A stretch of DNA of 39,562 nucleotides from Planctomycetia bacterium. GTDB lineage: Bacteria; Planctomycetota; Planctomycetia; Pirellulales; UBA1268. The position numbers and the translations under genes are program-made. A model generated the notes under the pieces. That model saw only the letters and a list, made by a program, of their open reading frames with translations, did not search any database and was not told the DNA's origin. This document shows positions 1-39,562 of this stretch, one piece after another (the first letter of the stretch is position 1; every line of letters starts with the position of its first letter). The DNA lies in NCBI GenBank assembly GCA_021414115.1, contig JAIOPD010000024.1:1-39562 (forward strand). The letters run 5' to 3'.

Positions 1-36
1 AAATCGCCGAAGACGACGCGATTCCCGCGAGAGGCG

Positions 37-732
37 TCACCTCTTATACGACCTCTTTGGCTTTTTCGGTGCTTGACCCTCTTGGGCATCAGCGCCATCG
101 CCAGTCTCCTCGTACATGCCTTGGTTGACCCACACTTGAATTCCGATGTTGCCCTGCGCCGTGGGAGCCTCGCAGAACCCGTAATCAATTTTTGCACGCA
201 GCGTGGACAACGGCATCGATCCGGCGATCGCCTTCTCGCACCGCGACATCTCGGCACCGCCGAGTCGCCCGGCGAGCTGGATTTTCACGCCCTTCGCACC
301 CGCGTCCATCGTCGTGTCGAGAGCACGCTTGAGCGTTCGCCGAAACGCCGCACGCTTCGACAGCTGATCGGCGATATCCTCCGCGATCAACTGCGCCTGA
401 ATCTCGGGACGGCCAACCTCTTCAACCTTGAGGTTGACGCGGCGGCCGAGCAGTTCCTGGAGTTCGTCCTGCAGCCGATCGACCTCCTGCCCCTTGCGGC
501 CGATGATCACACCCGGACGAGCCGAGTGCAGGATCACCTTGACTTCGTCGCGAGTCCGCTCGATCTCGACCTTGGGAATAGCGGCGGCGCGGTACTTTGT
601 CTTGAGGAACTTCCGCACGCGAACGTCCTCGAGCAGGAGTACTTTGAACTCCTTCTTCGTGGCGTACCAGCGGCTCTTCCACGGCTCGGTGATTCCGGTG
701 CGGAAGCCGACGGGATGTACTTTTTGACCCAT
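37..732 (-). CDS. rpsC: 30S ribosomal protein S3
   Basis: This encodes S3, 231 aa, which sits in the 30S head at the mRNA entry channel. The N-terminus ([14 protein letters not shown]) is diagnostic, and a KH domain with its GRKG loop lies at about residues 78-81. The S3 C-terminal domain follows, then a Lys/Arg-rich tail; the total length is normal for the family. A strong Shine-Dalgarno (GAGGAAG) lies 5 nt before the ATG. It is the last gene of the S10 operon in this window, and rplP would be expected just beyond base 1. The gene is complete, and the stop at 37-39 leaves only 36 bases before the edge. Confidence 0.98.
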
Positions 733-742
733 GGTTACTTCC

Positions 743-1105
743 TCACTCTGCCGCTACTTGGCCGGTCGCCGACACCACCGTGTCGAGCGAGACCTTGATG
801 TGTGACATCCGACGCTTAATCCCGAACGCCATCCCGCGGGCCCGTGGGCGAATCCGCTTGAACATCGGCCCACCGTCGATCCGGGCGTCGATCACCACCA
901 GGTCGTCCACGCCGGGAGCCTGACGGTGTTCCGCATTGCCGAGGGCGCTTTTGATCACTTTTTCGAGCATCCGCGCGCCGCGGTGCGGCTGGAACCGGAG
1001 GATGTCGAGCGCCTCGTCCGCGAACTTTCCGCGGACAAGGTCCGCGAGCGCCCGCACTTTGCGAGGGCTGATCCGGGCGTATTTGTGGGTGGCTGTGTAG
1101 GGCAT
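743..1105 (-). CDS. rplV: 50S ribosomal protein L22
   Basis: This encodes L22, 120 aa, which lines the peptide exit tunnel. Visible family features are the N-terminal ARISPRKVRALADLVRG segment, the central LEKVIKSALGNAEH helix, and the C-terminal beta-hairpin region rich in Arg (KRIRPRARGMAFGIKRR), which reaches into the tunnel. AAGGTG lies 4 nt before the ATG. The gene ends 10 nt before rpsC, the usual S19-L22-S3 order. Confidence 0.98.
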   Translation of the reverse strand: MPYTATHKYARISPRKVRALADLVRGKFADEALDILRFQPHRGARMLEKVIKSALGNAEHRQAPGVDDLVVIDARIDGGPMFKRIRPRARGMAFGIKRRMSHIKVSLDTVVSATGQVAAE

Positions 1106-1127
1106 GAATCACCTTGGTCACCACGGG

Positions 1128-1415
1128 CTACTTGCCTGCGGGAGCCGCCTCCTTCACCTTGCCGCCGTGCCCGCGGAACGTCCGCGTCGGCGAGAACTCA
1201 CCGAGCTTATGACCGACCATGTCTTCGCTGATCATCACCTTCACGTGCTGCTTCCCGTTGTGCACCATGAACGTGAGCCCGATGAACTCGGGAACGATCG
1301 TGCACGAACGCGACCAGGTCTTGATCGGGTCGCGCTTGCCGCTGGCAAGCTGCGCCTCGACCTTCTCGAACACGCGAGGGTCGACGTACGGCCCCTTTTT
1401 TGCACTGCGTCCCAT
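1128..1415 (-). CDS. rpsS: 30S ribosomal protein S19
   Basis: This encodes S19, 95 aa, a 30S head protein near the A-site finger. The start [15 protein letters not shown] and the body motifs ([45 protein letters not shown]) match the family throughout. GAGGT lies 5 nt before the ATG. It is separated from rplB by 3 nt and from rplV by 22 nt. Confidence 0.98.
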
Positions 1416-1418
1416 GGA

Positions 1419-2276
1419 TTACCTCAGCTTCAACTGGCCGTAACGGCGACTCTTCCGCCGACGAATGATTGCGGTGCTCGACGACTTGCGGGGCTTCCGC
1501 GTTCCACCGCCCTTTGCGCTCTTTCCCGTCGGGCTGACGGGATGCCGACCGCCCTTGGTGCGGCCTTCACCACCGCCGTGGGGATGATCGATGGGATTCA
1601 TCGCCGTGCCGCGAACGTGCGGGCGAATGCCCATCCATCGCGACCGACCCGCCTTCCCCAAGCGGACGTTCATGTGCTCAGAGTTGCCGATGGCACCGAT
1701 CGTCGCCCGACAGGCAGCCGGCACACGGCGGATTTCACCGGACGGCAGCGTGATCTGGGCCCACTGCGCCTCGCGGGCGACCAACACGGCCGATGAACCT
1801 GCGGAACGGCACAACCGGCCGCCGCGGCCTGCCTGCAACTCGATGTTGTGGATCTGCATACCCAGCGGTATCGCCGACATCGGCAGGCAGTTGCCCACTT
1901 CCGGTGGCGACGACTCGCCGCTCATCAGCGATGCCCCGACCACGAGCCCTTCGGGCGCCAAGATGAACCGCTTCTCGCCGTCGGCATAATGCACGAGGGC
2001 GACCCGGCAGGTGCGATTTGGATCGTATTGAATCGAGTGCACCTTGCCCGGCACGCCGTCCTTGTTGCGCCGGAAGTCGATCAGCCGGTAATGCTGCATG
2101 TGACCGCCGCCACGGTGCCGCGCGGTGATCTTGCCTTGATTGTTGCGGCCGCCCTTCTTGTGCTTGCGGACGCGCAGCCCCTTCGGCGCACCGGCACCCG
2201 GCGTCAGTTCGGCAAAGTCTGAAACGCTCGCGCCGCGGCGACCGGGACTCGTCGGGTTGTAACTGCGGATGCCCAT
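1419..2276 (-). CDS. rplB: 50S ribosomal protein L2
   Basis: This encodes L2, 285 aa, which is needed for subunit association and lies near the peptidyl transferase centre. The N-terminal part has the conserved [15 protein letters not shown] stretch. The C-terminal part has [19 protein letters not shown], including the conserved His of the peptidyl-transferase-proximal loop, followed by a basic tail. The length is slightly above the usual 274-277 aa. No strong Shine-Dalgarno precedes the ATG, so translation may be coupled to rplW, which ends 37 nt upstream. Confidence 0.98.
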
Positions 2277-2313
2277 GGGATCGTGTCGTGCTCGGGGAGT
2301 GCTGTGCTGCGAT

Positions 2314-2634
2314 TTAGAACAGGTTGATCTTGAACTCGGGCTTGAGCGTCACGATGGCTTTCTTCCAGGCCTTCGTGCTCGTACGGCGGACTCGGCTGCG
2401 ACGCATCTTGCCGACGCGATTCTGCACGGCCACCTTTTCAACCCTGACGTTGAACATCTCTTCCACGGCGCGACGGATGTCAGCCTTATTGGCTTCACCG
2501 ACGACCTCGAAGGAATAGGCGTTGTGCCGATTCGCACGATGCATGCCCTTCTCGGTGACGAGCGGCCGCAGAATCACCTGATGCGGAGCCAGGCGTGGCG
2601 AGAAAGCAGGGAGGGGAGCGACGGGCACAGACAT
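2314..2634 (-). CDS. rplW: 50S ribosomal protein L23
   Basis: This encodes L23, 106 aa, at the exit-tunnel rim, where trigger factor and SRP dock. The core [13 protein letters not shown] and [17 protein letters not shown] is typical. The first 15 or so residues ([11 protein letters not shown]...) form a short Pro-rich extension absent from the shortest family members. The start lies 3 nt after the rplD stop, with AAGGAG inside the last rplD codons about 12 nt upstream, suggesting coupling. Confidence 0.96.
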
Positions 2635-2637
2635 GGC

Positions 2638-3366
2638 CTACTTCGTCTCCTTTTTCGAGGAACTGGCGGGCGACTTCTTCGCCCCGGCCTTGACTGGCTT
2701 GGCAGCAGCCTTCTTCTTCGAACCGGCGGCAGGCTTGTTGGCCGCCACGGCAGAGGCCCGAAAGGCATCGATGGCCGCCGTCGTCATCACGATCGACCGC
2801 GGACGCAGGATCGACCAGGCATTGAGTTCGGCTACCGGAGCCACCGAAACTCCGTCAATGTTGCGAGCGCTCTTCCAGAAGTTGGCGTCGTGCTTCTCAG
2901 GGGCGACGAGCACCGTCTTCTCCCCGAGCCCGAGCTTCTTAAGCATGCTGGCCACGATCGCGGTCTTGGGAGCAGCAACAGAGATCGAGTCGATGAGCTT
3001 GACTTCGTCGTCGGCAAGCCGCGACGCGAGCGCCATCCGCGTCGCCTGCTGCAGGGCCTTGCGCGGCATCCGCCAGCCGAAGTCGCGGGGCCGCTTGGCG
3101 AAGATATGACCGCCGCCACGCCGCGTGCCGCTGCGCCTCGCTCCGGCACGGGCGTTGCCCGTGCCCTTCTGCTTGTAAAGCTTGCGGGTCGATCCGGCAA
3201 CCTCGCCGCGAGTCTTCGTCTTCTGCGTGCCCTGCCGCTGATTTGCCTGGTACATCACGACGGCGTCGTGCAGCAGTTGCTTGCTGACGCGAGGGGCAAT
3301 GTCTGCGGGATCGATCTCGTACGAGCCGACCTGCTTGCCGGAAATGTCATAGACGGCGAGGTTCAC
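2638..3366 (-). CDS. rplD: 50S ribosomal protein L4
   Basis: This encodes L4, 242 aa, whose extended loop lines the exit tunnel. The start is a GTG overlapping the rplC stop (GTGA), giving a mature N-terminus MNLAVYDISGKQVG. The loop region is conserved (TRGEVAGSTRKLYKQKGTG, then ARAGARRSGTRRGGG). After the normal end of the fold there is an extra Ala/Lys-rich tail of about 38 residues (AAGSKKKAAAKPVKAGAKK and on), so the protein is longer than the roughly 200-210 aa norm. In enterobacteria L4 also represses the S10 operon; whether it does so here is unknown. Confidence 0.97.
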   Translation of the reverse strand: MNLAVYDISGKQVGSYEIDPADIAPRVSKQLLHDAVVMYQANQRQGTQKTKTRGEVAGSTRKLYKQKGTGNARAGARRSGTRRGGGHIFAKRPRDFGWRMPRKALQQATRMALASRLADDEVKLIDSISVAAPKTAIVASMLKKLGLGEKTVLVAPEKHDANFWKSARNIDGVSVAPVAELNAWSILRPRSIVMTTAAIDAFRASAVAANKPAAGSKKKAAAKPVKAGAKKSPASSSKKETK

Positions 3367-4136
3367 TTGCCACCAGCCTTCTTCTTGCCGGCCGTAGCCG
3401 CGGGGGCACCGACCTTGCGGATCTTGTTGGTCTGCATCACGGTTACATACGAGCCATTCGGCCCCGGAACGGCGCCGCGAATGAGGAGCAGGTTTTGCTC
3501 CTTGTCGATGCGGACGAGCTTCACATTCCGCATCGTCGAACGCTCGTTGCCGTAGCGGCCGGCCATCCGCTTGCCTTTGAACACGCGGCCCGGCGAGGTG
3601 TTCATCCCGGTACCACCCTGGTGGCGATGAACCTTCTTCACGCCGTGGCTGGCACGCTGCCCCTTGAAGCCATGACGCTTCATGACGCCGGCGGTACCGC
3701 GGCCCTTGGTGGTTCCCGTGACGTCGACGAACTCGACGCCCTCGAAGACATCGACCGTCAACACCTGGCCGACTTCGGCACCCTCGTACGTGCCGCGGAG
3801 CTCGCGAACAAAACGCTTCGGCTCGCAATCGGCCTTGGCAACGACCGGCACACCGCCCTCGGCCCGACGCTTGGCCCGGCGACTGTCGAGTTTGGCGACC
3901 TGGCCGCGAATGCTTTTGCTGGCCAGCCGACGGGGCTTGTCGAGAAACCCGATCTGCACGGCCGCATAGCCGTCGCGATCAGCCGAGCGAACGGTCATCA
4001 CGGGACAAGGACCGGCTTCGATGACGGTAACAGGAACCACGGTGCCATTGGCGTCGAAAATCTGGGTCATGCCGACTTTGCGACCCAGCAGGCCCTTGCG
4101 GCCCTTTTTCTCGATTGTTTTCGTCGATGCAGCCAT
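3363..4136 (-). CDS. rplC: 50S ribosomal protein L3
   Basis: This encodes L3, 257 aa, an early 50S assembly protein. The signature LLGRKVGMTQIFDANG lies near the N-terminus, and the family body motifs (TKGRGTAGVMKRHGFKGQ and SHGVKKVHRHQGGTGM) follow. The reading frame continues upstream to about 4208. The ATG at 4136 was chosen because the preceding 24 residues (MRGTAPRWPPVAV...) do not look like L3. The N-terminal MAASTKTIEKKGRK and the C-terminal ATAGKKKAGGK are basic extensions. A GGAGG lies 22 nt upstream, too far for ideal spacing. The 3' end overlaps rplD. Confidence 0.96.
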   Translation of the reverse strand: MAASTKTIEKKGRKGLLGRKVGMTQIFDANGTVVPVTVIEAGPCPVMTVRSADRDGYAAVQIGFLDKPRRLASKSIRGQVAKLDSRRAKRRAEGGVPVVAKADCEPKRFVRELRGTYEGAEVGQVLTVDVFEGVEFVDVTGTTKGRGTAGVMKRHGFKGQRASHGVKKVHRHQGGTGMNTSPGRVFKGKRMAGRYGNERSTMRNVKLVRIDKEQNLLLIRGAVPGPNGSYVTVMQTNKIRKVGAPAATAGKKKAGGK

Positions 4137-4352
4137 GTTGATCGCCGTCGCGACACGACCTCCACCCGATACCGCCACTGGCGGCCACCGTGGTGCCGTG
4201 CCTCGCATTCACGCTCGAAGCCGTTGGCTGCGGGAGCACCGAGGACATTCGTCCCCGACCTTACCCGCAACGCCTTCCAAGCATGCCGTGTCGTGCGCTC
4301 CTGTGATGAATCCTTGTGTCACGAACCCGTCGCGGCCGTTGCCCGACGGAAA
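4137..4352 (-). other. Long rpsJ-rplC intercistronic gap
   Basis: These 216 nt separate rpsJ from rplC, where S10 operons usually have tens of bases or fewer. No convincing gene is present. On the transcribed strand there are several GC-rich stem-forming stretches (for example GGCCGCCAGTGGCGG near the rplC end) and no T-tract. It could be an untranslated control element, an internal promoter, or neutral spacer. Nothing further can be assigned by eye. Confidence 0.5.
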
Positions 4353-4679
4353 CTATCTCGATGAGGCCTTGATCTTGATATCGACGCCAGCGGGGAGACT
4401 CAACTTGTTGAGCGCTTCGATCGTCTTGGCCGTGGCCTGGACGATGTCGATCACCCGTTTGTGCGTCCGAATCTCGTACTGCTGACGGGCCTTCTTGTCG
4501 ATGTGGGGGCTGGAAAGCACGGTGTACCGCTCAATCCGCGTGGGCAGGGGAATGGGGCCGTGCACCTCGGAATTGGTTCGCTTGGCCGTATCCACGATCT
4601 CCGCCGCGCTCTGGTCGAGCACGGCATGGTCGTAGGCCTCCATGCGAATGCGGATGATCTCTTGTGTCGGACCGGCCAC
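4353..4679 (-). CDS. rpsJ: 30S ribosomal protein S10
   Basis: This encodes S10 (NusE), 108 aa, a 30S head protein that also takes part in transcription antitermination. The typical core ([46 protein letters not shown]) and the C-terminal PAGVDIKIK are seen. The start is the GTG at 4679, with GGAG spaced 7 nt away, giving [12 protein letters not shown]. The frame is open further upstream, but those residues are not S10-like. It is the first gene of the S10 operon, with a consensus-like promoter about 170-195 bp upstream. Confidence 0.97.
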
Positions 4680-4846
4680 GTGGCAACTCCAATGAATCCA
4701 AACGACGACAACGAACCGGAAGTCCGCCGACCGCACATCGCAAGCGGCACGGATGCCACAAGCGCCTGAAAAACCCTGGGAAAGGGCTTCTCGCGACGTC
4801 ATTCTCCTGCCGGGGGGGCCGGGACATCGCAGCGGACGAGCCACGA

Positions 4847-4875
4847 AATCTAAAGTCGCTCCGGGTCACTGTCAA
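4847..4875 (-). promoter_or_regulatory. Sigma-70-type promoter of the S10 operon
   Basis: Read on the minus strand, a perfect -35 hexamer TTGACA (4870-4875) is followed after exactly 17 bp by TAGATT (4847-4852; 4 of 6 matches to TATAAT). Transcription would start near 4840, leaving a leader of about 160 nt before the rpsJ GTG. The 340-bp stretch 4680-5019 holds this promoter and the hairpin 3' of fusA, and no gene was seen in it. Confidence 0.65.
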
Positions 4876-4990
4876 CACACGGGATTTTTTGCCGTGCTGG
4901 ACGACAAGTCTGTTCGGCTCCAGCGGGAATGACGGTCCGAGCCGCTCCTGCCGCCTGCAGGCCGAACGCCATGAGGCTCGCCCCGCGTTT

Positions 4991-5017
4991 GGCGAGGGGC
5001 CGTCCGTGCCCCTCGCC
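4991..5017 (-). terminator. Hairpin just after fusA
   Basis: A perfect 10-bp inverted repeat (GGCGAGGGGC / GCCCCTCGCC) with a 7-nt loop lies 2 nt beyond the fusA stop codon. No U-tract follows on the transcribed strand, so it may act as an RNA 3'-end stabiliser or a U-less terminator. Its position between two transcription units supports a 3'-end role. Confidence 0.5.
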
Positions 5018-5019
5018 TC

Positions 5020-7119
5020 CTACATGAACGCCTCGGCCGTGTCCGCCGGAGCGGGCCCGTATTTCAGCGGGGCCATCGTGAAGCTCGCCCGGCCCTGGCT
5101 CACGCTTCGCACCGCCGCCGAATAGCCGAACATGCTTGCCAGCGGCGCCTCCGCCGTGAGCACCGTCGCCGGCCCGCGGATCTCCGTGGCCGTGATGATC
5201 GCCCGCCGCTGCTGGAGATCGTTGATCACGTCGCCGAGATGATCCTCCGGCACGCTCACCTCCACCCGCATCACGGGCTCGAGGAGCACCGTGCCCGCGG
5301 CGTTGAGCATGTTTTCAATCGCGTCGGCCGCGGCGATCCGAATCGCCACGTCGCCCGGCAGCGGCTCGGGGATCGGGCTCTCGAGCACCGTGATCCGCAC
5401 GCCCCACAGGGGACAGCCCTTGAGCCCGCCCCGTTCGGCACTCTCGCGGACCGACTGCGTCATCGTGGCCGCGATCGCCGCCAGGGCCTCGTGCTCCGGA
5501 AACCAGCCCTGCTCGACCGTCACCGGCGCCTGCTCGGTCGTCGGCTCGGCCTTGAGCGTGACCGTGGCCATGAGCGTCTGGCCCGCAACCTGCCGGTTCG
5601 ATTCGCCGCTCACCGTCACGGCCTTGCCGAGCGTTTCCTTGTAGCTCACCCGCGGCTTGTGCACGCGGCACTTGAGGTTGAAATCCCGCTCCAGCCGGTG
5701 TCGGATCACCTCCAGATGGAGCTCGCCCATGCCCGAGATCAAGGTCTGCCCCGTCTCCTCGCTCTCGATCGCCCGGAAGGTCGGATCCTGCCGCTTCATC
5801 ATCTCGAGCGTGTCGGCGAGCTTCTTCCGCTCCAGACTCGTGTCAGGCTCGATCGCCATCGAGATCACCGTCTCGGGAAACTGGATCGTCTCCAGCACGA
5901 TCGGCGCGGCGGCGTCGCAGAGGGTGTCGCCCGTGACGCTCGCCCGCGGGCCGATCACGCCCACGATGTCGCCGGCGAAGGCCTCCGGGATCTGCTCGCG
6001 GCGGTCGGCCTGCACGTGCCAGAGCTGGGCGATGTTTTCCTTCTTCTGCTTGAGCGGGTTCCAGGCCCGGCTCCCAGCCTTGAGCGTGCCGGAGTAGACG
6101 CGGACGAAGGAGAGATCGCCGTGCTTCTCCGCGATGATCTTGAACACGAGGCCGCAGAACGGCTCCTTCGGGTCGGCCTTCCGCGTGATCGTGGTGGGCG
6201 TCTTCGTGGCCGGGTCGAGGCCCTCCACCGGCGGCACGTCGGCGGGGCTCGGCAGATACCAGGCCACGGCGTCGAGCACCGGCTGCACGCCGATGCAGTC
6301 GAGGGCGGATCCCGCCAGGATCGGCACCACCTTCCTCTGGATCGTCGCCTGACGGATCGCCTTCCGCATGAGGTCGGGCGGAATCGGCGCCTCGTTCATC
6401 GCCAGCTCCGCGATCTCGTCGGAGAAGTCGAAGAGCGTGGCGACGAGCTGCTCCCGGTAGAGCGCGGCCTCGTCGGCGAGGTCGTCGGGGATCGGCGAGG
6501 CCGTGATCGTTGTGAGCGCCTCGCCGCCGGCGAGCGACTCTTCCTTGGGCGGGAAGGTGAGGAGCTTCATCTCCACGAGATCGATGATGCCGCGGAAGGG
6601 GTTCTTCACGTGCGGCGGGCCGAGACCCTGCGGCAGGTGAAGGATCAGCGGCTTCGCGCCCAGCCGCTTCTCGATCTGGCCGACGGCGCCGAAGAAGTCG
6701 GCCCCCTCGCGGTCGAGCTTGTTGATGAGCGCGAGCCGAGGCACACCATACTTGTCGGCCTGCCGCCAGACCGTCTCGCTCTGGGCCTCGACGCCCTCGC
6801 GGGCACTGAACACCACCACCGCCCCGTCGAGCACGCGGAGGCTCCGCTCGACTTCGGCGGTAAAGTCCACGTGGCCCGGGGTGTCGATCAGGTTGACGGT
6901 CACGTCCTTCCACTGAAACGACACGGCCGCCGAGTAGATCGTGATCCCCCGCTCCTGCTCCTCGGGGTCGAAGTCGGTGATCGTGGTGCCGCGATCGACC
7001 TCGCCGAGCCGGTGGCTCGTCTTCGTGTAGAAGAGCAGCCGCTCGGTGAGCGTGGTCTTGCCCGCGTCAATGTGGGCGACGATGCCGATGTTGCGGATAC
7101 TTTCCAGGGATCGTTTCAT
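5020..7119 (-). CDS. fusA: Elongation factor G, divergent paralogue
   Basis: This is a translational GTPase of 699 aa with all five G motifs: AHIDAGKTT (15-23), RGITI (57-61), DTPGH (79-83), NKLD (133-136) and a GSALD box. Domain III (LISGMGELHLEVIRHRL), domain IV and the C-terminal domain V are present, so it is full length. The G-domain wording (TTITDFDPEEQERGITIYSAA, with NLIDTPGHVDFTAEVERSLRVLDG) is closer to my recollection of mitochondrial EFG2 and planctomycete/spirochaete EFG than to E. coli FusA. It stands apart from rpsL-rpsG-tuf. It may serve translocation or ribosome recycling, and which one cannot be told by eye. The ATG was chosen because the upstream frame encodes non-EF-G sequence. 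Confidence 0.93.
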   Translation of the reverse strand: MKRSLESIRNIGIVAHIDAGKTTLTERLLFYTKTSHRLGEVDRGTTITDFDPEEQERGITIYSAAVSFQWKDVTVNLIDTPGHVDFTAEVERSLRVLDGAVVVFSAREGVEAQSETVWRQADKYGVPRLALINKLDREGADFFGAVGQIEKRLGAKPLILHLPQGLGPPHVKNPFRGIIDLVEMKLLTFPPKEESLAGGEALTTITASPIPDDLADEAALYREQLVATLFDFSDEIAELAMNEAPIPPDLMRKAIRQATIQRKVVPILAGSALDCIGVQPVLDAVAWYLPSPADVPPVEGLDPATKTPTTITRKADPKEPFCGLVFKIIAEKHGDLSFVRVYSGTLKAGSRAWNPLKQKKENIAQLWHVQADRREQIPEAFAGDIVGVIGPRASVTGDTLCDAAAPIVLETIQFPETVISMAIEPDTSLERKKLADTLEMMKRQDPTFRAIESEETGQTLISGMGELHLEVIRHRLERDFNLKCRVHKPRVSYKETLGKAVTVSGESNRQVAGQTLMATVTLKAEPTTEQAPVTVEQGWFPEHEALAAIAATMTQSVRESAERGGLKGCPLWGVRITVLESPIPEPLPGDVAIRIAAADAIENMLNAAGTVLLEPVMRVEVSVPEDHLGDVINDLQQRRAIITATEIRGPATVLTAEAPLASMFGYSAAVRSVSQGRASFTMAPLKYGPAPADTAEAFM

Positions 7120-7303
7120 GGGCGGGTCACCGGAGGTTTCACGATGGTATCGCGGCTCAGGGCTGCCCATGCCCTCTCGCCGGACGTTCGCCTCAGCCCT
7201 CCAGGCTTCGGCTCTCTGCATGTCCGCTTCGCTCCGCCATCCTGGCTGCGCTCGCTTCCATAGCCCGCTCGAGGGCACGGGCAACCCCTCGCAGGAATCG
7301 TCA

Positions 7304-9163
7304 TCACATCCGCTCCACGGTGCCGATGCCGAGCAGGTCGAGGCCCTTGCGAAGCACGCGGCCGGTGAGATCGCAGAGGGCCAGGCGGCTGTCGCGTTCC
7401 GACCCTTCGGCCTTGAGCACCGGAAGCGCGTCGTAGAACGTCGAGTAGCAGCCGGCGAGGTCGTAGAGCCAGGCCGTGAGCACGTTGGGCCGCGAGTCGG
7501 TCTCGACGTCTTCGAGGGCTTCGCCGAAGCGGAGGAGCTCCAGGGCCAGGGCCCGCTCCTTCGGGTCTGATACGAGCACGCCGTTACGGGCATTTCGCAG
7601 GGCCTCGCGATCGACGCCCCCCTTCGTGAAGATGCCCTCCACGCGGGCCACGGCGTATTGCATGTAGGCCGCCGTGTTGCCCTTGAGCTCGAGCATCTTG
7701 TCGAAGCTGAACACATAATCGGTCGTGCGGTTCTGGCAGAGGTCGGCGTATTTGATGGCGCCGATGCCCACCGTCTCGGCCACGTGGCGGCGATCGTCGT
7801 CGTTCATCCCGGCGCGGCCTTCGTCGCCGCTGCCCACGATCGCCGCGGCCCGCTCCACGCCCTCGTCGAGCAGCGCCTCGAGGCCCACCGTGTCGCCGGC
7901 CCGCGTCTTGAACGGCCTGCCGTCCTCGCCGAGCACGGTGCCAAACGCGACGTGCACGAGATCCACGCCGGCGATGCCGTCCACGCCCCAGCGGCGGGCC
8001 GCCTCGAAGACCTGCTCGAAGTGGCCGCTCTGGCGATGATCGACCACGTAGAGAATCCGATCGGGCTTCCAGTGGGCGAGCCGCCACTGGATCGTGGCCA
8101 GGTCGGTCGTGGCGTAGAGGAACGCACCATCGGCTTTGCGGATCAGGAGCGGCGGATCGTCCTCGCCGCCGAGAAACACGCCGACCGCCCCCCTGCTCTC
8201 CCGGGCCAGCCCTCGGGCCATGAGATCGTCGACCACGCCGGCGAGCATCGGCTGGAAAAAACTCTCGCCGAGCGTGTGGTCGAAGATCACGTGCAGCCGC
8301 GCGTAGAGGCGGTCGATCTCCGCCCGGCAGACCGGCATGAACCGCTCCCAGAGCGCCCGGTTCTCGGGATCACCCTCGTGGAGCTTGGCCGTTTCGGCGA
8401 GCACTTCGCGGCCGGCGGCGGGATGCTTCGCGACAAGGGCCGCGGCAACCGGATCGGCTGCCAACTCGTCGGGCTTCGCATCGGCCACCTTCCGCACGAG
8501 CCGGTAGAGCCGGCCCAGTTCGGCCGTGGGATCGGCGGCGAAGCCCGCGTCGTCGCGGCAATGCTTCCAGCCCCAGAGGATCATCCCGAACTGCGTGCCC
8601 CAGTCGCCGAGGTGGTTGTCGGTGATCACGTGATGGCCACGGAACCGCAGGATGCGGGCGATCGCGTCGCCGATCACGGTCGAGCGGATATGCCCCACGT
8701 GCATCGGCTTGGCGACGTTGGGCGAACTGAAGTCGACGACCACCGTCCGCGGCAGAGCGACCGCCGCAACACCAAGCCGGTCGTCGGCCACCGCCCGCGT
8801 GACCGCGGCCGCGAGCGCCTCGTTCTTCACGCGGACATTGATGAAGCCCGGCCCGACCGGATCGCCGGGGGGCTCGAAGAGGTCGCTGAATCCCGGGGCG
8901 GCCTGGAGTCTGTGAATGATCTCGACCGCCACGTCCCGCGGCTTTTTCCCCGCCCGCTTGGCCAGGGCCATCGCCATCGTGCCGGAGTAGTCGCCAAACT
9001 TCGCGTCGGCCGTTTCGCGAACCTGCTCGAGCAGCCCGGGCATTTCGGCGGCGGAAATCGTCACGCCACCATCAGCCGCAAGGGACTCGAGCGTCGCGCG
9101 AAACGCCGCTCGCAGCGCGGACCGGAAGTTCACCCGGGCCGGTTGGCCATCCTCCGCCGTCAT
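7304..9163 (-). CDS. argS: Arginyl-tRNA synthetase
   Basis: This is a class I aminoacyl-tRNA synthetase of 619 aa that charges tRNA-Arg. Features in order are an N-terminal ArgRS tRNA-recognition domain (FGDYSGTMAMALAKR), the HIGH-type motif HVGH (155-158) inside SSPNVAKPMHVGHIRST, DNHLGDWGTQFG, the catalytic core (YATTDLATIQWRL, YVVDHRQSGHFEQVF), and a C-terminal DALR anticodon-binding domain. A canonical KMSKS is not obvious, as in many ArgRS. The ATG overlaps the rsfS stop by 4 nt (ATGA). The 184-bp gap to fusA holds no gene. Confidence 0.97.
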   Translation of the reverse strand: MTAEDGQPARVNFRSALRAAFRATLESLAADGGVTISAAEMPGLLEQVRETADAKFGDYSGTMAMALAKRAGKKPRDVAVEIIHRLQAAPGFSDLFEPPGDPVGPGFINVRVKNEALAAAVTRAVADDRLGVAAVALPRTVVVDFSSPNVAKPMHVGHIRSTVIGDAIARILRFRGHHVITDNHLGDWGTQFGMILWGWKHCRDDAGFAADPTAELGRLYRLVRKVADAKPDELAADPVAAALVAKHPAAGREVLAETAKLHEGDPENRALWERFMPVCRAEIDRLYARLHVIFDHTLGESFFQPMLAGVVDDLMARGLARESRGAVGVFLGGEDDPPLLIRKADGAFLYATTDLATIQWRLAHWKPDRILYVVDHRQSGHFEQVFEAARRWGVDGIAGVDLVHVAFGTVLGEDGRPFKTRAGDTVGLEALLDEGVERAAAIVGSGDEGRAGMNDDDRRHVAETVGIGAIKYADLCQNRTTDYVFSFDKMLELKGNTAAYMQYAVARVEGIFTKGGVDREALRNARNGVLVSDPKERALALELLRFGEALEDVETDSRPNVLTAWLYDLAGCYSTFYDALPVLKAEGSERDSRLALCDLTGRVLRKGLDLLGIGTVERM

Positions 9164-9564
9164 CGTGTCGCGGCCCCGGCGGAGGGCACGGGCACGGGGG
9201 TGGCGTCGCTCCAGAGGTGCTCGATGTCCCAGTATTTCCGGGCCTCGGCGTCGAAGAGGTGCACCATCACGTTGCCGTAGTCGAGGACGATCCAGCGGCC
9301 TTCCTCGTAGCCCTCGCCGCCGCGCTTGCGGTCCTTGTGCTCCTTCTTGAGCACCGACTCGATTTCGTCGGCCATGGCATGCATCTGCCGACGGCTCGAC
9401 CCGGTCGCGATCACGAAGTAGTCGAAGACGGGCGTGATCTTCCGCAGGTCGAGCACCCGCACATCGAGGCCCCGCGTCTCCTCGGCCACCCGCGCGGCAA
9501 CGAGCGCGAGTTCCCGGGCGCGGTCGGCAGAGGCGGTCGCTGAGTCCTTGCGAGACGTGGTCAT
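9160..9564 (-). CDS. rsfS: Ribosome silencing factor RsfS
   Basis: This is a 134-aa member of the DUF143/Iojap family. These proteins bind L14 and block 30S-50S joining under starvation. The family core is visible as DVRVLDLRKITPVFDYFVIA, TGSSRRQMHAMADEIE, and the C-terminal WIVLDYGNVMVHLF, with DAEARKYWDIEHLW. It overlaps argS and coaX by 4 nt each, so translation is probably coupled. Confidence 0.95.
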   Translation of the reverse strand: MTTSRKDSATASADRARELALVAARVAEETRGLDVRVLDLRKITPVFDYFVIATGSSRRQMHAMADEIESVLKKEHKDRKRGGEGYEEGRWIVLDYGNVMVHLFDAEARKYWDIEHLWSDATPVPVPSAGAATR

Positions 9565-10376
9565 GCGTGGGATTGTACCGTTCGGACGGCCAGGGCGATG
9601 CCGTGGAGGACGAGGTCGGGGCTCTCGATGGCGTTCGGGAGGGCGTCGCGGACGATTCCGCGGGAGCCGCCCGTCAAAAACACCTCGGGCTGGCCGCCGA
9701 GAGCCGTTGCCGCCTCGGCCACGAGCCGCGCCACGGCTCCCCGCATCCCAAAGCCGATGCCGGCGGCAATCGCCGCCTGGGTGGAACGACCGGGCATCAC
9801 CGGCAGCGTGCCGCGGTCGAGCTCGGCCACGGCGGGCAGCCGGCTCGTGCCCTCGGCGAGGGCTCGCGAGAGGAGTTCGGGACCGGGAAGGATGGCCCCG
9901 CCGAGAAACCGGCCGTCGATCGACACGAGATCGACGGTCGTGGCGGTGCCGCAGTCGACGACGATCGCTGCTCGGCCGGGGGTCTTCGCCACCGCAGCGG
10001 CCGCCGCGGCGGCCAGGCGGTCGATCCCCACGCGGCTCGGTTCGTCCACGTCGACCACGAGCGGCAGATGTTCGCGGACGACCCGTCGTTGACGGATCGG
10101 GCGATGCCGCGTGACCGACACCTCCGCAATGGCGGCCTCCAGCCGCGCGGCCGCGGCGTCGTGCACGCTGGCCACGAGAATCAGGGCCGATCCCGGCGCG
10201 ACCCGCTCCAGCCAGCGTTGCAGGTTCGACGGGCGGAACTCCCGGCTGATGAGGTCCTGGCGGCCCGTGACCGCCGGCCAGGCGGCCGTCTGACCGGGTT
10301 CATTGACCACCACGGCCATTTTGATGCGGGTGTTGCCCACGTCGGCCACCACGATCGTGTCACCGCTCGCCGTCAT
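9561..10376 (-). CDS. coaX: Type III pantothenate kinase
   Basis: This is a 271-aa enzyme for the first step of coenzyme A synthesis, phosphorylating pantothenate with ATP. It has the ASKHA-fold motifs of CoaX: DVGNTRIK (12-19), GIDR (117-120), DCGTATTVDL (141-150) and GGAILPG. The ATG at 10376 overlaps the obgE stop as ATGA. The open frame continues upstream, but only as the obgE antiframe. Most planctomycete kin carry either this or another pantothenate kinase type; here type III is clear. Confidence 0.94.
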   Translation of the reverse strand: MTASGDTIVVADVGNTRIKMAVVVNEPGQTAAWPAVTGRQDLISREFRPSNLQRWLERVAPGSALILVASVHDAAAARLEAAIAEVSVTRHRPIRQRRVVREHLPLVVDVDEPSRVGIDRLAAAAAAAVAKTPGRAAIVVDCGTATTVDLVSIDGRFLGGAILPGPELLSRALAEGTSRLPAVAELDRGTLPVMPGRSTQAAIAAGIGFGMRGAVARLVAEAATALGGQPEVFLTGGSRGIVRDALPNAIESPDLVLHGIALAVRTVQSHA

Positions 10377-11374
10377 GTGGGCGGGCTCCGCCGGTCGAGT
10401 TCGACGACGACCGCCCAGAGAAGCTTGTCGAGCCCCTGCCCCGTCACGGCACTGACGCCGATCACGTCGCGGCCGATCTCGCGGGCGAAAGCCTCGCGGA
10501 TCGCGTCGGCATCCGGCAGTTCGCACTTGCTCATCACCACGATTTCCGGTCGCTCGCCGAGGGACGCGTCGTAGCGCACCAGTTCGTCGCGAATCGCCCG
10601 GTAGTTGGCCAGCGGATCGCTCCCGTCCACGGGCGTCGGTTCGACGACATGCACGAGGATTCCGGCCCGTTCGACGTGGCGGAGAAACTCGTGCCCCAGG
10701 CCGACGCCCGCGTGCGCCCCCTCGATGAGGCCCGGAAGATCGGCGAGCACGAAGCTCCTGTCCCGCGAGATCGCGACGATCCCCAGGATGGGCGTCTTCG
10801 TTGTGAAGGCGTAATCGGCGATCTCAGGCCTGGCCCGCGAGAGCCGCGAGAGGAGCGTGCTCTTGCCGGCGTTTGGCTTGCCGACGAGCCCCACGTCGGC
10901 GATGACCTTGAGCTCCAAGAGCAGGCGACGAACCTCCCCCTTCTCCCCCGGCGTGGCCTCGCGGGGCGCGCGGTTGGTCGACGACTTGAAGTGGGTGTTG
11001 CCCCAGCCGCCGGCGCCTCCCTTCGCCGCCACGATCCAGTCGCCCGGCGTCGAGAGGTCTTTGAGGGCGAGCCCGCTGGATTCGTCGATCACGATCGTGC
11101 CCGGGGGCACGAGCAGCGTCATGTCGGCTGCCTTGCGTCCATGACAGTTGGCCGAGCCGCCCGAGTCGCCATGCTGCGCCCGCCACTGCTTGCGATGGGC
11201 AAGCGCCGCAAGCGAGTCGACGCCCGGCTCGGCACGGAGAATCACGCTCCCGCCGTCGCCGCCGTCACCGCCGTCGGGACCGCCGAGCGGCACATATTTC
11301 TCGCGTCGGAAACTACACATGCCGTGGCCGCCATTCCCGGCCGCCACTTCGATCTGCACGCGATCAACGAACAC
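10373..11374 (-). CDS. obgE: Obg GTPase
   Basis: This is a 333-aa GTPase in late 50S assembly. The Gly-rich Obg fold occupies about residues 1-157 (GGPDGGDGGDGGSV, GGAGGWGNTHFKSSTNRAP). The G domain has G1 GKPNAGKS (165-172), switch I with FTTKTP (190-195), G3 DLPG (212-215) and G5 SAV (308-310). The G4 box reads SKCE (282-285) instead of NKxD. There is no C-terminal OCT domain, so it ends with the G domain. It follows rpmA by 48 nt, the usual pairing. Confidence 0.96.
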   Translation of the reverse strand: MFVDRVQIEVAAGNGGHGMCSFRREKYVPLGGPDGGDGGDGGSVILRAEPGVDSLAALAHRKQWRAQHGDSGGSANCHGRKAADMTLLVPPGTIVIDESSGLALKDLSTPGDWIVAAKGGAGGWGNTHFKSSTNRAPREATPGEKGEVRRLLLELKVIADVGLVGKPNAGKSTLLSRLSRARPEIADYAFTTKTPILGIVAISRDRSFVLADLPGLIEGAHAGVGLGHEFLRHVERAGILVHVVEPTPVDGSDPLANYRAIRDELVRYDASLGERPEIVVMSKCELPDADAIREAFAREIGRDVIGVSAVTGQGLDKLLWAVVVELDRRSPPT

Positions 11375-11422
11375 GCCGGCACCTTCAGAAAGTCACCGGA
11401 CAATCGCCACCGCACGCAGAGA

Positions 11423-11677
11423 TCAGGCCGAGGCTCCGGCCACGATGTTCACGCGGCGGCCTTCGCGATCGAACATCACCACGCCGTCGGAGAGGGCGAA
11501 GAGGGTGTAGTCGGTCCCCATCCCGACGTTGGCGCCGGGGTGAAACTTCGTGCCCACCTGCCGAACCAGAATATTTCCGGCACGCACCTGCTCGCCACCG
11601 AACTTCTTCACGCCCCGTCGCTGCGCGTTGGAATCCCGACCGTTGCGGCTGGAACCCTGACCTTTTTTATGTGCCAT
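11423..11677 (-). CDS. rpmA: 50S ribosomal protein L27
   Basis: This encodes L27, 84 aa, whose N-terminal arm reaches the peptidyl transferase centre. The start [17 protein letters not shown] is diagnostic and fixes the ATG at 11677. The body motif [20 protein letters not shown] is typical. GGGAG lies about 10 nt upstream. The usual upstream partner rplU is absent here: the next gene upstream is a secreted protein of unknown function that ends 123 nt away. Confidence 0.97.
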
Positions 11678-11800
11678 TGCTCTCGTCTCCCGGCCGGATG
11701 ATCGGCCTTGAACACTCTTTCCAACGTTTGCCTTCGGGCAGTCTATCCTCGCCACGGGCGGAATTCTGCCCCGCCACTGACAGCGGCGAAAACGGGCCTT

Positions 11801-13594
11801 TCACAGGCCCGGATAGTCTTTTTCGTATCGGAAAACCCAGGCGTGGTCAATGCCCTCGTGCATCGCCACGGCCGCCGCGTAGAGGTCGGGGCCGCGGGCA
11901 CCGAACAACCCGCCGAGGATCAGATCAGCGAGGGCCTTCGGACGGGCCTCGTCCTCGAGTTCCAACAGCTTCTCCTTGCGGGCCTTGCTCTCCGCCGTCT
12001 TCGTGCTCAAACCCTCGGCGACGCGCTTCACCTCGGCAGCGTCGAGCCCCTCAAAAGCCGGCCGCAGCGCCTCGAGCGCCGCCAACGCGTCGCCCCCGCC
12101 AATCGCCGTGAGGTCGGCATCGATCGTTCGCAGCGTCGCCAACGCCCGAGCCTTCGCCACCGCGTCGTTGAGCCACTCGATCCGCCGCGATGCCACCCCA
12201 AACACATCGGCCGCCGCGCCGCGCCGCGCATCGACGTCGGGCTTCTCTTCAAGCATCCGCACGACCTTGGCAAGTGACTCGAGCGGCTTCTTGGCCACGG
12301 CCTCGGGGGTGAGACCGACCGCTTCGAGAGCCGTGCGTCGCTTTTGATCCTGGGCCGCGTCGGCCGGTCCGGCCGCCGCGGCGGCAAGCTCCTCGATCGC
12401 GACCACACCGAGATCGCCAAACACCTGCCGCAAGACCACGATGGGATCCGTGGGAGGCTTCACGCCGGCGGCCGCCCGCAGCACCACTTCGAGCGGTCTC
12501 AGGCTCGCCGCGCCGCCGCCGACGTCCGGTTCCAGAAGGTCCGACCAGCCGAGCCCGAGAGCATCGAGACCGGCAACGGGCTGCGACTTTGAATACCCCG
12601 GCCAGCCGATGGCGGAGAGCATCCGGCCACCAAGCGTCATCCGCTCGAACATTCCCGCAAAGCCGACGCTCATCTCGCGGTCACCCCCGTCACGGGCGTC
12701 GCCGGGCCGCCAGAAGTCGAGCCTCAGGCTCTCGAGAATGGCTTCGATGTCGCTCCCCGGCGGATCGTCCGACTTGACCACCGACCCGGGCTTCTGCCGC
12801 CAGCGGATTGCATTGGTCAGACCGCTGACATAGATCGAAAAAAAGTCGATTCGCGGATCGACGTCCTCCCAGATCGCCACGCCCCACCGCTCCTCGCCCG
12901 GGGCCATGTCGGAAGCGGACATCTCGGTGCTGTCGAATAACCTCCGCTGCGGATCCTCGCGACGGCGAATCGCGTCCATGGCCGAGGGCACGAGCCTGTC
13001 GAGATACCCACGATAAAACGAGCTCCCTTCGCCGTCCTCCACCGGCTCCAAGCTCTCCAGCACGAAGTGCGGCAGGAACCTCACGGGCTTTTCGAACGAC
13101 TCCGTTTCGCGGGTCGCGGGATCGGCGTCGCCCTGCTCACCCTTGCCCATCACCAGGCGGCGGCCACCGACGTTCTTCACGCGATAGAGGAGGTACCAGA
13201 TTTGCTTTCGCCGCATGCGGAGATCCGCTGCTGGCACGTCGACATCCAGCATCCGCGGCGGCTTGAACGCGAACTCGAGACACCAGATGTCTCGGGGATA
13301 TTCGCGACCTCGCGCCCGCGCCACGAACGTCGTGTTGGAGGCCGCCATCTTCGGCGTCCACTCGAGGTCGGCCTGCCCTTTTGTGATCTCCAGCAGATCA
13401 GTCCGCAGAAGGGTGTCGTCCGCGGTCCGATCGGGCGGAATGACCGTGAGCACCCCGGGCGCCAGACGGCGGAACCCCGCCGGGTCGGCGGCAGCTGCGC
13501 GGGCCGCTCCCTGCACGAGCGCGAGGCAAAGCACGGCGACAACGGCGCGACGCGGCCGTGGTCCACCCCGGAAGGATTCGCGAAAGGGCTTCAT
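11801..13594 (-). CDS. Secreted protein of unknown function
   Basis: This is a 597-aa protein I do not recognise. It starts with a clear Sec signal peptide: basic MKPFRESFRGGPRPRR, a hydrophobic VVAVLCLALVQGAARA, and likely cleavage near AAA-D. The mature part begins with a beta-rich region (about 40-330) containing APGVLTVIPP, WCLEFAFKPPRMLDVD, IWYLLYRVKN and ERWGVAIWEDVDPRIDFFSIYVSGLTN. The last third (about 400-597) is Ala/Leu/Glu-rich and probably helical. The frame stays open far upstream to 14308, but those residues are Arg/Pro-rich antiframe; the ATG before the signal peptide was chosen. It is probably periplasmic. Confidence 0.8.
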   Translation of the reverse strand: MKPFRESFRGGPRPRRAVVAVLCLALVQGAARAAAADPAGFRRLAPGVLTVIPPDRTADDTLLRTDLLEITKGQADLEWTPKMAASNTTFVARARGREYPRDIWCLEFAFKPPRMLDVDVPAADLRMRRKQIWYLLYRVKNVGGRRLVMGKGEQGDADPATRETESFEKPVRFLPHFVLESLEPVEDGEGSSFYRGYLDRLVPSAMDAIRRREDPQRRLFDSTEMSASDMAPGEERWGVAIWEDVDPRIDFFSIYVSGLTNAIRWRQKPGSVVKSDDPPGSDIEAILESLRLDFWRPGDARDGGDREMSVGFAGMFERMTLGGRMLSAIGWPGYSKSQPVAGLDALGLGWSDLLEPDVGGGAASLRPLEVVLRAAAGVKPPTDPIVVLRQVFGDLGVVAIEELAAAAAGPADAAQDQKRRTALEAVGLTPEAVAKKPLESLAKVVRMLEEKPDVDARRGAAADVFGVASRRIEWLNDAVAKARALATLRTIDADLTAIGGGDALAALEALRPAFEGLDAAEVKRVAEGLSTKTAESKARKEKLLELEDEARPKALADLILGGLFGARGPDLYAAAVAMHEGIDHAWVFRYEKDYPGL

Positions 13595-13839
13595 ACAGGC
13601 TCGTGATTCCCGCCGGGCCGCGATTCTCGGAGGCCCCAGCATAGTCCTCCATCGGCTTTTTATGCGGGAAACCCCATGCAAGACACCCCCTGCGGGACTT
13701 TCCTTGATTACGCAGACCTCCCAAATCACACTATCGACAGGGTCGTGCCCGGCGGCGGAAAACTGGCCTCCACGGCCCGCCCCTTCCGACAGACACTCCC
13801 AGTGGCGGTCCGACACCTCTGGCCAGTTCGTTCCACGCC

Positions 13840-14121
13840 ATGCTCCAGAAGAATCCACTCCAGCCGCCGCTGCCCGCGAGACTGCCCTGCCGCCCCGCGG
13901 ACGCAGCCCATTCGATGGCGCAGGCGTCTCCCTTCGTCTCGGCGGAGGACTTCGACGGCACTGGAATCCTGGCGGGCGTGGATCCCTGCGAGTCGCTGTA
14001 TTGGTGGATGCCGGAACTCTACGGCCCCGGCCCGGCCGGCCGCTGCGATGCAGCCGCTGCCGCAGCGATCGCGATTCAGGCCACCCGCCGGACGCCGTCG
14101 CGCTCGACCGCCGCGGCCTGA
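13840..14121 (+). CDS. Possible small protein, unknown function
   Basis: This is a candidate 93-aa protein in an otherwise empty 481-bp stretch (13595-14075). The N-terminal part is Pro-rich. The middle (SPFVSAEDFDGTGILAGVDP, then CESLYWWMPELYGPG) has believable composition and G/C-ending codons. No Shine-Dalgarno is seen before the ATG at 13840 or the internal ATG at 13915. The 3' end overlaps the end of parA by 46 bp in convergent orientation. It may be spurious. Nothing else was recognised in 13595-13839. Confidence 0.35.
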   Translation: MLQKNPLQPPLPARLPCRPADAAHSMAQASPFVSAEDFDGTGILAGVDPCESLYWWMPELYGPGPAGRCDAAAAAAIAIQATRRTPSRSTAAA

Positions 14122-14936
14122 TCGACCTCTGCCGCCAGGGCGGCGTAGTCTTCCGCCCCGTTCGACTCGGGAGCGTAATCGAAGATCGACTGCCCAAAAC
14201 TCGGCGCCTCGGCCAGGCGGATGTTGCGGCGGATCTTGGTGCCGAAAAGTTTGCCGCAGCCCCAGGCCGGGTGCGCGTCACCCCCCCCCGCGAAGAACGC
14301 CTCGACATCCCTGCCGATCTCGCCGGCCAACCGGGTCGCCGCCTCGTGCATGCAGAGCACGACCCCGAGCAGCCGGAGCCGGGGATTCACTCGGTCCGAG
14401 ACGAACTCGATGGTTTCCAACAGCTTGCTCAGGCCATGCAGGGCCAGGAAATGCGGCTGGAGCGGCAGGAGCACCTCCCCCACCGCCGCCATCGCGTTGA
14501 GCGACAAAAGCCCGAGGGACGGGGGACAATCGACGATCACGTAGTCAAATGACTGGCCGACCAGCCCACCCAAACCCGGGGCAGACTGAAATCTCGGATC
14601 TGCTGCCATGCGGCTTCGCAGGATCGATTCGCGGCCCGACTTTCCCGCGAGCGCCAACTCCACGGCCGAGAGGTCGATGTGAGCCGGCACGACTGAGAGC
14701 GTTTCACTCACGGAAACGCACGCGGCGGCAAGCGGCTGATCGGCCGTGAGTACGTCGAAGGCGGTCGGCCCATCGGCTCCCGGCGTCACCCCCACATGCA
14801 GCGTCGCATGGGCCTGCGGATCGAGGTCGATCAGACAGACATGCCTGCCGGCCCGCGACAGCGCGACCGCGAGGTTCACCGACGTGGTGGTCTTGCCGAC
14901 TCCACCCTTCTGGTTGGCCACGGCAATCGACCGCAT
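14076..14936 (-). CDS. ParA/MinD-type ATPase
   Basis: This is a 286-aa deviant-Walker P-loop ATPase of the ParA/Soj family. The Walker A KGGVGKTT starts at residue 10, and DLDPQAHAT and the Walker B DYVIVDCPPSLG follow. The C-terminal region RNIRLAEAPSFGQSIFDYAP is typical of Soj. GAGGA about 8 nt before the ATG supports the start. Such proteins position chromosomes, plasmids or protein complexes. No parB and no parS site were recognised nearby, so the cargo is unknown. Confidence 0.88.
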   Translation of the reverse strand: MRSIAVANQKGGVGKTTTSVNLAVALSRAGRHVCLIDLDPQAHATLHVGVTPGADGPTAFDVLTADQPLAAACVSVSETLSVVPAHIDLSAVELALAGKSGRESILRSRMAADPRFQSAPGLGGLVGQSFDYVIVDCPPSLGLLSLNAMAAVGEVLLPLQPHFLALHGLSKLLETIEFVSDRVNPRLRLLGVVLCMHEAATRLAGEIGRDVEAFFAGGGDAHPAWGCGKLFGTKIRRNIRLAEAPSFGQSIFDYAPESNGAEDYAALAAEVDQAAAVERDGVRRVA

Positions 14937-15058
14937 GGGTAGTTTCCTCGTGACCGATAAAAAGCCCGCAGCGTGCGGGGCAGGAGGATAGGGGGCAGCG
15001 GCCACCCTCTCAAAGCCCGATTTCAAACGAGGTTTTCGGCCTCATTCGCCCCCAGGAT

Positions 15059-15619
15059 CTAAGGCACATCGCGACTGGTGGCCTCGATCCAGGTCCGCAG
15101 CCCTTTTTGCAGTCGTCCCAACGCGACTCGGCCGGGTCGGCCCGCCACCGTCAGCCAGCCCTCCCCGTCGAGATCGATCGCGACGACCGCCGTTGGCCGC
15201 TCGCCGTCCACGGCGTCAAAAAAAGCCAGGGCATGGTCCCAGGCATCGGCCGGCCGACGATCTCCGGCTGGCGTCGGCCAGGCGAAGTTGGCGTCCTCCA
15301 CCAGACCGCGCCGCAGGTGCACCAACCCCGGCGCCCGCGAGACTTCGCGGCGATCGATGGCACCGAGGCGACCCGTGACCGGGTCGACCGCCAGCCGCCA
15401 GAGTTCCACCCGCGGCGCCCCCTGGATGCTGCGGGCGGCTTCAGTCCCGTAAAAGCCCAGGCAACGCCGCGTCTGATTCCATTGAAACCACACGGCGAAC
15501 AAGGCCAGCGCCACAGCGAGGGCCAGAAGGCCGATCACGAGGGCACTCCCCGGGCCTCCCTTGTCGGCGGCTGTGGTTGGGTCGGCACCTGCGCTCCGGC
15601 GGGAGGCAGCGGTCATCAT
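15059..15619 (-). CDS. Single-pass membrane protein, unknown function
   Basis: This is a 186-aa protein not recognised as a known family. After a short polar N-terminus it has one membrane segment (about 27-46, ALVIGLLALAVALALFAVWF) followed by a soluble domain. That domain contains GFYGTEAARSIQGAPRVELW, DAWDHALAFFDAVDGERPTA and a C-terminal GRLQKGLRTWIEATSRDVP. The start used is the first of two adjacent ATGs (15619, 15616), because the sequence upstream is unlikely to be translated. It lies 122 bp upstream of parA, in the same direction, and may share its transcript. It faces the 75-aa gene divergently. Confidence 0.7.
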   Translation of the reverse strand: MMTAASRRSAGADPTTAADKGGPGSALVIGLLALAVALALFAVWFQWNQTRRCLGFYGTEAARSIQGAPRVELWRLAVDPVTGRLGAIDRREVSRAPGLVHLRRGLVEDANFAWPTPAGDRRPADAWDHALAFFDAVDGERPTAVVAIDLDGEGWLTVAGRPGRVALGRLQKGLRTWIEATSRDVP

Positions 15620-15737
15620 ATGGGTCGGCTCCGGCGTCGCGGCGACGAAAACCCACTGTATACTCGCTTGTCGAGGGGTCTGCCGACAGAGACTTCCGTA
15701 GCATTCCAGGCACTTCTTCGCGACCGGAGACGCCCGC

Positions 15738-15965
15738 ATGGCCAACGCCTTCGACCCCTATCGAGAAGCACTCGTCGTGGAGAATCACACGATCTGGCCA
15801 GACGCCTACGAAGACTGGTCCGCGGCCGACAAAGCACGTGTCGAGGCTCTTCTGCATGCGAGCCCCCGCGAGGCGGCCGACCTCGATTATCTCCGACAGC
15901 ACACGGGATTCGCGCGGATCATCACCGTGACGGCCGAGGATGTTGATCGCGTGAGCGTTGCCTGA
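15738..15965 (+). CDS. Small conserved-looking protein upstream of aroB
   Basis: This is a 75-aa acidic soluble protein (MANAFDPYREALVVENHTIW and on) rich in Asp, Glu and aromatic residues. GGAG lies 8 nt before the ATG. It ends 2 nt before the aroB GTG, so the two are almost certainly co-translated. No family was recognised, but composition, Shine-Dalgarno and tight coupling make it a real gene. Its role may relate to aroB or be incidental. Confidence 0.8.
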   Translation: MANAFDPYREALVVENHTIWPDAYEDWSAADKARVEALLHASPREAADLDYLRQHTGFARIITVTAEDVDRVSVA

Positions 15966-15967
15966 CC

Positions 15968-17083
15968 GTGGCCACGACCCGCGTCCATTTGCCCGGCAAC
16001 GCCGCGGCATCCGATCCCGCGAACGACCGCTCGTATGACATCGTTTGCGGCGGCGGGATCCTGCCGTCAATCGGCGGTCTTGTCCGCGCTGCCGGCGGCC
16101 GACGGGCGGTCGTTGTCAGCGACTCGGCCGTGGCCGCCACCCATGCCGCCCAGGTTTTGGCGGCGCTTGCAACCGCTGGCATTGATGCCTTCCTCCTCGA
16201 GGTCCCGTCGGGGGAATCTTCGAAGTCGATCGATGCCGCCGGCCGCCTCTGGAAAGAGTTCGCCCGGCAGGCCGTCGATCGGGGCACCCACGTCGTTGCG
16301 GTGGGGGGCGGCGTCGTTGGCGACCTCGCCGGGTTCGTGGCCGCCACCTTTGCCCGCGGCCTTTCCGTATGGCAGGTGCCGACCACGCTCGTGGCCCAAG
16401 TCGATAGTGCGATCGGCGGAAAAACAGGCATCAATCTCGAATCGGGCAAAAACCTCGTGGGGGTGTTTTGGCAGCCCCGCGGCGTGGTCGCCGACATCGA
16501 GACGCTCGCGACGCTCCCCTCGCGGGAGTTCATCAGTGGTCTTGCCGAGGTCGTGAAATACGGCGTGATTCTCGACCCCGCGTTCTTCGGCTGGCTCGAG
16601 GAACATGCGGGGGCCGTCCTGGCCCGGGAATCGGCCGCCCTCCTTCATGCCGTCGAGCGGTCGGCCGCCATCAAAGCCGACGTCGTCGGCCGCGATGAAC
16701 GGGAAACATCGGGACTGCGAGCCGCGCTCAACTACGGCCACACGTTTGCCCATGCCTACGAGACGGCGGCCGGCTACGGCACGCTCCTGCACGGCGAAGC
16801 GGTGGCCATCGGCATGGCACGGGCCGCCCGCCTGGCGGAACGACTGGGCCGGCTGCCCCACGACGCCGTGGCCCGACAGGACGCGCTGCTCCGACGGCTT
16901 CAGCTTCCGGTGATGCCACCCGCCGGCCTGCTCGACGCCGCGGCCCTGATCGAGATCATGGGCAGGGACAAGAAGACGCTGGGGGGCAAACTGCGGTTCG
17001 TGCTTCCCAGTCGGATCGGGCGGGTCGAGCTCGTGGACGGCGTGCCGAGCGACGTGGTCCGCGGCGTGCTGCAGCAGGCGTAG
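15968..17083 (+). CDS. aroB: 3-Dehydroquinate synthase
   Basis: This 371-aa enzyme makes 3-dehydroquinate from DAHP, the second step of the shikimate pathway, using NAD and a divalent metal. Visible motifs are the NAD-binding VAVGGGVVGDLAGFVAA, VPTTLVAQVDSAIGGKTGIN with its active-site Lys, LAEVVKYG with the metal Glu, NYGHTFAHA with a metal His, and HGEAVAIGM with the second His. The start is a GTG 2 nt after the preceding stop. The 544 bp downstream to 17628 contain no gene but several structured elements, listed separately. Confidence 0.97.
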   Translation: MATTRVHLPGNAAASDPANDRSYDIVCGGGILPSIGGLVRAAGGRRAVVVSDSAVAATHAAQVLAALATAGIDAFLLEVPSGESSKSIDAAGRLWKEFARQAVDRGTHVVAVGGGVVGDLAGFVAATFARGLSVWQVPTTLVAQVDSAIGGKTGINLESGKNLVGVFWQPRGVVADIETLATLPSREFISGLAEVVKYGVILDPAFFGWLEEHAGAVLARESAALLHAVERSAAIKADVVGRDERETSGLRAALNYGHTFAHAYETAAGYGTLLHGEAVAIGMARAARLAERLGRLPHDAVARQDALLRRLQLPVMPPAGLLDAAALIEIMGRDKKTLGGKLRFVLPSRIGRVELVDGVPSDVVRGVLQQA

Positions 17084-17121
17084 CGGCCACCGGCTTTCGG
17101 ATGAAAAGCCGCAGGTGCCTG

Positions 17122-17146
17122 GGAAGCCCGGAGCGCAAGCGACGGG
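17122..17146 (-). repeat. Dispersed repeat, copy 1 (inverted)
   Basis: The 25-bp unit GGAAGCCCGGAGCGCAAGCG plus ACGGG is a diverged inverted member of the family at 17203, 24839 and 30711. It faces the copy at 17203-17227, so the pair could fold into a long stem with a loop of about 56 nt downstream of aroB. Confidence 0.55.
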
Positions 17147-17202
17147 TATCCGGGCGGCGACCTCGACGATCGCGCGGTACCGGCCGATGTGGCGAGCGTA
17201 TT

Positions 17203-17227
17203 CCCCGCGCTCGCGCTTGGGGCTTCC
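17203..17227 (+). repeat. Dispersed repeat, copy 2
   Basis: The 25-bp core CCCCGCGCTCGCGCTTGGGG followed by CTTCC is identical to the core at 24839-24863 and has one mismatch to the inverted copy at 30711-30735. The core is itself an imperfect palindrome. It lies 3' of aroB. A second shared motif, CAATCCGGCACCGCCTCA (17254-17271), recurs at 24807-24824 with 16 of 18 matches. Confidence 0.75.
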
Positions 17228-17240
17228 TGATGAGGAAGCC
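17221..17240 (+). terminator. Hairpin downstream of aroB
   Basis: There is a perfect 7-bp stem (GGCTTCC / GGAAGCC) with a 6-nt loop, 138 nt after the aroB stop, and it overlaps the end of the dispersed repeat. No T-tract follows. It may help end or stabilise the aroB transcript. Confidence 0.4.
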
Positions 17241-17292
17241 GGCGTGACTGGGGCAATCCGGCACCGCCTCAAAAGTCGACCCGCGGGAACGG

Positions 17293-17361
17293 GGGGGTGG
17301 AGCGAATCGCTCCACCCCCTGGTCCCTAGTGACCAGGCGCTGGAGCGATTCGCTCCAGCGC
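17293..17361. promoter_or_regulatory. Tandem palindromes, possible activator sites
   Basis: Two near-identical 17-bp palindromes, TGGAGCGAATCGCTCCA (17298-17314) and TGGAGCGATTCGCTCCA (17341-17357), have centres 43 bp apart, about four helical turns. Each extends by different flanking bases into a perfect 12-13-bp stem (17293-17319 and 17337-17361). A small hairpin TGGTC/GACCA (17320-17335) lies between them. They sit about 125-185 bp upstream of the putative -24 element, the usual range for sigma-54 enhancer-binding proteins. That reading is inference; they could instead be bidirectional terminators or another dispersed palindrome. Confidence 0.55.
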
Positions 17362-17477
17362 GCCCGGGACGCCACCTTCCCGGCTGTCCCCTTCGATTTG
17401 CGATCGCGATTGAAAATAAGCCTTTTTTCAAGCGTTTTCTATCGAAATCCGTTTTTCTCGCTGCCGCTTGGGCCGAA

Positions 17478-17494
17478 TTGGCACGGCACGTGCA
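17478..17494 (+). promoter_or_regulatory. Sigma-54 (-24/-12) promoter
   Basis: TTGGCACGGCACGTGCA matches the sigma-54 consensus YTGGCACGRNNNTTGCW at every defined position except one (G for the first T of TTGC). The GG at 17480-17481 and GC at 17492-17493 are separated by the required 10 bp. Transcription would start near 17505, leaving a leader of about 120 nt before the 42-aa gene. The region just upstream (17400-17460) is clearly AT-richer than the rest of the window and includes a TTGAAAA/TTTTCAA inverted repeat (17410-17431). Confidence 0.65.
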
Positions 17495-17627
17495 TCTCTC
17501 TTCAAAGCGTGCGGGGGACCGCTGCTCAATCCTCTGATCTCGCGGATTCGCGTGGTCGAAGGGGGATGGCGGACGGTCGTTCGGCAATCGTTTTTTCGAT
17601 GTCGGCCATGTTGCAAGGAGTTCGCTC

Positions 17628-17756
17628 ATGAACCATGCCCTTCCGGTTGATTCGCCGGCCTATGCCGTCAAGGCGTGCTGGGCTCTGACGCAGGCGGACG
17701 TCCTGCTCTGTGCCCTGCCGATTGCCGTCTTCCTGTCGATCGTGTCGCTCGTTTGA
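17628..17756 (+). CDS. 42-aa membrane micropeptide
   Basis: The peptide begins MNHALPVDSPAYAVKACW and ends in a hydrophobic helix (about residues 25-42, VLLCALPIAVFLSIVSLV) that runs to the last residue. An excellent Shine-Dalgarno (AAGGAG) lies 7 nt before the ATG, the main reason for calling it real. It is the first gene behind the putative sigma-54 promoter. Codons end in T more often than in the housekeeping genes nearby. No family was recognised. It probably inserts in a membrane, either as a tail-anchored peptide or as a partner of the following genes. Confidence 0.6.
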   Translation: MNHALPVDSPAYAVKACWALTQADVLLCALPIAVFLSIVSLV

Positions 17757-17793
17757 ACGCTCCGAAGTTCGCTACCGCGGAAAGGTGGTTGCC

Positions 17794-17904
17794 GTGATCG
17801 CTCAAGCTTCTCGATCCAGCGCTCGGTCTGCTCGGATCGTTTCGTCGCTGCTTGTCAGTTGCCTGCTTGCCATGTCGGCGGTCGCCGTGGTGGTCGCTGG
17901 CTGA
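17794..17904 (+). CDS. 36-aa membrane micropeptide
   Basis: The start is a GTG preceded by AAAGGTGG, 5-6 nt upstream. The peptide has a basic N-terminus (MIAQASRSSARSAR) and one hydrophobic helix (about 15-36, IVSSLLVSCLLAMSAVAVVV) ending in AG. It follows the 42-aa gene by 37 nt. The frame is open upstream to 17710, but those residues overlap the first peptide. It could be a membrane peptide or little more than a signal sequence. The family is unknown, and the call rests on Shine-Dalgarno, composition and repetition of the same design. Confidence 0.45.
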   Translation: MIAQASRSSARSARIVSSLLVSCLLAMSAVAVVVAG

Positions 17905-17977
17905 AGTCGTTCGCCCTGTCCCCTGCCGCCCGAGGCGGCGTTCGCCCGACTCTCCTCATCTTCATCAGGTGTCCCTC

Positions 17978-18379
17978 ATGCGATTTCCTCTCTCTCGCAA
18001 GACGCGGTGGTTCAGCGCGTCGTGCGCGATCTCGTTGCTGATTTCTGTCGCTGCCGGGACAGGCGTCTCCGCTGCGGATTATCTCGCCAAAGACGATTCG
18101 GCGGGCCTTGTGGAGATGCTCGCGGCGACAACTGACATGCGGCCTGCGGACACGGCCATCGCAACGAAGCAGCCCGTTCGTCAGGTTGCGCCAGTCGCGA
18201 AGCCTGATCGGCTCAGTGCAACTTCAGCGACTGAACTCTTCTCCAACTCGAAGGCCGTCCTGCCGCTGCTCGTCAGCGACCTCGAACCATCGGTCGTTTC
18301 CATCAGTCGCCCCCTTACGGGCAGTTCGGTCGGCGCCCGTCCGTCATTGCCTTGGTCAAGGGTCTCTGCATCACGCTGA
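17978..18379 (+). CDS. Small secreted protein, unknown function
   Basis: This is a 133-aa protein with a textbook Sec signal peptide (MRFPLSRKTRWFSASC, a hydrophobic core, probable cleavage after GVSA). The mature chain of about 100 aa starts ADYLAKDDSAGLVEMLAATT. It is rich in Ser, Ala, Val and Pro with no cysteine, so it is probably flexible. The ATG at 17978 was chosen for the signal peptide and an AGGTG 7 nt upstream. No family was recognised. It is the third gene of the putative sigma-54 unit. The 87 nt to the next gene contain a small hairpin GGAAAT/ATTTCC at 18389-18405. Confidence 0.6.
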   Translation: MRFPLSRKTRWFSASCAISLLISVAAGTGVSAADYLAKDDSAGLVEMLAATTDMRPADTAIATKQPVRQVAPVAKPDRLSATSATELFSNSKAVLPLLVSDLEPSVVSISRPLTGSSVGARPSLPWSRVSASR

Positions 18380-18466
18380 TTCAGTCAAGGAAATCGTTCA
18401 TTTCCCCACCGGTTCCCCCCCGCCACGCTTTTCCTCCAAGCTCAGCAACCTCGAGGCAGTTCGATC

Positions 18467-18961
18467 ATGGACATCAACAATCAACTCACGCGTGAATCGT
18501 CGCTCCGGTCGGTCGGCATCAACGAGATCGTGATCGTCGACGGGACGTGCGACCGTTACGCCGATTTCGTGCAGGCAGCACAGGCGGGTGAGGTCGGCGT
18601 CCATTTCTGCGTCGATGGCCGTTCGGCGGTGAGACTGTCGCGACGGTTTCGTGCCGATGCTTGGCTGGTGGCTGCCGAACTCCCTGATATCTCGGGGTTC
18701 GACCTGCTCGACATGCTCTCGCCCCATGTCCTCCAGGGGGGCGTCGATCCGCTGCTTTCGGGATCGCGGATCTCACTCGATCACATCGGTCACGGAATGC
18801 GGTCGGGGATCTTCATCGTCTCCGATGCCTACCGGCTCGAAGAAGAGCAGCGGGCGCTGACGTCCGGAGTTGCTGGGTATCTCGTCCGACCGATCACGCT
18901 CGACGTGATTCGGGCGACCAGAACTCCGGCCGGCATGTCCGCGGTCACGGAAGTGTGCTGA
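18467..18961 (+). CDS. Degenerate receiver-domain protein
   Basis: This 164-aa cytoplasmic protein resembles a response-regulator receiver domain. It has beta-1 EIVIVDG (one pocket Asp, D25), LPDISGFDLLDML around beta-3/alpha-3, FIVSD for beta-4 with Ser119, and GVAGYLVRP for beta-5. Two key positions are lost: the phosphorylated Asp is Ala69 (four residues before Pro73), and the conserved Lys before Pro is Arg141. There are also roughly 25-30 extra residues (about 85-112) between alpha-3 and beta-4. It has no output domain. It probably acts as a phosphorylation-independent protein-binding module. GAGG lies 10 nt before the ATG. Confidence 0.65.
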   Translation: MDINNQLTRESSLRSVGINEIVIVDGTCDRYADFVQAAQAGEVGVHFCVDGRSAVRLSRRFRADAWLVAAELPDISGFDLLDMLSPHVLQGGVDPLLSGSRISLDHIGHGMRSGIFIVSDAYRLEEEQRALTSGVAGYLVRPITLDVIRATRTPAGMSAVTEVC

Positions 18962-19047
18962 GCCTGCCCGTCGATCCACATCCGACGTCCTCGCTGTGTC
19001 GACGCGGCCACCAGAAGAACGCTCTCGTCCGGCCCAGGATGGACACC

Positions 19048-19353
19048 ATGCGCTTTCTGACGTCCTGCGCTGCGGCGACGGTGGTGTTCATCGTTGGTGG
19101 CCACGGTCCTACGGCCCTGGCACAGAACGATTGGCAGTATCCCGACCCTTATTTCGGGATCATCGAAATCGAGAAATCGCATCCTTCGCCAGCCGCTGAG
19201 CGGCGGTATCGAGCCGAAGTGTCACCTCCGCCAAAGAACCGACCTTCTGCTCGCCACCGCCAGCGACTGCTGCGGCCCCGCCCGCGGTCCGTCGCCGGCG
19301 ATCGAGAGTTGCAACCGCCTCGTCCATCTGCGACTCGGCCGCCTGCACAGTGA
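19048..19353 (+). CDS. Small secreted Arg/Pro-rich protein
   Basis: This is a 101-aa protein with a signal peptide (MRFLTSCAAATVVFIVGG, cleavage near ALA-Q) and an aromatic N-terminal mature motif QNDWQYPDPYFGIIEIEKS. A basic, Pro-rich tail follows (RHRQRLLRPRPRS...). The ATG at 19048 is favoured over 19039 because AGGATGG lies at the proper distance. The tail is low in complexity, and a frameshift there cannot be excluded. The family is unknown. It lies between the receiver-like gene and the protease gene, 30 nt before the latter. Confidence 0.5.
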   Translation: MRFLTSCAAATVVFIVGGHGPTALAQNDWQYPDPYFGIIEIEKSHPSPAAERRYRAEVSPPPKNRPSARHRQRLLRPRPRSVAGDRELQPPRPSATRPPAQ

Positions 19354-19383
19354 TGATGAGAAGATCGTGGTGACGGGGTGGCC

Positions 19384-21261
19384 ATGAGCACACCGGGGTG
19401 GGACTCGCGGGAACGGCGCTTCTCCCCGAAGCGTTGCTGTCCCGTTCAACGCCGACTCTTTTCGCTGCTGCTCGTCGCAGTGGTTGCCGTCGGCCTGCCC
19501 GCACCTCGGGCGCATGCCATCGTCAGCAGCAACACGGGCTGGGATCCGCCGTTCACCGGCACCGTGATCAACTATCAGGTCGGGGCCGGCACGTTCTACA
19601 ACCTTGGGTTTCTCGGCAGCCGGGCGACCGTCGCCAACATCGAAGCCGGGGCGATCTGGAACGGCCACGAAACGCTCGCCGGCCGGGTGAGCGAGTTCAT
19701 CGCCGATCCGGCCATTGTCGCCACCGGGACGACGCAACTCGGCCAGTTTGATTGGCACGCCACGATGGTCGGCCAGACGATCGGCGGAGCCGGCGGCTAT
19801 GCCGTCTATCAGGTAGGCATCGCCCCCGCGGCTCAGCTCTGGTCGGGGTCGATCGCCACCGAGTGGATTCCCAACCCGTCCGGGGATTACAGCGGCTCGT
19901 TCGCAATCACCAACGAGAGTTTTCTCTACCCCTACGTCACCGCCATGCGGAACGGCGCCACGTCGGGCACCACGCTGCGGACCAAGATCGTCAACAGCAG
20001 CTGGGGCTACGACGATTCCCCCGGCCAATATGCAGAAACCATCGCGATCGACGCGCTGACGTTGCAGGGCAACGTCGTCACGGTCATCGCGGCCGGGAAT
20101 TCCGGCACCGCGCCCAACACGGTCAGCGGCCCCGCGACGGGCTACAACGGCATCACCGTCGCCGCCCTCACCGGCGACCAGACCACGCCCGTCTATTCCC
20201 AGGTGGCGGACTTCTCGAGCCGTGGCCCGAGCGATTTCTACAACCCGGCCTCGGGCACCACGGTGGCCAATGTCCGGCCCACGGTCGATATCGCCGCGCC
20301 GGGCGACAACCTCACGCTCGCCTTCTACGGCGGCCTGACGGGCGGTCATACCTCGGGCACTGCCGTCAGTGGCACCAGTTTCTACTACCCCAACACGGAC
20401 GGCACGAGCTTCGCCGCGCCCATCGTGGCCGGCGGCGCGGCCTTGATGGTGGATGCCGGCACGCTGTTCGTCGACGGTGGTGTCGCCAGCAGCGAGATGC
20501 TCGACGCCCGCGTGATCAAGGCGACCATGCTGGCCGCAGCCCAAGCACCCACGGGCTGGAACAACGGCCAGTCGATCGTGGGAGGCGTTGTCACGACGAC
20601 CCAGGCGCTCGACTACGCAACGGGGGCCGGGATTCTCGATCTCGACGCGGCTTATCGCGGCTACGTGGGGGATCCCTCCGCGGTCACGATCGGGGGCATC
20701 ACGTACATCACGGCCGGCATCAACACGACGCTCGGCGTGTCGGGATCGGCGGGCGGCAGCGGGCTCGAGCACCGGGGCTGGGATCTCGGCAGCGTGCTGA
20801 GCAGTTCGACCGCCGGTTCGGGCAACGCCAACGTCTACTCAATGGCCGCGCCCTTCGCCGCCGGCGACACCCTGACCGCCGCGCTCACCTGGTTCGCCGA
20901 CCGCACGCTCGAGAGCACTCTAGAGTCCGCCGTCGACGTGGCTCTGAGCAACCTCGCCCTCGAGGTCTGGCGCAGCGGAACTGGCGGCGATTCGCTGGTG
21001 GCCCGGTCCAACGCGACCTACAGCAGCACCGAGTTTCTGAGATTCGCCGTGCCGCAGGCGGGCACCTACAGCATGCGGGTGGTGGGGCTCGACCAGATTT
21101 ACAACCTCGCCCCCACGCCCGACACCCGCACGGACTACGGGCTGGCATGGCAGACGATCCCCGTGCCGGAACCGGCGTCACTGGCCCTCGCGGGCACCGC
21201 CCTCGTGGCGGTGGCCATCCGCTGGCGGACGAGAAAACGATACCACGACAACACGTCGTGA
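19384..21261 (+). CDS. Subtilase-like protease with PEP-CTERM anchor
   Basis: This is a 625-aa secreted S8-like protein. Counting from the alternative GTG at 19378, it has a signal peptide (about 25-47, ending RAHA), then VANIEAG, where E89 takes the place of the usual catalytic Asp. HATMVG carries H127, AAGNSG the oxyanion N241, and DGTSFAAP the nucleophile S344. A beta-rich C-terminal domain of about 200 aa follows. It ends in a PEP-CTERM signal: VPEPAS, a hydrophobic helix and WRTRKR. It is probably exported and processed by an exosortase-type system not in this window. It converges with the PAP2 gene, 15 bp away. Confidence 0.88.
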   Translation: MSTPGWDSRERRFSPKRCCPVQRRLFSLLLVAVVAVGLPAPRAHAIVSSNTGWDPPFTGTVINYQVGAGTFYNLGFLGSRATVANIEAGAIWNGHETLAGRVSEFIADPAIVATGTTQLGQFDWHATMVGQTIGGAGGYAVYQVGIAPAAQLWSGSIATEWIPNPSGDYSGSFAITNESFLYPYVTAMRNGATSGTTLRTKIVNSSWGYDDSPGQYAETIAIDALTLQGNVVTVIAAGNSGTAPNTVSGPATGYNGITVAALTGDQTTPVYSQVADFSSRGPSDFYNPASGTTVANVRPTVDIAAPGDNLTLAFYGGLTGGHTSGTAVSGTSFYYPNTDGTSFAAPIVAGGAALMVDAGTLFVDGGVASSEMLDARVIKATMLAAAQAPTGWNNGQSIVGGVVTTTQALDYATGAGILDLDAAYRGYVGDPSAVTIGGITYITAGINTTLGVSGSAGGSGLEHRGWDLGSVLSSSTAGSGNANVYSMAAPFAAGDTLTAALTWFADRTLESTLESAVDVALSNLALEVWRSGTGGDSLVARSNATYSSTEFLRFAVPQAGTYSMRVVGLDQIYNLAPTPDTRTDYGLAWQTIPVPEPASLALAGTALVAVAIRWRTRKRYHDNTS

Positions 21262-21276
21262 TGGCCCGTCGCCGGG

Positions 21277-22578
21277 TTACCAGCGGCCCTCCACGGCCAG
21301 CCCACCCATGTCGGCTGTCGGCATGGGCACGACGCGAACCTCCATTCCGGCGAAGTGCATCTCCGTCATGCTCACCGCCCGCGAACTCGCCCAGGCCAGA
21401 TACCAGCCGAGAAACACCTGCGACGGATAGTGGGCGTTGTCGGTCATCCGGGAGAAGCCGACGAAGGTCGAGCAGACGTAGAGCGTTCCTTTGAGCAGCG
21501 GGCTCTCCACCATGTCGGCCGCGGCAAGAAAGGGAAGCGCGCCCACGAACGCATGGCCGCTCACGCCGTTGTTGTCGTTGAAAAAGTGCCACTGGCTGCC
21601 GACACCATCGGACGGTCTCGAGGCCCCGGTCGCGAGCTGCAGCACGTAGAGCGGTGGCGCGCCCACGACGAACATCCGCAGCGAACGCGAACCCCATTCG
21701 CCCACGACGTCGCCCACGGGATTGCCCTCGAACACGAGGCCGGTCGCCGCCGACGCGCCGAAGACAGCAAGGGCATACCGCCCCTCGCCGATGTCCTTGC
21801 AGCCCGAGAAAAATGTGCCCACACCCGTCGGCTCCACACCCCGCTGCCAGGCTCCCTGCATCGTGTCGTCGAAGCCGGTGTTGGCCATCAGCGCGCCAGC
21901 GCCAAACGCGGCGGTCACGCAGACGAGACTGTCGCAGGAGTAGAAGTTGCGGTAGTCCTCGAGCACCTTGTAACCCGCCCGGGTCGTGCGGGGAAAACGA
22001 CTCCGTGACCACGGCAGCTCCGGAGGGGGCGGCGCCAGCAGCTCCTCACGGTCGAGCGGCGGCAGCGCGTAGATGGGCTCGGCTGCGGGCGACATCTGGG
22101 CGGCCAACTGGACGGTGACGCTCTCGGCATCGGGCTCTGTCTGCCACTGCCCGACCAGTTCGATCCCCTGCCCTCCGGCCGCCGAGCCGGAGAGTGTCTG
22201 CGTCTCCACGGCCGCTGCGATCCACGCTCCGGTGGCGGCGGGCACCACGGTCACGACCACCCGCTGGCGACGGGGCGGCCATGACTCGAGCAGGGATCCG
22301 GGCGGCTCGACCCACGCCGACTCGATCCGACCCTCGCGGGGCGGCATGGCAAGGAAGTCGGGCTCCACGGTCCGCGTTACCGGCCACTCGGCCGACACCG
22401 TGGCAAGCGTTCGCCGCCAGAGCTGCATGCCGTCGGCTGCCGGCAGGAACATGCCGGTGGCCTCCTCGGCGCGCAGCGTCCCCGGGGCGAACAACGTCAG
22501 CACGGCGGCCGTCCACAAACGGCCCTGGCTGCGGGTTCGCCTCACCGGCACGGACGTGCGATCGAGGGAAGGATTCAT
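21277..22578 (-). CDS. PAP2-superfamily-like protein, altered motifs
   Basis: This 433-aa exported protein has a signal-like N-terminus (hydrophobic LWTAAVLTLFAPGTLRA). An N-terminal half of unknown fold precedes a C-terminal region with PAP2 phosphatase motifs: SRP (320-322), VSGHAF with H342, and SRMTDNAH with R377 and H383. The acid normally four residues after the last His is Gln387, and the Lys of the first motif is Gln314. Several hydrophobic helices flank these. It may be a lipid phosphatase or a non-catalytic relative. An alternative start lies at 22617. Confidence 0.7.
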   Translation of the reverse strand: MNPSLDRTSVPVRRTRSQGRLWTAAVLTLFAPGTLRAEEATGMFLPAADGMQLWRRTLATVSAEWPVTRTVEPDFLAMPPREGRIESAWVEPPGSLLESWPPRRQRVVVTVVPAATGAWIAAAVETQTLSGSAAGGQGIELVGQWQTEPDAESVTVQLAAQMSPAAEPIYALPPLDREELLAPPPPELPWSRSRFPRTTRAGYKVLEDYRNFYSCDSLVCVTAAFGAGALMANTGFDDTMQGAWQRGVEPTGVGTFFSGCKDIGEGRYALAVFGASAATGLVFEGNPVGDVVGEWGSRSLRMFVVGAPPLYVLQLATGASRPSDGVGSQWHFFNDNNGVSGHAFVGALPFLAAADMVESPLLKGTLYVCSTFVGFSRMTDNAHYPSQVFLGWYLAWASSRAVSMTEMHFAGMEVRVVPMPTADMGGLAVEGRW

Positions 22579-22670
22579 GAGCGGCGAGACTCTCCCAGCC
22601 GCGCCATCCGGGGGCAAGCCTGGTTTCGCCTGTCAAAGCGGGGGAGCCGGGAAGCCCGGGTGGCTGTCGC

Positions 22671-23444
22671 TCATGCGATCCTGGGTGGCATCGTGGGGTC
22701 CGAACCGTGGGGGCCTGTCGAGACGGAGTCGATCCGTCCATCCTCCATGGAGGCGATCCGGTCGGCGAACGAGTAAACCCGCGCGTCGTGGGTCACCACG
22801 ACCACCGCCCGGTCGGGCTGTACGGCGATCCGCTGGATGAGCTCCATCGTGATCCGCCCGTTCTCGGCGTCGAGGGCGCTGGTCGGCTCGTCGCAGACCA
22901 GCAGCCGCGGCGAGTGGACAAGCGCCCGGGCGATCGCGACCCGCTGCTGCTGGCCGCCAGAGAGCTCGCTCGGCAGACTCGCCAGCCGATCGCCGAGGCC
23001 CAGGGTGTCGAGCACGTCGGCCGCCGCATCGACGGCCCGCGATCGCCTCCAGCCCGCGATCAACAGCGGGACGGCCGCGTTTTCCACGGCCGTCAGGCTC
23101 GGCAGCAGGTTGTACGACTGAAAGACGAAGCCCACGTTCTCGCGGCGGAAGCGGACTTTCGCCCCTCTGCGCATGGCGACGAGATCCTGCCCGAGCACGA
23201 CCACCTCGCCGGCCGTCGGCTCCAGCGTGCCGGCGACGATCGAGACCAGCGTCGTCTTCCCGCAGCCGCTCGGTCCGACGAGCATCAGCATCTCGCCATA
23301 GGGGACGTCGAGGTCGACGCCGCGCAGCGCCCGCGTGAGCGATCCGCCGGCGCCGAAATCCTTCGTCACCCCGCGGATCCGGATGGCGAGGTCGCGACCG
23401 TCGGAGGCGCTGAAAGCGGGAGGCAGGCCCTGCACGTCAGCCAT
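22671..23444 (-). CDS. ABC exporter ATPase, MacB/LolD type
   Basis: This 257-aa nucleotide-binding protein has Walker A GPSGCGKT (57-64), a Q-loop in VGFVFQSYNLLPSL, the signature LSGGQQQR, Walker B LLVCDEPTSALD and the H-loop VVTHD. The wording is that of the LolD/MacB/DevA group, which drives FtsX-type permeases. The ATG at 23444 follows the permease stop by 14 nt, so the two form one unit. Its substrate is unknown. Confidence 0.93.
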   Translation of the reverse strand: MADVQGLPPAFSASDGRDLAIRIRGVTKDFGAGGSLTRALRGVDLDVPYGEMLMLVGPSGCGKTTLVSIVAGTLEPTAGEVVVLGQDLVAMRRGAKVRFRRENVGFVFQSYNLLPSLTAVENAAVPLLIAGWRRSRAVDAAADVLDTLGLGDRLASLPSELSGGQQQRVAIARALVHSPRLLVCDEPTSALDAENGRITMELIQRIAVQPDRAVVVVTHDARVYSFADRIASMEDGRIDSVSTGPHGSDPTMPPRIA

Positions 23445-23458
23445 GACTCGTGCCCCTT

Positions 23459-24595
23459 TCAACCTCGGAACACGATGGCGGGATCGACGACCAGTACCTT
23501 GCGAATCGACAGCAGGCTCGCCAGGAGCACGATCAGGAACACCGCCACGGCGGTGATCACGAGCACCTGCCACGGCATGAAGAAGGAGAGCCTGGACAGG
23601 GCGCGGGTGCCGAAGCCGAAGAGGGCTGCGAGCCCGACCCCGACGCCATACCCCACGACCCCCACCTGCAGCGCCTGAAAGAGCACCATGCCGAGGATCG
23701 TTCCATTGCCGGTGCCCATGGCCTTGAGCGCGCCGAACTGCCGGATGTTCTCGACCGTGAACAGGTAGAACGTCTGGCCGGCGATCGCCGTTCCCACGAT
23801 GAACCCGAGGAGGACCGTCACGGCGAAGTTGACGGGGATGCCCGTCTTGGCCAGGTAGTAGCGGATCGTTTTCCAGATGAACTCATTGCGGGTCACCGCC
23901 TGCAGTCCCGTCTGCTCGCTGATCCGGCGGCAGACCTCCTCGGAGGGCACTCCCGGGGACGCATCGGCGAGCACGAACGAGAGCACCTTCCGCTCACGTG
24001 GCGCGAAGACCACGGCCTGACTGTATCGCGTGTAGACGATCGGAAAGCTCTGGAACGTGCGGCTCGCCTTGGTCAGGCCGACAAGCACGGCCCGTCGGTC
24101 GTTCATCTCGAACACGCGACCGAGTCGGTAGGGTTCACCAGGCCAGATCCGCCGGTAGCCGGCGTCGTCCATGATCACGGCGTCGGGCTTCCGCAGGTCG
24201 GCGATCGAGCCCATGAAGATGCCTGCCGGAGCGCCGACGAGCGTGGCGTCGTCGAGGCCCAGCAGGATCATCTGCTCGTAGCTCCCCTCCTGCAGCCGCG
24301 CCCGGGCGATCCCTTTGTAAAACCGAACAGCCCACGCCACGCCCGCCACGCCCTTGACGCGGAAAAGCTCCGTGTCGGAGAGCGGCTTGACGTCATCGAC
24401 GAACTGCACGTTTTCGTCCATCACCCAGATGCCGGGCCCTTCGACATCGCGGATCTGGCTGATGGTGAGCGACATCAGCCCACAAAAGATCGACGACTGC
24501 TGCGCGATCAAGAGCGCGGCGAACACCACCCCGAACACGATGCCGAGGTACTTCACCCGATTCCCGATCAGCATCTTCCAGGCGATCCAGAGCAT
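23459..24595 (-). CDS. ABC exporter permease, FtsX/DevC type
   Basis: This 378-aa permease has one N-terminal membrane helix (about 14-33), a large extracytoplasmic domain (about 40-260) and three C-terminal helices ending SIRKVLVVDPAIVFRG. The topology and ENIRQFGALKAMGT fit the MacB/DevC family. It is first in a two-gene unit with the ATPase. No HlyD-type adaptor or outer-membrane channel is adjacent, though such exporters commonly have one. Confidence 0.92.
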   Translation of the reverse strand: MLWIAWKMLIGNRVKYLGIVFGVVFAALLIAQQSSIFCGLMSLTISQIRDVEGPGIWVMDENVQFVDDVKPLSDTELFRVKGVAGVAWAVRFYKGIARARLQEGSYEQMILLGLDDATLVGAPAGIFMGSIADLRKPDAVIMDDAGYRRIWPGEPYRLGRVFEMNDRRAVLVGLTKASRTFQSFPIVYTRYSQAVVFAPRERKVLSFVLADASPGVPSEEVCRRISEQTGLQAVTRNEFIWKTIRYYLAKTGIPVNFAVTVLLGFIVGTAIAGQTFYLFTVENIRQFGALKAMGTGNGTILGMVLFQALQVGVVGYGVGVGLAALFGFGTRALSRLSFFMPWQVLVITAVAVFLIVLLASLLSIRKVLVVDPAIVFRG

Positions 24596-24838
24596 GGTGG
24601 CGATTCTAGATCACTTCTGTGGTCCAGGCCTTTTTTTGGGCGGGGAGGCACGATCCACGCTTGAGCCACCGATTCCCGATCGTGAGGAGCCGGGGGTGGC
24701 ACGCGCAGAAGCCGGGAATCTTTGCGCCTCACGAGCGATTGGCAGTCGGCCGAGCGGGTGGCCTGTAGCAAAATCCCCGGCGCCGAGCATGCCACCACCG
24801 GCGAACCAATCCGGCACCATCTCAGTGCCACCCGTACA

Positions 24839-24863
24839 CCCCGCGCTCGCGCTTGGGGCTTCC
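24839..24863 (+). repeat. Dispersed repeat, copy 3
   Basis: The 25-bp core is identical to 17203-17227. It lies in the 382-bp region 24596-24977 between the divergent permease and recQ genes. The accessory motif at 24807-24824 (CAATCCGGCACCATCTCA) is also shared with the aroB region, but here it lies upstream of the core rather than downstream. No gene was seen in this region. Confidence 0.75.
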
Positions 24864-24977
24864 CGACGGAGGGACCTCGAGCACCCCCGGGGAATTGCGG
24901 CAGCGGGCTCGATCCCCGGTGGCCTCTGCCCGGCTCTGGTATCCTGTGGCCCCGCGAAGCCAGAGGAAGGTGCAGCC

Positions 24978-26858
24978 GTGCCGGACCAAGCCGGGACCGA
25001 GACCGGTCCGAACGACGCAGCGATCGTCGACGATGCACGGATCACGGAGGTGCTCTCGCGGTGGTGGGGCTTCGACCGTCTCCGGCCGCTCCAGTCGGAG
25101 GCCATCAAGGCCGCCCTCGCGGGCCGGGATTCGCTGGTCGTGATGCCGACGGGTGGGGGCAAGAGCCTCTGCTACCAGCTGCCGCCACTGGTGGGTGACT
25201 CGACCGACGTCGTGATCTCGCCGCTGGTCGCGCTCATGAAGGATCAGGTGGACGCGCTCGAGGCGATCGGGTATCCAGCCGCGGCGCTGCATGGCGGGAT
25301 GTCGCAGGAGGAGCGGGCGGAGGTTCGCGACCGGCTGGCGGCTGGCGAACTCCGGCTGCTCTTCGTCGCCCCCGAACGGCTGGTGAACACGGGCCTCCTC
25401 GACGTGCTGGCCCACGTGGGCGTGAAACGGTTCGCCATCGACGAGGCCCACTGCATCAGCCACTGGGGGCACGACTTCCGACCGGAATACCGGCAACTCG
25501 CCCTGCTCCGCGAACGCTTTCCCTCGGCCAGCATTCACGCCTTCACGGCCACCGCCACGCCGCGGGTGCGCGACGACATCGCCCGCCAGCTCAGTCTCCG
25601 TGATCCGGCAAGGCTCGTGGGCACGTTCGACCGGCCGAATCTCGTCTACCGGGTCGTGCCCCGAACCGACCGGATCGCGCAGACGCTGGCGATCCTCGGC
25701 CGGCACAAGGGAGAGGCCTCGATCGTCTACTGCATCTCGCGAAAGGAGACGGAGCGGCTCGCCGAGCGGCTCGCGGCCGATGGCATCCTCGCCCGGCCCT
25801 ACCATGCCGGCCTCGATGCCCGCCAGCGGCACAAGACCCAGGAGGCCTTCGCCCGCGAGACGATCGACGTGGTGGTGGCCACCGTCGCCTTCGGCATGGG
25901 GATCGATCGCTCCGATGTCCGCCTCGTGCTGCATACGTCGCTCCCCAAGAGCCTGGAGGCCTACCAGCAGGAGACCGGCCGCGCCGGCCGCGACGGCCTC
26001 GCCGCGGAGTGCGTGCTCCTCTATTCGTCGGCCGACGTCTTCAGTTGGGAGTCGCTCGTGCGCAAAAGCGCCATGGAGTCGGATCTCGACCCCGACGAGC
26101 AGGAGCGGCTCATCGCTTCCCAGGCCGAACACCTGCACGCGATGCGCCGCTATGCGCAGGCCGCCCGCTGCCGCCATGCGGCCCTCTCCGAATATTTCGG
26201 CCAGGCGTATCCCGGCGACACCTGCGGCGCCTGCGACGTCTGCCTCGGCGAGACCGAGAGCTTGCCCGACGCGACCGTCATGGCCCAGAAGATCATCTCC
26301 TGCGTGGCCCGCGTGCAGGAGCGGTTCGGCGTCCGCCACGTCTGCGAGGTGCTCCGGGGCGCGAAGACGGACGGCATCGTCCGCCACGGACACGACCAGC
26401 TTTCGACTTTCGGCCTGCTCTCGACGCTCGACCAACGGGCGGCGGAGAATCTCGTCCACCAGCTCCTCGATCAGGAGATGCTCTCTCGAACCGGCGGCGA
26501 CCGCCCGGTCGTGACGCTCAACGACCGCTCCTGGGAGGTGCTGCGGGGACAACGGGCCGTGGTGCTAGTGGAGCCACGAACCGGAAAGACGGCGAAGACG
26601 ACGAAGGCCGACGTCGACGACTGGCAGGGCGTTGACCGCGACCTCTTCGAGCGGCTGCGGAAGTGGCGCCGGCGGATCGCCGAGGCCCGCGGCAAGCCCG
26701 CCTGGACGATCCTCGACGACAAGGCTTTGCGGGCCATCGCGCGGGAAAAACCCGCCTCGCCCGCCGCCCTGCTCCGCTGCAAGGGCATCGGCGAGAAACG
26801 GCTGGCCGATTTTGGCGCGGAAATTCTCGATCTCGTCAACGGACGTGACGACGGGTAA
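24978..26858 (+). CDS. recQ: ATP-dependent DNA helicase RecQ
   Basis: This is a 626-aa 3'-5' DNA helicase for recombination and repair. It shows Walker A MPTGGGKS (56-63), DEAH (155-158) inside AIDEAHCISHWGHDFRPEY, and helicase motif VI (QETGRAGRDG). The RecQ zinc cluster has a Cys near 397 and three Cys in CGACDVC near 416-422. An RQC winged-helix region and a C-terminal HRDC domain (about 545-620, PAALLRCKGIGEKRLADFG) complete the canonical architecture. The start is a GTG with AGGAAGG 7 nt upstream. The frame runs open far upstream, but without RecQ similarity. Confidence 0.97.
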   Translation: MPDQAGTETGPNDAAIVDDARITEVLSRWWGFDRLRPLQSEAIKAALAGRDSLVVMPTGGGKSLCYQLPPLVGDSTDVVISPLVALMKDQVDALEAIGYPAAALHGGMSQEERAEVRDRLAAGELRLLFVAPERLVNTGLLDVLAHVGVKRFAIDEAHCISHWGHDFRPEYRQLALLRERFPSASIHAFTATATPRVRDDIARQLSLRDPARLVGTFDRPNLVYRVVPRTDRIAQTLAILGRHKGEASIVYCISRKETERLAERLAADGILARPYHAGLDARQRHKTQEAFARETIDVVVATVAFGMGIDRSDVRLVLHTSLPKSLEAYQQETGRAGRDGLAAECVLLYSSADVFSWESLVRKSAMESDLDPDEQERLIASQAEHLHAMRRYAQAARCRHAALSEYFGQAYPGDTCGACDVCLGETESLPDATVMAQKIISCVARVQERFGVRHVCEVLRGAKTDGIVRHGHDQLSTFGLLSTLDQRAAENLVHQLLDQEMLSRTGGDRPVVTLNDRSWEVLRGQRAVVLVEPRTGKTAKTTKADVDDWQGVDRDLFERLRKWRRRIAEARGKPAWTILDDKALRAIAREKPASPAALLRCKGIGEKRLADFGAEILDLVNGRDDG

Positions 26859-26914
26859 TCTGCCTGGCGGCCCACGATTCTCACACGCATCGCCCGACAT
26901 TCCGCGAGGTCTTC

Positions 26915-27991
26915 ATGTCTGCCATCACTGCATCGCTCCACCGTCTCGGCCAGAGCCTGTGGCTCGACAACATCACCCGCACGATGCTCGATGACGGCAC
27001 GCTCGCTCGCTACATCCGCGACCTCTCCGTGACCGGCCTGACGAGCAACCCCACGATCTACAATCTCGCGGTCAAGAACAGCACCGCCTACGACGCCGCC
27101 ATCGCCGCAAAGGTGAAGCAGGGGCTTGCCGGCGAGCAGATCTTCTTCGAACTCGCCATCGAAGACCTCGTGCGGGCCGCCGACCTCTTCCGGCCGATCC
27201 ACGAACGCAGCGGAGGGCTCGACGGCTGGGTCTCGCTCGAGGTGTCGCCGCGACTGGCCTACGACACCGCGAGCACGCTGGCGGCCGCCCGCGATCTGCA
27301 CGCGCGGGCGGCGCGGCCGAACCTGTTCATCAAGATTCCGGGCACGAAGGAGGGTCTGCCTGCCATCGAGGAGGCGATCGCCGCGGGTGTGCCGGTGAAC
27401 GTGACGCTGCTCTTCACCCGCGACCAATACCTCGCCGCGGCCGAAGCCTACCTGCGGGGCATCGAGCGGCGGATCGACGCGGGCCTCGACCCACGGGTCT
27501 GCTCGGTGGCGTCGCTCTTCATCAGCCGCTGGGACGGGGCCACGGCGAAGCAGCTTCCCGCCGAACTCGCCAACACGCTGGGCATCGCCATCGGCAGCCA
27601 GACCTACGCCGCCTACCGCGCGGTCCTGGCCGCGGATCGCTGGCAGCGGCTGGCCAACTTCGGTGCCCTGCCGCAACGGCTCCTGATGGCGAGCACGGGC
27701 ACGAAGGATCCCGCGCTCTGCGACCATCTCTACGTGCGAGACCTGGCCGCCCCGCACACGGTCAACACCATGCCCGAGGCGACGCTCCTGGCATTCGCCG
27801 ATCATGGCACGCTCGGTGGCGTGCTCTCGCAAGGGGGCGGCACGAGCGGCCGCACGCTCTTCGACGTGTCGCGGGCTGGCATCGATCTCGCTGCCCTTGG
27901 CCACGACCTCCAGACACAGGGCGCAGCTGCCTTCGTGAAGAGCTGGGACGAGCTCCTGCAGGTGATCGACGCCAAGATACGCGCCGCGTAG
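26915..27991 (+). CDS. tal: Transaldolase
   Basis: This 358-aa pentose-phosphate enzyme transfers a dihydroxyacetone unit between sugar phosphates. Family motifs are SLWLDNITR, GLTSNPTIY (41-49), GWVSLEVSP and IKIPGTKEG with the Schiff-base Lys140. The C-terminal part (PHTVNTMPEATLLAFADHG) matches the longer tal subfamily found in actinobacteria and cyanobacteria. It lies 56 nt after recQ on the same strand, with GAGG near the ATG. Confidence 0.95.
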   Translation: MSAITASLHRLGQSLWLDNITRTMLDDGTLARYIRDLSVTGLTSNPTIYNLAVKNSTAYDAAIAAKVKQGLAGEQIFFELAIEDLVRAADLFRPIHERSGGLDGWVSLEVSPRLAYDTASTLAAARDLHARAARPNLFIKIPGTKEGLPAIEEAIAAGVPVNVTLLFTRDQYLAAAEAYLRGIERRIDAGLDPRVCSVASLFISRWDGATAKQLPAELANTLGIAIGSQTYAAYRAVLAADRWQRLANFGALPQRLLMASTGTKDPALCDHLYVRDLAAPHTVNTMPEATLLAFADHGTLGGVLSQGGGTSGRTLFDVSRAGIDLAALGHDLQTQGAAAFVKSWDELLQVIDAKIRAA

Positions 27992-28045
27992 ACCTCCGCT
28001 TCGGCGGCCGCCTCTTTTCCATGACCGTTCGCCGGAGCGAGTGGA

Positions 28046-28942
28046 TCATGGACGGCGCAGGGTGTGGGAGGGCGTCTCGCCGAACTGCCGGCGGTAGAGG
28101 CCGGCAAAGCGGCCGAGTTCCCAGACCCCGTGGCGGGCGAGAATCCGGGCGACGGTGTCCTGGCCGGGATCGCCGTCGCGGAGCGAGCGGCGTACGGCGT
28201 GAAGAGTCCGCAGCCGGACGAACTGCCGCGGCGCCACGCCATACGTGTCGTGAAACACCCGCGACAGCGTGCGTGGATGCACCCCCACGGACGACGCGAG
28301 GTCGGCGATCGACCGATGGCCCAGCGGGTCGCCGTCGAGGACCGCGACCACACGCCGCACCACGTCCGTGCGGTCGACCCTGGGACGCCCCACGAGGGCT
28401 GGGCACGGCTCCTGCAGGCCGACGCATGACAGGGCGGCCGTGGTCACCTGATGCGCCGCCTCCGCCTGGACGGAGGCCGGGGCCTCATCCATCACTTCCG
28501 CCTGCGTCGCGTGCTCCACCAAGCGTTTGAGCCGCCGGACATGCATCGGATCGGCGCGCACGACACGGCTCGCCGTGCCGTGGGGAACCACGGTGTTTTC
28601 CGGCAAGGCAACCGAGCACCAGGCGTGCGACCGCTTCCTCACTTGGATGCAGAAATCACTCTCCGGCGGGATGATCAGGAGCGATCGGTCGTCGAGCCGC
28701 TCACAGTTGACGACATGCTGATGCGGATCACCGAGCGGCATGTAGAGGATCGTGCCCCGGTGCGTGTTGCCGCCGAAGCAGAGGTTACCGCCTCCCTCGT
28801 GCGCCATCTGCAGCGTCAGGGGCCCGAGCTGCCGCACGGTGAGCTGCCAGACCGGCGTTTCGACGCCGTCGCACGCGAGCCGTAGATCGGCCCCCCGCAC
28901 GGCTTCGCCCCAGGCATCAAAGTCGTCGAACTCTTTCCGCAT
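28046..28942 (-). CDS. AraC-family transcriptional regulator
   Basis: This is a 298-aa regulator. The N-terminal sensing part (about 1-190) has a cupin-like stretch (RGTILYMPLGDPHQHV). The C-terminal double helix-turn-helix carries SIADLASSVGVHPRTLSRVF, the YGVAPRQFVRLRTLHAVRRSL linker helix and FAGLYRRQFGETPS. It is transcribed divergently from the sulfatase with 185 bp between starts, so it probably controls that gene or itself. The ATG at 28942 was chosen over upstream options for its GAGGGG. The tal gene converges, ending 54 bp away. Confidence 0.9.
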   Translation of the reverse strand: MRKEFDDFDAWGEAVRGADLRLACDGVETPVWQLTVRQLGPLTLQMAHEGGGNLCFGGNTHRGTILYMPLGDPHQHVVNCERLDDRSLLIIPPESDFCIQVRKRSHAWCSVALPENTVVPHGTASRVVRADPMHVRRLKRLVEHATQAEVMDEAPASVQAEAAHQVTTAALSCVGLQEPCPALVGRPRVDRTDVVRRVVAVLDGDPLGHRSIADLASSVGVHPRTLSRVFHDTYGVAPRQFVRLRTLHAVRRSLRDGDPGQDTVARILARHGVWELGRFAGLYRRQFGETPSHTLRRP

Positions 28943-29127
28943 GCAATCAGGCCCCTCGTCCTGCGACCCCCGCGCCAGCGAATCTTCGTTTTGACTGAAG
29001 CGGCATTGCCGAAAAGCCGCCGTCGGCGTGAAATGGCCCCCCATCGTGACGCAATCCCCGGTGCATCCGCAAGAGGCGGGTATGCCGGAGCGTCTGACGA
29101 ATTCGGAACCCCTTTGGAGCTCTTGGC

Positions 29128-30675
29128 GTGAATCGTCTCCGCACCGCGTTGATCCTCGCTGTTTTGACCGCTTCCGCGACGATCGTCCCCGAGGCCCGGG
29201 CCCAGGCCGGAAAACAGCCCAACATTCTCGTGATCTGGGGCGACGATATCGGCCAGTTCAACGTCAGTGCCTACAACCACGGCATGATGGGCTACAAAAC
29301 GCCCAACATCGACCGCATTGCCCGCGAGGGTGCGCTGTTCACCGACTGGTACGGCCAGCAGAGCTGCACAGCGGGCCGGGCTGCGTTCATCACTGGCCAG
29401 TCACCGATTCGCACGGGTCTCACGAAAGTCGGGCTCCCCGGCGCTCCTGAGGGCATGAAGAAGGAAGACCCGACGATCGCCACGCTCCTGCGGGCACGGG
29501 GCTACGCCACCGGCCAGTTCGGGAAGAACCATCTCGGCGACCGCGACGACATGCTGCCGACGGCCCACGGCTTCGACGAGTTCTATGGCAACCTTTATCA
29601 CCTCAATGCAGAGGAGGAGCCGGAGCACCCCGACTACCCCAAGAACGCCGAGTTCCGCAAAAAGTTCGGCCCCCGCGGCGTGATGCACTCGTTCGCCAAC
29701 GGAAAAATCACAGACACGGGCCCCCTCACCAAAAAGCGGATGGAGACGATCGACGAGGAAGTGAACGAGAAGACGTTCGATTTCATGGCCCGTGCCAAGC
29801 AGGCCGACAAGCCGTTCTTCGTCTGGTGGAACTCCACCAAAATGCACATCTTCACCCACCTGAAGGAAGGCGTCGCGGGCAAGACCGGCCTGGGCATCTA
29901 TGCCGACGGCATGGTCGAGCATGACCGGCAGATCGGTCAGGTGCTCGCCAAGCTCGAGGAACTCGGGCTCGCCGAGAACACGATCGTGATGTACTCGACG
30001 GACAACGGCGCCGAGGCCTTCACCTGGCCCGACGGCGGTACGACGATGTTCCGCGGCGAGAAGAACACGCAGTGGGAGGGGGGCTACCGGGTGCCGTGTG
30101 CGATCCGCTGGCCCGGGGTCATCAAGCCCGGCACGGTGATCAACGACGTCGGTGCCCACGAGGACATGCTGACGACCCTCGTCGCCGCGGCCGGCGACAC
30201 GACCGTCAAGGATGACCTCAAGAAGGGCCGCCGCATCGGTGCCCAGACCTACAAGGTGCATCTCGACGGCTACGACCTCGGTCCGGCGCTCAAAGGCGAG
30301 GCGGAGTGGCCACGGAAGGAGTTCATCTATTGGACCGATGACGGCAGCGTGGCGGCCCTCCGCTACGGCAACTGGAAGGCGACGTTCCTCAAGCAGCCGG
30401 CGCACGGCATGCACGTCTGGCAGCAGCCGTTCGAGGAGCTGCGGGCTCCCACGCTCGTGAACCTGCGAATGGACCCCTTCGAACTCGCCCAGGACATCGG
30501 CATGGATTACCAGCGCTGGTACCTGGAGCACATGTTCATGATCGCCCCGGCCGGGGCCTACGTGGGCCAGTGGCTGCAGAGTTTCCGGGAGTTTCCGCCG
30601 CGGCAGAAGCCGGGCAGCTTCAACCTCGATCGTGTCATGGAGGCGGTCACCGCCGGCCAGGGCTCCGGCCGGTAG
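29128..30675 (+). CDS. Secreted sulfatase (FGly type)
   Basis: This is a 515-aa S1-type sulfatase with a signal peptide (MNRLRTALILAVLTASATIV, cleavage near ARA-Q). Metal ligands D39 and D40 lie in VIWGDDIG. The formylglycine-forming motif is C80-T-A-G-R84, and further metal residues are in YSTDNGAE. C80 must be oxidised by a maturation enzyme, which is not in this window. The substrate is probably a sulfated polysaccharide or small arylsulfate; planctomycetes carry many such enzymes. The start is a GTG with GGAG 8 nt upstream. Confidence 0.93.
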   Translation: MNRLRTALILAVLTASATIVPEARAQAGKQPNILVIWGDDIGQFNVSAYNHGMMGYKTPNIDRIAREGALFTDWYGQQSCTAGRAAFITGQSPIRTGLTKVGLPGAPEGMKKEDPTIATLLRARGYATGQFGKNHLGDRDDMLPTAHGFDEFYGNLYHLNAEEEPEHPDYPKNAEFRKKFGPRGVMHSFANGKITDTGPLTKKRMETIDEEVNEKTFDFMARAKQADKPFFVWWNSTKMHIFTHLKEGVAGKTGLGIYADGMVEHDRQIGQVLAKLEELGLAENTIVMYSTDNGAEAFTWPDGGTTMFRGEKNTQWEGGYRVPCAIRWPGVIKPGTVINDVGAHEDMLTTLVAAAGDTTVKDDLKKGRRIGAQTYKVHLDGYDLGPALKGEAEWPRKEFIYWTDDGSVAALRYGNWKATFLKQPAHGMHVWQQPFEELRAPTLVNLRMDPFELAQDIGMDYQRWYLEHMFMIAPAGAYVGQWLQSFREFPPRQKPGSFNLDRVMEAVTAGQGSGR

Positions 30676-30687
30676 CCCACCGGCTAC
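30672..30687 (+). terminator. Hairpin at the sulfatase stop
   Basis: GTAGCC and GGCTAC form a perfect 6-bp stem with a 4-nt loop, and the sulfatase stop codon TAG lies inside it. The sequence lacks a T-tract. It may mark the end of the transcript in the 84-bp convergent gap before livF. Confidence 0.4.
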
Positions 30688-30710
30688 GAAGTGACTCTCG
30701 CTCCCTCTCG

Positions 30711-30735
30711 GGAAGCCCCAAGCGCCAGCGCGGGG
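30711..30735 (-). repeat. Dispersed repeat, copy 4 (inverted)
   Basis: GGAAGCCCCAAGCGCCAGCG plus CGGGG is the reverse complement of the 17203 and 24839 core with a single change (G for C). It occupies the short convergent gap between the sulfatase and livF. Confidence 0.75.
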
Positions 30736-30759
30736 TAGACGCCCTCCACCTCGCCGCGG

Positions 30760-31473
30760 TCAGCCCTCGCCCAGATAGGCGTCGCGAACGCGGCGGTCGG
30801 CGGCGAGTTCGGCGCCCGTGCCGGAGAGCGTGATCCGTCCCGTCTCGAGCACGTAGCCACGGGCTGCGAGCTTGAGGGCGGCGCGGGCATTCTGTTCGAC
30901 GAGCAGCACGGCGATGCCTCGCTCCGTGAGCGACGCGATCACCTCGAAGACCTTCGCCACGATCAGGGGCGCCAGGCCCAGCGAGGGCTCGTCGAGCAGG
31001 AGCAGCCTCGGCCGGCCGACGAGGGCCCGGCCGATGGCCAGCATCTGCTGCTCCCCGCCTGAGAGCGTGCCGCCGGGTTGCTCGAGCCTCTCACCCAACA
31101 CGGGAAACAGCCCGCAGGCCTCGTCGATGTCGCTCCGGAGCCGGCCGCGGTCGGTCTGCGTGAAGCCGCCCAACTCGAGGTTCTCGCGGACGGTGAGCCG
31201 GGGAAAGATCCGCCGCCCCTCGGGCGCGTGGCCGATGCCCAGCCGCATGATCTGATGAGGCTCGAGGCCGCCGAGCGGGCTGCCGGCGAAGCGGATGCTT
31301 CCCGCACGGTGCGGAACCACGCCCGAGATCGTCATCAGGAGCGTCGTCTTGCCGGCGCCGTTGGCGCCGATCAGGGCCACCAGTTCGCCATCATCGACGT
31401 CGAGCGACACCCGATCGACGGCCCGGATGGGGCCGTATCCCGCCTCGAGATCGCGGATTTCCAACAGCGGCAT
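30760..31473 (-). CDS. livF: Branched-chain amino acid ABC ATPase LivF
   Basis: This is a 237-aa nucleotide-binding subunit of a HAAT-type importer. It shows GANGAGKT (Walker A), GHAPEGRRIFPRLTVRENLE, LSGGEQQMLAIGRAL, LLLLDEPSLGLAP and VEQNARAAL, the classic LivF wording. The ATG at 31473 has GGAGG spaced 9 nt away. A GTG at 31482 overlapping the livG stop is possible but too close to that site. It is the last gene of livKHMGF. Confidence 0.93.
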   Translation of the reverse strand: MPLLEIRDLEAGYGPIRAVDRVSLDVDDGELVALIGANGAGKTTLLMTISGVVPHRAGSIRFAGSPLGGLEPHQIMRLGIGHAPEGRRIFPRLTVRENLELGGFTQTDRGRLRSDIDEACGLFPVLGERLEQPGGTLSGGEQQMLAIGRALVGRPRLLLLDEPSLGLAPLIVAKVFEVIASLTERGIAVLLVEQNARAALKLAARGYVLETGRITLSGTGAELAADRRVRDAYLGEG

Positions 31474-31478
31474 CGCGG

Positions 31479-32822
31479 TCACGCCTCCCCGCCCAGATAG
31501 GCTTCGATCACCTTTTCGTCGCGACGGACGTCCGCGGGCGTGCCCTCGGCGATCTTCACGCCGTGGTCGAGCACGGCCACCTTGTCGCTGACCCGCATCA
31601 CGACGTTCATGTGGTGCTCGATCAGGAGCACGGTCACGCCCCGGGCCCGGATCCGCTCCACGAGGGAGGCCAGGTCGGCCGTCTCCGCGGGATTCATCCC
31701 GGCGGCGGGCTCATCGAGCAGCAGAAGCGAGGCGCCCGTGGCGAGCGCACGGGCGATCTCCAGCCTGCGCTGATCGCCATACGGGAGTTGGCCCGCGAGG
31801 CGGTTGGCCTCGCCCGCGAGCCCCACGAACGCGAGTTCCTCGAGGGCCTTGCCCTGGGCCACGGACTCGGCCCGGCGGTTGGCCGGCGTGCGAAAGAGCA
31901 TGGCCGCCACGCCCCCGGGGATCGTCCGATCGAGGCCGACGAGCACGTTCTCCAGCACGGTCATGTTGGAGAACAGCCGAATGTTCTGGAACGTCCGCGC
32001 GATCCCGGCCTGAGCGACGACATGCGGCGAGCGCCGGCCGCGATTCCAGACCGTGAGGGTGCCCGTCGTGCCGAGCAACAAGCCAAACAGCATGCCGGCG
32101 ATGCCCCGCCAACGGATCCTTGATTTGCCGGCGGCGAGGCGATCGAGTACTTCCTCCTTGATCGCGAGCTTCTCGGGGGTCGACGTGGTCCCGGTTCGCT
32201 CCGAATCGGTGGCGTCGGGAATCGTCCCGGGGCCGATCCGACGGGCGGTAACGGCGGCCTGCAACTCGTTGCGGACGGCCCGTGCCTCGTCGAGGTGCCG
32301 CTTGATCGCCAGCACGTCCCCGCCGTCGGCGCTGACCACCCGCCACTTGCCCGCCATCTGGTCGATCGCGAGCTCGGCGCGAAAATAGCCGCGCAGGCGG
32401 TCGACGGCGCCCCCGACCGTGAACGGCTCGCCCGTGATCATGCCCCGCTTCACGACGGCCATCCACAGCCGATCGATATCGACGGCAGCGGCGGCGAAGA
32501 GCAACCCGGTGAGCAGCCCGACGCCGAGCGCCGACCAGAAGACCCCTGGCGTGAACGTCCGCTCCAGCCGGCGGCCCAGAAATCGCACCGTGCCGCCCGT
32601 CGGCTCATAGATGCCGCTGATGCAGTTGAAGGCCGTCGTCTTGCCGGCGCCATTGGGGCCGATGACCGACACCACGGCCCCCGCCGGCACCTGCAGATCC
32701 AATTCGGAGACGGCTACGAGTCCGCCAAACCTGATGGTGAGGCGGTCGACGTCGAGCAGCGGCCCGCCATCGATCGGAGGGGCCGGAGCGGAGTTCGGAG
32801 TGCCGGTGCCGTCGCGACTCAT
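31479..32822 (-). CDS. livG: LivG-type ABC ATPase with membrane insertion
   Basis: This is a 447-aa protein where LivG is normally about 255. Residues 22-85 are a standard N-terminal half with Walker A GPNGAGKT (55-62). Residues 267-447 are a standard remainder: GIARTFQNIRLFSNMTVLEN, YGDQRRLEIARAL, LLLLDEPAAGMNP, IEHHMNVVM. Between them lie about 180 residues (86-266) with two hydrophobic segments (about 93-114 and 238-258) around a polar, partly helical stretch. The frame is uninterrupted. GAGGA before the ATG fits the start, which overlaps the livM stop (ATGA). Confidence 0.9.
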   Translation of the reverse strand: MSRDGTGTPNSAPAPPIDGGPLLDVDRLTIRFGGLVAVSELDLQVPAGAVVSVIGPNGAGKTTAFNCISGIYEPTGGTVRFLGRRLERTFTPGVFWSALGVGLLTGLLFAAAAVDIDRLWMAVVKRGMITGEPFTVGGAVDRLRGYFRAELAIDQMAGKWRVVSADGGDVLAIKRHLDEARAVRNELQAAVTARRIGPGTIPDATDSERTGTTSTPEKLAIKEEVLDRLAAGKSRIRWRGIAGMLFGLLLGTTGTLTVWNRGRRSPHVVAQAGIARTFQNIRLFSNMTVLENVLVGLDRTIPGGVAAMLFRTPANRRAESVAQGKALEELAFVGLAGEANRLAGQLPYGDQRRLEIARALATGASLLLLDEPAAGMNPAETADLASLVERIRARGVTVLLIEHHMNVVMRVSDKVAVLDHGVKIAEGTPADVRRDEKVIEAYLGGEA

Positions 32823-33931
32823 GAATGTTCCTCGTGGAGTTCGGCGGCCATCCGTCGCGAGGGAATCAGGCCCTCCGGTCGGTACCGCATCACGAGCACA
32901 AGCGCCAGGCCGAAGATCGCCAACCTCCAGCCGCTGAACGAGAGCAGGCTCGAGCCCGACGGGTTGATGTTCCACTGTTGGATCGCCGAGTCGGCCCATG
33001 GCGCCAGCACCGTGTCGAAGCCCACGAGCAGCGCCACGCCGAGCAGGGTGCCGGGGATGCTGCCGAGGCCGCCGAGGATCACGGCGCAGAGCACCATGAT
33101 CGAACGGTTGAAGTCATACGCGTTGGGATCGGCCGTGGTCGACAGGCTGGCCGCATAGAGGCAGCCCGCGAGGCCGGCGACGGCCGATGACATCGCGAAG
33201 GCGGAGAGCTTCACGCGGATCGCGGAGATGCCCATTGCCGAGGCCGCGAGCTCGTCCTCGCGGACGGCCACCCACGCCCGGCCCAGCCGCGACTGCTCGA
33301 GCCGGCGCATCGCCACCACCACGGCGGCGAGCGCCGCGAGCGCGAGGTAGTAGAACCATCGGGGATCGATCGCGAACGCGAGGCCAAGGTCGATGCCACC
33401 GATCACCACGCCCGCGCCCGGCGGCGGCACGGGGTTCAAGCCCTTCATGCCCCCCGTGATCTGCTCCAGGTTTCGAAGCGTCACCTTCACCACCTCGCCA
33501 AATCCGAGCGTCACGATCGCGAGGTAATCGCCCCGCAGCCGCAACGTCGGCGCGCCGAGGGCCAGCCCGATCGCGGCCGTCGCCAGCACGCTCACCGCGG
33601 CGGCCGTGACGAACCGCATCTGGAACGGATACATGGGCACCGTCAGGATCGCGAACAGATAGGCGCCGATGCCGAAGAAGGCGGCGATCCCCAGGTGGAC
33701 GAGCCCCGTGTAGCCGACCATCACGTTGAGGCCGAGCGCGAGAATGCAGTAGATGAAGAGGGTCGTCACCTGGCCGCCAAGGGCTCCGCCGAGCGCCGGC
33801 ACCACCAACGGGGCGACCGCGAGCACGACGAGCGCCACCAGTTCCCAGCGTTCGCGAATGAACGCCATCACCCGTTCGCGGAGCGGCACCGCCCCGATCG
33901 CGTCGTGCCTGGCGCTGTGCCGCTCGTTCAT
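32819..33931 (-). CDS. livM: Branched-chain amino acid permease LivM
   Basis: This is a 370-aa inner-membrane permease. It contains LGLNVMVGYTGLVHLGIAAF, LRLRGDYLAIVTLGFGEVV and VRLKLSAF-type helices (here IRVKLSAFAMSSAVAGLAG), all typical of LivM, and ends YRPEGLIPSRR. The ATG at 33931 has AAGGTG 6-7 nt upstream and lies 2 nt after the livH stop. It pairs with LivH to form the channel. Confidence 0.94.
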   Translation of the reverse strand: MNERHSARHDAIGAVPLRERVMAFIRERWELVALVVLAVAPLVVPALGGALGGQVTTLFIYCILALGLNVMVGYTGLVHLGIAAFFGIGAYLFAILTVPMYPFQMRFVTAAAVSVLATAAIGLALGAPTLRLRGDYLAIVTLGFGEVVKVTLRNLEQITGGMKGLNPVPPPGAGVVIGGIDLGLAFAIDPRWFYYLALAALAAVVVAMRRLEQSRLGRAWVAVREDELAASAMGISAIRVKLSAFAMSSAVAGLAGCLYAASLSTTADPNAYDFNRSIMVLCAVILGGLGSIPGTLLGVALLVGFDTVLAPWADSAIQQWNINPSGSSLLSFSGWRLAIFGLALVLVMRYRPEGLIPSRRMAAELHEEHS

Positions 33932-33933
33932 CG

Positions 33934-34845
33934 TCACACCTTCTCCTTCGTGCCCCGGCCCAGCAGGCCCTCGGGGCGGAACACGAGGATCACGATCAGG
34001 ATCGCGAACACGATCGCGCCGGTCCATCGCTCACCGACGTAGGCGCTCGACAACGCCCGAACAAGGCCGATGACCAGCCCCCCCACGACAGCCCCGGGGA
34101 TGCTGCCGATCCCGCCGAGCACCGCGGCGGTGAACGCATAGAGCCCGTTCTGGAAGCCCATCTGAAAACTGATCGTGTTGATGTAGAGGCCGTAGATCAC
34201 GCTCGCCGCGCCCCCCAGAAAGCCTCCCACGAAGAACGTGAACGCGATCACCCGGTCAACGTCGATGCCGACGAGCGCCGCCGCGATGGGATCCTGCGAG
34301 ACCGCCCGCATCGCCTTGCCGAGCCGTGTCGACTTCACCAGTAGCGACAGACAGATCATCAGCGGCACCACCACCACCAGCACGAGGAGATCTTTCGCGG
34401 TGAACTGCAGCCCCTCGCCCGCGAACAGATTCGCGGGCGGCAACAACTCCGGGAAGGAGCGGTCCGCCGGTCCGAGCCAGAAGAGCCCGACGTTCATGAA
34501 GATGAAGGAGACGCCGATCGCCGACACGAGCGGCGCCAGTTTCGGGGCGTTGCGGAGCGGCCGGTAGACAATCCGGTCGACCGCCACGTTGAGTCCGCCA
34601 CAGAATAGGCCGCAGAGAAGCACCAGGAGCACCACGCCGAACCACGTCGTCACCATGCCGCCTCCGGCGAGCCCGAAGCCCGACACTAGCGAAAGCGCCA
34701 GGCAGGCACCCAGCATGATCAGGTCGCCGTGCGCGAAGTTGATCAGCCGGATGATGCCGTAGACCATCGTGTAGCCGAGCGCCACCAGCGCCACGAGGGC
34801 GCCGTTGGTGATCCCGATCAGGCACTGCTGGAGAAAAAACTGCAT
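33934..34845 (-). CDS. livH: Branched-chain amino acid permease LivH
   Basis: This is a 303-aa permease with about eight helices. It carries LVALGYTMVYGIIRLINFAH near the N-terminus, and GKAMRAVSQDPIAAALVGID and GGIGSIPGAVVGG further on, the hallmarks of LivH. It ends VFRPEGLLGRGTKEKV. It lies 9 nt after livK. Confidence 0.95.
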   Translation of the reverse strand: MQFFLQQCLIGITNGALVALVALGYTMVYGIIRLINFAHGDLIMLGACLALSLVSGFGLAGGGMVTTWFGVVLLVLLCGLFCGGLNVAVDRIVYRPLRNAPKLAPLVSAIGVSFIFMNVGLFWLGPADRSFPELLPPANLFAGEGLQFTAKDLLVLVVVVPLMICLSLLVKSTRLGKAMRAVSQDPIAAALVGIDVDRVIAFTFFVGGFLGGAASVIYGLYINTISFQMGFQNGLYAFTAAVLGGIGSIPGAVVGGLVIGLVRALSSAYVGERWTGAIVFAILIVILVFRPEGLLGRGTKEKV

Positions 34846-34854
34846 GGCTGCGGC

Positions 34855-36078
34855 TCAGGGCGCGACGGCCTCCTCGTCTCCGGCGTCGAGCACCTCCTCG
34901 AACACGAACTCCCCGTTCTTGACGCCGCTCACCGTCAACGTCCGCATCGTCGTGTCGCCGTTGGCGTCGAAACCCCAACGGCCGAGCGCCCCGTCGAAGT
35001 CGCGGATCGCGAGGGCCTTGTCGGTGATCGCCCGGCGGTCCTTCGTGCCGGCCTCGCGGATCGCCCGCAGGGCCACGCAGGCCGCCTCGTAGCCGTAGAC
35101 GGCGTAGGCCTCCGGCAGTTCGCCGTATTTCTTTCGATAGCGTTCCACGAATTCGCTCCCCTTGCCCGTCAACTTCTCGGGCGGCAGGCCACCGAAGGTG
35201 ACGAAGCATCGCCCCTCGAGATTGGCGGCGCCGGCCGACTCGATGAAGACCTGCTCGCGGCAACCGTCGGGCACCATGAACAGGGCCGTGATCCCGGCGC
35301 TGACCATGTCCTTGGCGAGCTGCCCCCCCTTGCTCTGCGTCGTGCCGCCAAAGTAGACGAGATCGGGATTGGCCGCTTTGACGCTCGCCATCAGCGACTT
35401 GAACTCCTGGGCCTTGGCGTCGATCGAATCGTGGCCCAGCACCTCGATGCCGATCTCGCGGCAGCGCTCGTCGAAGAGGTCGGCGAGCCCCTTTCCATAG
35501 ACCTCGTTGTCGTCGAGGATGGAGACGCGTTTGACCCCGCGCTGCTTCGCCCAATCAGCCGAAAGCGGCCCCTGCAGGTCGTCGGCCGGCACCACCCGCA
35601 CGTAGTTGAGACGGCCCGTCGGGCGGTAGACGCCCGGCTCGCCCGGCGCACCGAGGCCCGGCTTCGTCAGGCCCACGGCCGTGTTGGCCGGCGACACCAT
35701 CAGCAAGTCGCCGAGGTTCAGGATCGGCATGGAGACCTTGGCCGCCCCAGAGTTAAAGGTGCCTATGTAGGCCACGACGTCGGGATCCTGGAGCGCCCGT
35801 CGAGCGTTGGCCGCCTCGGCCTCGCTCGTCCACTGCCCCGCCGCAGCCGTGGAATCGTCGAGATCGAGATACTCGATCCGAAACGGCCCCACCTTTCCCT
35901 CGGCCTCCTCGACGGCCATGCGAATGCCGCGGACGATGGTGTCGGACTGCTGCTTGGCGCTGCCGGTCCGGGGCAGGCTCGACACGATCTTCACGAGCGT
36001 CGGGTCGGCCGGACGGCAGCCGAGCACGATCAGCAGCCACGCAGCCAGCGTCCGCAACGGGTATTTCCACGGAATCAT
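34855..36078 (-). CDS. livK: Branched-chain amino acid binding lipoprotein
   Basis: This is a 407-aa type-I periplasmic binding protein and the first gene of the importer. A lipobox ending LGC (C21) indicates a membrane-tethered lipoprotein. The body has GIRMAVEEAEGKVGP, the ligand-contact region MVSPANTAVGLTKPG, and VSILDDNEVYGKGLAD. The true ligand may be an amino acid, amide or urea-like compound; HAAT binding proteins vary. The start ATG at 36078 lies 33 bp from the stop of rlmKL, on the same strand. Confidence 0.92.
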   Translation of the reverse strand: MIPWKYPLRTLAAWLLIVLGCRPADPTLVKIVSSLPRTGSAKQQSDTIVRGIRMAVEEAEGKVGPFRIEYLDLDDSTAAAGQWTSEAEAANARRALQDPDVVAYIGTFNSGAAKVSMPILNLGDLLMVSPANTAVGLTKPGLGAPGEPGVYRPTGRLNYVRVVPADDLQGPLSADWAKQRGVKRVSILDDNEVYGKGLADLFDERCREIGIEVLGHDSIDAKAQEFKSLMASVKAANPDLVYFGGTTQSKGGQLAKDMVSAGITALFMVPDGCREQVFIESAGAANLEGRCFVTFGGLPPEKLTGKGSEFVERYRKKYGELPEAYAVYGYEAACVALRAIREAGTKDRRAITDKALAIRDFDGALGRWGFDANGDTTMRTLTVSGVKNGEFVFEEVLDAGDEEAVAP

Positions 36079-36111
36079 GGGCTTGAATGTAGGAGTCGGG
36101 GCAAAACCGCG

Positions 36112-38415
36112 TCAAACCGGCGGCTTCGCCACCAACCGCCAGCCGCGATGGATCCGTTCGTTGCGAAAATCCTCCGGGATCGTCCGATTGGTGATCTCAC
36201 GGATCGCGTACAGCGGCGCGAGCCGCTCGATGGCGAAATGAAACCGCCGGAAGTTCGTCGAGAAATAGACGACACCCCCGGGCACGAGGTTTTTCGCGAC
36301 CAGCTCCAGGAGTTCCGCATGGTCGCGTTCGACGTCCCATGGCGTCTCGCTCTTCGCCGACCGGGAAAACGTCGGCGGATCGACGACGACCAGATCGAAC
36401 AGAGGTTCGCCGCGGCGGGCACGATGCTCGAGAAACGCCCGGGCCTCGTCCCGCACGACCCGGTGCCGGCCGGCGTCCTTGAATCCATTTCTCGAAAGGT
36501 TGGTCCGCGTCCAGTCGAGATAGGTGTTCGACAGATCGACGCTCGTCGTCTCGATCGCCCCGCCGGCCGCGGCATACACCGAGAAACTTCCCGTGTAGCA
36601 GAAGAGATTGAGAAATCTCTTTCCGGAAGCCTCGTCGCGGACGAGCGCCCGCGTCTGCCGGTGGTCGAGAAAGAGCCCCGTGTCGAGGTAGTCGGAGAGG
36701 TTGACCTCGAACTCGAGCCCCCCCTCCTTCACGGCGAGAACCGCCCGGCGGGCATCGACCTTCTCGTATTGGTCGCCATCCCGCTGCCGCTTCCGCACCT
36801 TCAGGAAAACCTGATTCGCAGGCACGCCCAACTCGGCGGCCGCCGCCTCGACCATGCGGTCGAGCCAGACCTCGTGCTCGATGTCGGTTCGCTCGTGCGG
36901 CCGGTCGTATTCAGCGGCGTGGAGCCAGCCGGCATACCAGTCGATCACCAGCGGGATTTCCGGGATATCTCGGTCGTACACCCGGAACGCCTCGATGCCC
37001 TGACGGCGGGCCCACTTCGAGAGATGCTTGAACCTCTTGGCGAGCCGACGACGGAAGTCGCCGATCTGGTCGGCGGTCGTACGGGCCCGCGGCCAACCAG
37101 GGGCGACTTCGGCCTGCGGTTCTTCGGGGTCAACTCCCCGAGGCTCGTCGGGTGGACGCAGAGTGATCTGGCGGGAATGGATTTCCACCTCGAGCAACCG
37201 GCAGGCGATCGGGCCGTTCATCAGGGCGACGCGGTGCGCGGGCCGCAGGCCGAGGTGGGTGGCGGCGGGGCTGTCGGCCGCGAGGATCGCGGCCCGCCAG
37301 CCGCCACAGTGGGCCACGAGCCAGTCGCCGAGGCGGGTAAACATGGCGCCGGCACGAGGCAGCGGGAGCCGTTCGCCATACGGCGGATTCGTGACCACGA
37401 GGCCGACAGGGGAGGCTGGCCGCACCTGCTCGAAGTGCTTCTGCTCGATCGTGATGACGTCCGCCACGCCTGCGGCCGCTGCGCAGGCCCGCGCCGCCTC
37501 GATGGCCCGCGGGTCGAGATCGCTCATGGAGAAGGATCCGCGCGGCACATGGACACGCGCCTCGGCTTCCGCCACGAGGCGGTCGGCGAGGGCCTTGTCG
37601 CAGTCACGAAATCTGAAGAAGCCATGCCCCTTGCGTCGCGCTCGCCAGAGGCCGGGCGGCATTCCCGCGGCGATCGTCGCCGCCTCGATCGCCAGCGTGC
37701 CCGAGCCGCACATCGGATCGAGAATCGATTCCGCGTCAACTCCGTCGCCCCCCGCGGTCGCCCCCGGCTGCCACCAGCCCGCGATCGCGAGGATCCCCGC
37801 GGCGAGCACCTCCGAGAGCGGCGCGTCGACTTCGCCCATCCGCCAGCCCCGCTGGTGGAGCGACCGGCCGGCAGCGTCCCGGAAGATGGTGGCCACGTCG
37901 CCCACGAGGTGGAGTGCGAGGCGAAGGGTCGCCCCGCGGAGCTGCACGCTCGGTCGCCGGCCGCTCGGGGTTCGTAGTTGATCGACGACCGCGTCCTTGA
38001 CGATCTGCGCCGCATAGAGCGAGTGCGTCAGAAAGGTGTCGTGAATCGCCGCATCGACGCGGAGCGTGTCGGAGACCTTGAGCTGCTCGGTCCAGTCGAT
38101 CTCCTGCATCGCCCGGTAGAGGCTCTCGGGGGAGTCCGCTTGAAACCGCCCCAGGGGCTCGAGGATCCGGATCGCCGTGCGGCACTCGAGCACCGCGCGG
38201 TAGAGCGTCTCGCGTTCGCGGCCCGGCTCTGCGGTGAACTCGACGGTCCGTCGGCCGACCCGGAAATCCCGGGCCCCGAGGGCCTCGAGTTCGCGTACCA
38301 AGATCCACTCGAGCCCCTCGAGCGTCCGTGCCGTCGCTCGCGGCGGCTCGTCGATGGACGGCGCAGGGAGCGGCCGAGGGACAGCCGGAACGAGGGGGAA
38401 ACGCGATTCACTCAT
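36112..38415 (-). CDS. rlmL: 23S rRNA methyltransferase RlmKL-type
   Basis: This is a 767-aa fusion. The N-terminal part has a THUMP domain (about 28-170) and an RlmL-type m2G methyltransferase with DPMCGSGT (233-240) and NPPYGERL (343-350). The C-terminal half is an RlmK-like methyltransferase with LFCYTGSFSVYAA (about 600-615) and VVVDPPTFSRSAKSE (about 673-685). In E. coli the fused protein makes m2G2445 and m7G2069 in 23S rRNA. All motifs are intact. It could be co-transcribed with liv, but that is unlikely to be functional. Confidence 0.93.
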   Translation of the reverse strand: MSESRFPLVPAVPRPLPAPSIDEPPRATARTLEGLEWILVRELEALGARDFRVGRRTVEFTAEPGRERETLYRAVLECRTAIRILEPLGRFQADSPESLYRAMQEIDWTEQLKVSDTLRVDAAIHDTFLTHSLYAAQIVKDAVVDQLRTPSGRRPSVQLRGATLRLALHLVGDVATIFRDAAGRSLHQRGWRMGEVDAPLSEVLAAGILAIAGWWQPGATAGGDGVDAESILDPMCGSGTLAIEAATIAAGMPPGLWRARRKGHGFFRFRDCDKALADRLVAEAEARVHVPRGSFSMSDLDPRAIEAARACAAAAGVADVITIEQKHFEQVRPASPVGLVVTNPPYGERLPLPRAGAMFTRLGDWLVAHCGGWRAAILAADSPAATHLGLRPAHRVALMNGPIACRLLEVEIHSRQITLRPPDEPRGVDPEEPQAEVAPGWPRARTTADQIGDFRRRLAKRFKHLSKWARRQGIEAFRVYDRDIPEIPLVIDWYAGWLHAAEYDRPHERTDIEHEVWLDRMVEAAAAELGVPANQVFLKVRKRQRDGDQYEKVDARRAVLAVKEGGLEFEVNLSDYLDTGLFLDHRQTRALVRDEASGKRFLNLFCYTGSFSVYAAAGGAIETTSVDLSNTYLDWTRTNLSRNGFKDAGRHRVVRDEARAFLEHRARRGEPLFDLVVVDPPTFSRSAKSETPWDVERDHAELLELVAKNLVPGGVVYFSTNFRRFHFAIERLAPLYAIREITNRTIPEDFRNERIHRGWRLVAKPPV

Positions 38416-38567
38416 GACTGCAATCGACTTTACCTGCGACCGACCGCGACAGCCATGACGACAGCTGCCCCGGCATCATTCCGCTTGCCTTATGCGTCGC
38501 CGGGACGGTAAGACCCGCACCACACGACCGCACGACGGTGCACACCGCTCCCCACGAACTCCCGGCC

Positions 38568-39215
38568 ATGCACGAGTTGCGACGCCTGTTCCGCGGCATG
38601 ATGGCGGGCCCCCGCGGCAAGCCGGGGCTGATCCCGCGGCAGTTCCGCGGCGACCGCGTGATCTTCATCCACGTGCCGAAATGCGCCGGCTCCGCCTTCC
38701 TCGACGCCTACCTCGGCTTCCAGACCGGCCACGTGACGGCGCGGGACTACCACGCCGCCGATCCCGACTTCTTCGCATCGGCCTATGTGTTCACGTTCGT
38801 CCGCAATCCGCTCGCCCGGTTTGTCTCGGCCTACAACCACATCCATACCGACGACCTCTGGGCCTGCCTGCCCGAGGTGCGGCCGCTCGTCGATCGTCAT
38901 GGGGCCACGGTCTCGGAGGTCGCGGCGTCGCTGCAACCCGACTCGGAACTTCTCCGCCTGCCGTGGTTCGCGCCGCAGCACACGTTCCTCGAGCTGCGCG
39001 GCCGCCTCGCCGTGAACCGGGCATTCAAGACCGAATCATTCGCAGCGGACCTCGAGGTGCTCACGGCCGACGTACCGATCCGGCTCCGTCCCCTCGCCGA
39101 GGTCAACCGCCGCGACCCCGGGCAGACGGCCCCCGACGCAGCGCTCTCCGCTGAAGCCGTGGCCAACCTCCGCCGCATCTACAGCCGCGACTTCACGCTC
39201 TTCGGCTACTACTGA
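38568..39215 (+). CDS. Sulfotransferase-like protein
   Basis: This is a 215-aa protein (225 aa if the GTG at 38538 is used). It has a PAPS 5'-phosphosulfate loop-like motif IFIHVPKCAGSAF and a 3'-phosphate motif FVRNPLARFVSAYNH. These are the two hallmarks of the carbohydrate/heparan-type sulfotransferase family. It is short but ends naturally (IYSRDFTLFGYY). It may sulfate a glycan or lipid. No strong Shine-Dalgarno marks either start. The 210 bp after it hold no gene. Confidence 0.85.
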   Translation: MHELRRLFRGMMAGPRGKPGLIPRQFRGDRVIFIHVPKCAGSAFLDAYLGFQTGHVTARDYHAADPDFFASAYVFTFVRNPLARFVSAYNHIHTDDLWACLPEVRPLVDRHGATVSEVAASLQPDSELLRLPWFAPQHTFLELRGRLAVNRAFKTESFAADLEVLTADVPIRLRPLAEVNRRDPGQTAPDAALSAEAVANLRRIYSRDFTLFGYY

Positions 39216-39425
39216 CCAGCCGACGCTCGCCGAGCGGCCCACGCCCGCGCCCGGGGCCGCACGACCGCTGCCATCGTCACGACCGCCACCGCCGCCGGGC
39301 GGAAGCGGGAAAATCGCATCCTGATCCGTGACACGCGGGCGTGACGCGGCAACTCATCTCTCGACAGCCGGGGCCGGCGGAGGGCCCGGTGAAGACGTGA
39401 CCTCTTTCAAGAAAGTCGAACAACC

Positions 39426-39562
39426 ATGGACCCCCAGATCATCAGCTGGATCGTGAGCCTCATCGCCGGCGGCGCGGGCGGCAACATCGTCGGAGCGCTG
39501 GTCAAGAACCGGAACCTCGGCCCGATGCTCAACACCGTGCTCGGCCTCGTGGGCGGCGGCCT
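39426..39562 (+). CDS. Gly-rich small membrane protein, partial
   Basis: The first 45 residues are visible (MDPQIISWIVSLIAGGAGGN, then IVGALVKNRNLGPMLNTVLG). The frame is open at the window end, so this is a 5' part. It has alternating hydrophobic and Gly-rich segments like small multi-pass membrane proteins common in many bacteria that lack a known function. No strong Shine-Dalgarno is seen. Confidence 0.6.
   Translation, partial: MDPQIISWIVSLIAGGAGGNIVGALVKNRNLGPMLNTVLGLVGGG

Follow-up and report, generated by a model that had tools for sequence, protein, structure and literature searches.

Two adjacent micropeptide genes in a planctomycete genome

Do two very short open reading frames lying one after the other on a planctomycete contig represent genuine genes, and what could their products do? 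The window analyzed here is the whole stretch of 39,562 nucleotides, a contig from a 4.35-Mb planctomycete metagenome-assembled genome. The two reading frames are:

17628..17756, plus strand: p1, a predicted tail-anchored micropeptide of 42 aa, from ATG at 17628 to TGA at 17756, MNHALPVDSPAYAVKACWALTQADVLLCALPIAVFLSIVSLV
17794..17904, plus strand: p2, a micropeptide of 36 aa, GTG start at 17794, TGA stop at 17904, MIAQASRSSARSARIVSSLLVSCLLAMSAVAVVVAG

The coordinates, lengths, strand and Shine-Dalgarno sequence given in an earlier note on this DNA were all correct. The note also described a hydrophobic helix running to the C-terminus of each peptide, and both do end in a hydrophobic stretch, with a best 19-residue Kyte-Doolittle mean of 2.47 for p1 and 2.49 for p2. 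The sequence CAAGGAGTTCGCTC is found directly 5' of the p1 ATG, with the Shine-Dalgarno CAAGGAG; at 17614-17627, the spacer between this element and the start (CGCTC-ATG) is also largely conserved across species, beyond the needs of a plain ribosome site. The ribosome-binding site of p2, GGAAAGGTGGTTGCC, is weaker than that of p1, and an alternative in-frame GTG start is located further upstream, in the 17785 region (GTGGTTGCC-GTG). Within the whole window, p1 and p2 were the only readings of 30-60 aa with a hydrophobic, charge-free 18-residue tail, and no such reading was obtained in 60 first-order Markov shuffles of the window. A tRNA-Ser was also called by ARAGORN at 13247-13331 (minus strand); it lies within a long ORF and is probably a false positive.

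Related loci were obtained via the neighbouring receiver-like gene, and the same peptide p1 was present there; public records label the close loci as Pirellulales and other Planctomycetota. In a profile search, p1 was detected in 36 of the 72 genomes of the family to which the window belongs, covering 7 of its 12 genera. The 391 other planctomycetes sampled yielded no copy, with 19 candidates scored per genome in this wider search, a depth at which distant copies could escape. The C-terminus of p1 is fixed as LTxxDxxxCxxPIxxFLSIVSLV-stop, the stop position is the same in nearly all copies, and residues L20, T21, D24, C28, P31 and F35 are invariant among 38 aligned sequences. Over the last 24 codons of 45 copies, pN/pS was 0.40 in the p1 frame versus 1.00 and 2.47 in the shifted frames. 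Over the same codons, comparison of the window with its closest relative, locus L063, gave a dS of 0.41 and a dN of 0.02 (dN/dS about 0.05). DNA identity between these two loci reached 88% for p1 and 82%, ungapped, for p2, versus 46-68% for the surrounding gaps. On these comparative grounds, p1 is a genuine gene under selection at the protein level. Frame-breaking indels in close relatives, proposed earlier as an observation that would speak against the genes, were looked for and not found. The view that these are real genes easily missed by annotation is strongly supported by frame selection, the conserved stop, the Shine-Dalgarno sequence and the sigma-54 promoter described below.

AlphaFold2 predicted p1 as one helix spanning residues 10-41, with a mean pLDDT of 92-97 across residues 21-42. 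Because this single long helix ends at the C-terminus, p1 is probably tail-anchored, and its few basic residues suggest an N-in topology. Profile scans assigned neither p1 nor p2 to a relevant Pfam or NCBIfam family, and the p1 profile had no match among PDB sequences. In the window, aroB lies 5' of p1 (15968-17083), and p1 is directly downstream of aroB in most of the 15 loci where aroB was found.

The constraint on p2 is weaker. At nine loci of the same genus, we found a peptide of 30-37 aa with a hydrophobic end and a Gly-stop at the matching place, 37-94 nt after p1 and free of indels in its aligned part. Its pN/pS was 0.70, versus 1.01 and 1.37 in the other frames. As judged from these alignments, p2 is a real, loosely constrained and genus-restricted peptide. 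The two peptides had first been presented as a pair, which applies to the one genus where they are adjacent; p1 is widespread, and most p1 loci lack p2. Another observation concerns the pREC-B protein described below: the final 12-15 residues of p2 fit its membrane tail better than 99% of position shuffles, a suggestive likeness to which the shared final Gly contributes. A corresponding likeness of the p1 tail to the tail of pREC-B or p2 was ruled out, since 28-42% and 70-92% of shuffles, respectively, were equally good. At locus L071, a secreted protein carries a p2-like N-terminus.

p1 belongs to a sigma-54-driven operon

Analysis of the gene environment showed that p1 and p2 are followed by genes for exported proteins and a receiver-like protein, downstream from a putative sigma-54 site:

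17479..17494, plus strand: sigma-54 (-24/-12) promoter, TGGCACGGCACGTGCA
17978..18379, plus strand: 133-aa secreted protein with a signal peptide; homologous stretches occur in 10 other p1 loci, on the same strand
18467..18961, plus strand: pREC-A, a 164-aa receiver-fold protein with the phospho-acceptor Asp replaced by Ala and the conserved Lys by Arg
19039..19353, plus strand: 104-aa secreted protein with the WQYPDPYFGIIE motif, present in 11 other p1 loci
19384..21261, plus strand: exported subtilase-type protease with the PEP-CTERM sorting tail VPEPASLALAGTALVAVAIRWRTRKR

The order is thus sigma-54 site, p1, p2, secreted protein, pREC-A, WQYP secreted protein and PEP-CTERM subtilase. The 133-aa protein had no Pfam match. 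The protease matched Peptidase_S8 (E 4.8e-21) and PEP-CTERM (E 3.5e-5), its longest ORF begins at 19378, and it is kept downstream in 11 p1 loci, the window included. At L071:5400-6620 the order differs, with the secreted protein, pREC-A and pREC-B preceding p1, and then the subtilase.

We searched for the element TGGCAY-N6-TGCW within 650 nt upstream of the p1 copies linked to a pREC gene. It was found for 39 of 44 copies, versus none of the 44 on the reverse complement and none of the 44 with the upstream sequence reversed. No sigma-70-type site was detected in the 16900-21800 region. At the level of predicted elements, the sigma-54 promoter and the membership of p1 in the operon are established. 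In the genome carrying the window, 4 of the 10 strict sigma-54 sites have a PEP-CTERM gene downstream in the same orientation (contigs C19, C32, C108 and C113). Further strict sites are located ahead of dnaK-like, Hsp20-like and PII-like (glnB/glnK) genes (L001, G000:C10:44050; L003, C27:9492; L005, C34:34851). Since such sites precede dnaK-like and Hsp20-like genes, heat-shock chaperones may be under sigma-54 control in this organism.

p1 co-occurs with phosphorylation-dead receivers

The pREC-A protein contains the motif DAWLVAAELPDISG and matches Pfam Response_reg with an E of 1.2e-4, below the cut-off. Its AlphaFold model (pLDDT 82.9) matched receiver domains in Foldseek with an E of about 1e-7. 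The receiver fold is therefore present, and the phospho-acceptor Asp of an active response regulator is absent. Two kinds of pseudo-receiver were distinguished, often encoded in tandem: pREC-A, which is soluble, and pREC-B, which has a C-terminal membrane tail, e.g., LPVSVGAAVVAIAVLMIG. In the aligned sequences of both, the phospho-acceptor Asp is replaced by Ala or Ser. Known pseudo-receiver domains likewise combine a receiver fold with the loss of this Asp; the pREC proteins differ from them in being stand-alone, in forming tandem pairs of which one member can be membrane-tailed, and in being linked to a micropeptide and to PEP-CTERM cargo.

A pREC gene was found within 3 kb and on the same strand for 44 of 59 p1 copies, with p1 ahead of one or two pREC genes in 43 of these 44. 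Among the 72 genomes of the family, 34 carry both genes, 35 neither, two only p1 and one only pREC (Fisher 1e-16), versus a Fisher value of 0.009 for p1 and exosortase in the same test; the p1-pREC value is inflated because the genes adjoin and one missing contig removes both, and genome kinship also inflates these values, but this does not remove the difference between pREC and exosortase. The two p1-only genomes carry divergent copies, and in the pREC-only genome the contig starts inside pREC. The genome carrying the window has a second p1-pREC-B copy, on contig C50, where a sigma-54-like promoter and a small PEP-CTERM gene are also present. It also contains a third pREC-type gene with a sigma-54 site ahead and no p1 (G000:C19:44548-47860; L002, L061), followed by a gene for a large PEP-CTERM protein, with a histidine kinase and a response regulator divergent beside it.

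PEP-CTERM proteins are encoded near p1

A single exosortase and about 35 PEP-CTERM proteins are encoded in the genome carrying the window, and p1 is not one of the latter. PEP-CTERM genes were located near 29 of the 59 p1 copies, always on the same strand and never on the opposite one, and many of the remaining copies are on short contigs. In three p1-positive genomes, no match to the exosortase family PF09721 was obtained. PEP-CTERM proteins adjoin p1 at L074, L075 and L162, in genomes without such a match (G035, G071), which possibly have a divergent sortase or missing contigs.

In Proteobacteria, PEP-CTERM genes are known to be controlled by sigma-54, paired with PrsK and PrsR, according to the portions of two accounts considered here (Haft 2006, PMC1569441; Xia 2023, PMC9850573). 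In those of Haft 2006, the shared sigma-54 site is a feature of Proteobacteria, and neither PrsR nor PrsK is listed for the planctomycete Rhodopirellula baltica (PMC1569441). The genome carrying the window resembles this regulon in its exosortase, its many PEP-CTERM proteins and the -24/-12 sites upstream of PEP-CTERM transcription units. It differs in that it has no PrsR or PrsK above the curated cut-offs, the best scores being 371 of 502.6 bits and 101 of 300 bits, respectively. The same portions of these accounts mention neither a p1-like peptide nor a pseudo-receiver (PMC1569441; PMC9850573).

A putative membrane partner of pseudo-receivers

What could be the function of p1? The reading we favor, tentatively and at somewhat less than an even chance, is that p1 is anchored in the inner membrane by its C-terminal tail and acts there as a partner of pseudo-receivers, in surface-protein operons driven by sigma-54. 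The earlier note had suggested a membrane partner of a neighbour; near-perfect co-occurrence and adjacency single out the pseudo-receiver genes as putative partners, and the suggestion holds for p1 in this form. The genomic data show the association between p1 and pREC; their physical contact, the topology of p1 and the link to sorting are what we infer. In the favored model, the sigma-54 promoter would drive the expression of p1, of the phosphorylation-dead pREC-A and of the exported PEP-CTERM proteins, and in most species of pREC-B as well. p1 would insert in the inner membrane with its short N-terminus in the cytoplasm, and its conserved LTxxD cap and C..P face would provide the binding surface for the pseudo-receiver(s), or for a membrane protein on which they act. 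It could in this way recruit or stabilize a pseudo-receiver at the membrane during the production of PEP-CTERM cargo and its sorting by exosortase. p2 would be a second tail-anchored peptide of the operon, and possibly an auxiliary anchor or a competitor, given the likeness of its tail to that of pREC-B. Counting against the favored reading, pREC-B is already membrane-tailed, the pREC gene on contig C19 has no p1 ahead, and three p1-positive genomes gave no PF09721 exosortase match.

In a more specific and rather unlikely version, p1 and the two kinds of phosphorylation-dead receiver would make up a dedicated membrane checkpoint, through which the sigma-54-driven production of surface proteins is tied to their sorting by exosortase and in which p1 is the membrane sensor or anchor. 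As far as we searched, no earlier description of such a checkpoint was found in the literature.

The strongest competitor, although we give it only about half the weight of the favored reading, is that p1 acts on PEP-CTERM cargo or exosortase, as a small sorting chaperone or substrate-specific adaptor, while the pseudo-receivers form a separate regulatory layer. In genera g11 and g7, p1-like peptides directly adjoin PEP-CTERM genes with no pREC beside them, which could make the cargo or exosortase the strict partner. The strand bias of the nearby PEP-CTERM genes points the same way, as does the C50-type operon, in which p1 comes right after a small PEP-CTERM gene. However, 23 genomes of the family have an exosortase and no p1, p1 tracks pREC far more tightly than exosortase, and for about half of the p1 copies no PEP-CTERM tail was detected in the available stretch, partly as contigs end. 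At a further locus, L154, in a genome that lacks pREC, two divergent p1-like peptides are encoded, each ahead of PEP-CTERM genes.

Small membrane proteins such as MgrB, SafA, CydX and KdpF, of less than about 65 aa and with one helix, are made together with a larger membrane system or act on it. p1 resembles them in its small size and single helix; it differs in that its helix ends exactly at the C-terminus and its putative partners are phospho-dead receivers, and Pfam, NCBIfam and PDB sequence searches found no sequence relation to them. By analogy with MgrB and SafA acting on PhoQ, p1 could exert feedback on the membrane histidine kinase by which the sigma-54 activator is switched on. A sigma-54-driven single-pass peptide made together with two receiver-like proteins would suit such a role, many sigma-54 activators and histidine kinases are encoded in the genome carrying the window, and a histidine kinase and response regulator lie beside the C19 operon. 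We nevertheless consider it improbable: no dedicated kinase or activator gene adjoins the p1 loci examined, PrsK and PrsR fall below their cut-offs, and p1 lacks an MgrB-type periplasmic domain.

It is very improbable that p1 serves as a regulatory leader or arrest peptide, controlling downstream genes through its translation with no functional protein being made. In most loci p1 is the ORF nearest the promoter, and it is conserved right to its stop codon, as such a peptide could be. But this role is made unlikely by the variable position of p1, which follows both pREC genes at L071 and a PEP-CTERM gene in the C50-type operon, and by the lack of conserved RNA structure within 100 nt on either side of p1 in two groups (RNAalifold energy 0.0 in all four sets). 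The distance from p1 to the next gene also varies widely, and its conserved residues form a predicted transmembrane helix.

Only size and the single hydrophobic helix recall type I toxins, and the toxin-like activity proposed earlier appears highly unlikely in view of the fixed chromosomal operon with its conserved partners and sigma-54 promoter, the position downstream from aroB, the invariant polar, Cys and Pro residues in or at the helix, and the absence from the window of any Rfam family at gathering score, the antitoxin search being confined to Rfam. High-GC DNA does contain many spurious ORFs, which swamped a clustering of all ORFs across loci and led to directed searches being used instead, but an origin of both frames by chance has a negligible probability given the selection, homologues, Shine-Dalgarno, promoter conservation and shuffles, which already contradict it for p1, the case for p2 resting on nine loci.

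Significance

Small regulatory membrane proteins as such are already known, but the p1 family and its setting appear to be new; our literature search on small proteins associated with PEP-CTERM or exosortase in planctomycetes found no description of such peptides. Small proteins have hardly been explored in planctomycetes, and p1 represents a micropeptide family that is strongly marked at the genetic level, by its promoter, partners and conserved residues. The link between sigma-54 and PEP-CTERM is extended to a planctomycete lineage, with candidate new components, and these provide concrete genes for asking how signalling couples to the production of exosortase cargo.
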